Shown here piece by piece: positions 1-43,348 of a DNA stretch of 43,348 bases (positions are counted from its first letter, which is position 1; each line of letters starts with the position of its first letter). The translations under genes and the position numbers were made by a program. The DNA lies in contig JACIWU010000020.1 in NCBI GenBank assembly GCA_014360805.1, positions 1 to 43,348 of the forward strand, written 5' to 3'. The DNA comes from Chloroflexota bacterium. Its GTDB lineage: Bacteria; Chloroflexota; Anaerolineae; DTLA01. Below the pieces are notes generated by a model, which searched no databases, had not been told where the DNA came from, and saw only the letters and a list, made by a program, of their open reading frames with translations.

Positions 1-300
1 TTCCTTACCTGCCCACTGTCTGCGGCGGCTTTGGAAATACGCCCTCCGAACTCGCAGTCACCGCGGAGAGCGCAGGCCGTAGGGCGGGTTTCCATACCTG
101 CCCTCTGCCTTCGGCGGCTATGGAAAGCCACCCTACGAACTCTATGGCAGGCGCGAGGCCGTAGGGCAGGTTCCATACCTGCCCTCTGCCTCCGGCGGCT
201 ATGGAAAGCCGCCCTACGAACTCGGATTCACCGCGGAGCGCGCAGAGACCACGGAGATTTGCCTTGAAATCTCCGCGTCCTCGGCGCTCTCCGCGGTTAG
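1..300. repeat. Cluster of degenerate palindromic repeats
   Basis: This gene-free stretch holds two tandem copies of a 57-58-bp imperfect palindrome (79-136 and 161-217). Both begin GTAGGGC and end CCCTAC, with arms containing TTTCCATA and TATGGAAAG. A third, degraded unit lies at 1-58. The spacers between units contain CACCGCGGAG-type text. A different inverted repeat lies at 224-300, where CACCGCGG...GAGATTT faces AAATCTCCGCG...CCGCGG. The first type belongs to the same family as the copies at 24506-24553 and 37670-37716. Probably non-coding REP/MITE-like elements. Confidence 0.75.
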
Positions 301-394
301 AAAACAGGTGCGAGCCGAAGTGGTAGGTGTTCCAGTAGGCGTACACGGGCCAGAAGGTAACGTCAAACAGCAACTCCCACCGGGGTTGGCCGCC

Positions 395-772
395 CTAGGG
401 GTTGTCCAAGTCCGCAAGCATCTGGGCGACCGTCTGCTCCAACGTACCGATGTGGTGCGCACAGACGGAGTACACCACCTCGGCATCCAGGTCAAAGTAG
501 TGATGCGTTAGCACGTCCCGCATGCCCATGACGCGCTTCCACTCCACTTGCGGGTACCGAGGCAGCAGCGTGCCTCCGGTGATCTTGTCAAGGCGCTTGA
601 TGCTCTCCCCGATGGCGATCAACTGCATGCAGATGGCGTCCAGTTTCTCCAATCCTGCCTCGGACTGCACAAAATCGTCAACCGAGCGTACCGGCGCAAA
701 TCGCTTGGCCACCGTTCGTATGGCAGCCAGTATCTCGCGGAGGACATCCCCGACCACCGCTACGTCATACAT
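395..772 (-). CDS. hepT: HepT-like RNase toxin
   Basis: A 125-residue protein of the HepT/DUF86 family, the HEPN-type ribonuclease toxin of type VII toxin-antitoxin pairs. The catalytic RX4HXY motif is present as R85-DVLT-H90-H-Y92, in the usual place for the family. It begins 8 nt inside the end of the upstream mntA gene, so the two are translationally coupled, with the antitoxin first. The stop is a TAG within TAGGGCGGC, which resembles the end of the dispersed GTAGGG repeat. In known pairs the partner nucleotidyltransferase adds AMP to the tyrosine of this motif. Function is inferred from family and context. Confidence 0.85.
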   Translation of the reverse strand: MYDVAVVGDVLREILAAIRTVAKRFAPVRSVDDFVQSEAGLEKLDAICMQLIAIGESIKRLDKITGGTLLPRYPQVEWKRVMGMRDVLTHHYFDLDAEVVYSVCAHHIGTLEQTVAQMLADLDNP

Positions 773-1055
773 ATACAGCTTCCTTCTGAATCCGCTCCTT
801 GAGGTGCGGGTTCATCCGCTCCCGATGCCGTACCACGTCCACGGGGCGGTGCAGCAGTTCCTCCAGTTCCTGCTTGATGCCCACGAGGAGGAGCAAGTCC
901 GGATGGGCAAGTTCCACCACCACGTCCACGTCGCTGGTCTCGGTGAATTCGCCTCTGGCGACCGAGCCGAAGACACCAATGCGCACGATGCCATATTCAT
1001 CCCGTCTCGTGTCCCGAAATCGTGCCAGTGCGCGCAAAATGTCGTCCCTTGTCAT
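765..1055 (-). CDS. mntA: MntA-like nucleotidyltransferase antitoxin
   Basis: A 96-residue minimal nucleotidyltransferase. It has the GSX10DXD signature of polymerase-beta-like enzymes: G30-S31, then D42-V-D44. It is expected to inactivate HepT by transferring AMP to the toxin. The start at 1055 is preferred because GGGGAGG lies 8 nt upstream; an in-frame start at 1100 would lack one and would overlap the promoter. It overlaps hepT by 8 nt and the order mntA-hepT is the usual one. Confidence 0.85.
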   Translation of the reverse strand: MTRDDILRALARFRDTRRDEYGIVRIGVFGSVARGEFTETSDVDVVVELAHPDLLLLVGIKQELEELLHRPVDVVRHRERMNPHLKERIQKEAVYV

Positions 1056-1102
1056 CGCGCAAACCTCCCCGGCAGGCCACCTGCCGTATGCCAGCCACAA
1101 TC

Positions 1103-1132
1103 ATTATACCACACCCCTCGCCCGCGAATCAA
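1103..1132 (-). promoter_or_regulatory. Promoter of mntA-hepT
   Basis: On the minus strand: TTGATT, 18-nt spacer, TATAAT preceded by TGG (extended -10). Transcription would start near 1096, about 40 nt before the mntA start. Confidence 0.6.
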
Positions 1133-1309
1133 GGGTTTGGAGGCCCCCACGCCGGCCCCGAAAGCGCGTCGCACCCTGGTTGCCAACACAAGACAGAGCC
1201 GAATCGCCCAGCGGCATGATGCGGCGGAAGCGTACTTCGTCGGGTGCGAGTGGCCTACAAGCGCGTAGCCGGCGCACTGCACGATGGAACCGCGGCCGCC
1301 GCCCCGAAA

Positions 1310-1338
1310 ATGACAACTTCGCCAAAGGATGCTATAAT
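1310..1338 (+). promoter_or_regulatory. Promoter of the zinc-ribbon gene
   Basis: ATGACA, 17-nt spacer, TATAAT with an extended TGC in front. The leader of about 35 nt contains AGGAGG at 1361-1366. Confidence 0.65.
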
Positions 1339-1379
1339 GCGCCCCGTGAAGCGTTCCGGCAGGAGGAAGAATCCCTGAC

Positions 1380-1874
1380 ATGTCCAATCTGATGACAAAC
1401 CTCATCACCATCGTGCAGATTCTCGTCGCCGTGATCAGCGGCTTTTTCGTGGCATTCACCCTGAGCCTGGTCGTGTGGACATATCGCGACATCCGCTCGC
1501 GTTCGCGGGACGTTTTCGCGCACATCCTGGCTGCGCTCATCGTCCTGCTGTTCAACGTGCCGGGCCTCGTCATTTACCTCATCCTGCGCCCCAAGGAGAC
1601 CCTGGCCGAAGCCTACGAGCGGGCGCTGGAAGAAGAGGCGCTCTTGCAGGACATTGAGGAGAAGCAGGCGTGCCCGGGCTGCAAGCAACCCATCCAGCCC
1701 GACTACATGGTCTGCCCCAACTGCCACACCAAGCTGCGCAAGCCCTGCGTCCACTGCGGGCGGCTGCTGCACCTGAAATGGAACATCTGCCCCTACTGCG
1801 GCACGTCCCAGATCGCGCCGCCCATCCCCGTCCCGGCCGGCGAGGCACCGGCGGGCGCGGAGGATACCCAGTAG
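1380..1874 (+). CDS. Two-TM membrane protein with paired zinc ribbons
   Basis: A 164-residue protein with two hydrophobic helices (about residues 7-33 and 44-69), then a charged helix and four CxxC knuckles: C98/C101, C112/C115, C123/C126 and C137/C140. These form two zinc ribbons (DZR-type). A Pro/Ala-rich tail follows. The ribbons probably face the cytoplasm and may bind nucleic acid or protein; no enzymatic role can be read from the sequence. The gene stands alone with its own promoter and converges on pyruvate kinase with a 14-bp gap. Confidence 0.75.
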   Translation: MSNLMTNLITIVQILVAVISGFFVAFTLSLVVWTYRDIRSRSRDVFAHILAALIVLLFNVPGLVIYLILRPKETLAEAYERALEEEALLQDIEEKQACPGCKQPIQPDYMVCPNCHTKLRKPCVHCGRLLHLKWNICPYCGTSQIAPPIPVPAGEAPAGAEDTQ

Positions 1875-1891
1875 CCGATACCCCGCGGCTA
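1872..1891. terminator. Small inverted repeat spanning two convergent TAG stops
   Basis: TAGCCG and CGGCTA arms (6 bp, 8-nt loop) begin and end with the TAG stop codons of the two convergent genes. There is no U-tract. It could be a weak bidirectional terminator. Confidence 0.35.
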
Positions 1892-3316
1892 TCCCGCCTG
1901 CTCCACCACGTGCACCTTCAGCATGTTGGTGCGCCCTGGGCCGCCGATGGGCACGCCGGCGGTGATGATCACCACATCGCCCGCGCGTACCAGCCCCTGG
2001 CCCCTGGCCGCGTCCACCGCCTTGGCGATCATCTCGTCGGTGGTGTCAAACTGCGGCACCAGGAGCGGCTCCACGCCCCAGACCAGCGACAGGCGCGCCG
2101 CCACCTTGGGGTCAGGCGTCGGCGCGAGGATGGGCGTCGCCGGACGGTACTTGGCCACCATGCGCGCCGTGTGGCCCGAGCGCGTGGACGCCAGAATCGC
2201 CGTCGCGCCCAACTCCTGGGCGATTTCGCACGTCGCCTGGCTGATGGCGTCGGTGATGCTCGCGGCGCGGGCGTCGGCGGCTTCCCGCAAGCGCGCCCCG
2301 TAGGGGAAATGCGCCTCGGTGGCCCGCGCGATCTTGCCCATCATCGCCACGCTCTCCACCGGATAGCGCCCCACCGCCGTCTCGCCCGACAGCATGATCG
2401 CGTCGGCCCCGTCCAGGATGGCGTTGGCCACGTCGCTGGCCTCGGCGCGGGTGGGACGCGGGTTGTCTATCATGGACTGGAGCATCTGCGTGGCAATGAT
2501 CACCGGCTTGCCCACCGTGTTGCACTGCCTCACGATGGCTTTCTGATGGATGGGCACGTCCTCGGGCGGGATCTCTACTCCCAGGTCGCCGCGCGCCACC
2601 ATGATGCCGTCGGCGGCCTCCAGGATTTCCGGGAAGCGTTCCAGCGCCTCGCGCTTCTCAATCTTGGCGATGATGGGCGTATCCTCGGCGCCCAGGCTCC
2701 GCAGGAGTCGGCGCAGGTCTGCCACGTGCTCGGGCGACCGCACAAACGACAGCGCGATGAAGTCGGCGCCCGCAGCCACGGCCGCGCGGGCATCCCCTCT
2801 GTCCTTGTCCGTCATGGACGCCATGCGCACCTCGGTGTCGGGCAGCGTAACCCCCTTGCGCGAGGACAGTTCCCCGCCCACGACCACCTCGGCCACCACG
2901 TCGGCGCCGTCCGTCCCCACCGCCCGCAGTTCCAGCAGGCCGTCGTCCAGCAGGATGCGCGCGCCCGGTCGGATGTCGGCCAGAACGTCGGGTTCGGCGA
3001 AGGGGATCTCCCGCTCGCTCCCCGGCACAGGGCGCGCGGTCAACGTGAGGGTCGTCCCTTCGCGCAGGACGACGCTTCCCCCCGCCAGGTCGCCGATGCG
3101 CATCTTGGGCCCTTGCAGGTCGGCAAGGATGCCGATGGGAATGCCGAGTTCGCGGGCGATGCTGCGGGCCATCTCGGCGCGGGCCGCCTGCTGGGCCTGC
3201 GTCCCGTGCGAGTAGTTCAGGCGCAGGACGCGCGCGCCTGCCGCCAGAATCCCGCGCAGCGTCTCGGGCGCATCGGTGGCCGGCCCCAGCGTGCACACGA
3301 TCTTCGTTCGGGTCAT
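1889..3316 (-). CDS. pyk: Pyruvate kinase
   Basis: A 475-residue pyruvate kinase, the usual bacterial length. It converts phosphoenolpyruvate and ADP to pyruvate and ATP in the cytoplasm. Visible signatures: the N-terminal TKIVCTLGPA, R32 and NYSH (34-37), the catalytic lysine in IIAKIE (K218), ARGDLG (241-246), and the ATQMLQSM / RAEASDVANA segments; the allosteric C-terminal domain follows. The start at 3316 is preferred over longer in-frame starts because GGGAGA lies just upstream and family homology begins at MTRTK. It converges on the zinc-ribbon gene and is divergent from xpt. Its product feeds the PFOR encoded at 11461-14530. Confidence 0.96.
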   Translation of the reverse strand: MTRTKIVCTLGPATDAPETLRGILAAGARVLRLNYSHGTQAQQAARAEMARSIARELGIPIGILADLQGPKMRIGDLAGGSVVLREGTTLTLTARPVPGSEREIPFAEPDVLADIRPGARILLDDGLLELRAVGTDGADVVAEVVVGGELSSRKGVTLPDTEVRMASMTDKDRGDARAAVAAGADFIALSFVRSPEHVADLRRLLRSLGAEDTPIIAKIEKREALERFPEILEAADGIMVARGDLGVEIPPEDVPIHQKAIVRQCNTVGKPVIIATQMLQSMIDNPRPTRAEASDVANAILDGADAIMLSGETAVGRYPVESVAMMGKIARATEAHFPYGARLREAADARAASITDAISQATCEIAQELGATAILASTRSGHTARMVAKYRPATPILAPTPDPKVAARLSLVWGVEPLLVPQFDTTDEMIAKAVDAARGQGLVRAGDVVIITAGVPIGGPGRTNMLKVHVVEQAG

Positions 3317-3365
3317 GGCATGTCTCCCTTGCGGCGCAAGGCCGCTGTCGGATGTTCGCTGCCCC

Positions 3366-3374
3366 ATTATAGCA
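3366..3374 (-). promoter_or_regulatory. Extended -10 promoter of pyk
   Basis: On the minus strand TGC directly precedes TATAAT. The -35 region is poor. Transcription would start about 45 nt before the pyk start. Confidence 0.5.
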
Positions 3375-3487
3375 CGGCGGCAATTGGCAGGCCATGTTGC
3401 GCCCGCCGCTGAACCCGCGCGGGCTGTTGGCATCCACGAATAACACGAATCCACACGAATGGAGAATAGTGCTACACCCCGTTGCCC

Positions 3488-3545
3488 ATTCGCGTGAATT
3501 GGCGTCATTCGCGGTTACAGACACGTAGGCGGCTTTCCGCGGCCG
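3488..3545. repeat. Dispersed repeat, ATTCGCGTG..TTCGCGGTTACA type
   Basis: A 32-bp unit at 3488-3519 matches the three copies at 37633, 37739 and 37824 with one to three mismatches. It is followed, as in those copies, by CGTAGG-CGGCTTTCC. The flank 3435-3470 holds the complementary ACGAATAACACGAAT text. It fills the pyk-xpt divergent region. Confidence 0.7.
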
Positions 3546-3601
3546 CCGGAGCAAGGGGCCGATTTCCACCGAAATGTGTACACGACCCGATGCCCCGCGC
3601 C

Positions 3602-3630
3602 TTGCGCGCCGCGCCGCATTCTGCTACAAT
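3602..3630 (+). promoter_or_regulatory. Promoter of xpt-guaA
   Basis: TTGCGC, 17-nt spacer, TACAAT with extended TG. The leader is only about 20 nt, so no purine riboswitch fits between promoter and gene. Confidence 0.6.
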
Positions 3631-3657
3631 AGGCCAAACTCCGGGGAGGTGTTCTCC

Positions 3658-4242
3658 ATGGAATCCCTCAAAGCGCGTATCCTGGCGGAAGGTCGCAACA
3701 TGGGCCGCGGCATCCTGAAGGTGGACAGTTTCGTCAACCACCAAGTGGACGCCGCGCTGATGTACCAGGCGGGGCAGGCGCTGGCCCGGCGTTTCGTCGA
3801 CCAAGGCGTTACCAAAGTCCTCACCGCCGAGATTTCGGGCATCGCCCCCGCCCTGATGACCGCCCTGGCCCTGGGCGTCCCCATCGTCTACGCCCGCAAG
3901 ACCAAGCCCATCACCATGCCCGAGCAAATCTACGTGCGCACGGCGCCGTCGCACACCAAGGGGCACGAGGTGGCGCTGATGGTGTCGCCCGAATTCCTCG
4001 GCCCCGGCGACCGCGTCCTCATAGTGGACGACTTCCTGGCCACGGGCAAGACCATAGATGCGCTCGTCCAAATCGTGCGGGACGCGGGCGCGGAACTGGT
4101 GGGCATCGGCGCGGTGATTGAGAAGACCTTTGAGGGCGGGCGCGCTGTGCTGGAGCGCTACGGCGTCCCCATCTACGCGCTCGTTACCATCACCAGCATG
4201 GAAAACGGTAAGATCACCTTCGCCAACGGGGTGGGACAGTGA
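3658..4242 (+). CDS. xpt: Xanthine phosphoribosyltransferase
   Basis: A 194-residue purine phosphoribosyltransferase of the Xpt type, the same length as the Bacillus enzyme. It makes XMP from xanthine and PRPP. The PRPP-binding motif is seen in [13 protein letters not shown], with a K-rich KTKPITMPE loop and an N-terminal SFVNHQVD substrate region. The start at 3658 follows GGGGAGGT at 3643. Its TGA stop overlaps the GTG start of guaA (GTGA), so XMP production is coupled to XMP amination. Confidence 0.95.
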
Positions 4243-5837
4243 GCAGCGGGAACCCAACCGCATCCTCGGCCTCTCTCCATGCCGGAGAGGGGAGAAGCGG
4301 CGAAACCATCGTCGTGCTGGACTTCGGGTCGCAGTACGCGCAACTCATCGTGCGCCGCGTGCGCGAACAGCATGTGTACTCCGTGCTCGTGCCCCACGAC
4401 GCGCCCGAGGATGAGGTCATGGCCCTGCGGCCCGTGGGGTTTATCCTGTCCGGCGGGCCGGCCAGCGTGTACGACCCAGGCGCGCCGCAACTCCCGCCCT
4501 ACGTGCTCCGCAGCGGCCTGCCGGTGCTGGGCATCTGCTACGGCATGCAACTGCTGGCGCACGCCCTGGGCGGCAAGGTCGCCCCGTCGGCCCGCCGCGA
4601 GTACGGCCCCGCCGAACTGTACATCAACGACCTGGAGTCGCCCCTGTGGGAAGGGCTGCCTTTCTCCCTTCAGGTTTGGATGAGTCACGGCGACGCCATC
4701 ACCGAACTCCCGCCCGGATTCCAGGCGCTGGCGTCCACCGACAACTCGCCCATCGCCGCCATGGGCCATGCAGAGCGCCGCATCTACGGCGTGCAATTCC
4801 ACCCGGAGGTCGTCCACACGCCGCTGGGCAAGGACATCATCCGCAACTTCTTGTACGGCGTATGCGGGTGCCTGGGCACGTGGACGCCGGAATCGTTCAT
4901 CGCGTCTGCGGTGGAATCCATCCGCCGGCAGGTGGGCGACGAGCGCGTCATCGGGGCGCTGTCGGGGGGCGTGGACTCCACGGTGGCGGCCACGCTGGTC
5001 CAGCGGGCCGTCGGCGACCGCCTGACGTGCATTTTCGTGGATCACGGCCTGCTGCGCGAAGGCGAGGCCGAGGCCATCCTGCGCCAGTTGCGCCAGCAGG
5101 TGGGGCTGAACATCATCGCCGTGGACGCCTCGGCGCGGTTCCTCGCGGCGCTGTCGGGCGTGGCGGACCCCGAAGCGAAGCGCCGCATCATCGGCGAGAC
5201 GTTCATCCGCGTGTTTGAGGACGAGGCGGCCAAGATCGGGCACGCGCGGTTCCTGCTCCAGGGCACGCTGTACCCGGATGTTATTGAGAGCACGACGCGA
5301 GACACCAAAGCCGCCGCCCGCATCAAGACCCATCACAACGTGGGCGGGCTTCCTGCCGACCTGCGATTTGAACTCGTGGAGCCGCTCAAGTACCTGTTCA
5401 AGGACGAGGTGCGCGAGGTGGGGCTGGCGCTGGGGTTGCCGCCGGAGATCGTGCATCGCCAGCCGTTCCCGGGGCCGGGGCTGGCCGTGCGCATCATCGG
5501 CGAGGTAACCGCCGAGCGGCTGGCGACCCTGCGCAAGGCCGATGCCATCGTGCGCGAGGAGATTGAGTCGGCAGGGCTGGCCCGCGAGGTCTGGCAGTAC
5601 TTCGCCGTCCTAACGCCCGTGCGCTCCGTGGGCGTCATGGGCGACGGCCGCACCTACCTCAACACCGTGGCCGTGCGCGCCGTGTCCAGCGTGGACGGCA
5701 TGACGGCCGACTGGGCGCGCCTGCCCTACACGGTCCTGGCGCGGATTTCCAACCGCATCGTGAACGAAGTCCCCGGCGTCAACCGCGTCGTGTACGACAT
5801 TTCCAGCAAGCCGCCGGCAACCATAGAGTGGGAGTGA
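4239..5837 (+). CDS. guaA: GMP synthase (glutamine-hydrolysing)
   Basis: Cytoplasmic two-domain enzyme converting XMP to GMP. The class I glutamine amidotransferase domain has nucleophile C100 (LGICYGMQ), H188 and E190; the ATP-pyrophosphatase domain has the P-loop SGGVDS at 242-247; the C-terminal dimer domain ends in TIEWE. The only available start is a GTG overlapping the xpt stop, giving 532 residues. The first 22 residues lie before the conserved [11 protein letters not shown] and are unusual: part is encoded by a small inverted repeat (CTCTCTCC/GGAGAGGGG) like the intergenic repeats elsewhere. sbcD follows after 1 nt. Confidence 0.96.
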
Positions 5838-5838
5838 G

Positions 5839-7059
5839 ATGATACGCCTTGTGCATTTTGCGGACTTTCACCTGGGGACCGAAGCCTACGGCCGCATGGA
5901 CGCGACGACGGGCCTGCCCAGCCGTGTGGTGGATTTCCTGGCCGCGCTGGACGCGATGGTGGACTACGCGCTGGCCGGCGACGTCCACCTGGTCGTCTTC
6001 GCGGGCGACGCCTACAAGACCCGCGACCCCAACCCCACCTACCAGCGCGAGTTCAACACCCGCATCCTGAAACTGGCGCGGGCGGGCATTCCGGTGGTCC
6101 TGGTGGTGGGCAACCACGACCTGGCCCCCGCCGAAGGCCGCGCCAGCACGTTGGATGTGTTCACCACGTTCAGCGCTGACAATGTGTACGTGGGCCGCAC
6201 CATTGAGACGCTCCGCATAGACACGAAGGCCGGCCCCGTGCAGGTCGTTACGCTCCCCTGGGTCCTGCGCAGCCGCTACCTCACCAAAGATGCCACGCGG
6301 GGAAAGTCGGTCAGGGAAGCGGACGAGATGCTCATCGGGGCCATCCTCACGTTCCTGAACCAGGAGAAGCAGGCCCTGTCCCCGGACGTTCCCGCGATTC
6401 TGGCGGCCCATGCCAGCATCCAGGGCGCTTCGTTCGGCTCGGAGCGCAACATCATGCTGGGCCAGGATTTGATCCTGCCCGCGGGCGACATCGCAGACCC
6501 GGTGTTTGACTACGTCGCGCTGGGCCACATCCACAAGCATCAGGTGCTGCGCGAGTACCCGCCGGTCGTGTACGCGGGGAGCCTGGAACGCGTGGACTTC
6601 GGCGAGGAGAAAGAGGACAAGGGATTCGTCGTGGCCGAGGTGGAGAAGGGCCGCGCCCGCTTTGAGTTTCACGCCGTACCCGCGCGCCGCATGGTAACCG
6701 TGAGCGTGGACATCCAGGGCGACGACCCCACCCAAGAGGCGCTGAACGCCATCGCGCGGGCCAGAACCCGAGACGCCATCGTCCGCGTCTTCATCCGCGC
6801 GCGCGAGGATCAGGCCCTACGCCTGGACCAGAAGGCCCTGAATGAGGCGCTGGCCGATGCGTTCTACGTGGCCGCCGTGAACATTGAGCGGGAGCGCCAG
6901 GTTCGGACCCGCCTGGGCGTCGGCGCGCTGGAGCAACTGACGCCGGTGGAGATTCTCGCCCGCTACCTGGAGCAGAGGGGCGAGCCCAAGGAGCGTTTTG
7001 ACCGACTGCTGCAGAAGGGGAGCGAAATCCTGAATCAGGCAGCCTCGCAACAGGATTGA
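5839..7059 (+). CDS. sbcD: SbcD/Mre11-type DNA exonuclease
   Basis: A 406-residue calcineurin-like phosphoesterase of the Mre11/SbcD family, a Mn-dependent nuclease in DNA end processing. The metal ligands are all present: D9 and H11 (ADFHLG), D57 (AGDAY), N92-H93 (GNHD), H191 and H230/H232 (GHIHKH). Residues after about 270 form the cap/dimer region. It starts 1 nt after the guaA stop, so the two are probably cotranscribed. The usual SbcC/Rad50 ATPase partner is not next to it; the following gene is unrelated. Confidence 0.9.
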   Translation: MIRLVHFADFHLGTEAYGRMDATTGLPSRVVDFLAALDAMVDYALAGDVHLVVFAGDAYKTRDPNPTYQREFNTRILKLARAGIPVVLVVGNHDLAPAEGRASTLDVFTTFSADNVYVGRTIETLRIDTKAGPVQVVTLPWVLRSRYLTKDATRGKSVREADEMLIGAILTFLNQEKQALSPDVPAILAAHASIQGASFGSERNIMLGQDLILPAGDIADPVFDYVALGHIHKHQVLREYPPVVYAGSLERVDFGEEKEDKGFVVAEVEKGRARFEFHAVPARRMVTVSVDIQGDDPTQEALNAIARARTRDAIVRVFIRAREDQALRLDQKALNEALADAFYVAAVNIERERQVRTRLGVGALEQLTPVEILARYLEQRGEPKERFDRLLQKGSEILNQAASQQD

Positions 7060-7249
7060 GTCGCGGTGCGCGAGCGGGGCACAGGGATTGCACCAGGTAT
7101 CGTAGGGCGAAACAGGAACGGGTTTCCGCGGATGCGGATGCGGATTCGGGTCCGAAGTTTGTTGGCGCCCACCGTCGTGGGGGCGAAGCCATCTCCGCGC
7201 AGGCGCGGGATTGCCTCGCATCACTCGCGATGATGGAGGAGGCGGAAAT

Positions 7250-9586
7250 ATGGCCGTGGACCTCACCTCAACTGTGGGCCTGTTCAGCATCGTGGACGGC
7301 GCCGTCCAGGACGAAGCCCCGAACCTACTGGTAACGCGCGGGCCGCTGGATCCTCAAAGCCGCGAGGCGGGCCAACTGGCCATCGCCGTGGAACTGGTCG
7401 GCCGGTCCCTGGGCGAGGAGGAGATGTACGAGGAACTCCTCCAGGCCATCAGCGACGCCTATTTCCGCCACCCTGGGAGCATCACCGCGCGCCTTCAGGA
7501 AGCCATCCAGGAAGCCAACGCGCTCCTGGCGCACGCCAACGCCGCGCTTCTCCCCGAAGAGCGCCTCATCGGGGGCGTTACCTGCGTGTTCCACATGGGC
7601 CAGGACGTGTACATCGGGCAGGCGGGGCCAGCCGTCGTTTACCTGGGGCAGAAGGGGGCGCTGCGCCGCTTCCCCGAATCCTCGCCGTGGCTGGAGAGGC
7701 CGCTCCCCGGTCCTCCCGAACGGCTGTACCCTGCGCCCCTCGGCGTCCACCCCACCGTCCACGCGAACCTCTTCCACGCCTCGGTGCAGCCCGGGGACGC
7801 CCTGGTGCTTGGGACCACCTCTCTAGCGCATGCGGTGGCGACGAAGGACGTGGAGCATGCGGTCCTGTTCCAGTCCATTGACGACGCGCTCTACAACATG
7901 GTGCGCCTGTGCGGCGACGCCGAGGTGGCCTGCATGGTGATCCTGATCCACGCCAAAGGCGAGCGTCCCGCCGCGCCCGCGCCGCCTGCTCCCGCTGCGG
8001 AAGCCGCACCGCCCCCGGTCGTGGAGGAAGCGCCCGTGGAGGCGGAAGTGGGCGAGGCCGCGCCGTCCGCGGTGGAGGAAGAGGCGCTCGTCACCGATTG
8101 GGAAGCCGCCGCGGAGGCCCTGGCGCCGCTCCCACCCGCCGAGGCCGAGGTCTATCCGGAGCCTGTGGCCCCCGCGCCCGAAGAAGCGCCGCAACCGGTG
8201 CCCACAGGCCGACCTGTGGCGGCAAGGCGCCCCTCGCGACGCGGCATCTCCCTCTTGGGCCTGGCCCGCGCGCTGCGCAGGGGCATCGGCGCGTTTTTCT
8301 CGGATGTGGCGCTGGGGGGCGCGGTTGTCGCGGGCTGGCTGGCGGCGCTTTTCCGCCGAAGGCCACGCCCCGTCGCCGGCCCGCGTCCCGCGCACGTCCC
8401 ACGCGCCAGGCCCGCGGTGCGGCGACTTTGGCTGCTCCTCGCCATCGCCATCCCGATCATCGTCGCACTTGTCCTGGTGATGCAACTCCTCCAGTCGCGG
8501 CAGCGGCTCCAGCGGTACGACGAACTGGTGCGCCTGGCCGAGAGCAAGGCCGGCCTGGCCCAGAGCGCGCCGACCGTCCAAGACAAGCAGGCGCTGCTGA
8601 CCGAGTCGCTGGCGCTGCTGGAGCAGGCGCGACCGTTAGGCGGGCGGGACACGCGCGCGGCGCAACTGGCCGCGCAGGTGCAGGCGACGCTGGATCAGGT
8701 GGAGGGGACGATCCGCCTGGACGCGCCTGTCCTGCTGTACCAGGCGCCTACCGCCGAGCAGGCGACCTGGCAACGGCTGGTCATCGCGGGCACCGACCTG
8801 TATCTCCTGGACGGCAAGAACGGCCGCGTGATCCGCAAGGTGCTGGACGAGACGGGCGTCCGACTCCAGGCGGAACAGGGCGCGCCTGCGGTCGTGAGTC
8901 GGGGCGCGACGGTCGGGGCCTACACCGTCGGGGGACTGTGGCGCATGGCGTGGGCCGCCGCAGCCGGCAATCGCACCTTCAGCGCCCTACTCGTCCTGAC
9001 CGACGACCGTCGCCTTCTGGAGTACAACATGCGGCGGGGGCTAAGCCTGCTCGCGCTGGCAGACGTGGCCCGCTGGCAGCAGCCCGCCGCGATGGCGGCC
9101 TACAGCGGCAACCTCTACATCCTGGACGCGGGCGCCAATCAAATCCTCCGCTATACACCCACGGCAGGTGGCTACGAAAGCCCACCCGATGATTGGTTCG
9201 CGCTGTCGCAGCCTCGCGACCTGCGCGGCGCGGTGGACATGGCCATTGACGGGGCCATCTACGTGCTCTACGGCACTGGCCGATTGGAGAAGTTCAGGCA
9301 GGGCGACAGGCAGACCTTCTCCCTGGAGGGCCTGACCCAGCCACTCCAGCAGCCGGTGGCCCTTTACACCGACGTGGACGATGAGGCCAGGCACGTGTAC
9401 GTGGCCGACCCCGGCGGCCAGCGCGTGGTGCAGTTCGCCAAGGACGGCAAGTTCGTGCGCCAGTTCCGCCTTCGGGAGGGGGATTTGTTCGCGCGCATCG
9501 CCGACCTGCGCGTGGACGAGGCGAACGCCCGCCTGTATTTCGTCGCGGGCGATGCGCTGTATGTGTGCGCCCTGCCGCGGCCGTAG
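7250..9586 (+). CDS. Membrane protein: PP2C-like domain, TM, beta-propeller
   Basis: A 778-residue protein of modular design. Residues 1-240 resemble a PPM/PP2C phosphatase fold (LVGRSL, a GGVTCVF strand, a GQAGPAVVYL strand, DALVLGTTSL), but the metal-binding GDGMGG-type motif is not visible, so activity is doubtful. An Ala/Pro/Glu-rich linker (about 245-330) and a basic stretch precede one transmembrane helix at about 392-413. A coiled-coil-like segment follows, then repeated NHL/beta-propeller-like blades from about 500 to the end. The start at 7250 has GGAGGAGG at 7235. The TAG stop is part of the repeat at 9583. A sensing or scaffold role is a guess. Confidence 0.7.
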   Translation: MAVDLTSTVGLFSIVDGAVQDEAPNLLVTRGPLDPQSREAGQLAIAVELVGRSLGEEEMYEELLQAISDAYFRHPGSITARLQEAIQEANALLAHANAALLPEERLIGGVTCVFHMGQDVYIGQAGPAVVYLGQKGALRRFPESSPWLERPLPGPPERLYPAPLGVHPTVHANLFHASVQPGDALVLGTTSLAHAVATKDVEHAVLFQSIDDALYNMVRLCGDAEVACMVILIHAKGERPAAPAPPAPAAEAAPPPVVEEAPVEAEVGEAAPSAVEEEALVTDWEAAAEALAPLPPAEAEVYPEPVAPAPEEAPQPVPTGRPVAARRPSRRGISLLGLARALRRGIGAFFSDVALGGAVVAGWLAALFRRRPRPVAGPRPAHVPRARPAVRRLWLLLAIAIPIIVALVLVMQLLQSRQRLQRYDELVRLAESKAGLAQSAPTVQDKQALLTESLALLEQARPLGGRDTRAAQLAAQVQATLDQVEGTIRLDAPVLLYQAPTAEQATWQRLVIAGTDLYLLDGKNGRVIRKVLDETGVRLQAEQGAPAVVSRGATVGAYTVGGLWRMAWAAAAGNRTFSALLVLTDDRRLLEYNMRRGLSLLALADVARWQQPAAMAAYSGNLYILDAGANQILRYTPTAGGYESPPDDWFALSQPRDLRGAVDMAIDGAIYVLYGTGRLEKFRQGDRQTFSLEGLTQPLQQPVALYTDVDDEARHVYVADPGGQRVVQFAKDGKFVRQFRLREGDLFARIADLRVDEANARLYFVAGDALYVCALPRP

Positions 9587-9610
9587 GGGCGCAATTGAAT
9601 TGCACCCCGC
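9583..9610. repeat. Half-degraded GTAGGGG palindrome at a gene end
   Basis: The left arm and centre (21 nt from 9583) are identical to the palindrome inside the RAYT gene at 9949-9969; the right arm is degraded. The TAG of its GTAGGG supplies the stop codon of the preceding gene. Confidence 0.75.
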
Positions 9611-9653
9611 CGGATTGCGCGCCGCCGAATCGCGCCCCCTGCGGATTGTGCAC

Positions 9654-10265
9654 CTAACGCCGCCGGTTGTCGGGGTTCTGTTCGTCCAACGCCCACTTCG
9701 TGGGGTTGTCAAGGATGTACTGGGTGATGCGATTCAAGTCTGCCTCATCGCGAATGATGTGTTCATAGTAGTTGCGCTGCCACACAAACCCTTCACCCCC
9801 GGCCAGGCGGATCAATCGCGCGGTCCCCGCATTGAACGCGCGCACCACCTGCCCCAATGTGGGACGTTGTTTGTCCACCACGAATGATCTGCCGATAGGC
9901 GATTCGCGACCCCGCAAAGGAACAAGGACGCCGGCGTCCGCCATCCCCGTAGGGGCGCAATTGAATTGCGCCCCTACGGGTTCGGCCGGAGGATTCAACC
10001 ACACGATGAAATGCACGTGGTTGGGCATCACTATAAACGCGCCCAACCGCACGGTCGGGAAATGTCGCGGCAAGTCTTGCCAATATTCCGCAAGGATGTC
10101 GCCCCAGGCGTTCCGATGCATCTCTTCGCCCACAACCTGGCCGAAAACCGACTCGCCCTGCCGCACGCAAATCGTTACGAAATACGCTCCCGCGCTGCTG
10201 TAATCCCAGCGAGCCAACCGAACGGATCGGCGACGGTGGGCGTTGGGGTCATCCTTCGCGCTCAT
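9654..10265 (-). CDS. REP-associated tyrosine transposase (RAYT, Y1 family)
   Basis: A 203-residue single-strand DNA transposase of the TnpA-REP family. The HUH motif is H83-V-H85 within VMPNHVHFIV; the likely nucleophile is Y183 in TQYILDNP, with Y166/Y167 as alternatives. The N-terminal YFVTICV and GEEMHRNAWGDI segments are typical. Known RAYTs cut and join at REP hairpins and occur as single-copy domesticated genes. The start at 10265 lies 17 nt inside the end of the wecA-like gene. Residues 96-107, between two conserved blocks, are encoded by a perfect 35-bp palindrome (9946-9980), apparently an in-frame insertion in a loop. Confidence 0.9.
   Translation of the reverse strand: MSAKDDPNAHRRRSVRLARWDYSSAGAYFVTICVRQGESVFGQVVGEEMHRNAWGDILAEYWQDLPRHFPTVRLGAFIVMPNHVHFIVWLNPPAEPVGAQFNCAPTGMADAGVLVPLRGRESPIGRSFVVDKQRPTLGQVVRAFNAGTARLIRLAGGEGFVWQRNYYEHIIRDEADLNRITQYILDNPTKWALDEQNPDNRRR
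9946..9980. repeat. Perfect 35-bp palindrome inside the RAYT gene
   Basis: Two exact 17-nt arms (CCCGTAGGGGCGCAATT and its complement) around one central base. It reads in frame as PVGAQFNCAPTG. It is one of the best-preserved members of the GTAGGG...CCCTAC family in the window. Confidence 0.95.
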
Positions 10266-11328
10266 CGGCGTCCGCTTGCCCCTCCATCCGGCCCACGCCC
10301 GCCGGCCCGCCCCGCCTTGATGCCCACACGAACACCGCCGTCGCCAGCCCTGCCAGCACGAGCAGCGCGATGAGTTTGTACAGCCGCGTGGAGATGAGTA
10401 GCGCCAGGCCGCCGAACAGCGCGCAGAAGGCGTAGTACGCCAGCACGATGCGTCGCTGCGACCACCCCATATCGGCCAGGCGGAAGTGCAGATGCCCGCG
10501 GTCGCCCTGGCCGATGGGTTGGCCCCTGCGGATGCGCGCCACCATCTGCCAGGCCACGTCCATGATGGGAATCCCCAGCACCAGCAGGAGCGTCGCCACC
10601 TTGCCCCCCGCCACGATGGACAGCGTGCCCAGCGCGAACCCCAGGAAGTACGACCCTCCGCTGCCCATGAACACCCGCGCCGGATGGAAGTTGTACGGCA
10701 GAAAGCCCAGCGTGCTCCCCAGCAGCGCCAGCGGCAGCAGCGCCACGCTGTGCTGGCCTTCGCGCACCATGTGCACGGTGAGGAGCAACGCGGCAATGGC
10801 CGTTACCCCCGCCGCCAGGCCGTCCAGGCCGTCCAGGAAGTTGACCGTGTTCATCGCGCCCATGATCCAGAACAGCGTAACGGGAATTGTTACGTACCAG
10901 GGGAACCAGATTTGTCGGTTGGTCAGCGGGTTGTTGATGACCTCAATGAAGATGAGGAACAGCATGGCGATGCCCGCCGCGATGACCTGCACGGCGAACT
11001 GCGGCCACGAGGGGAGTTCGCGGGCGTCGTCCCAAATCCCGGCCGCGAACACGAACACGCACCCGAGGGCGACGCCGAGCAGCCGCGTGGCCTCGTTGGG
11101 GTCGTTGGTGGCGGGCCGGATGGGCGCGGGCAGAAGTTGCATCACGGCGAGTCCCGCCATGAAGGCCGCGAACAGCGCCACGCCCCCCAGGCGAGACACG
11201 CGGCCCGTATGGCGGCGCCGACCGCCCGGCTCGTCGGCGATGGCCAGGCGCAGGCCAAGCCGTCCCGCAAGCGGCGTCAGTACCAGCGACACCAGGAACG
11301 AAGCCGCAAACACGAATACGAACGCCAT
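10249..11328 (-). CDS. WecA/MraY-type sugar-1-phosphate transferase
   Basis: A 359-residue polytopic membrane enzyme of glycosyltransferase family 4. It transfers a sugar-1-phosphate (commonly GlcNAc-1-P) to undecaprenyl phosphate on the cytoplasmic face, beginning teichoic acid, O-antigen or exopolysaccharide synthesis. Signatures: GIWDDARELP with the Asp pair at 100-101, NFLDGLDG at 163-170, FMGSGGSYFLG, and the basic GDRGHLHFRL loop. An in-frame start at 11361 coincides with the predicted transcription start, so 11328 is chosen. It is likely WecA/TagO-like rather than MraY because it stands outside a mur cluster. The RAYT start overlaps its end. Confidence 0.9.
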   Translation of the reverse strand: MAFVFVFAASFLVSLVLTPLAGRLGLRLAIADEPGGRRRHTGRVSRLGGVALFAAFMAGLAVMQLLPAPIRPATNDPNEATRLLGVALGCVFVFAAGIWDDARELPSWPQFAVQVIAAGIAMLFLIFIEVINNPLTNRQIWFPWYVTIPVTLFWIMGAMNTVNFLDGLDGLAAGVTAIAALLLTVHMVREGQHSVALLPLALLGSTLGFLPYNFHPARVFMGSGGSYFLGFALGTLSIVAGGKVATLLLVLGIPIMDVAWQMVARIRRGQPIGQGDRGHLHFRLADMGWSQRRIVLAYYAFCALFGGLALLISTRLYKLIALLVLAGLATAVFVWASRRGGPAGVGRMEGQADADEREG

Positions 11329-11366
11329 CCTAGCCTGCCCCGAATTGCCTATCGCCTGCATGGCCC

Positions 11367-11395
11367 ACTATAAGGCCCTGGGGTGCTCCTGTCAA
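11367..11395 (-). promoter_or_regulatory. Promoter of the wecA-like gene
   Basis: On the minus strand TTGACA, 17-nt spacer, TATAGT: near consensus. The start of transcription near 11360 supports translation from 11328 rather than 11361. Confidence 0.7.
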
Positions 11396-11402
11396 GCACA
11401 AG

Positions 11403-11436
11403 AAAAAGCCTGCACACCCGAGGTGCGCAGGCTTTT
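11403..11436 (-). terminator. Terminator downstream of porB
   Basis: Strong hairpin with 10-bp AAAAGCCTGC/GCAGGCTTTT arms and an inner CACC/GGTG pair. On the minus strand it ends in TTTTTC, 25 nt after the porB stop. It can work in both directions. Confidence 0.85.
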
Positions 11437-11460
11437 CGGTCAGGGGTTGCGCGGCGTCGG

Positions 11461-12396
11461 CTAGGCCTCGCCGCAGAGTTTCAGCAGGCGCTCCCATCTT
11501 TCGTCCACATCCTGCTGGATGCGCTCAATCATGTATTGGTTCTCCGGGCGGAACAGGTGGCGGAATCGGCCCTGGGCCTGGAGCCATTCGGTAACCGGCT
11601 TCTTGACCTTGGGCTTGTAGGTCAGGCGCCAGACGCCGTTTTCCACCTCGTACAGCGGCCAGACACACGTCTCGGTCGCCAATTTCATGACCTCCACGGT
11701 GGTGTCCGTATCGTGCCGCCAGCCGCGGTTGCACGAGGACAGGACGTTGAGGAACGCCGGGCCGTCGGCGGCCACGCCCTTGCGGGCCTTCTCCATCAGG
11801 TCGCGCCAGTTGTGGGGCGACGCCTGGGCCACGTAGGGGATGTTGTGCGCCGCGCAGATGGCCGTCAGGTCCTTGCGGGGCTGCATCTTGCCCGGGATGA
11901 CCTTGCCCGCGGGCGATGTCGTCGTGTTGGCGCCCATGGGCGTGGCGCTGGAACGCTGGATGCCGGTGTTCATGTACGCCTCGTTGTTGTAGCAGACGTA
12001 CATCATCTTGTGCCCGCGCTCCAACGCGCCCGACAGCGCCTGGATGCCGATGTCGTAGGTGCCGCCGTCGCCGCCGAAAGCGATGAACTTCACGTTCTGC
12101 TCGGGGATCTTGCCTCGCTTGACCAGCGCGCGATAGGCCGTCTCCACGCCGCTCATGGTAGAGGCGGCGTTCTCAAAGGCGTTGTGAATCCAGGGCACGC
12201 GCCAGGAAGTGTAGGGGAAGATGGTGGTGGAGACCTCCAGGCAGCCGGTGGCGTTGGCCAGGACCACAGGCTCGTCAATGGCGGCCAGAATCTGGCGCAC
12301 GACGATGCCCGCGCCGCACCCCGCGCACAGGCGGTGTCCTGGGGCCAGCCGATCTTCGCGCTTGGACAGTTCTTTAAGGTTCAGTTTCGTTGCCAT
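11461..12396 (-). CDS. porB: Pyruvate:ferredoxin oxidoreductase, beta subunit
   Basis: A 311-residue thiamine-diphosphate subunit of PFOR, which oxidises pyruvate to acetyl-CoA and CO2 with reduction of ferredoxin. Residues C24 and C27 (LCAGCGAG), C52 and the Cys in SSCNRGW are the expected cluster ligands. The ThDP motif is seen as GGDGGTYDIG followed by the YNNEAYMNTG segment. It is the last gene of the minus-strand porCDAB operon, 18 nt after porA and before a strong terminator. It is not a 2-oxoglutarate enzyme as far as the long C-terminal extension shows, but substrate preference cannot be fixed. Confidence 0.93.
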   Translation of the reverse strand: MATKLNLKELSKREDRLAPGHRLCAGCGAGIVVRQILAAIDEPVVLANATGCLEVSTTIFPYTSWRVPWIHNAFENAASTMSGVETAYRALVKRGKIPEQNVKFIAFGGDGGTYDIGIQALSGALERGHKMMYVCYNNEAYMNTGIQRSSATPMGANTTTSPAGKVIPGKMQPRKDLTAICAAHNIPYVAQASPHNWRDLMEKARKGVAADGPAFLNVLSSCNRGWRHDTDTTVEVMKLATETCVWPLYEVENGVWRLTYKPKVKKPVTEWLQAQGRFRHLFRPENQYMIERIQQDVDERWERLLKLCGEA

Positions 12397-12414
12397 GATG
12401 CTCTCCTTTCCCGC

Positions 12415-13602
12415 CTACTCGCGCACGCCGACATAGGAGACCAGGTCGGTTACCTTGCCGGTCTTGGCGATTTGGAGCAGGTCGTGGAATACGCCCTCAA
12501 TCTGGGAGGGGACGATGTCGCGCCCGCCCAGGCCGAAGACGAAGTCGGCCATGGGCACGTTGGCGTCGTAAATCTTCATCGCCGCGGCCAGTTCCAGGAA
12601 CAGCGGCCCGGCGTTCCCCATGGAGCCGAAGGAGATGGCGCGGTCCATCACGCCCACGGCTTTGACATGCCGTAGGGCGGACACCATCTCCTGGGCCGGG
12701 AACGGGCGGAAGACGCGAGGCTTCAGCAGGCCCACCTTGGCCCCCTGCGCCCGCAGTTTGTCCACGGCCGCGCGCGCCGTCCCTGCGGTGGACGACGACA
12801 CCACAATCGCCGCCTCGGCGTCGTCCAGGCGGTACGTCTCAAACAGGCCGTACTTGCGGCCAAACGTCTTGGCGAATTCATCGGCCACATCCAGGATGAC
12901 CTTCTGGGCGTGGCGCATGGCTTCCACCTGCTGGCGCTTGTGCTCAAAGTAGTAGTCGGTGAAGTCCAGCGGCCCGTAGGTTACCGGGTGATCCAGGTCC
13001 AGCAGCGAGTACTTGGGCCGATACTCGCCGACGAATGCCTTGACCTTGGCGTCGTCAAAGATTTCCACGCGCTCCTCGGCGTGGGACGTGATGAAGCCGT
13101 CAAACAGGATCATGACCGGCAGGAGCACGTCGGGGTGCTCGGCGATGCGCACGGCCTGGATTACCGTGTCGTAGGCTTCCTGGGCGTTCTCGCAGAAGAG
13201 GTGAATCCAGCCCGCATCCCGCGCGCCCATGGAATCGGAATGGTCGCAGTGGATGTTGATGGGCGCGGACAGGGCGCGGTTCACGTTGGTCATCACAATC
13301 GGCAGGCGGTTGGACGCGGCCACGTACAGGATTTCCCACATGAACGCCAGGCCCGCCGACGAGGTGGCCGTCATCACGCGCGCGCCCGCAGCCGAAGCGC
13401 CCACGCACGCGCTCATGGCGCTGTGCTCGCTTTCCACGGTGATGAATTCGGTGTCCACCAGCCCGTCGGCGACGAACTCCGAGAACGTCTGCACAATCGC
13501 GGTCTGGGGCGTGATGGGGTACGCTGCAACGACATCCGGATTGATCTGGCGCATCGCCTCGGCGACGGCGCCGGTCCCATCCAATGCTTTGAACTCGCTC
13601 AT
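12415..13602 (-). CDS. porA: Pyruvate:ferredoxin oxidoreductase, alpha subunit
   Basis: A 395-residue PFOR alpha subunit containing the pyrimidine-binding domain (AYPITPQT, ESEHSAMSA, TATSSAGLAFM) and the transketolase C-terminal-like domain (PRVFRPFPAQE). It makes the active site together with PorB. ATGA overlaps the end of porD by 4 nt, indicating coupling. Separate four-subunit PFORs are typical of archaea and several anaerobic bacteria rather than the single-chain enzyme. Confidence 0.93.
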   Translation of the reverse strand: MSEFKALDGTGAVAEAMRQINPDVVAAYPITPQTAIVQTFSEFVADGLVDTEFITVESEHSAMSACVGASAAGARVMTATSSAGLAFMWEILYVAASNRLPIVMTNVNRALSAPINIHCDHSDSMGARDAGWIHLFCENAQEAYDTVIQAVRIAEHPDVLLPVMILFDGFITSHAEERVEIFDDAKVKAFVGEYRPKYSLLDLDHPVTYGPLDFTDYYFEHKRQQVEAMRHAQKVILDVADEFAKTFGRKYGLFETYRLDDAEAAIVVSSSTAGTARAAVDKLRAQGAKVGLLKPRVFRPFPAQEMVSALRHVKAVGVMDRAISFGSMGNAGPLFLELAAAMKIYDANVPMADFVFGLGGRDIVPSQIEGVFHDLLQIAKTGKVTDLVSYVGVRE

Positions 13603-13931
13603 TTGGCACCTCCCGCGCGGCCAGGCTCATCCACCATCTCTATGGAGCCCCCGAACTCGGCTTCGTCGTGCATCTCAATGCACTTGACGGGGCACACGTT
13701 GGCGCAGATGCCGCAGCCCTTGCAGTGGAGCAGGTCAAAGCCCACCATCTTCTGGTCCTTGACCCGAATGCTGGAATCGGGGCAATAGACCCAGCAGAAC
13801 ATGCAGTTGGTGCAACGGCTGACATCGCGCACGGGGCGGAAGGCTCGCCACGCGCCTGTATTGTACTGCGCGGAGTTACCCGCTTCCACAATCATGCCTC
13901 CGATGGGGAGGTCTTTCCAACCCTTAGCCAC
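13599..13931 (-). CDS. porD: Pyruvate:ferredoxin oxidoreductase, delta (ferredoxin-like) subunit
   Basis: A 110-residue subunit with two complete 4Fe-4S motifs, C40/C43/C46/C50-P and C70/C73/C76/C80-P. It carries electrons from the catalytic subunits to free ferredoxin. It lies between porC (23-nt gap) and porA (4-nt overlap). Confidence 0.92.
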   Translation of the reverse strand: MAKGWKDLPIGGMIVEAGNSAQYNTGAWRAFRPVRDVSRCTNCMFCWVYCPDSSIRVKDQKMVGFDLLHCKGCGICANVCPVKCIEMHDEAEFGGSIEMVDEPGRAGGAK

Positions 13932-13954
13932 AGTGTCCTCCTTTCCGACGAGGG

Positions 13955-14530
13955 CTAGCCCTCTTTGACTTCTTCGGCTGCGCGACGAATCGCGGCGACG
14001 TTGGCCTCTACGATGTCCGCCTTCATGTGCTTCTTGGCGAACCGCTGGCGCGTCTGCTCCACAATGGCGTCCACCTCAAACAGGCCGGTGGCCTTGACCA
14101 GCGCGCCGAGCATGGGCGTATTGGTGATTTCGCGCCCCAGCGTCTCAATGGCGATGCGGCTGGCGTCCACCGTGAACACGCGCCCGGTGCGAAGGTTGAG
14201 TTGCTCGCGGATTTCGGCGGGCGACGCGCTCGTGTTGACGAGCAGAATCCCGTCGGGCTTCAGGCCCTCGGTTACCTTCACCGTGCCCAGGAGCGTGGGG
14301 TCCAGCACCACGACCACGTCGGGCTCCTGAATCTGGCAGTGGAGGTCAACGGGGTGATCGCTGATGCGGGTGAACGCCTGAATCGGCGCGCCCATGCGCT
14401 CCGGACCGTACTCGGGGAAGGCCTGGAAGTACAGCCCTGCATCCAGCGCGGCCTCGGCGAGGACCTTGCCTGCCGTAACCGCGCCCTGGCCGCCACGGCC
14501 ATGCCAACGTACTTCAACCAACTTGCTCAT
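13955..14530 (-). CDS. porC: Pyruvate:ferredoxin oxidoreductase, gamma subunit
   Basis: A 191-residue PFOR gamma subunit with the family signature RWHGRGGQGAVTA at the N-terminus and the EYGPERMGAP block. It is the first gene of the operon. The start at 14530 has AGGAGG a few bases upstream; an in-frame start at 14569 lacks support. A leader of about 200 nt separates it from its promoter. Confidence 0.92.
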   Translation of the reverse strand: MSKLVEVRWHGRGGQGAVTAGKVLAEAALDAGLYFQAFPEYGPERMGAPIQAFTRISDHPVDLHCQIQEPDVVVVLDPTLLGTVKVTEGLKPDGILLVNTSASPAEIREQLNLRTGRVFTVDASRIAIETLGREITNTPMLGALVKATGLFEVDAIVEQTRQRFAKKHMKADIVEANVAAIRRAAEEVKEG

Positions 14531-14603
14531 AGTTCCTCCTCTTGCCTGTCGCTGCGCACGGCAAGCCATGATGTTGTGTTTGGATGGTCAATGCGAAAGG
14601 CAC

Positions 14604-14640
14604 AAAAATAAGGGCAGTTCGCCTGTCGGCGGCTGGCCCT
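14604..14640 (-). promoter_or_regulatory. Terminator-like hairpin in the porCDAB leader
   Basis: On the minus strand GGG-CAG-CGCC pairs with GGCG-CTG-CCC (10 bp with small bulges) and is followed by TTATTTTT. It lies between promoter and porC and would stop leader transcripts unless an alternative fold forms. Could be an attenuator; no known riboswitch was recognised. Confidence 0.4.
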
Positions 14641-14734
14641 GCTCGGGGCATCTCAATAGGAAGCGAAGAGCGCAACGTGCCCAACCATTGTACTCACCAA
14701 ACATCCTGTCCCAAGATTCGCAGGTTTCGCGTGC

Positions 14735-14763
14735 ATTTTACCCCAGAACAGCCCCCTTGTCAA
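14735..14763 (-). promoter_or_regulatory. Near-consensus promoter of porCDAB
   Basis: On the minus strand TTGACA, 17-nt spacer, TAAAAT. One of the strongest promoters in the window; start of transcription near 14728. Confidence 0.75.
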
Positions 14764-14863
14764 AGCCTTGTTGTTTTGTTCACGATTCCTGTTATTGAAT
14801 CTCGCTACTCCAATAGAACACTCGCATCTTCAGTTCGGCCCGTCAGAACAGGGAGCCGCTAGA

Positions 14864-14892
14864 CGTAGGGCAAATTGCCAATTTGCCCTACG
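14864..14892. repeat. Perfect 29-bp GTAGGG palindrome
   Basis: Exact 14-nt arms CGTAGGGCAAATTG and complement around one base. Same end sequence and one-base centre as the element in the RAYT gene, but a different core. It lies in the 620-bp gene-free region between porC and the femX-like gene. Confidence 0.9.
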
Positions 14893-14990
14893 ATGGCCGC
14901 CGAGAGAGCAGCGCCAACCGAATGTGCGACCTCCCCATGGGCCTCCTGGCGCTATGCTACCACATCGTGCGTTCTTATGAAAAAGCGAGC

Positions 14991-15051
14991 GTGAGCAGGT
15001 GCGACCCACCTTCGGAAGCACACCTTCCGAAGCGCGTCGCGCCTTGCTCAC
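14991..15051. repeat. 61-bp inverted repeat with CTTCGGAAG core
   Basis: GTGAGCA...TGCGAC...TTCGGAAG faces CTTCCGAA...GTCGCGCC...TGCTCAC: arms of about 27 nt with a few mismatches. A separate palindrome type from the GTAGGG family. No U-tract, so not an ordinary terminator. Confidence 0.75.
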
Positions 15052-15108
15052 AAACGCAAACCGCACCGAGCCTGTTGTGTTCGCGATTCCCGTTTCTCGC
15101 CGCTATTG

Positions 15109-15117
15109 TGATATAAT
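15109..15117 (+). promoter_or_regulatory. Extended -10 promoter of the femX-like gene
   Basis: TGA-TATAAT; the -35 region is weak. It lies 33 nt before the start codon, and GAGGGA precedes the start. Confidence 0.55.
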
Positions 15118-15150
15118 GGCGCAAGCAAACCACCGAGGGAACCCGCAAAC

Positions 15151-16254
15151 ATGACGATCGCCGTTGACATCCAGGCTCCGGCTCCCTGGCTGGACGAAGA
15201 ATGGAACCGCTTCGTGGAGCGCCACAGGCACGGCCACTTGCTGCAATCCTGCCAGTGGGCGCAGTTCAAGTCGCGGCACGCGTGGTCGGCGTGCAGGGTC
15301 ATCGTGCGCGAGGGGCGCGAGCCGGTGGCCGGGGCGCAGGTCCTGTTCCGACAGGTGGGCCCCGTCTCCGTGGCCTACGTGCCAAAAGGCCCGGTTGTGG
15401 ACTGGGAGAATGCGGCCCTCGTTGAGGCCGTGGTGGGCGGGCTTCACGACCTGTGTCGTCGGCGGCGGGCCGTCTTCCTGCGCCTGGAGCCTGACCTGCC
15501 CTACAGCCCGGATTTGGCGCGGCAGTTGGCCGCCATGCGCTTTCGGTTCGCAGGCAAGGTGCAGCCGTTGAGCACCCTGCATCTGGACATTGACCGCGAC
15601 CCCGAGGAGATTCTCGCGGGCATGAAGCCCAAGACCCGCTACAACATCCGACTGGCCGAGCGCAAGGGCGTGCGGGTGCGCGAGGGCACGGAGGCCGATG
15701 TGGCCGTCTTCTACCGCCTGTCGCAGATCACCAGCCTGCGCGACGATTTCCCCATCCACGCCGAGAAGTACTACCGCGACGCGTATCGCACGTTCGTGCC
15801 CGCGGACATGGCGCGGCTCCTGCTGGCCGAGTACGATGGCGAGGTCATCGCCGGCCTGATGGTCTTCGCGTTCGGCGCGTCGGCCTGGTACATGTACGGC
15901 GCGTCGTCCAACCGCTACCGCAACCTGATGCCCAATCATCTGCTCCAGTGGCGCGCCATCCAGTGGGCGCGGGCGCGCGGGTGCAAGGTGTACGACTTCT
16001 GGGGCATCCCCGACGAGGTGGGGCAGGATCCCGCGTCGGCAGCCCTCGCCGCGCAGCGCAGCGATGGCCTTTGGGGCGTGTATCGGTTCAAGGAGGGTTT
16101 TGGCGGGCGGGTGGTGCGCTACCTGGGCGCTTACGACTTCGCCTACGCGCCGCTGGTGTACGTGGCGGGCATGATGTTGTGGCCCAGGCTGCGCCACCTG
16201 CTGTACCGCCTGCGCCGCAAACGCCCGCCCGAGAGCGAGGTGGGCGTGGAGTAG
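15151..16254 (+). CDS. FemX/FemABX-type aminoacyltransferase
   Basis: A 367-residue member of the FemABX family, built of two GNAT-like domains (about 25-160 and 175-340). Known members use aminoacyl-tRNA to add amino acids to lipid II or peptidoglycan stem peptides at the inner membrane. Visible features: the QWAQFKSRH start, VPKGPVVDW, the PKTRYNIRLAERKGV motif, WYMYGASSN and VYDFWGIP. The C-terminus is basic and may touch the membrane. It stands alone, converging on folC. A related role in cell-envelope or glycolipid modification is possible. Confidence 0.85.
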   Translation: MTIAVDIQAPAPWLDEEWNRFVERHRHGHLLQSCQWAQFKSRHAWSACRVIVREGREPVAGAQVLFRQVGPVSVAYVPKGPVVDWENAALVEAVVGGLHDLCRRRRAVFLRLEPDLPYSPDLARQLAAMRFRFAGKVQPLSTLHLDIDRDPEEILAGMKPKTRYNIRLAERKGVRVREGTEADVAVFYRLSQITSLRDDFPIHAEKYYRDAYRTFVPADMARLLLAEYDGEVIAGLMVFAFGASAWYMYGASSNRYRNLMPNHLLQWRAIQWARARGCKVYDFWGIPDEVGQDPASAALAAQRSDGLWGVYRFKEGFGGRVVRYLGAYDFAYAPLVYVAGMMLWPRLRHLLYRLRRKRPPESEVGVE

Positions 16255-16270
16255 GCCCGCGCGGCCCTAC
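16251..16270. repeat. 20-bp palindrome holding both convergent stop codons
   Basis: GTAGGCCCGC faces GCGGCCCTAC with one mismatched pair. The TAG at 16252 ends the femX-like gene and the complementary TAG at 16269 ends folC. Confidence 0.6.
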
Positions 16271-17649
16271 ACCGGATCCTTCGGCGGCAGCGGGCGACCT
16301 TCCCGTTCCAGCCACGCCTCGCGCACGGCGGCCGCCAGGAAGATGGAACCAAGCGCCAGGACCATGCCGCCTTGACCAACGTCCGTGAGCGCATGGTCCA
16401 GCGCCTGGCGCGGCGAGCGAACGCCCGCCGACTCTCGCCCAAGGGCGCGCGCGGTGCGCTGCAACTCGGCCACGTCCATGGCCCTCTCGTGGGGGGCCTG
16501 CGCGAACACCAGGCGCGTCGCGGACGGAATGAGACGCAACATGCTCGCCACGTCCTTGTCGGCGGACGCGCCGAAGATCACCACGTCGGGCGCGCGGCCC
16601 AGAATCTCCCGAACCGTCGCGAGGGCCGCTTCCACGGATTCCACCGTGTGCGCCGAATCCACGATGAGCCACGGCGAGGACTGCATCACCTCCAGCCGTG
16701 CGGGCCACCGCACCTCGGCCAGCCCGCGCCGCAGCGCGTCCTCGGACACCGGGAACCCCCGCGGCTCCAACTCGGCCACGGCGGCGATGGCGGCGGTGGC
16801 GTTGTCCAGTTGGTGTCGCCCGATGAGCGGGATGAACAAATCCGCCAGAGGCACCGGCCATCCGGCCCGCGGCCCGCGCGCGGAAGACGCGAGGAAATGC
16901 TGCCCCTCGTGGGTCTGGCCCTCCAACTGCCAGCGCCAGTCTCGGCCCACCCAGACCTGCCGCGCCCGCCGCTGCCGCGCCCGCTCGGCCAGGACCGCCG
17001 CCGCCGACGCCTTCTGCGGCGTGAAGACGACGGGCACACCCCGCTTGATGATGCCGGCCTTTTCGGCGGCGATGCGATCCAGGGTGTTGCCCAGCACGTT
17101 CATGTGGTCCATGCCGATGGACGTGATGACCGAGATTAGGGGCCGCACTACATTGGTGGCGTCAAACCTGCCGCCCAGCCCCACCTCCAACACCGCGATC
17201 TGGACGCCACGGCGACGAAAATGCTCAAACGCAATCGCCGTGATGGCCTCAAAGGTCGTGCCGGGGGTGCGCTCCAACGTGGGGCGAATCCAGTTCGCCA
17301 GTTCCACGACCTCCGCCTCGGAGATCATCTCGCCATTCACCTGGATGCGCTCGCGGAACGTGTGCAAGTGCGGCGACGTGTACAGCCCCGTCCGGTATCC
17401 CGCCTGGGCCAGGATGGAGGCGATCATGGCGCTGGTGGAGCCTTTGCCCTTGGTGCCGGCGACGTGCACCGACTGGAAGGCGCGATGCGGCGAACCCAGG
17501 CGCTTGAGCAGGGTGCGGAACCGGTCCAAGTTCGGAGGCACAACCTCACGATCCGTTACCCAATACTGCCAACTGGGGAGTCCGTACAGATAACGCAGGG
17601 CATCAGAATACGTGTCCACGTAGCCATCTCCCGACGCGGGTGATTTCAT
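16267..17649 (-). CDS. folC: Folylpolyglutamate / dihydrofolate synthase
   Basis: A 460-residue Mur-ligase-fold enzyme that adds glutamate to dihydropteroate or to folates. The P-loop is GTKGKGST (65-72); TSPHLHTFRERI, GLGGRFDATN and the SIGMDHMNVLG loop are typical. The usual DGAHNP motif of the C-terminal domain reads DSAHTVES, so the Asn is replaced by Thr. It overlaps the end of the ydcF-like gene by 47 nt; a GTG at 17619 with GGGAGA upstream is an alternative start. Last gene of a dinG-ydcF-folC operon. Confidence 0.92.
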   Translation of the reverse strand: MKSPASGDGYVDTYSDALRYLYGLPSWQYWVTDREVVPPNLDRFRTLLKRLGSPHRAFQSVHVAGTKGKGSTSAMIASILAQAGYRTGLYTSPHLHTFRERIQVNGEMISEAEVVELANWIRPTLERTPGTTFEAITAIAFEHFRRRGVQIAVLEVGLGGRFDATNVVRPLISVITSIGMDHMNVLGNTLDRIAAEKAGIIKRGVPVVFTPQKASAAAVLAERARQRRARQVWVGRDWRWQLEGQTHEGQHFLASSARGPRAGWPVPLADLFIPLIGRHQLDNATAAIAAVAELEPRGFPVSEDALRRGLAEVRWPARLEVMQSSPWLIVDSAHTVESVEAALATVREILGRAPDVVIFGASADKDVASMLRLIPSATRLVFAQAPHERAMDVAELQRTARALGRESAGVRSPRQALDHALTDVGQGGMVLALGSIFLAAAVREAWLEREGRPLPPKDPV

Positions 17650-18250
17650 ATGCCATCACGGCGAAGGTCTCGCGAAACGTGAAGTACGCGCGCAGCCTGG
17701 GAATCGTCCAGCCTGGGCTGTCGGCGACGGGGACCGGGTAGGCTTCAAGCCCCGCGTCGGCGGCCATGCGACATGCGCGGAACATGTGGTAGGGATCGGA
17801 CACCACCAGGACCGAGCGCCAGCCGTGCGCCGCCATGATTTGCGCGGTGTTGCGGATGTTGTCCAGCGTGGAGTGCGACCGATCTTCCAACAGAATGGCC
17901 TCCGGCGGCACGCCCATGCCGACGGCCACCCGCCGCATGGCCTCGGCCTCGGAGGGCGGGAGTTTCCCCAGGCCCCCGCTCACGATGATGCGCGGCGCGT
18001 AGCCTTGCATGTAGAGCGCCACGCCGGCTTCAATGCGGCTGCGCAGGATGGGGCTGGGCTGCTCGCCGGGCCAGACCGGCGCGCCCAGGACCAGGATCAC
18101 GTCGGCGGGGGCTTTCTTCTCCGCCCGCGCCGCGCCGAGGATATTCCACAGCGCCACAAGGGCGGCCGCCGCGACCGCCAGGGCCAAGATGATGCCGAGC
18201 CGCACGATTCTCCACACCCGTTTGGTCACGCAGGCCCTCCGCGCCGTCAT
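17603..18250 (-). CDS. YdcF/SanA-like DUF218 membrane protein
   Basis: A 215-residue protein of the DUF218 family (YdcF, SanA, ElyC). A basic N-terminus and one transmembrane helix (about residues 10-32) precede the domain with VILVLGAPVW, RSRIEAGVALY, IIVSGG and VSDPYHMFRA motifs. Relatives act in cell-envelope integrity; the reaction is not established. Start at 18250 forms ATGA with the dinG stop. Confidence 0.85.
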   Translation of the reverse strand: MTARRACVTKRVWRIVRLGIILALAVAAAALVALWNILGAARAEKKAPADVILVLGAPVWPGEQPSPILRSRIEAGVALYMQGYAPRIIVSGGLGKLPPSEAEAMRRVAVGMGVPPEAILLEDRSHSTLDNIRNTAQIMAAHGWRSVLVVSDPYHMFRACRMAADAGLEAYPVPVADSPGWTIPRLRAYFTFRETFAVMAYEITRVGRWLRGHVF

Positions 18251-21123
18251 GCGTCCGCTTGTTGCGGGCCGCTCCGAGGCTGCGCGGGGCCGTCCACCCA
18301 GCGCCGCGCCGCTTCTGGCAACTCGGCCAGTGCGCCCTTGCGCACGGTGCACGGCGGCAGGGAGTCCAGGAACATACGGCCATACGCCTTGCTGATGATG
18401 CGCTTGTCCAGCACCACGAACACGCCTCGGTCGGTGCGGCTGCGGATGAGCCTGCCGAACCCCTGGCGAAACCGCAGGACGCTCTCGGGGACCGCGTACT
18501 GGTTGAACGGGTCCTCAAACGTCTCGCTGCGGGCGGCGAAAATCGGCTCGGTGGGCACGGCGAAGGGCAGGCGGGCGATGACCAGGCAACTCAACGCTTC
18601 GCCCATGACGTCAATCCCTTCCCAGAAGGAGCGCGTGCCCAAGAGCACGGCGCGCGGCGTCTCGCGGAAGGTTGTGAGCAACTGCTGGCGCGACGCGCCG
18701 TCGCCGTGTTCCAGCACCAGGATGTCCTCTTCGGCCAGGGGCTTGGTGATGGCCCGCGCGGTGGCCTTCAACTGGCTGTACGAGGTGAACAGCGCGAGCG
18801 TTCGCCCGCCCATCGCCTTACACAACTGGATAAGCGCATCCTCCACGGTGCGCTGGTAGAAAGGTGCGTGCGGCTCGGGCATGTCCATCGGCACATAGAC
18901 CAGGGTAGACGCCTTGTAGTCAAACGGCGAACCCACCGCCAGTTCTTCGGCTTCCCACGCCCCCAGTCGGTTGCGCATGTAGTCAAACTTCCCGCTGACG
19001 CACAGGGTCGCCGACGTGAGGATGACCGCCTCCTTCTGGCTGAAGATATGCTGGCGCACCAGGTCGCCCACCTGCAACGGGGCCGCGTTCAGCGACAGGA
19101 TGTTCCGCTCCGTGTTCCGCTCAAACCAGCAGACCTGATTCTCGGAGGGCTTGAAGATGACCTGCCCGATTTGATCGCGGACGGTGCGCAACCGCAGGAT
19201 TTGCGCAGCCAAATCCTGGAGCATATCGTCCAGTTCGGGCACGTCGTAGGCTTCCATGCCCTCCAGAGTCTGGCCCACTTGCTGGAGGTCTCGCTCTACC
19301 CTGGCGAGGATTGTGGCGCAGTCCTGCCAGGCCGTCTCCACGAGATTCCAGGCCGGTTGCGCCCGCACCCCAGGCGTGATGCGCAGGCGCTGGCTGTAGC
19401 CCGAGTTGTCGGCGTCGTTGGAATGCTCGCGCAGGAAGTCGTCGGCGATGGCGAAGAAGTCCCCCAAGGCCCGCTGGGCCAGGTCCACGTCGTTGCGTGC
19501 GTCTGCCAGGAGCGCCTCCAGGTCGCGCAGGTTGGGCCCAGGGATCGCATTGCGGCACCGCATGGCCACGTCGGTGAGGAGCCCCCGATGCCGGCCCGGG
19601 GCTGTCTTCTGGCTGATTTCCCCCAGTTGGCGGTCCAGCCCCATGCGGTCGGCCTGGAAACTGAGTTGCCGGGTGATGGCGTCCTCAAAGTGGTGCGCCT
19701 CGTCCACGATCAGGTACTTGTATTCGGGGAGGACGCGATTCTCCACGGCCACATCCGACACCAGGAGCGCATGGTTGACGATGAGGATGTGGGCGCGCTC
19801 GGCGCGGCGACGCGCGCGGTGGAAGAAGCAGCGGCCCTTCTGCCGATGGGGGCAGTCCTCGGCCAGGCAACTCTCCTGCTCGGACGAAATCTGCGACCAG
19901 ACGGCCCGCTCTTGCTGGCTGGGCAGGAACAACTCGGTAACGTCGCCGGTGGCCGTGGTTTGCTGCCAGATGAGGACCTTGGCCAGGACGCGGAGTTCGT
20001 CCCCGTTCAGGTTGTCGCGGGCGCGCATGGCCGCCAGGCGGCGCAGGCACAGGTAGTTGCTGCGCCCCTTGAGCAGCGCCACCCGCACGTCAAGCGACAG
20101 CACCTTCTGGATGTCCGGAATGTCCTTCAGGTACAGTTGCTCTTGCAGGTTGATGGTGTTGGTGGAGATCACGACGGGGCGCTCGTTTTCAAGGGCGAAG
20201 TGCATGGCCGGCAGGAGGTAGGCCAGCGACTTGCCCGTGCCGGTGCCAGCCTCCACCATGAGGTGATGCCCTTCGTTCAGGCTACGGGCAACGGCGCGGA
20301 GCATCTCCACCTGCTGGGGGCGATGCTCAAAATGCGGGAAGCGCCGCGCAAAGGCTCCGTCCTCCTCCAGCATCCGCGCCACGCGCTCCACATCCACGGG
20401 AACCTTGCGCGCGGTGGGGCGCAGGGGCGGCTCCTCGTCCTCTTGTAGGAGGAGAATGCCCAGGCCGTAGGCGTCGTCGCCGACCTTGGACTGCACCTGC
20501 TGCCCCAGGCTGCCCGTAACGAATGCCGACCGCCCCTTGTAGGACAAGATGTCGCGGAACAGGTCTCGGAGCGCCCATCCACTGCGCTGCGTCAGCCCGA
20601 CGATCTCCTCAAGCAGGCGCGTGTCCAGCGACAAGGCGCGCTCCACCAACATGTTGAACAAATCCATCGCTGTCTTGGCATCGTCCAGGGCGCGGTGGTG
20701 CACCGTCGCCGGCACGCCCAATGTCTGCGCCAGAATCTCCAGGCTGTAGCGCGGGGCGTGGGGCACCAGGATGCTGGCCAGTTCAAAGGTGTCTATGGCG
20801 TCCGCGTTGGTCAGGACGTCCTGTTTGGCGAGGAACTCCAGGTCAAACTGCACGCTGTGCCCCACGATGGGCCCATTCCCCACGAACCGCACCAGGTCGG
20901 GCAGGACCGACTTCAGGGCGGGCGCATTCTGCACGTCCTCGTCGCGGAGGCCCGTCAATTGGGTGATCCTGTAGGGAATCGGGCGCGAGGGGTTGACCAG
21001 CGATGACCAGGTGCCGAGGACTTCCTTGCCCCGGAACTTCACCGCGCCGACCTCTATGATGGAATCCCGTTCCGCGTCCAGCCCGGTGGTCTCCAGATCC
21101 AGGGCGACGTAGGTTCGGTGCAT
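18247..21123 (-). CDS. dinG: DinG-family helicase with N-terminal DEDD exonuclease
   Basis: A 958-residue protein in the arrangement of Gram-positive DinG. Residues 1-165 form a DnaQ-like 3'-5' exonuclease domain with D9/E11 (LDLETTG), D94, H143 and D148. The XPD-like superfamily 2 helicase follows: Walker A EAGTGTGKS (291-299), DEAH (474-477), four cysteines C359, C419, C424 and C432 that fit an iron-sulfur cluster, TSATL, and motif VI QGFGRLIRS. It probably unwinds or degrades DNA or RNA-DNA structures during repair. First gene of its operon. Confidence 0.93.
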   Translation of the reverse strand: MHRTYVALDLETTGLDAERDSIIEVGAVKFRGKEVLGTWSSLVNPSRPIPYRITQLTGLRDEDVQNAPALKSVLPDLVRFVGNGPIVGHSVQFDLEFLAKQDVLTNADAIDTFELASILVPHAPRYSLEILAQTLGVPATVHHRALDDAKTAMDLFNMLVERALSLDTRLLEEIVGLTQRSGWALRDLFRDILSYKGRSAFVTGSLGQQVQSKVGDDAYGLGILLLQEDEEPPLRPTARKVPVDVERVARMLEEDGAFARRFPHFEHRPQQVEMLRAVARSLNEGHHLMVEAGTGTGKSLAYLLPAMHFALENERPVVISTNTINLQEQLYLKDIPDIQKVLSLDVRVALLKGRSNYLCLRRLAAMRARDNLNGDELRVLAKVLIWQQTTATGDVTELFLPSQQERAVWSQISSEQESCLAEDCPHRQKGRCFFHRARRRAERAHILIVNHALLVSDVAVENRVLPEYKYLIVDEAHHFEDAITRQLSFQADRMGLDRQLGEISQKTAPGRHRGLLTDVAMRCRNAIPGPNLRDLEALLADARNDVDLAQRALGDFFAIADDFLREHSNDADNSGYSQRLRITPGVRAQPAWNLVETAWQDCATILARVERDLQQVGQTLEGMEAYDVPELDDMLQDLAAQILRLRTVRDQIGQVIFKPSENQVCWFERNTERNILSLNAAPLQVGDLVRQHIFSQKEAVILTSATLCVSGKFDYMRNRLGAWEAEELAVGSPFDYKASTLVYVPMDMPEPHAPFYQRTVEDALIQLCKAMGGRTLALFTSYSQLKATARAITKPLAEEDILVLEHGDGASRQQLLTTFRETPRAVLLGTRSFWEGIDVMGEALSCLVIARLPFAVPTEPIFAARSETFEDPFNQYAVPESVLRFRQGFGRLIRSRTDRGVFVVLDKRIISKAYGRMFLDSLPPCTVRKGALAELPEAARRWVDGPAQPRSGPQQADA

Positions 21124-21166
21124 CTCGTCTCATTTCTAGGGCAGCATCGGGGAGGCTGCCGGCGTG

Positions 21167-21195
21167 ATTATATCCGCCTGTCGGGAGAACGCCAA
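21167..21195 (-). promoter_or_regulatory. Promoter of dinG-ydcF-folC
   Basis: On the minus strand TTGGCG, 17-nt spacer, TATAAT; transcription start near 21160. Confidence 0.6.
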
Positions 21196-21241
21196 AGACA
21201 GGCAGGTGGCTCATCTTCGGCGACCGGCGCTGTCGGCGGGT

Positions 21242-21261
21242 GCAAAGGGGCTTGCCTTTGC
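21242..21261. terminator. Hairpin after the GNAT gene
   Basis: GCAAAGG and CCTTTGC pair around a 6-nt loop, 23 nt past the GNAT stop. No clear U-tract; a weak terminator candidate. Confidence 0.35.
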
Positions 21262-21283
21262 CGTAGGCGCGCCCGCGTCGGCC

Positions 21284-21700
21284 TCACTTTTCAAAGACCG
21301 AGTCTATCGGGTGGGCGGTCATGATGCGGGTCGTCTGGCGGAAGTGCATCTTGGCCCAGAACCCCACCTCGCCCGGAATCACCACCGACAGGGTCTGGGC
21401 GCCCCGCGCCTTGAATCGTTCGGCAATGGCGCGAACCAGGGCGCGCCCGATGCCCCGCCGCTGATAGTCCGGGTGCACCGAGGCGATGTAGATGATGGCG
21501 CGCGAGCCGTCAAACACGCCGCGAATCATGCCCACAACCTGGCCGTCCTCCTCGGCCACCAGGAACTCGGCCGCCTGGCACTCGGCCACCCGCTTCATCG
21601 CTTCGGGGCCGTCCATCTCGGGGTGCCCGTACTGTTGGTTCGCCTTGAGGATTTCCACAAGTCGGTCGCAGTCTTTGACCTCAAAGTCTCGGATCAGCAT
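21284..21700 (-). CDS. GNAT-family N-acetyltransferase
   Basis: A 138-residue single-domain acetyltransferase. The acetyl-CoA-binding motif A is ASVHPDYQRRGIGRALVRA, preceded by the FLVAEEDGQVVGMIRG strands. Substrate unknown. Its start overlaps the end of trmO by 7 nt, so the two are coupled. The C-terminus (GFWAKMHFRQT) fits motif B of the fold. Confidence 0.88.
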   Translation of the reverse strand: MLIRDFEVKDCDRLVEILKANQQYGHPEMDGPEAMKRVAECQAAEFLVAEEDGQVVGMIRGVFDGSRAIIYIASVHPDYQRRGIGRALVRAIAERFKARGAQTLSVVIPGEVGFWAKMHFRQTTRIMTAHPIDSVFEK

Positions 21701-22194
21701 GGGTTGCCTCCCTTCTTCCGAGAATCCGCGCGTTCCCTATCGTTCGCCTCCCACAGGCGGTGCAGCCATTCGGCCACTCGGGCATCCTCCACCCGGTCCC
21801 CTCGGGTCAGGTATGGCTTGATGTCCAGCACGGGGGTGCCGTCGGCCATGTCCAGACCCCTGACGTACAGCACATTGCCCTCTCGCCGGAGAAGGGGCAC
21901 CACTGTGATGGCGATGGGGTTGGGTCGCTTCGGGCTTCGGGTTGCGAACACGCCCACCAGCGGCAAGTCTTCGCGCCCTTGCGGGTGCACGTGCAGGCGA
22001 CGCTCGCGCAGGTCCCCCTGGCGGTGCAAGTAGCCGACCACGAGGATGTGCGAGAACCCCTCCATCCCGTCCAGGCCGTCGGCAAACTCCGGGTCAAGCA
22101 CAACCCTGGACTCCAAATCCTCCCAGACCACGCCGTCCAGTTCGGTAATGCCGTTCTCCACGCGCCCGATGGGATGTACCGTGTAGTCCGCCAT
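21694..22194 (-). CDS. trmO: tRNA (N6-threonylcarbamoyladenosine-37) methyltransferase TrmO
   Basis: A 166-residue member of the TsaA/TrmO (VirR, YaeB) family, which methylates t6A37 of certain tRNAs using SAM. Signatures: HPIGRVENG, LDGMEGFSHILVVGYLH, GVFATRSPKRPNPI and GTPVLDIKPYL. The start at 22194 is supported by GGAGAAGG upstream and the beginning of homology; longer in-frame starts run over the promoter. Confidence 0.93.
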   Translation of the reverse strand: MADYTVHPIGRVENGITELDGVVWEDLESRVVLDPEFADGLDGMEGFSHILVVGYLHRQGDLRERRLHVHPQGREDLPLVGVFATRSPKRPNPIAITVVPLLRREGNVLYVRGLDMADGTPVLDIKPYLTRGDRVEDARVAEWLHRLWEANDRERADSRKKGGNPC

Positions 22195-22225
22195 GCGCCC
22201 AAGTTTCCTTCTCCGGTGTGTTGAT

Positions 22226-22254
22226 ATTATAATACGCGGGCGCAACGGTGGCAA
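22226..22254 (-). promoter_or_regulatory. Promoter of trmO-GNAT
   Basis: On the minus strand TTGCCA, 17-nt spacer, TATAAT. The A/T-rich -10 also gives TATAAT on the plus strand at 22228-22233, so it may serve the divergent HAD gene too, although that side has only a weak -35. Confidence 0.7.
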
Positions 22255-22322
22255 GGCGAACAGCGATGGTGCTCTTGACCTCACCCACTCGCGGTCAGCG
22301 TGCTGGAAACGGAGGGAGGGCT

Positions 22323-23012
22323 ATGCAAGTTGCGGCGTTCTTTGACTTTGACGGCACCCTGTATGCGGGGCATCTGTGGAAGGACATGTCCGACTACTTC
22401 CGCGAGCGCCGCGAGCGCACGGGGCTGATCTGGACCTACCTGCTGGCGCACATGGCCCTGTGGCCGCTGAACCTGATGCGCGTCCTCAGCGACGAACGGT
22501 TCTACGGCTCGTGGGCGCGCGACCTGACCTGGATTCTGCGAGGGTTGTCGCTGGAAGAGGGCGACGCGCTCTTCCGCTTCATCCTGGAGTGGCGCATTCT
22601 GCCCGGCCTGCGCCCCGACGTGCTGGAGCGCCTGCGCCAGCACCAGGCGCAAGGCCACATCGTGATGCTGGTGTCGGGCGGGTTCCGCCGACTCCTGGAG
22701 ATGCTGGCGTCGGAGTTGTCCATCGCCCACGTGGTGGGCACGGAGGCCGAGGTGCGCGACGGTAGGTACACCGGCCGCCCCACCGGGCTGGCCATCACCG
22801 GCCGGGGCAAGGTGGAGGGCATCCGTCGCCTTGCCGCCCGCGAGGGCATGGACCTGGATTGGCCGCACTCCTACTCCTACGCCGACAATCGCACCGACAT
22901 CCCGCTGCTGGAAGCGGTCGGGCATCCCGTGGCCGTGTACCCCGACAGGGCGCTGGCGGCTCACGCGCAGAAAAGCGGCTGGGAGGTGTTGGGGACGATC
23001 ACGCGGTCCTGA
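22323..23012 (+). CDS. HAD-IB family phosphatase (SerB-like)
   Basis: A 229-residue haloacid dehalogenase phosphatase of subfamily IB. Motif I is D8-F-D10-GT; motif II is MLVSGGF; motif III lies in the GKVEGIRRLA region and motif IV is ADNRTDIPLLEAVG. The helical cap (about 25-90) is longer than in SerB and recalls the phosphatase-like domains near PlsC/PlsY acyltransferases. Start at 22323 follows GGAGGG. It converges on the plsY-like gene with a 12-bp gap. Substrate could be phosphoserine, a lysophosphatidate or a similar monoester. Confidence 0.85.
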   Translation: MQVAAFFDFDGTLYAGHLWKDMSDYFRERRERTGLIWTYLLAHMALWPLNLMRVLSDERFYGSWARDLTWILRGLSLEEGDALFRFILEWRILPGLRPDVLERLRQHQAQGHIVMLVSGGFRRLLEMLASELSIAHVVGTEAEVRDGRYTGRPTGLAITGRGKVEGIRRLAAREGMDLDWPHSYSYADNRTDIPLLEAVGHPVAVYPDRALAAHAQKSGWEVLGTITRS

Positions 23013-23024
23013 TGGGCGCGCCGC

Positions 23025-23600
23025 CTACATCTTTTGCAGCCGCATGCGCCGAGGCCGGTCCAGCGCCTGCTTCGCCGGAATGGAGAGGATCATCGCCAGG
23101 CTGGCGAGCACAAGGCCCGTGGGTTGCCCGCCCAGCACCATCAGCAGCACGGTCAGCCCGATGCCCACGCCCGCGCCCAGGTCCGAATTGCGCGTGAGCA
23201 GGTAGAGCAAGCCGTACACGATGAGGCCGATGACCATCTCCCTGGGTGCCAGCGTCATCAGCACGCCCAACGTGGTGGCCAGGCCCTGCCCCCCGCTGAA
23301 CCCTGCGAACAGCGGGAAGTCGTGCCCCAAGAGCGCGGCGACTCCGGCGGCGATCTGCCAGGTCAGGCTCAACCCGAGCGCCTTTGCCAGCACCACCGGC
23401 GCGAACCCTTTGGCGAAGTCCACCACCGCCACGACCACCGCCGGCTTCCAGCCCAACGTCCGCGAAACGTTGCGGGCGCCCATGTTGGCGTCGCCCAGCG
23501 TGCGAATGTCCACCCCTGCCACGCGCCGCGACACGATGACGGCCGTCGGGATGGAACCGAGCACGTAGCCGATGAACACGATCCCAACCGCCACGTTCAT
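23025..23600 (-). CDS. plsY: PlsY-like glycerol-3-phosphate acyltransferase
   Basis: A 191-residue membrane protein with several helices, matching PlsY, which acylates glycerol 3-phosphate from acyl phosphate to start phospholipid synthesis. The three family motifs are recognisable but altered: GSIPTAV, GDANMGARNVSRTLG (usually SGNxGATNxLR) and FSGGQGLATTLG (usually GGKG, so Lys is Gln). Start at 23600 has GAGGCGAGG upstream. A divergent paralogue with another substrate is possible. The hydrolase gene lies 56 bp upstream. Confidence 0.8.
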   Translation of the reverse strand: MNVAVGIVFIGYVLGSIPTAVIVSRRVAGVDIRTLGDANMGARNVSRTLGWKPAVVVAVVDFAKGFAPVVLAKALGLSLTWQIAAGVAALLGHDFPLFAGFSGGQGLATTLGVLMTLAPREMVIGLIVYGLLYLLTRNSDLGAGVGIGLTVLLMVLGGQPTGLVLASLAMILSIPAKQALDRPRRMRLQKM

Positions 23601-23656
23601 CACCTCGCCTCCCGTACCTGCGATGCGTCGGGACCGAATCGGCGGCTGCCCGTGCG

Positions 23657-24445
23657 CTACGCGCGCTGACGGGCGAGGAATGCCGCCACAACGGCGTTGA
23701 ACTCGTCGGGGCGCTCCACGGGCAGGGCGTGCCGCGCGTCGTGAATCACCGCCAGTTCCGCGCGCGGCATCTTGGCGACGTAGGCCTGCTTGGCCGACAC
23801 GGGCGTGTAATCCTGGTCTGCCGCCACCACGAGGGTGGGGACGGCGATTTGGCCCAGGCGGTCGGCCACGCTCCAGCCCACGATCGCCCGCATGGCGTCG
23901 CGGTAGGCGCGGGGGTCGTTTTCGGCCCAACGTGCCACCAGCATCGCCCGCAGCGCCTCTTGTTCCGGCTTGGGGAAGAGCCGTGCCGCCAGGATTTCGC
24001 CCATCCTGCGCATCCCGACCAGGCGCACGATAAGGAAGCGCTGGAGCACGGCCAGGCGTTCCTTCAGCGTCCGCGCCACGAACTCGGGGCCGCTGTTCAC
24101 GATCACCAGGCTCTTGACCATATCGGGCCGGTCCACCGCCAGTTGCAGCGCGATCATGCCGCCCAGCGAGATGCCCACCACGTGCGCCGGCGCGATGCCC
24201 AGGGCCTGCATCAGGCCGGCGGCGTCTGCGGCGAATTGGGACATGGTGTAGGGGCCGCGGGGCTTGTCGGACTTGCCATGCCCGCGCAGGTCAAACACGA
24301 CCACGCGGTAGTTCTGGGCGAAAAAGGGGATTTGCATCTCCCAGTCGCGCCCGCTGGAACCCAGACCGTGGATGAAGAGCAGAGGCTCGCCGGCGCCAGC
24401 CTCTTCGTAGTGGAGCGAAATCCCTTGCACGGCAATTCGCGGCAT
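23657..24445 (-). CDS. Alpha/beta-fold hydrolase
   Basis: A 262-residue cytoplasmic hydrolase with a complete triad: S93 in GISLGG, an acid in VVAADQDYTP, and H in IHDARHALPVERP. The oxyanion HGLGSSG segment and FDLRGHGKS are canonical. Esterase, lipase or lactonase activity cannot be told apart. Likely cotranscribed with the plsY-like gene. Confidence 0.88.
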   Translation of the reverse strand: MPRIAVQGISLHYEEAGAGEPLLFIHGLGSSGRDWEMQIPFFAQNYRVVVFDLRGHGKSDKPRGPYTMSQFAADAAGLMQALGIAPAHVVGISLGGMIALQLAVDRPDMVKSLVIVNSGPEFVARTLKERLAVLQRFLIVRLVGMRRMGEILAARLFPKPEQEALRAMLVARWAENDPRAYRDAMRAIVGWSVADRLGQIAVPTLVVAADQDYTPVSAKQAYVAKMPRAELAVIHDARHALPVERPDEFNAVVAAFLARQRA

Positions 24446-24505
24446 CGCTCACCTCCTCTCGGCCTCGGAGCAGGCCGGGCGCGTCCCGCCGCCCGCCGCC
24501 GCGCC

Positions 24506-24553
24506 GTAGGTCTGGTTTCCATGCTGACCGGCGGCTAGGGATAGCCGCCCTAC
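24506..24553. repeat. 48-bp GTAGG...CCCTAC imperfect palindrome
   Basis: The unit contains GGTTTCCAT and GGCGGCTAGGGATAGCCGCC, like the units at 79-217 and 37670-37716. On the minus strand its terminal GTAGGG supplies the TAG stop of the cooC-like gene. Confidence 0.75.
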
Positions 24554-25347
24554 TTCCCGTTCCCGCGCAGGGCCGCGGCGATCTTCTCGGCTTCGGCCAC
24601 CAGGCCGGGCGCGATGTCGTACACGGCTTTGCCTTCCAGATCCGAGCGGATGGCGTCGGCCGAAAACGGAAGGTACCCCAGCACCTTGAAGTCGGGCAGG
24701 TTCTCGGCAATGAAGCGGCGATCCTCGTCGTTGCGCACCTTGTTGCCCACCACGAAGACCCGCGCGAGGCCCAAATCTCCCGCCAGGCGACGAATCGTCT
24801 CCGCCGTCTGGAGGCTGCGGCGGCCCGGCTCCACAACGACGATCATGGCGTCCACCGCCTGGGCCGTGGCGCGCCCCAGGTGCTCAATGCCGGCTTCCAT
24901 GTCGGCGATGACCACCTCGTTGCGGTGGAGCAGCAGGTTGACCATCAGCGAGCGCAGGAGCGCGCTTTCGGGGCAGATGCACCCCGCGCCGCCTTTCTTG
25001 ACCGTGCCCAGCACCAGCAGCCGAATGCCCCGATGCACGGCGCTGAAGCGGTCGGGGATGTCGTCCACGCGCGGGTTGATCTGGAAGAAGCCGCCGGTGG
25101 TGCCGCGCTGCGCGCCGGTGCGCTCGTAGATGAGGTCGTCCATGGCGGCGATGGGGGTAATCTGCTCCACCAGTTCCGGCGGGAACCCCAGCGCCGAGGC
25201 GAGATTCGCGTCGGGGTCGGCGTCAATGGCGATGACGTTTTCGCCCTGGGCGGCGAAGATGTACGCAAGAAGACCGGCCAGGGTCGTCTTGCCGACGCCG
25301 CCCTTGCCGGTTATGGCGATCTTGGCGACTCGTTTCTTTTCTGCCAT
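24550..25347 (-). CDS. cooC: CooC-like carbon monoxide dehydrogenase maturation ATPase
   Basis: A 265-residue deviant-Walker P-loop ATPase of the MinD/NifH class. GKGGVGKTT spans 14-22, IDADPDANLA follows, and C123/C125 form the CIC motif used in the CooC dimer for metal. Known CooC/AcsF proteins insert nickel into CODH or acetyl-CoA synthase. No CODH/ACS gene is present here, so the target lies elsewhere or is different. The stop TAG is part of a GTAGGG repeat. Downstream of prsA across a 95-bp repeat-bearing gap. Confidence 0.88.
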   Translation of the reverse strand: MAEKKRVAKIAITGKGGVGKTTLAGLLAYIFAAQGENVIAIDADPDANLASALGFPPELVEQITPIAAMDDLIYERTGAQRGTTGGFFQINPRVDDIPDRFSAVHRGIRLLVLGTVKKGGAGCICPESALLRSLMVNLLLHRNEVVIADMEAGIEHLGRATAQAVDAMIVVVEPGRRSLQTAETIRRLAGDLGLARVFVVGNKVRNDEDRRFIAENLPDFKVLGYLPFSADAIRSDLEGKAVYDIAPGLVAEAEKIAAALRGNGK

Positions 25348-25365
25348 GCAGTCTCCTCAGTCAAA

Positions 25366-25440
25366 GGTTCACCGCCGAGACCGCGAAGCGCGCGGAGAGT
25401 AGATAGCCCCATCTCAACCGCGCGCTCCGCGTGAAGGGGC
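25366..25440. repeat. Inverted repeat, GTTCACCGC/CGCGTGAA type
   Basis: TTCACCGCCGAG and GCGCGCGGAG face CCGCGCGCTCCGCGTGAA. It resembles the second element at 224-300. It fills the gap between prsA and cooC. Confidence 0.55.
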
Positions 25441-25442
25441 GT

Positions 25443-26420
25443 CTATTCCATCGGAACCAGAATCTCCACCTGGGCGGCGGCGCGCTGCTGCTGGAGCCAG
25501 TCGTCAAAGGCTTTCTGCTTCATCGCCTGGTACACATCCGGCGGGAGCGTCCTCCCCGTCTGCCGCTCCAGCACCTGGATGATGTGATACCCGTAGGGGC
25601 TGCGGACGATGCCGCTGACCTGGCCGGGCTGTAGCGCAAAGGCCGCGTCCTCTATCTCCTTGGGCACGCTCAACATCCCCTTGGGGAAGAAGCCGAGGTC
25701 GCCCCCGTCGGCGCGCGTAACCTCATCCTGCGACATCTCGCGGGCCACTTTGGCGAAATCCTCGCCGGCCTGGATGCGGCGTAGAGCCTCTTGGGCGGCC
25801 TGTTCGGTGCTCAATAGGATGTGCCGCGCGTGCACCTGTTCGGCCGTTTCCGGCACGGACGTGGTTACCTGCTGGATGACCATCTCGGTGAGCAACTCGG
25901 CGCGCAGTTGTTCGCGGAACTCCTCGGGCGTGATGCCGCTCTCGGCGAGCCACGCCTGGAACTTTTCCTCGCCGCCGCCCGCCGCCACGGTCTCCTGCAC
26001 GCGGGCTTCCAACTGCTCGTCGGAGATAGAGATGCCCATGCGCGCCGCGGCTTGCTGGATGAGCGCCAGTTCAATCAGCGAGTTCAGTACCTGGATGCGC
26101 ACCTGGGCCAGGGCCGCCTTCCCTTCGTCCGTGGTGAGGTCCACGTTCTGATCCGTCAGCGCCACCTTGAACTGGAAGAACTGCTTCTGGAACGTGGCCA
26201 TGGGGATCTCCTGGCCGTTCACGCGCGCGGCCACGGTCCCCACCTCGGCCCCGGGCGTCGGGATGACCGCCGTGGGCATCGTATCTCCGCCCGCGGAGGG
26301 CTGCGTCGCCTGGGTCGCGGTCGTGGGTTGGGCCGGCGCCTGCTGCCCCGGCAACAGGCTGCACCCCGCTGTCAGCAAAGCCACTACCACAAGACTTGCC
26401 AGCAGCCAAGATCTCTTCAT
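25443..26420 (-). CDS. prsA: PrsA/SurA-type peptidyl-prolyl isomerase lipoprotein
   Basis: A 325-residue exported foldase. The signal peptide ends in the lipobox LTAGC with C20; a Thr/Pro/Gln-rich linker follows; then a SurA-N-like helical domain (about 65-200) and a parvulin domain (VHARHILLST, GGDLGFFPKGM, GIVRSPYGYHIIQVLE). It helps extracytoplasmic proteins fold. The start at 26420 has AGGAGGCG immediately upstream; an in-frame start at 26453 does not. Confidence 0.92.
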   Translation of the reverse strand: MKRSWLLASLVVVALLTAGCSLLPGQQAPAQPTTATQATQPSAGGDTMPTAVIPTPGAEVGTVAARVNGQEIPMATFQKQFFQFKVALTDQNVDLTTDEGKAALAQVRIQVLNSLIELALIQQAAARMGISISDEQLEARVQETVAAGGGEEKFQAWLAESGITPEEFREQLRAELLTEMVIQQVTTSVPETAEQVHARHILLSTEQAAQEALRRIQAGEDFAKVAREMSQDEVTRADGGDLGFFPKGMLSVPKEIEDAAFALQPGQVSGIVRSPYGYHIIQVLERQTGRTLPPDVYQAMKQKAFDDWLQQQRAAAQVEILVPME

Positions 26421-26519
26421 GTTACGCCTCCTTCGGGACAACCACACCCGCATCTTCCGAGAATCTCACCGGCGTCGGAGCAAAGCAAGCCTTACCTTGC
26501 CCCTGCTGTTTGCCAGTCC

Positions 26520-26547
26520 ATTATAGCCGACATCACGGACGGTGCAA
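26520..26547 (-). promoter_or_regulatory. Promoter of prsA
   Basis: On the minus strand TTGCAC, 16-nt spacer, TATAAT. The leader is about 95 nt. Confidence 0.65.
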
Positions 26548-26550
26548 GCC

Positions 26551-27651
26551 CTATGCCGTGGGGCTCGCCGGCTCCGTCAAAAAGTATGGGCGCAGCGCCT
26601 CCACGGCGTCGTCCGGCATCGGGTGGCACCGAAGCCGCAGCCAGTAGGAGTAGGGGAGGCGCTTCCAGTACGGGCGAGTGAGCCTGCCTGGCTCCGTGTA
26701 TTGCCGGATCGCCTGTGGGGCTTCTTCAATGCGCCCTGTCTGCGCCAGCGCCGCCAGGAGCGCCAAGAGCACCGTGGAGTCGGTCAGGCGTTCCTCAAAG
26801 GTCGTCCTGATGTATCTCATTACTTCCTCGTCTGCCTGGTTCAGCATAAGGCTGGCCCGCACATAGGCGTAGAGATCCACCTTGGCGTCGTCTTCCTCCC
26901 CGGCGTTGCGAACAGATTCCCACATCTTCCTGGCCTCGGCCTCTTTGCCCTGCGCTCGGCGGCGTTCACCCCGATATACCTGCTTGATATGCGGGTCTTG
27001 TACGCCCTTCAACAGGGGCTCCAAGTCGTCCCAGTAGCCGCAGGCGGCCAACCATTCGCAAACGCGGAGCGGCGTGGGGGTTCCCAGCCGACCCAATTCT
27101 TCGGTATAGCGCGCTACTGCTTTCCGATCGTCCTTTTCCACCGCGATCCCCAGGAGCAGGGCCAGCGCGGCCCCGTGCGCTTCCACGTTTTCGCCTGGGA
27201 GCAGGGGCGTCGCCACCTGCAGGGCCTCGGCGTACTCCCCTGCGCCCACCAGTTCGTAGGCCAGCGCCTCACGAACGGACCGGTCGGGATGCTTCAAGAG
27301 CAGCGCGCGCAGCGCATCCAGCCCCGCGCTCACGTCGCCGCTGTCAATGCGGTTGAGCGCCTCCTCCCGTATCCAGTCGGGCTCAATGCGCGGCAAGTGC
27401 TCTCGGAAGCGGCGTATCGCGTCCAGAGCCTCCGCATTCCGCCCGGCCCAGCGCAGGAGCGCCACATACTCCACAGCCGCCGATTCCAATAGCGTGTTCA
27501 GGCTGGGTTTCCGCTCCCGAACCTTCGGGGGGAGAGACAGAAGACGTTCCACCAGCCGCTTGAATTCCGCAATGGACGGCGAGAGGTCTCTTGGATTGAT
27601 CATTTCCACCGCGCGTTTATGGATGGCTTCGTAACTATCGGGGAGTTCCAA
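26551..27651 (-). CDS. Hypothetical helical-repeat (TPR-like) protein
   Basis: A 366-residue protein made of helix pairs resembling TPR units (LRWAGRNAEALDAIRRF, ALRALLLKHPDRSVREAL, LVGAGEYAEALQVA, ALAQTGRIEEAPQAI). No enzymatic motif or signal peptide. Probably a scaffold. The TTG at 27651 is chosen as start because GGAGGAAGG lies just before it; an ATG at 27708 would overlap the upstream gene by 74 nt. It is the last gene after the chelatase and eamA genes. Confidence 0.7.
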   Translation of the reverse strand: MELPDSYEAIHKRAVEMINPRDLSPSIAEFKRLVERLLSLPPKVRERKPSLNTLLESAAVEYVALLRWAGRNAEALDAIRRFREHLPRIEPDWIREEALNRIDSGDVSAGLDALRALLLKHPDRSVREALAYELVGAGEYAEALQVATPLLPGENVEAHGAALALLLGIAVEKDDRKAVARYTEELGRLGTPTPLRVCEWLAACGYWDDLEPLLKGVQDPHIKQVYRGERRRAQGKEAEARKMWESVRNAGEEDDAKVDLYAYVRASLMLNQADEEVMRYIRTTFEERLTDSTVLLALLAALAQTGRIEEAPQAIRQYTEPGRLTRPYWKRLPYSYWLRLRCHPMPDDAVEALRPYFLTEPASPTA

Positions 27652-28573
27652 GTCCTTCCTCCGGTCGCTCAGGCGGATCGCCCGAGCGGTGATTTTTCTG
27701 GCCCACAATCATGCCCGCCAGAATCATAGCGGAACCCACCCACCCCCGCAAATCCAGCGTCTCGCCGGCGAGGAGCCAGCCGAACATCGCGGCGAAGACC
27801 GGCTCCAGCACGAAGATCAGCGCCGCGTGGGTGGCACTCGTCTTGCCCTGCAGGTAGTTCTGCAGGGCAAGGGCGACGGACGTGGCGAGGACGCCGTTGA
27901 ACGCCACAGCGCCCCACACGGCGCGCGGCAGCGGCGCGAGTTGCTCGCCCGCCAGGGCCGCCACCAGCGCCGAAGCCACCGCCACCACCGCAATCTGCAC
28001 CTGGGCCAGCGTCAGCGCGGGCATGCGCGGCGCGAAATAGGCGATGAGCACCACCTGCCACGCGAAGGCCACCGCGCACCCTAACACCAGAAGGTCGCCC
28101 TTCTCAACCCGCAAATCGCCGCGAAGCGATAAGAGCGCCAGCCCCACGGTGGCCAGGATCAGGCCCACGACGGCATTGCGGCTGGGCTTCTCGCGCATGA
28201 GGGGCCAGGCGAACAGGGGCACCAGCGGCACGTACAGCCCCGTGATGAAGCCGGTCTTGCTGGCGGTTGTCCACTGGAGGCCGGCCGTCTGCAACACGTA
28301 CCCCGCGAACAACGACGCGCCGATGAGCGCGCCAGCAATCCATTCGCGCCGGCCGGCCTTCCGAAGCCCGCGGAACGACAACGGCAGCAGCGCCACCGCC
28401 CCCACGCCAAACCGCCACGCCAGGAAGGTCATGACGGGCACCTGGGCCACGACGTCCTTCACGATGACGAACGTCAGCCCCCAGATGAGCGTAACTAGGG
28501 CAAGCCCGGCGTCGGCCAGAAGCGCGGAGACCGATAGGCGTGAGTGCGCAGATGTGTGGGATGGCGCGGACAT
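27635..28573 (-). CDS. EamA-family (DMT) transporter
   Basis: A 312-residue membrane protein with ten predicted helices in two homologous halves, each an EamA domain (LIWGLTFVIVK...; ...LQNYLQGKTSATHAALIFVLEPVFAAMFGWLL). Drug/metabolite transporters of this type export amino acids or other small metabolites; substrate unknown. AGGAGA precedes the start. It begins 20 nt after the chelatase D-domain stop and overlaps the next gene by 17 nt. Confidence 0.9.
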   Translation of the reverse strand: MSAPSHTSAHSRLSVSALLADAGLALVTLIWGLTFVIVKDVVAQVPVMTFLAWRFGVGAVALLPLSFRGLRKAGRREWIAGALIGASLFAGYVLQTAGLQWTTASKTGFITGLYVPLVPLFAWPLMREKPSRNAVVGLILATVGLALLSLRGDLRVEKGDLLVLGCAVAFAWQVVLIAYFAPRMPALTLAQVQIAVVAVASALVAALAGEQLAPLPRAVWGAVAFNGVLATSVALALQNYLQGKTSATHAALIFVLEPVFAAMFGWLLAGETLDLRGWVGSAMILAGMIVGQKNHRSGDPPERPEEGLGTPR

Positions 28574-28593
28574 AGGATTCTCCTGGGCGTCGG

Positions 28594-29442
28594 CTACCTT
28601 TCGGAAGCGAGTTCGTCGCGCACCGTCTGGTACAGTTCCTGGGCGCGGAGTTCCTTCAGGGTGTAGCAGGGCCCCCTCAACGCCTCCGCCAGTTCCTGGG
28701 TGAGGCCGCGGTCAAACGAGGGGTGTTCCATGTTGATCACGACCGAGCGGATGCCGCTGCGGGCGATGAGTCGGGCCACGCGGAGCGCCTCCTCCTGGGG
28801 CGGCAAGCGCGTGAGCGAGACGTTGCCCGCGCCGTCGGTCAGCAGGATCATCAGCGGCATGACCTCCGGGTCTTTGCGGCGCGCCTGCTGGATCACGCGA
28901 TAGGCCAACACCAGGCCGTGGCTCAATGGGGTCTTGCCACCAACAGGGATGTCTTTCAGCGCTTCCTTCGCCAGTTCCACGCTGGACGTGGGGGCCAGTT
29001 CCAGGCGCGCTTCCTCGCGCTGGAACACCACCAGGCCCACTTGGTCGCGGCGCTTGTAGGCGTCGGTGAGCAGGGAGAAGATGGCGCCCTTGGTGGCCTC
29101 AATCCGCTCCGAGGCCGCCATGGACCAACTGGCGTCCACAACGAAGAGGATGAGGTTGGCGGCGCGGCGTACCCGCACCTTCTTCTGCCAGTCGGATTTC
29201 TTCAACTGGATGCCAGGCTCGGCGGAGTGGGTGCGCGTGCGGTTCAGGGCGGCGTGGCGCAGGGTCGCGTCCAGCGCCAGATCGTCGGGCTTGCCGTTGG
29301 CCGGCACGCTTTGCACGTAGCGCCCGCGCTTGCGCCGGGTCTTGGTGAGGCTTCGCTTGCCCGCCGTGCTGCGGGTGAGGCGGTCCAGGGGGGTGCTCAG
29401 TCGCCGGGGCTTGAAGACTGGGCCGATGTCCACGGCGAGCAT
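28594..29442 (-). CDS. chlD: Chelatase medium subunit, VWA domain (C-terminal part of a frameshifted ChlD-type gene)
   Basis: 282 codons from the first ATG encode the ChlD/CobT-like part: the EVF-type entry VDIGPVFKPRRL, a basic RSLTKTRRKRGRY stretch, DLALDATLRHAA, and a von Willebrand A domain with MIDAS DASWSM and LLTDGAGNV. The frame stays open upstream of 29442 to the A9 tract at 29542, where a -1 shift joins it to the AAA+ gene. The joined product would be 677 residues (362 plus 315), the usual length for fused cobaltochelatase subunits. Independent initiation at 29442 (AGGAAG upstream) is also possible. The role would be cobalt insertion in B12 synthesis with CobN. Confidence 0.85.
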   Translation of the reverse strand: MLAVDIGPVFKPRRLSTPLDRLTRSTAGKRSLTKTRRKRGRYVQSVPANGKPDDLALDATLRHAALNRTRTHSAEPGIQLKKSDWQKKVRVRRAANLILFVVDASWSMAASERIEATKGAIFSLLTDAYKRRDQVGLVVFQREEARLELAPTSSVELAKEALKDIPVGGKTPLSHGLVLAYRVIQQARRKDPEVMPLMILLTDGAGNVSLTRLPPQEEALRVARLIARSGIRSVVINMEHPSFDRGLTQELAEALRGPCYTLKELRAQELYQTVRDELASER

Positions 29443-29531
29443 GGCTTCCTGCGCGCCCTTGAATCCCAGCGGGGTGGCGTCGTGGCCTTTCAGGGCGACG
29501 CCGCTGCCGCCGACATTAGGCGAGGGCTCCG

Positions 29532-29550
29532 CTACCTGGTCTTTTTTTTT
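29532..29550 (-). promoter_or_regulatory. Slippery A9 tract with A AAA AAG heptamer and nearby stop
   Basis: On the minus strand nine A residues (29542-29550) are followed by G. Zero-frame codons read GTA AAA AAA AAG ACC AGG TAG, so A AAA AAG (29541-29547) is in the phase needed for -1 slippage. The zero-frame stop is 6 nt further. GGCGGC/GTCGCC can form a small downstream stem about 35 nt away. Confidence 0.75.
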
Positions 29551-30626
29551 ACGTCCGCTTCGGCATCCAGGCGGCTCGCCTGCTCCTGGGCAAACGCCTC
29601 GGCCTGGACTTTCTCCAGTTTGGCCTTCAGTTCCTCAAAGCGGATTTCCTCGTCCTGGAACGGTTGGCGCTTCATGCGGTGCGGCAGGGCCAACTCGGCG
29701 GCCATCAGGATGTCCTCCTCGGTGATGTGGTCTCGGCCCGAGAAGGCCGCGTTGGCGATGGCCGTCTTGAGGATGACGATGTCGCTGCGGTGGCCGTCCA
29801 CCTTCATGGCCGCCGTCAGTTGCGCGATGGTGAAGAGGTCCGTATCGTCATACCTCACGCGAGGCAGGAGCACGCGCGCCCTGGCGATGTCCTCGGAGAG
29901 TTTGCGCTCCCTCGGCTCCCACTCGGCGCGGAAGCCCTCGGGGTCGGCGTCAAACTGGATGCGCCGCTCCAGCACCTCCATGCGCTGGCGCGGGTCTGTA
30001 AGCCCTTTGATCTCCACGCACAGGGCGAAGCGGTCCAGCAGTTGGGGCCGCAGTTCGCCCTCTTCGGGGTTCATGGTGCCCACGAGGATGAAGCGCGCCG
30101 GATGGGAGAAGGAAATCCCCTCGCGCTCCACGTAGTTCACGCCCATGGCCGCCGAGTCCAGCAGCAGGTCCACCACGTGGTCGTCCAGGAGGTTCACCTC
30201 GTCCACGTACAGCAGCCCGCGATTGGCCGCCGCCAGGATTCCCGGCTCAAAGCGCTTCTCGCCCGTCTTGAGCGCGTGCTCAATGTCCAGCGTGCCAACG
30301 ACCCTGTCCTCGGTGGCGCTGACGGGCAGTTCCACCATGCGCGTAACCGCCCTGCCTATGGGCAAGGTCTCGCCCCTCGCCAGCCGCTCGCGGCAGGAGT
30401 CGCACATGGCCTCCGGGCTATGCGGGTCGCAGCGGTATATGCAATCGGCGACGACGTCAATCTCGGGCAGGAGGGCAGCCAGCGCGCGCGCTGCCGTGGA
30501 TTTGGCCGTGCCGCGCTCGCCCCGGATGAGGACGCCGCCGATAAGCGGGTTCACCGCGTTGAGGATCAGCGCCCGCTTCATGGTCTGTTGATCTACGATG
30601 GCCGTGAATGGAAATATGGTTCTCAT
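29532..30626 (-). CDS. chlI: Chelatase AAA+ subunit (ChlI/CobS-like; N-terminal part of a ChlD-type gene)
   Basis: 364 residues in the zero frame. The AAA+ domain has Walker A GERGTAKS (36-43), Walker B LLYVDEVNLLDD, the sensor segment FILVGTMNPEEGELRPQLLDRF, and a CDPHSPEAMCDSC cysteine insert. A helical lid follows and the chain ends soon after an A9 tract. It drives metal insertion with the VWA subunit. The ATG at 30626 matches the family start; a GTG at 30638 is also possible. If the A9 tract causes slippage, this gene yields this small subunit and the 677-residue medium subunit. Confidence 0.88.
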   Translation of the reverse strand: MRTIFPFTAIVDQQTMKRALILNAVNPLIGGVLIRGERGTAKSTAARALAALLPEIDVVADCIYRCDPHSPEAMCDSCRERLARGETLPIGRAVTRMVELPVSATEDRVVGTLDIEHALKTGEKRFEPGILAAANRGLLYVDEVNLLDDHVVDLLLDSAAMGVNYVEREGISFSHPARFILVGTMNPEEGELRPQLLDRFALCVEIKGLTDPRQRMEVLERRIQFDADPEGFRAEWEPRERKLSEDIARARVLLPRVRYDDTDLFTIAQLTAAMKVDGHRSDIVILKTAIANAAFSGRDHITEEDILMAAELALPHRMKRQPFQDEEIRFEELKAKLEKVQAEAFAQEQASRLDAEADVKKKTR

Positions 30627-30668
30627 CTGTGCCTGCACCAGAAGGCCTTGAGCCTGTATTCACAATTC

Positions 30669-30696
30669 ATTATATACGGGAATGCGGCGGGGGCAA
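30669..30696 (-). promoter_or_regulatory. Promoter of the chelatase-eamA-TPR operon
   Basis: On the minus strand TTGCCC, 16-nt spacer, TATAAT. Confidence 0.55.
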
Positions 30697-30703
30697 AATC
30701 CCA

Positions 30704-31570
30704 TCACGCCGTGCGAGGCGCAGGCTGCGGCAGGTGCCGGGCCAGGTACTCGGCTATGGCGTTCAGCCCCTCGCGGCTCACCTGCGCATGGGGCGTGTTC
30801 GGTAGAAAGAGGTAATCCTTGGGCTCCCGCGCCGCCGCGAAGAATGCCTCGGAGATTTCCTTGGGGATCAGGGCGTCGTCGCCGTTGTGCACGATGAGGA
30901 TGGGGGCCGACACCTGCCCCACCACATCGGCGGGGAAGCGGCTCCACGTGCCGCCCGTGGAGACGCGCGTCCCCATCAGACGGGCCCACCCGCGCCACAA
31001 GGGCACGCTGAACCGCGCCCAGCGGCTGTTGGACAGCGGGGCCGCCGGACAGGCGACGGAGATCACCGCGTCGGCACCCCCGGCCTCGGCGGCGCACACT
31101 ACGCAAGCGGCCGCGCCCAGCGAAAACCCCATCAGGGCCACGCGGCGGTATCGCAGGGCGCGGGCCAGCCGCACCGCCGCCGCAACATCGCAGGCCACCG
31201 GGTCCAGCCCCAGGTCGTAGCGGCCCCCGCTCTCGCCGTGGCCGCGCAGGTCCAGCGCCAACACGTCACAGTCGCGGGCCAGGTATTCGCACGTTTCCAC
31301 GATTTCGGGGGCGTTCTTGCTGCTGGTGAACCCGTGCGCCACGATGACCACATCCTCATGCCCTGAGGCGTAGAGATCTGCCGCCAGCGCGATTCCCTCG
31401 CCATTGTCAAAGCGCAGCCGCACGACCTCGCGCCTCGGCCGGACCCTGGGCCGAACCTTGCGGCGGACGACGACCGGCGCGCTGATGGCCAGGATGCCGC
31501 CAAGGAGCCACCATCCCAAGCCCGGCTTGATCGCCCCTCTACGCTGCCAAGTTCCCTCACGATGACTCAT
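30704..31570 (-). CDS. Membrane-anchored alpha/beta hydrolase
   Basis: A 288-residue hydrolase. An N-terminal hydrophobic segment (about 18-35) with a following Arg-rich stretch suggests membrane anchoring. The nucleophile is S150 in GFSLGAA; the acid lies in VHNGDDALIP and the base in LPNTPHAQV; AHGFTSSKN forms the oxyanion region. Substrate unknown. The start at 31570 has GGAGG and lies 14 nt inside the end of the GNAT gene, so the two are coupled. Confidence 0.85.
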   Translation of the reverse strand: MSHREGTWQRRGAIKPGLGWWLLGGILAISAPVVVRRKVRPRVRPRREVVRLRFDNGEGIALAADLYASGHEDVVIVAHGFTSSKNAPEIVETCEYLARDCDVLALDLRGHGESGGRYDLGLDPVACDVAAAVRLARALRYRRVALMGFSLGAAACVVCAAEAGGADAVISVACPAAPLSNSRWARFSVPLWRGWARLMGTRVSTGGTWSRFPADVVGQVSAPILIVHNGDDALIPKEISEAFFAAAREPKDYLFLPNTPHAQVSREGLNAIAEYLARHLPQPAPRTA

Positions 31571-32432
31571 CGTCGCCTCCCGATGACATGTGTTTCCGAC
31601 GGAGCCGAAGCAGCCGCCATGTGCCAACCTCTTGGAATCCGAGCCGCCTGTAGACGCTTCCGGCGCGCGGATTGTCGTAGAACAGGCAGGGCTGAAGCCT
31701 CTGGCGCAGCAGGTCGCGGCAAAGGGCGCGCATGCAGGCCGTGGCGTGCCCTCGGTTGCGCCATGCGGGCAGCGTGAACACGCCGCCGATCATGGCCATC
31801 TCGGGCGTCTCGGCGTTGGTGAGCGCCGCCGACACGATGCGGCCGCCGTCTTCCGCGACGAAGATCCGCCCGTGGGTCAGCACCCGCCGCAGGCTGACCT
31901 CGTCGCGCGACATCTCGCCCGCCTCGGCGTACAGCGCCGCCAGCCCGGGCAGGTCTGGCTCTGTGGCGCGGCGGGCTTGTTGCGCGTGGGGAGCCTCGCT
32001 CATCGCCTGCATTACGGCGAAGTGCGAACGGTGGTCTTCGGAAGCCTCATAGTTGCGGATGTGCTCCCAGAGGCGGCTGACAAGGCCGTACTCGCCCGTG
32101 ATCGCCCTCGCGCCGGCAGGGTGCCGGTCAACCACCGCCGCCATCGCCGCGAAGTCCGCGTCGCCCGCGCCGGCAGGGTGCCGGTCAACCACCGCCGCCA
32201 TCGCCGCGAAGTCCGCGTCGCCCGCGTCGTACAGCGCCCAGTTGGCGCGGTAGCGCATGAGCACGCCCGCCAGGCGGCCTTGAGCGTCGCACCCCCAATA
32301 CTCCAAATCAGGCTCGCGTATGCCCATGGTCAGCAGGTTGCCGATGAGAAACAGGTTGTTGCGCGGGTCGCCACGGAGAACGGCAAGGAGTTCGGGCGTG
32401 TCCGTGGCGAAGAGTTTGCGGATGGGTCGCAT
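31557..32432 (-). CDS. GNAT-family acetyltransferase with a 19-residue tandem duplication
   Basis: A 291-residue protein with a degenerate N-terminal half (LFLIGNLLTMG) and a catalytic C-terminal GNAT domain (GGVFTLPAWRNRGHATACM as motif A, LFYDNPRAGSVYRRLGF as motif B). It resembles GNAT proteins that act on small metabolites; substrate unknown. Residues around 70-107 contain AGDADFAAMAAVVDRHPAG twice in a row, from an exact 57-bp DNA duplication. ATG at 32432 with GAGG upstream is preferred to a GTG at 32444. Confidence 0.85.
   Translation of the reverse strand: MRPIRKLFATDTPELLAVLRGDPRNNLFLIGNLLTMGIREPDLEYWGCDAQGRLAGVLMRYRANWALYDAGDADFAAMAAVVDRHPAGAGDADFAAMAAVVDRHPAGARAITGEYGLVSRLWEHIRNYEASEDHRSHFAVMQAMSEAPHAQQARRATEPDLPGLAALYAEAGEMSRDEVSLRRVLTHGRIFVAEDGGRIVSAALTNAETPEMAMIGGVFTLPAWRNRGHATACMRALCRDLLRQRLQPCLFYDNPRAGSVYRRLGFQEVGTWRLLRLRRKHMSSGGDDESS
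32110..32223. repeat. Exact 57-bp tandem duplication inside a GNAT gene
   Basis: Units 32110-32166 and 32167-32223 are identical and keep the reading frame (19 codons each). Confidence 0.95.
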
Positions 32433-32465
32433 CGCGTGCCTCACGGAACCGGTTTGACCGCACAG

Positions 32466-32495
32466 ATTTTAGCACGCGGGCGCGGGTTTCGCCAA
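32466..32495 (-). promoter_or_regulatory. Promoter of the GNAT-hydrolase pair
   Basis: On the minus strand TTGGCG, 18-nt spacer, TAAAAT preceded by TGC (extended -10). Confidence 0.55.
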
Positions 32496-32525
32496 TCGCG
32501 AGGGCGCGCACAACCCCGCCCATAC

Positions 32526-32564
32526 GCCGAGGCACACAGGCGCGCTGGCTCCGTGTGCCTCGGC
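32526..32564. terminator. 12-bp perfect hairpin after the DUF4139 gene
   Basis: GCCGAGGCACAC and its exact complement flank a 15-nt loop, 43 nt after the stop. No U-tract; either a terminator or a REP-like element. Confidence 0.5.
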
Positions 32565-32606
32565 AGTCGGCTTGCGAATTGCTGGCGGCTGAATGCTGAC
32601 CGTCGC

Positions 32607-34076
32607 CTACCAGCGATACCGCACGGTGTAGGTGATCTTCGCCTCGCCATCCTTGGGCACGTTCACGCGGAACTCCACGCTGCTGGAGTCCAGTTTCGTG
32701 TACTCCTGGCTCTTGGCCGTAATCTCCCACTCGCTCCAGCGGAACATGTGCTCCACGACCCGCACCTCCACCGCTTCGCTCTTGTGGTTGCGGACGCTGA
32801 TCTCAAAACTCTCCTCTATGGTCCGCTCGCCCAGTTGCTTGAAGTCGGTCTGCTTGCGCTCGCCTACGATGTCAAAGGCATCGCCCAGGTACAGGCGCAC
32901 GCGCTCGTCCTTGGGCGTGTGGTCAATCTCGTCCTCGCCCACGAACTCCGTTCCGCCGCCGGTGTCCTCCTTGTACACGCGGACCCGGCCCTTGGGCAGT
33001 GGGACGCCCAGTCCGCCGGCCTGGGAGTTCTTGAACTCCACCAGCACCATGACCTTCTTGTTGCTGGTGGGGCCGTAGGTTGGGTCGGTGATCGGCCCGT
33101 AGTAGCGCCAGGAGCCTCCGCCCAGGCCGTCGTACACGAAGATCTTCTCGGCCTTCACGCCCTCGGCGCTCACAAACTCAATCTGCTTGGTCTGCTGCTC
33201 CTTCACCGTAACGGGCCGCTGTACCTCGTACAGGTGGTACTCAAAGAACTGGCGTTCGGCCACCTGTTCGGCGGTCGGCGCGGGCGCACCCTTGCGCGCC
33301 AGATCGTAAACCATCAGTTCCTGGGCAGGCTGCACGCGATGGATGTCGCCAGCGATGAGTTTCAGCCGCGCGTCCTTGTACGTGGCCCCGCTGCGGTTGT
33401 CCACGGTAACCCAGCCGTTCAGGCCCAGAGAGGCGTCGTCGGGAGCCAGGACCACCACGTAGTCGGCCGACCACGTGATGCCGCTCGTCAGGTACGTAAC
33501 TTCCACATCATGCGCGCCGGCCTTGGCGGCCTCCAACTGCCACAGCAGCGAGGGCTTCGTGATGAGCCCTTCCGGTAGGGCGGGGAATTGGAATTCGCGC
33601 ACCTGGCTCGCCTTGACGACGGTTACCTTGCCGTCGGTGGCCTGAAGGATGATGTCATCGGCGCCGCTGAGCAACTTGCCCGTGTACACACTGCCGTCGT
33701 CGGTAACCAGCGTGATCTGCTGGTCCACGTACTTGCGCAGGAGTTTGGCCGACCCGACCACGTCGTACTCGTAGTTCTGCTCCAACACCGCGGTCCCCTC
33801 GGGATCGGTCAGCGAGCGGAAGTGCACCGATGTGGGGTCAATCCCCGCGGCCACATCGGAGAAGCGGACGAAGTTCAGACCTTTCTCCAGGGTCATCTGA
33901 CGGTGCTCTTTGACCAGCCCCAGGTCCGAGTTGTACACCGTCAACTCCACGCCGGGCGACTCGGCGTGCGCGGGCGTGGGCGAGAGGGACGCCGCCAGGT
34001 TGCTTCCCGCGGAGCATGCGGCCAGGGCCAGCGCCGCCACGGCGCCCAGGATGCGGAACCAACGCGCGTATCTCAT
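32607..34076 (-). CDS. DUF4139 domain lipoprotein
   Basis: A 489-residue exported protein. The signal peptide ends at lipobox LALAAC with C21. The remainder matches DUF4139 proteins: VELTVYNSDLGLVKEHRQM near the start, WQLEAAKAGAHDVEVTYLT, SADYVVVLAPDD, and a beta-rich end (ISVRNHKSEAVEVRVVEHM, ITYTVRYRW). It is probably anchored outside the membrane. The molecular role of the family is not settled. AGGAGGAGA precedes the start at 34076. Confidence 0.88.
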   Translation of the reverse strand: MRYARWFRILGAVAALALAACSAGSNLAASLSPTPAHAESPGVELTVYNSDLGLVKEHRQMTLEKGLNFVRFSDVAAGIDPTSVHFRSLTDPEGTAVLEQNYEYDVVGSAKLLRKYVDQQITLVTDDGSVYTGKLLSGADDIILQATDGKVTVVKASQVREFQFPALPEGLITKPSLLWQLEAAKAGAHDVEVTYLTSGITWSADYVVVLAPDDASLGLNGWVTVDNRSGATYKDARLKLIAGDIHRVQPAQELMVYDLARKGAPAPTAEQVAERQFFEYHLYEVQRPVTVKEQQTKQIEFVSAEGVKAEKIFVYDGLGGGSWRYYGPITDPTYGPTSNKKVMVLVEFKNSQAGGLGVPLPKGRVRVYKEDTGGGTEFVGEDEIDHTPKDERVRLYLGDAFDIVGERKQTDFKQLGERTIEESFEISVRNHKSEAVEVRVVEHMFRWSEWEITAKSQEYTKLDSSSVEFRVNVPKDGEAKITYTVRYRW

Positions 34077-34444
34077 ATTCTCCTCCTTGCGACAGGTTTC
34101 TTGCGGTGTGTGCGAGTTTGAGACGCGCCCCGGTGCGCGTTTGTTCCGCCTGGCGTCGGGCCGCACACCTCACCCCCACCCTTGGGCCTTCCCTACCCCG
34201 CGGCGGGGAAAATGGTAGGAGCAACCTGCAGGTTGCCCCTACGAGCGAACCGGCGCTCCGCCGGGCTTTGCCCGTTCCACTCGTCGGTGTCGGGTGGCGC
34301 ACCTCACCCCCGGCCTTCGGCCTCCCCTAGCCCGCGGCGGGGAGAGGGGGAACGAGGGGGTAAGGTTGGTATGCCCGCCGTGCGGGCGGAATGCCCTTCG
34401 TGCAGATTCGTGTTATTCGTGGATGACGCTGACGCCAGCCCGAC
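34077..34444. repeat. Repeat-bearing gene-free region
   Basis: It holds several elements. The near-perfect GTAGGA/GCCCCTAC palindrome at 34215-34242 (28 bp, one mismatch) shares its GCAACC core with the copy at 43164. Two CCTCACCCC...CGGCGGGGA units lie at 34166-34210 and 34303-34350; such text also occurs near 43055. A fragment TTCGTGTTATTCGTGG at 34406-34424 is of the type seen at 3430. No gene seen. Confidence 0.7.
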
Positions 34445-34472
34445 TTGACAAACCCGCGCCTCGGTGTATGCT
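34445..34472 (+). promoter_or_regulatory. Promoter of the arsR-like gene
   Basis: TTGACA, 16-nt spacer, TATGCT. Predicted transcription start is near 34479, almost at the likely GTG start. Confidence 0.55.
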
Positions 34473-34479
34473 AATGCAC

Positions 34480-34860
34480 GTGAGCGCACAGGAACACGAG
34501 AACGGCTACGCCGCAATGGCGAAACTGCACAAGGTGCTATCTCATCCGGCGCGGCTGCGCATCCTGGAGTTGCTGGCGCAGTGCGGCGAAGCGTGCGTGT
34601 GCCATCTCGTCGTGGCCCTGGGGCGGCGCCAGCCCTACGTCTCACAGCAGTTGGCCGTTCTGCGCGACGCGAACCTCATCGCCGAGCGCCGCGACGGCAC
34701 ATTGATCTACTACCGCCTTGCCGACGAGCAGGTGATGGAACTCATCGCCGCAAGCCGTCGCTGGGCAAGGGCCAGGCACGGCGAGCGGGCGCAATTCCCC
34801 CCTGTGGAAGAAGGGCCGCTGCCAGGGTGCTCCTGCCCCTCGTGCTCTACGAAGGGATGA
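34480..34860 (+). CDS. arsR: ArsR-family metal/redox-sensing repressor
   Basis: A 126-residue winged-helix regulator. KVLSHPARLRILELL is the typical first helix; C39-V-C41 in the alpha3 region matches the CVC(D) metal site of ArsR; QPYVSQQLAVLRDANLIAERR is the recognition helix and wing. The tail ends in CSCPSC, perhaps a second site. The start is uncertain: ATGs at 34468 and 34474 fall inside or next to the -10 box, the GTG at 34480 would be nearly leaderless, and an ATG at 34516 has no ribosome site. It could regulate the downstream FeS and thioredoxin genes. Confidence 0.88.
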   Translation: MSAQEHENGYAAMAKLHKVLSHPARLRILELLAQCGEACVCHLVVALGRRQPYVSQQLAVLRDANLIAERRDGTLIYYRLADEQVMELIAASRRWARARHGERAQFPPVEEGPLPGCSCPSCSTKG

Positions 34861-34903
34861 CGCCCCTTCCCTCTACCCGCGTAATATTCAAAACCGCGCA
34901 TAG

Positions 34904-34931
34904 TTGACAGCAGGGCCACGTCGGGTATACT
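34904..34931 (+). promoter_or_regulatory. Promoter of the FeS-protein gene
   Basis: TTGACA, 16-nt spacer, TATACT. The leader of about 70 nt holds GCGCAG/CTGCGC arms, a possible hairpin or operator. Confidence 0.65.
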
Positions 34932-35006
34932 GGATGTGGGATACTGCACCTGCCGCGCAGAGGGATCCACGCTGCGCGCATGACCGCCACCGAGGGAGGA
35001 TGCACA

Positions 35007-35534
35007 ATGCTGTGCAAAGAGTACGAACTGGAAGTCATTTCGCCGCCGTGCGACCCGGGTTCGGAGCGCTGGAGCGCCTTCGCGCGGCTCCAAGAGGACA
35101 TCAGCGAGGTCATGCCCTATCTCAACACCATCTGGAAGAACGCCATCTACGACCACGAGAATCGCATCCTGACGATGGTGCGTGGCGGGCGGCGGTACAC
35201 GCTCCGCCCCCATGAGGTTGCCATCAGCAACCTGGAAGATCGGGAAGAGGCCCAGCGCGTGGCCGAGCGCATCCTGGACGAGATCAACAGGGTGTGGGAT
35301 CGGCGGCATGAGATCGTGCCTTCCTACGAGAAGCGCCATCAGCCGACGGTGATGGAAATCTACAAACTCTTGCCGGGCGGGAATTGCAAGCAGTGCGGCG
35401 ATCCCACCTGTTTCGTATTCGCGAGCAAACTGGTGGCGGGCACGACGGACCTGACCCGTTGCGTCCGCATCTACGAGGCCGAATTTGCCGCCCAACGGGA
35501 ACGCCTGGAGCAGATTCTTGGCCTGGTGGAGTGA
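35007..35534 (+). CDS. Small FeS-domain protein (CxxCx4Cx16C)
   Basis: A 175-residue protein whose C-terminal part has C127, C130, C135 and C152, the spacing of the four-cysteine Fe-S domain found in RnfB and in the acetyl-CoA synthase/CODH corrinoid protein (PF04060 type). The N-terminal 110 residues have no motif that I recognise and are predicted mixed alpha/beta. GGGAGGA at 34994 supports the start at 35007. An electron-carrying or cluster-binding accessory role is likely, but the partner is unknown. Confidence 0.8.
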   Translation: MLCKEYELEVISPPCDPGSERWSAFARLQEDISEVMPYLNTIWKNAIYDHENRILTMVRGGRRYTLRPHEVAISNLEDREEAQRVAERILDEINRVWDRRHEIVPSYEKRHQPTVMEIYKLLPGGNCKQCGDPTCFVFASKLVAGTTDLTRCVRIYEAEFAAQRERLEQILGLVE

Positions 35535-35614
35535 GCGCGCTCCGAATTGCAGCAGCGGGAGCGTCGCGCGGTGCGCCGGCATCTTGGGCGACGGCCGTTC
35601 GTTAGGGGGAAATC

Positions 35615-35674
35615 TTGTTTGAGCGGATTCTGTTTCCAACGGACTTCTCCGCGTGCCTGCCCGAATTAGCGCGG
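35615..35674 (+). pseudogene. Remnant of a universal stress protein start
   Basis: The 20 codons from TTG 35615 read FERILFPTDFSACLPEL, very like the first strand and helix of UspA proteins, and are preceded by AGGGGGA. The frame then runs directly into the thioredoxin gene. This could be a truncated usp gene fused to it. Confidence 0.4.
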
Positions 35675-37576
35675 ATGCGAAAATCGCTCAGAGCATGGAT
35701 ACTGGGGCTGGTGGTCGTCGCGGCGCTGCTGTCGGCGACGGTGCAGGCCCAAGAGCCCAGGGTTCGCGCCGTGCTGTTCTATTCCGATACCTGCCCTCTG
35801 TGCCACAAGGTGCTGGAAGAAGTTCTGCCTCCCCTCACGGCCCAGTACGGGGATCGGCTTGAGGTGAGGCGGGTGGAGATCACGCCCGCCGCGAACTACG
35901 AACTCCTCCTGCGCATGGAGCAGGTGCACAACGTCCCGCCCGACAAGGGCGCGGTGCCCGAGATGTTCATCGGCGATCGCGTCCTTTTCGGCCTGGACGA
36001 GATTCGCGCCCAACTCCCCGCGCTGATTGAGGCGTACCTGGCGGCGGGCGGCGTGGACTGGCCCGAAGGATACGCCGAGCCGCCCGCCACACCCGCCTGG
36101 CCCCTGCCCACGGCCCGGCCCACCCCAAAGGCGTGCCACATCTGCGACGAGGGCGATCCCGTGGTCCGGATGTACTTCTTCTGGAGCAGCCTGTGCCCGG
36201 AATGCCACCGCGTGCAGGATGAGGTGCTGAAGCCGCTGCAGGAGCGGTATGACCGCCAGTTGGTGGTGGACGCCAGGGACGTGGAGAAGTCGCCCGCCGA
36301 CTACGACCTGCTCACGGCGCTGGAGCGGCAGTTCGGCACCGGCGAAGGGGCGCTGCCCGTCATCTTCATCGGCGACCACGTGCTCCACGGGGAACAGGCC
36401 GCCCGCGAGCAACTGGCCGCGCTGGTGGAATATTACATGAACGAGGGTGGCGTGGACTTCCCGAAACTCACCGGTCCCGCCGCGCCGTCGGGCGCGCCCA
36501 GCGGCCAACAGCCGGCCATCCACCTGGCCTACTTCTTCCAGGTGGGCTGCCACGAATGCGACCGCGCCCGCTACGACCTCCAGTATTTGCAGAGCAAGTA
36601 CCCGCAGTTGCGCATTCACGAATACGACATCCAAGAGCACGCCGCGCTGGCCGAATGGCTGGGCGAACGCAACGGCGTGCCGCTGAACAAGCGCCTCACC
36701 GCCCCGGTTGCGTTTGTCGGCTCGGAAGCGCTCCTGGGCGACGGAGTCAACGTCCGCACGCTTGAGGGCGCCATCCAGAAGTACCTCGCTGGCGGAAGCG
36801 GGGCCTACTGGGAGGGCCAGCAAGATGTGGCCAGCGCCGCCGAAAGCATCCTCAGCCGGTTCCGATCCTTCGGGGCGCTGACCGTGGCGGCGGCGGGGCT
36901 GATAGACGGCCTCAACCCGTGCGCCTTCGCCACCATCGTGTTCTTCATCTCCTACCTTGCGTTCACGGGGCGCAAGGGCCGCGACATTGTTTTTGTGGGT
37001 GGGATGTTTACCCTCGGCGTCTTCCTGACCTACCTGGGGGTCGGGGTGGGCTTTCTCAAGTTCCTGGCGAGCCTGCCGTTCTTGCCCGCCATCAGCCGCT
37101 ATCTGTACGGCTTCACGGCGGCCTTGTGCCTGGCGCTGGCGCTGGGCAGCCTGTACGACTGGTACCAGGCGCGGCGGGGGCGGCCTGAAGAGATGCGCCT
37201 GAAACTGCCGACCCGACTGCGGCGCCAGATCAACCGCGTCATCCGCGAGGGTGCGCAAGCCCGCGCCGTCGCCGGCGTGGCCTTCGCCACGGGCATCGTC
37301 GTCTCGCTCATTGAACTGGCGTGCACCGGCCAGGTGTACCTGCCCACGATTCTGTTCGTGCTGGGCGTGCCGGCCATGAGGATTCGGGCGCTGGTCTACC
37401 TGCTGCTGTACAACGTCGTCTTTGTGGTGCCGCTCGTCGTGGTGTTCCTGCTGGCCTACTGGGGCACATCCTCGGAGCGACTGGGCCAATTCGTGAGTCG
37501 GCGCGCCGGCGCAATCAAGTTGGCGACCGCCGGGCTTTTTGCACTCCTGGCGGCGTGGATGATTACCTTCCTGTAG
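35675..37576 (+). CDS. Triple-thioredoxin / CcdA-like membrane protein
   Basis: A 633-residue exported redox protein. A signal peptide (about 1-25) is followed by three thioredoxin-like domains with CxxC at C40/C43 (TCPLC), C174/C177 (LCPEC) and C292/C295 (GCHEC), then a six-helix CcdA/DsbD-like domain (GLIDGLNPCAFATIVFF, LIELACTGQVYLPTI). The membrane part probably moves electrons outward to the thioredoxin domains. ATG 35675 has no clear ribosome site; TTG 35615 in the same frame has one (AGGGGGA), giving a 20-residue extension. It may act on exported thiols or metalloproteins. Confidence 0.88.
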   Translation: MRKSLRAWILGLVVVAALLSATVQAQEPRVRAVLFYSDTCPLCHKVLEEVLPPLTAQYGDRLEVRRVEITPAANYELLLRMEQVHNVPPDKGAVPEMFIGDRVLFGLDEIRAQLPALIEAYLAAGGVDWPEGYAEPPATPAWPLPTARPTPKACHICDEGDPVVRMYFFWSSLCPECHRVQDEVLKPLQERYDRQLVVDARDVEKSPADYDLLTALERQFGTGEGALPVIFIGDHVLHGEQAAREQLAALVEYYMNEGGVDFPKLTGPAAPSGAPSGQQPAIHLAYFFQVGCHECDRARYDLQYLQSKYPQLRIHEYDIQEHAALAEWLGERNGVPLNKRLTAPVAFVGSEALLGDGVNVRTLEGAIQKYLAGGSGAYWEGQQDVASAAESILSRFRSFGALTVAAAGLIDGLNPCAFATIVFFISYLAFTGRKGRDIVFVGGMFTLGVFLTYLGVGVGFLKFLASLPFLPAISRYLYGFTAALCLALALGSLYDWYQARRGRPEEMRLKLPTRLRRQINRVIREGAQARAVAGVAFATGIVVSLIELACTGQVYLPTILFVLGVPAMRIRALVYLLLYNVVFVVPLVVVFLLAYWGTSSERLGQFVSRRAGAIKLATAGLFALLAAWMITFL

Positions 37577-37870
37577 AACACGTAGGCACGAACCTACACG
37601 AATGGAGAATAAATGTAGGCACGTAGTTCCCCATTCGCGTGGATTGGCGTTATTCGCGGTTACAGTTTCGTAGGGTGGCTTTCCACAGCCGCGGCAGGTA
37701 TGGAAACCTGCCCTACGCTCGGTTGCATTGCCTAACCTATTCGCGTGGATTGGCGTTATTCGCGGTTACAGTTTCGTAGGGCGGCTTTCCATAGCCGCGG
37801 CAGGGGGCTGCGCTCCGTTCCCCATTCACGTGGATTGGCGTTATTCGCGGTTACAATGGGGAGCATTTTG
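37577..37870. repeat. Composite repeat block before the selenoprotein candidate
   Basis: Three copies of ATTCGCGTGGATTGGCGTT(ATTCGCGGTTACA) lie at 37633-37664, 37739-37770 and 37824-37855. The first two extend identically through GTTTCGTAGGG (43 bp). The palindrome 37670-37716 runs GTAGGG to CCCTAC with TTTCCA/TGGAAA arms; a partial copy follows at 37776. Spacing is irregular, so this is not a CRISPR array. Confidence 0.8.
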
Positions 37871-37895
37871 GGCTGATGGGCAAGCGTGGTATTAT
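37868..37895 (+). promoter_or_regulatory. Possible promoter of the selenoprotein candidate
   Basis: Weak: TTGGGC, 16-nt spacer, TATTAT with TGG before it. About 75 nt of leader precede the GTG start. Confidence 0.35.
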
Positions 37896-37976
37896 ATCGT
37901 TGCAGCCGGAACCTTTGCCGGCCTGGTGCGAAACTTGGCCGCCCTGGGCAAATGACCTGATTTTGTGAGGTGAGTC

Positions 37977-39038
37977 GTGGCGAAGAAACGCAAGAAGAAA
38001 CAGGTCCCCAAGCAGGCTCCGCGCACGGCGCAGGCAGCGAAGAAAGCCGAGCCCAAACCCAAGCCGAAGGCCGGCGAGCGTAGCTCCATTCGGCGGTGGA
38101 TCGCGCCTGTTGCGCTGGCGCTGGTTGTCGTCGCGGCTCTCATCACCGCCCAGGCCCTCATCCGCCGCAACGCCGCGCGCCCCACAGGCCCCTGGACACT
38201 CACCATCCTGCACACCACCGACGTGGAAGGGTACCTGGACCCCTGCGGCTGACGCCCGCCCAAGGGGGGTGTGGCCCGTCGGGCCACCGTCATCAAGGAC
38301 TACCGCGCCAAGACCCCGTACCTGCTCGTCTTGGACGCGGGCGACGCGCTCTTCGGCCAGCCCGTCTCCGACGTCAGCCAGGGCAAGGCGCTCACCGAGG
38401 CGATGGATCTCATGGGATACAACGCCATGGCCATCGGCGAACGCGACACAGGCCATTGGGACGAATTGCTGGCCCGCTCGCGCGAGGCGAAGTTCGCCTT
38501 CCTGTCGGCGAACCTGGTTTACGCCAACACCGGCAAGCCGGTCTTCACGCCCTACGTCGTGCAGGACGTCGGCGGGCACAAAGTCGCCATCATCGGCCTG
38601 TCTCCGGCCGACGACTCGCTCAAGGCCTTCGCTCCGTCGGACGTTACGGTCAAAGACCCCGTGGAGACCGCCCGCGAGTACGTGAGCAAGGCCCGCGCCG
38701 AGAACGTGGATGCCGTCGTCATCCTGTCGCACGCGGGCAACGTGATGGATCGCAAGATCGCAATGGAGGTGGACGGCATCACCGCCATCGTGGGCGGGCA
38801 CTCCTACGACCTGCTCCAGGAGACGCTGCAACTGAACAACACGGTCATCGGACAGGCGGGCTACGGCGGCGAATGGCTGGGCGAGATCACCGTGGACTTT
38901 GACGCCGAAGGCAAAATCGTCTCGGCCAAGGCGGGCGTGATTCCCCTCACGGAGGAGTACGCCGACGATCCGGAACTGGCCGCTTTGGCCGCCCGCTACA
39001 ACGCCGCGCTCCCGCCGACGCCCACCATCCAGCCGTAG
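37977..39038 (+). CDS. Membrane-anchored metallophosphatase-like protein with in-frame TGA (candidate Sec92)
   Basis: 353 residues if TGA codon 92 (38250) is read through. A Lys-rich N-terminus and one transmembrane helix (about 40-62) precede a calcineurin/5'-nucleotidase-like domain: ILHTTDVEGYLDPCG, then TGA, RPPKGGVARRATVIK, LVLDAGDALFG, GERDTGH, VVILSHAG and IVGGHSY. Several metal ligands of true 5'-nucleotidases are changed. Relatives that I recall carry Cys-Gly-Cys at this point, so the TGA replaces Cys. No frameshift is needed. GTG 37977 follows GAGGTGA. Alternatives: a nonsense mutation or two fragments. Confidence 0.7.
38250..38288 (+). promoter_or_regulatory. SECIS-like hairpin after the in-frame TGA
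   Basis: After the TGA, GTGGCCC (38271-38277) pairs with GGGCCAC (38281-38287) around loop GTC, with an unpaired T at 38270 and a G-C pair beyond. The loop G lies 25 nt after the TGA. Position, bulged U and G-first loop resemble bacterial SECIS elements. Confidence 0.55.
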
Positions 39039-39059
39039 CACCGCAAGGAGGCAGCAGCC

Positions 39060-39869
39060 ATGGCCGTCTTGGGCCGGAACATCGCCGTGGTGGTCAAGGG
39101 GGGCGGCGACCTGGCTTCGGGCGTCGCCTGGAGGTTGTGGCAGTGCGGGTTCCAGGTCGTGGTTACGGAAATCCCCGCGCCCACCGTCATCCGCCGCAAA
39201 GTTGCCTTCGCGACGGCGGTCTGGGAGGGGGAGACCGTGGTGGACGGCGTGCGGGCGCGACGGGTGGAGGGGCTGGAAGGCGTGAGGCGTGCCTGGGCCG
39301 AGGGGGTTCTGCCCGTCGTCGTGGATCCCGAAGCCGCCATCGTGCGCGAACTGCGCCCGGATGTGGTGGTGGACGCCATCCTGGCCAAGCGCAACCTGGG
39401 CACGCGCATCACCGACGCGCCGCTGGTCATCGGCCTGGGGCCGGGCTTCACCGCAGGCGAGGACGCCCACGCCGTCGTAGAGACCATGCGCGGGCACACC
39501 CTGGGGCGAGTCATCTGGAAGGGCCAGGCCTTGCCCAACACGGGAATCCCCGGCGAAGTGGGGGGCCACTCCGAACTGCGGGTGGTGCGCGCCCCGTGCG
39601 CGGGCGAATTCCGCGGCGTTCGCGAAATCGGCGACATGGTGGACGAAGGCGACATCGTCGCGTATGTGGACGCCGAGCCAGTGCGTGTACGGCTGAAGGG
39701 CGTCTTGCGCGGGCTGCTCCACGACGGGTTGCAGGTGTTCCCCAACATGAAGGTGGGCGACGTAGACCCGCGCGCCCAGCGCGAACACTGCTTCACCATC
39801 TCGGACAAGGCGCTGGCCATCGCGGGCGGCGTGCTGGAGGCTATCCTGCACGCCATGCGCGCAGCCTAA
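39060..39869 (+). CDS. yqeB: YqeB-family selenium-dependent molybdenum hydroxylase protein
   Basis: A 269-residue protein of the EF2563/YqeB family, associated with selenium-dependent molybdenum hydroxylases that use a labile selenium cofactor. It has VVVKGGGDLASGVAWRL at the N-terminus, a nucleotide-binding-like start, DAILAKRNLGT, IGLGPGFTAGEDAHAVVE and RAPCAGEFRG with a lipoyl-like VREIGDMVDEGDIVAYVD stretch. AAGGAGG lies 8 nt before the start. It follows the TGA-containing gene by 21 nt, so both are probably one transcript. No hydroxylase gene is in the window. Confidence 0.88.
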   Translation: MAVLGRNIAVVVKGGGDLASGVAWRLWQCGFQVVVTEIPAPTVIRRKVAFATAVWEGETVVDGVRARRVEGLEGVRRAWAEGVLPVVVDPEAAIVRELRPDVVVDAILAKRNLGTRITDAPLVIGLGPGFTAGEDAHAVVETMRGHTLGRVIWKGQALPNTGIPGEVGGHSELRVVRAPCAGEFRGVREIGDMVDEGDIVAYVDAEPVRVRLKGVLRGLLHDGLQVFPNMKVGDVDPRAQREHCFTISDKALAIAGGVLEAILHAMRAA

Positions 39870-39897
39870 CATAATACCCCGTAACCGCGGCGCGTGC

Positions 39898-39926
39898 TTG
39901 ACGTTTGGAATAGAGCGGAGTATACT
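39898..39926 (+). promoter_or_regulatory. Promoter of the DegT-CapD operon
   Basis: TTGACG, 17-nt spacer, TATACT. AAGGAGA precedes the gene start at 39961. Confidence 0.7.
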
Positions 39927-39960
39927 GCACGCACACGATTCTGCGCCTGAAGGAGATGGA

Positions 39961-41139
39961 ATGTCCACGCCTGCGGTATTGGGAGGTGCCCCTCTTTTTG
40001 AGTCGCCGGTGCCCTTCATGAGGCCGACGCTGCCCCCGTTCTCCGACGTTGCAGACGAAATCGGCGAAATCTTCCAGACCGGCATGGTAACCAAAGGCAA
40101 GTACCTGGCCGCCTTTGAGCGCGCCGTCGCCCAGTATGTGGGAACCGCGCATGCCGTCGGCGTCTCCAGTTGCACCACCGGTCTGACCCTCGCCTACAAG
40201 GCCGCCGACCTGACGGGCGAGGTGGTCGTCCCCAGTTTCACCTTCATGGCCACGGTGCATCCCCTGGCGTGGTGCGGGCTGACCCCCGTGTTCGCCGACG
40301 TGGACCCCGACACATGGAACCTGGACCCCGCGTCCGCGGAGGCGGCCATCACCCCGAGAACGTCGGCCATCGTCGCCACGCACGTGTTCGGCAACCCCGC
40401 CGACGTGGAAGGCCTGGAAGCGGTGGCGCGCCGCGCGGGGGTCAAACTCCTGTTTGACGCCGCCCACGGCTTTGGCGCGCTGTACCGCGGCAAGCCGGTG
40501 GGCAGCCATGGCGTGGCCGAGGTCTTCAGTTCCAGCCCCACGAAACTTCTTGTAACGGGCGAGGGGGGCATCGTCGCCACCAACGACGCCGAGATCGCGC
40601 GCAGGGTAGAGGTCGGCAGGGAGTACGGCAACCCGGGCAACTACGACACGGAGTTCCCCGGCCTCAACGCCCGCATGCAGGAATTCAGCGCCATCCTGGG
40701 CCTCCATTCGCTCCAGATGCTGGAAGACAACGCCCGACGCCGCAATCAACTCGTCCAGATTTATCGGCAGGAGTTGCAGGACATCGGTGGCATTTATTTC
40801 CAGAAAGTTGACCCGAGGGATCGCTGCTCGTACAAGGATTTGTCCATCCGCGTCGTGGAGGCCGAGTTCGGCCTTTCGCGCGACATGCTGGTGAAAGCAT
40901 TGCGGGCCGAAGGGGTGGACACCCGCAACTACTACGACCCTCCCGTTCACCTGCACACGGCGTACCGGCACGTGGGCGAGCGATATCGCGGTCGGCTGCC
41001 CGTAACGGAACGCCTCGCAACAGAATGCGTGAGCCTTCCCATCTTCTCGCACATGCTTCCTGAGACGGTGCACCGCATTTGCGAGGCCATTCGCCGTATC
41101 CAGCGGCACAGCGCCGCCGTTCGCAAAGCACTGAGTTAG
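39961..41139 (+). CDS. DegT/DnrJ/EryC1/StrS-family aminotransferase
   Basis: A 392-residue PLP-dependent sugar aminotransferase. K195 in SPTKLLVTGEGG is the Schiff-base lysine; DAAHGFGA supplies the pyridine-contacting Asp; VPSFTFMATVHPLAW and EFPGLNARMQEFSAILG are typical. It makes amino sugars on nucleotide carriers, here probably from the keto sugar made by the following gene. Cytoplasmic. The start at 39961 has AAGGAGA upstream. 15 nt separate it from the capD-like gene. Confidence 0.92.
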   Translation: MSTPAVLGGAPLFESPVPFMRPTLPPFSDVADEIGEIFQTGMVTKGKYLAAFERAVAQYVGTAHAVGVSSCTTGLTLAYKAADLTGEVVVPSFTFMATVHPLAWCGLTPVFADVDPDTWNLDPASAEAAITPRTSAIVATHVFGNPADVEGLEAVARRAGVKLLFDAAHGFGALYRGKPVGSHGVAEVFSSSPTKLLVTGEGGIVATNDAEIARRVEVGREYGNPGNYDTEFPGLNARMQEFSAILGLHSLQMLEDNARRRNQLVQIYRQELQDIGGIYFQKVDPRDRCSYKDLSIRVVEAEFGLSRDMLVKALRAEGVDTRNYYDPPVHLHTAYRHVGERYRGRLPVTERLATECVSLPIFSHMLPETVHRICEAIRRIQRHSAAVRKALS

Positions 41140-41154
41140 GACGTTTGCAGAAAG

Positions 41155-43029
41155 ATGTGGCTCAGGAATCGGTATTTGATTGTCGCTGATCTGGTTCTGC
41201 TGCTGTTTGCGCTTATCCTGAGTTACTTCCTGCGCTTTGACACGTTTACCGCCTGGGACTACTTCCGACGGTGGTGGCCTGTGGCGCCTGCCCTGCTCAT
41301 CATCTACCCGCTCACGTTCCATCTGTTTGGGCTGTATCGGCGCATGTGGCAGTACGCGGGCAGCCACGAGGCGCTGGCCATCATCGCCGCGGCGGGCATC
41401 GCATCGGCGCTGCTGGCAATCCTTATCTACGGCGTCATGCGCCCCCTGAAGATCATCTCCGGCTTTTCCCGGCCCATGCTCATCATTGACTGGCTGCTGA
41501 ATGTCCTTCTCCTCGGCGGCGTCCGATTCTCCTCCAAGATCGCGTGGGACATCGCGACCAGCCGCAAGGGCAAAATCGGCCAGGGCAGCGCGCCACGCCG
41601 AATCCTGATCATCGGCGCGGGCGATGCGGGCGCCATGATCGTCCGCGAGATGCACAATAACCCCGACATCAACATGCTGCCCGTGGGGTTCGTGGACGAC
41701 GACGAGCGGAAAATCGGCAACTACATCCACGGCGTCAAGGTGTACGGGGCGCGCAAGGACATCCCCGAACTGGCGCGGCGCCTGCATGTGGACGAGGCCC
41801 TTATCGCCATGCCCACCGCCCCTGGCAAGGCCATCCGCGAGATTGTGGGCATTTGCGAGAGCGCGGGGCTCCGATTCCGCACGCTGCCCGGCCTGTTTGA
41901 ACTCCTGAACGGCAAGGTGTGGCTGAGCCAAATCCGCGACGTGCAGTTGGAAGACCTCCTCCGACGCGAGCCGACCAGCGTCAACCTGGAGGAGATCGCC
42001 GGTTTCATCTCGGGGGCCACGATCCTCGTTACAGGCGCGGGCGGCTCCATCGGCTCCGAACTGTGCCGCCAAATCGCGCGATTCCGTCCTGGGCGGCTCC
42101 TCCTCCTGGGCCACGGCGAGAACAGCATCTACGTCATAGAGCAGGAACTTGCGCGCAAATTCCCCTCACTCGCCCGCGATGTGATCATCGCCGACATCCG
42201 CGATGGCAACAAGATTCAGGCGGTCCTTCAACGCTATCGCCCGCAGATCGTGTTCCACTCGGCGGCGCACAAGCACGTGCCTCTGATGGAGCAGAACGTG
42301 GACGAGGCGATCACCAACAACGTGCTGGGCACCCGAAACGTGGTGCGGGCTGCGTTGGCCGCCGACGTGCAGCGATTCGTGCTCATCTCCACCGACAAGG
42401 CCGTCCGCCCCACGAGCATCATGGGCGCCACCAAGCGCATCGCCGAGATGATCGTGCAGGATGCCGCGATGCGAAGCGGGCGCGCCTTCGTGGCCGTTCG
42501 GTTTGGCAACGTGCTGGGCAGTCGCGGCAGCGTGGTTCCCCTGTTCCGCGAGCAGATTGCCGCCGGCGGCCCCATCACCATCACGCACCCGGAGATGACC
42601 CGCTTCTTCATGACCATCCCCGAGGCCGTCCAACTCGTGATCCAGGCGGCGTCGCTGGCGACGCCCGGCCAAATCTACGCGCTGGACATGGGCGACCCGG
42701 TGCGCATTGTGGATTTGGCGAAAGACCTGGTGGAACTGTCGGGGCTGAAACTGGGGCGCGACATTGAGATCGTGTACACGGGCCTGCGCCCGGGCGAGAA
42801 ACTCCATGAAGAACTGTTCACGCACGAAGAGCAGCGCACCGCCACCGTGTATGATAAAATCTTCATCGCGCAGTCGGCCCCGGTGGACGGCGACCGCCTG
42901 TACCGCATGATTGACCTGCTGGCCGAACACGCGGCACGAATGGACGAAGCGGCCATCCGCAGGACGCTCCGGGAGTTGGTGCCCGACTTCCAGGAGGCCG
43001 ATGTGCCCCTGCTGGAAGGCGGGGCGTAG
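41155..43029 (+). CDS. CapD/WbpM-type nucleotide-sugar 4,6-dehydratase
   Basis: A 624-residue membrane protein. About four N-terminal helices (residues 8-125) precede a CoA-binding-like domain (ILIIGAGDAGAMIV) and a long-chain SDR domain with LVTGAGGSIGSELC, FHSAAHKHVPLME, and the Ser-Met-Lys type site (STDKAV, then M423 and K427 in MGATK) of WbpM/CapD/PglF. It probably makes UDP-4-keto-6-deoxy sugars from UDP-GlcNAc, which the preceding aminotransferase can aminate. Used for capsule, O-antigen or glycoprotein sugars. Confidence 0.93.
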   Translation: MWLRNRYLIVADLVLLLFALILSYFLRFDTFTAWDYFRRWWPVAPALLIIYPLTFHLFGLYRRMWQYAGSHEALAIIAAAGIASALLAILIYGVMRPLKIISGFSRPMLIIDWLLNVLLLGGVRFSSKIAWDIATSRKGKIGQGSAPRRILIIGAGDAGAMIVREMHNNPDINMLPVGFVDDDERKIGNYIHGVKVYGARKDIPELARRLHVDEALIAMPTAPGKAIREIVGICESAGLRFRTLPGLFELLNGKVWLSQIRDVQLEDLLRREPTSVNLEEIAGFISGATILVTGAGGSIGSELCRQIARFRPGRLLLLGHGENSIYVIEQELARKFPSLARDVIIADIRDGNKIQAVLQRYRPQIVFHSAAHKHVPLMEQNVDEAITNNVLGTRNVVRAALAADVQRFVLISTDKAVRPTSIMGATKRIAEMIVQDAAMRSGRAFVAVRFGNVLGSRGSVVPLFREQIAAGGPITITHPEMTRFFMTIPEAVQLVIQAASLATPGQIYALDMGDPVRIVDLAKDLVELSGLKLGRDIEIVYTGLRPGEKLHEELFTHEEQRTATVYDKIFIAQSAPVDGDRLYRMIDLLAEHAARMDEAAIRRTLRELVPDFQEADVPLLEGGA

Positions 43030-43348
43030 ACAGCCGGCGGTGGACGCGGTGATACGCACCTCACCCCCTCGGCCGAAGGCCGGGGGCGACGTGTGCCTGT
43101 GCCCCGCCCGACGCTAAAGCATCGGGCTGAAGGGGCAAAGCCCTGCGGGGTGCAGGTTCGCTCGTAGGGGCAACCCGCAGGTTGCCCCTACCGCCGCGGG
43201 CGAAGGGGAGGCCGAAGGCCGGGGGCGACGTGTGCCTGTGCCCCGCCCGACGCTAAAGCATCGGGCTGAAGGGGCGAAGCCCTGCGGGCTGAAGGTAGGG
43301 ACGACGCATGCGTCGTCCCTACGCGGTGCGACGCCCCGCGTGGTGATG
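43030..43348. repeat. Repeat block at the window end
   Basis: A 79-bp direct repeat occurs at 43071-43149 and 43210-43288 (one mismatch, period 139 bp). Each carries a GCCCGA...TCGGGC hairpin. Between and after them are GTAGGGGCAACC/GGTTGCCCCTAC at 43164-43191 (12-bp arms, 4-nt loop) and a perfect 28-bp palindrome at 43295-43322 with GTAGGGACGACGCA as arm. No gene seen. Confidence 0.85.

Follow-up and report, generated by a model that had tools for sequence, protein, structure and literature searches.

A haem-free Chloroflexota variant of the UshA-like CxU selenoproteins with a decayed 5'-nucleotidase site and a likely redox function

The DNA analyzed here, which we call the window, comprises 43,348 nucleotides of a Chloroflexota bacterium (assembly GCA_014360805.1, contig JACIWU010000020.1). 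On its forward strand a single open frame extends from 37977 to 39038, and its sole internal stop is a TGA at 38250-38252, just as the original prediction had read it. With the TGA translated as selenocysteine (Sec) the frame encodes an UshA-like protein of 353 residues, an assignment based on profile matches, homologs and dN/dS on either side of the TGA. A putative Shine-Dalgarno sequence, GAGGTG (37967-37972), precedes the GTG start. The read-through protein has a lysine-rich tail, followed by a hydrophobic helix (residues 35-65, codons 38079-38171) and a domain opening with LTILHTTDVEGYLDPCG-U-RPPKGGVARRAT. The helix is a probable membrane anchor, as suggested by an AlphaFold2 helix over these residues and the hydrophobic stretch in the sequence. 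The predicted context DPCG-TGA-RPPKGG is present, with DPCGU as residues 88-92, and the motif Cys90-Gly91-Sec92 (TGC GGC TGA) lies at 38244-38252; the same C-G-TGA is found in about 35 Chloroflexota genes and 23 genes of a sister clade. A SECIS hairpin, recognized by pairing, spacing and covariation, follows at 38271-38287. The next gene on the same strand, 21 nt downstream, is yqeB (39060-39869; selenium-dependent molybdenum cofactor biosynthesis), with 384 bits for TIGR03309 against a cut-off of 220. The upstream gene (35615-37576, forward strand) encodes thioredoxin/glutaredoxin-like segments, matched by Pfam Glrx-like, Glutaredoxin and Thioredoxin_2, and a putative CcdA-like membrane part that was assigned by reading the sequence. 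Immediately 5' of the selenoprotein gene, at 37630-37889, a 69-nt repeat unit (ATTCGCGTGGATTGGCGTTATTCGCGGTTACA...) is present three times; its 27-nt core has 54 genomic matches when up to three mismatches are allowed, against none for the reversed control.

The window gene very probably encodes a genuine selenoprotein, because its TGA is kept, a relative carries Cys, selection acts on both sides of the codon, the hairpin shows compensatory changes and the Sec machinery is present. About 35 distinct homologs from Chloroflexota share the TGA at this codon, those of the other two genomes in the genus included, and one relative (L014) has TGC there with the motif CAC, thus providing a Cys homolog at the position of residue 92. 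Among three members of the genus dN/dS is 0.16-0.19 when every codon up to the TGA is counted and 0.09-0.19 for the part following the hairpin, which shows that purifying selection acts at the protein level on both sides. A search of the genome for selA, selB, selC and selD found all four: selB on C51 (343 bits, cut-off 242), tRNA-Sec (selC) with anticodon TCA on C11, selA on C12 (577 bits) and selD on C22, the latter itself containing an in-frame TGA. Moreover, yqeC is present, so that the markers of the selenium-cofactor trait as given in PMC9312934 (selD, yqeB, yqeC) are complete. The genome also carries a second PCGU selenoprotein gene (L002; C12, 4397-5218, reverse strand), tail to tail with selA at a distance of 67 nt, an order that the other two members of the genus share (L035, L054).

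The hairpin was found at the place and with the shape that had been described: the stem GTGGCCC/GGGCCAC with a GTC loop begins 18 nt past the TGA, and the loop G (38278) lies 25 nt past it, a spacing shared by 33 of 34 genes. The T bulge noted earlier was not clearly seen, the stem being perfect over 7 bp. Since the folding energy of the single hairpin (z = -1.66) is not decisive, covariation was used instead. Pairing alone is little proof here, because the conserved peptide encoded by the hairpin, (V/L)ARRA(T/S), is itself almost palindromic. The frame places third codon positions opposite each other in the stem. Of these silent-silent pairs, one never mismatches in 35 genes, being C-G in 28 and T-A in the other seven; a second is G-C, G-U, T-A, C-G or A-T in 34 of the 35, and on the protein tree the two require at least four and at least five changes, respectively. 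When synonymous codons were permuted among the sequences, the observed pairing was reached in none of 5000 trials. Over 30 sequences 98.9% of the cells are paired and the covariation score is 0.208 versus 0.091 after shuffling, which no shuffle out of 500 matched; with slid stems the paired share falls to 29-48%, and RNAalifold recovers the same stem. At the loop Arg all 34 genes use CGG or CGT, a count that, like those of covariation and spacing, comes from related sequences and does not represent independent events. Among the ORFs of the window CGC greatly outnumbers every other Arg codon, and control genes with a similar peptide lacking the TGA use all four CGN codons at the loop Arg. Furthermore, synonymous divergence between members of the genus is 0.07-0.22 over the 18 hairpin codons versus 0.25-0.80 across the whole flanking stretches. 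The hairpin thus appears to be maintained by selection, as judged from these alignments. Rfam scans returned no hit that reached the gathering score, and those with E-values up to 10 were attributable to chance.

The original prediction was borne out in proposing a genuine selenoprotein gene with its own SECIS; its suggestion of a new selenoprotein family did not hold. The family has been named since 2008, when a selenoproteome survey of the GOS data listed "COG0737, UshA-like, CxU" (76 forms with Sec and 92 with Cys; PMC2398784), and it recurs in 2022 (PMC9312934) and 2026 (PMC13188914) as well as in the NCBIfam models NF041198 and NF049981. The 2008 survey names the UshA-like proteins as an exception that lacks a conserved Cys-based redox motif (PMC2398784), and no functional assignment for them was found in the literature searched. 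The best NCBIfam model for the window protein is NF041198 (UshA_like_PCGU, "UshA-like (seleno)protein"), with 168.4 bits over positions 8-273 of 519. The two share PCG-Sec followed by GG(L/V)ARR/ARK, with PCG(U/C) following the first strand, and furthermore the fold, a decayed metal site and one clade. However, the window protein ends short of the model's second half and lacks the C-terminal half with four CXXCH. Since its score lies below the curated cut-off of this equivalog (275 bits), it is not filed as an NF041198 equivalog. It is instead filed with the UshA-like CxU selenoproteins in the broad sense, as a haem-free Chloroflexota variant; its COG0737-type domain with CxU corresponds to this group. 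The second family, NF049981 (UshA_like_Sel_2), shares single-domain length, fold and a Sec in the same loop, but is a CxxU family; the window protein reaches 42.2 bits against a cut-off of 140, and the relatives taken here as putative members have PCPTU or PCPSU spacing instead of CxU. In the tree all PCGU proteins fall on one side (SH-aLRT 96) and split into a short Chloroflexota form (36 rows, 96) and another form (24 rows, 99), in a quick reconstruction that has no bootstraps and kept the motif columns. Proteins scoring above the NF041198 cut-off occur in 42 of the 297 genomes of the phylum of a MAG titled Deltaproteobacteria, and the plasmid matches listed are canonical 5'-nucleotidases or unannotated. 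As the Chloroflexota branch lies below the NCBIfam cut-off, annotation is likely to take its genes for truncated nucleotidases.

The half that is missing from the window protein can be seen in the sister clade. There, 23 of 24 full-length relatives (L190-L214) have exactly four CXXCH in a C-terminal half that is not the usual 5'-nucleotidase domain, and Pfam Cytochrome_C554 matched all five proteins scanned; this half is a tetraheme cytochrome c. None of the Chloroflexota forms contains CXXCH, and in the flanks examined no multihaem genes lie beside the short relatives except for one ORF with three CXXCH (in L224). The fusion of a PCGU domain to a tetraheme cytochrome is a new observation here; no mention of it was found in the literature searched, a search that reached few subscription papers.

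The AlphaFold2 model of the window protein has a pLDDT of 91, and its best matches among solved structures are 5'-nucleotidases, with about 23-30% identity. For the catalytic site we used the numbering of E. coli UshA, which we take to be D41, H43, D84, N116, H117, D120, H217, H252 and 254, and transferred these positions by alignment with the canonical enzyme of the same genome (L003). The corresponding residues of the window protein are D, E, D, E, R, G, H, H and Y, respectively. The equivalents of H43, N116, H117, D120 and H254 are hence replaced, leaving neither a full set of dimetal ligands nor the His-Asp dyad. Among 59 PCGU proteins (36 Chloroflexota and 23 sister forms) N116, H117 and D120 are never intact and H43 is gone in nearly all, and the positions other than D41 vary widely, whereas 13 canonical relatives taken as controls retain nearly all residues of the site. 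With D41 invariant among the Chloroflexota forms and D84, H217 and H252 retained, the window protein may still bind some metal. The CGU motif, which was not seen in the canonical 5'-nucleotidase controls, sits after the strand and loop that once carried the first metal ligands. The N-terminal domain fold is thus shared with 5'-nucleotidases, UshA and CD73, but compared with these and with SoxB the window protein is without the catalytic dyad, several metal ligands and the C-terminal nucleotide-binding domain. Because the catalytic residues are lost in all 59 PCGU proteins, "metallophosphatase" would describe their fold and not their function; the earlier term "metallophosphatase-like" was right for the former and misleading for the latter. 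This loss across the PCGU family is new here and is evidence toward a redox protein.

Also new here are relatives that vary the motif itself. At least five UshA-like paralogs with differing motifs occur in a single Anaerolineales genome (L233 on C35 near 3,400; L234/L091 on C41, DCVA01000037.1; L236 on C30): two have PCGU, one has UGU with TGA at both positions, one has adjacent TGA-TGA (GGUUP) and one has PATU without Cys, each with a hairpin after the last TGA. Other relatives (L217-L229, L231, L232, L182, L201, L151, L028) show PCPTU, PCPSU or PCPGU as well as SGU without Cys; further variants are PSGURGC in a Zixibacteria MAG, and PCNTU and ACGVU in Chloroflexota. In L201, a tetraheme form, Ser-Gly-Arg replaces Cys-Gly-Sec. 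The exchanges between CGU, CAC, UGU and adjacent UU support what may be a redox pair. However, neither a lone Sec (SGU, ATU) nor Ser-Gly-Arg fits an obligatory selenenylsulfide or a simple two-residue cycle.

Taken together, the best reading, to which we assign a probability of about 0.7, is that the window protein is a membrane-anchored extracytoplasmic selenol/thiol oxidoreductase that belongs to the known UshA-like CxU family as its Chloroflexota branch, which is haem-free. A redox function is likely in preference to a phosphatase function. The hairpin at 38271-38287 would direct SelB and tRNA-Sec to insert Sec at UGA 38250, and the product would be anchored in the membrane outside the cytoplasm. 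It keeps the N-terminal fold of UshA with a decayed dimetal site and dyad, and carries Cys-Gly-Sec in the loop after the strand of the first metal ligands, where Cys90-SH and Sec92-SeH could cycle with a selenenylsulfide. In the sister branch electrons would pass through the protein's own four haems; the Chloroflexota branch would need a separate electron partner, possibly the upstream thioredoxin/CcdA-like protein. The loss of catalytic residues and the fused tetraheme cytochrome make electron transfer at the Sec site a testable function. With somewhat less confidence, the whole UshA-like selenoprotein family may be seen as a clade of former 5'-nucleotidases that gave up the metal site for redox chemistry at Sec/Cys. 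Electrons would then pass through a tetraheme cytochrome in one lineage and, in Chloroflexota, through separate partners, with two Sec (UGU, UU) in some paralogs. If true, a fold with no known redox role would here serve as an extracytoplasmic selenol oxidoreductase.

The order of the upstream thioredoxin/CcdA-like gene is kept in genomes G001 and G002, and by its position alone its product is possibly the electron partner. Against the oxidoreductase reading, the Chloroflexota loci outside the genus have no haem, and no conserved redox neighbor was found there. Their sole recurrent neighbor, an aspartate-kinase-like gene at four loci, was judged incidental. The yqeB gene is present as predicted, but its position is weak evidence of a functional link: the adjacency is conserved within the genus only, and a link was looked for and not found outside it.

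A first alternative to this reading concerns decoding. The TGA could be a true stop with a restart at GTG 38271, which opens an ORF of 255 residues, or the gene could be decayed or mis-sequenced; TGA serves as an ordinary stop elsewhere in the window, and the hairpin energy by itself is unremarkable. These explanations are highly improbable in view of the same-codon TGA in dozens of independent genomes, the purifying selection upstream of it, the Cys homolog, the covarying hairpin and the complete Sec machinery. Sequencing error and pseudogene were accordingly rejected on TGA conservation and dN/dS. A recoding of TGA as Trp was also rejected, since many ORFs of the window stop at TGA and Trp is encoded by TGG.

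If Sec is inserted, the protein could still be a metal-dependent nucleotidase or phosphoesterase in which Sec is a metal ligand or tunes the site. The 5'-nucleotidase fold, D41, which is invariant among the Chloroflexota forms, and the retained D84, H217 and H252 would fit this. Nevertheless, the absence of N116, the catalytic H117 and D120 from 59 of 59 PCGU proteins, the near-complete loss of H43, the separate canonical 5'-nucleotidase (L003) in the same genome and the tetraheme fusion of the sister forms make it quite unlikely. Only a small chance is likewise given to a Sec-dependent binding or transfer protein without redox turnover, for instance a carrier of metal, metalloid, sulfane sulfur or selenium, in which the basic ARR would hold an anionic ligand. 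The lone-Sec variants without a partner Cys would fit such a role. SoxB, a hydrolase of sulfur compounds, is the second-best NCBIfam model for the window protein (135.6 bits), and genes for an ArsR-like protein, an Fe-S protein and an ACR3-like permease lie directly upstream of the PCGU selenoprotein gene in L090 (Anaerolineae SJ583, 3,085-6,150), ArsR-like and Fe-S genes also being found upstream in the window (34294-35534). However, this neighbor pattern was seen in one distant locus only, and the tetraheme fusion points to electron transfer.

Two further repeats were observed elsewhere in the window. At its start, positions 70-223 hold about two copies of an 81-nt repeat that are 93% identical. 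Within the ORF at 31557-32444 there is an exact tandem duplication of 57 nt (32109-32226; 2.1 copies, 100% identical), which adds 19 residues in frame and is either a recent duplication or an assembly artifact.
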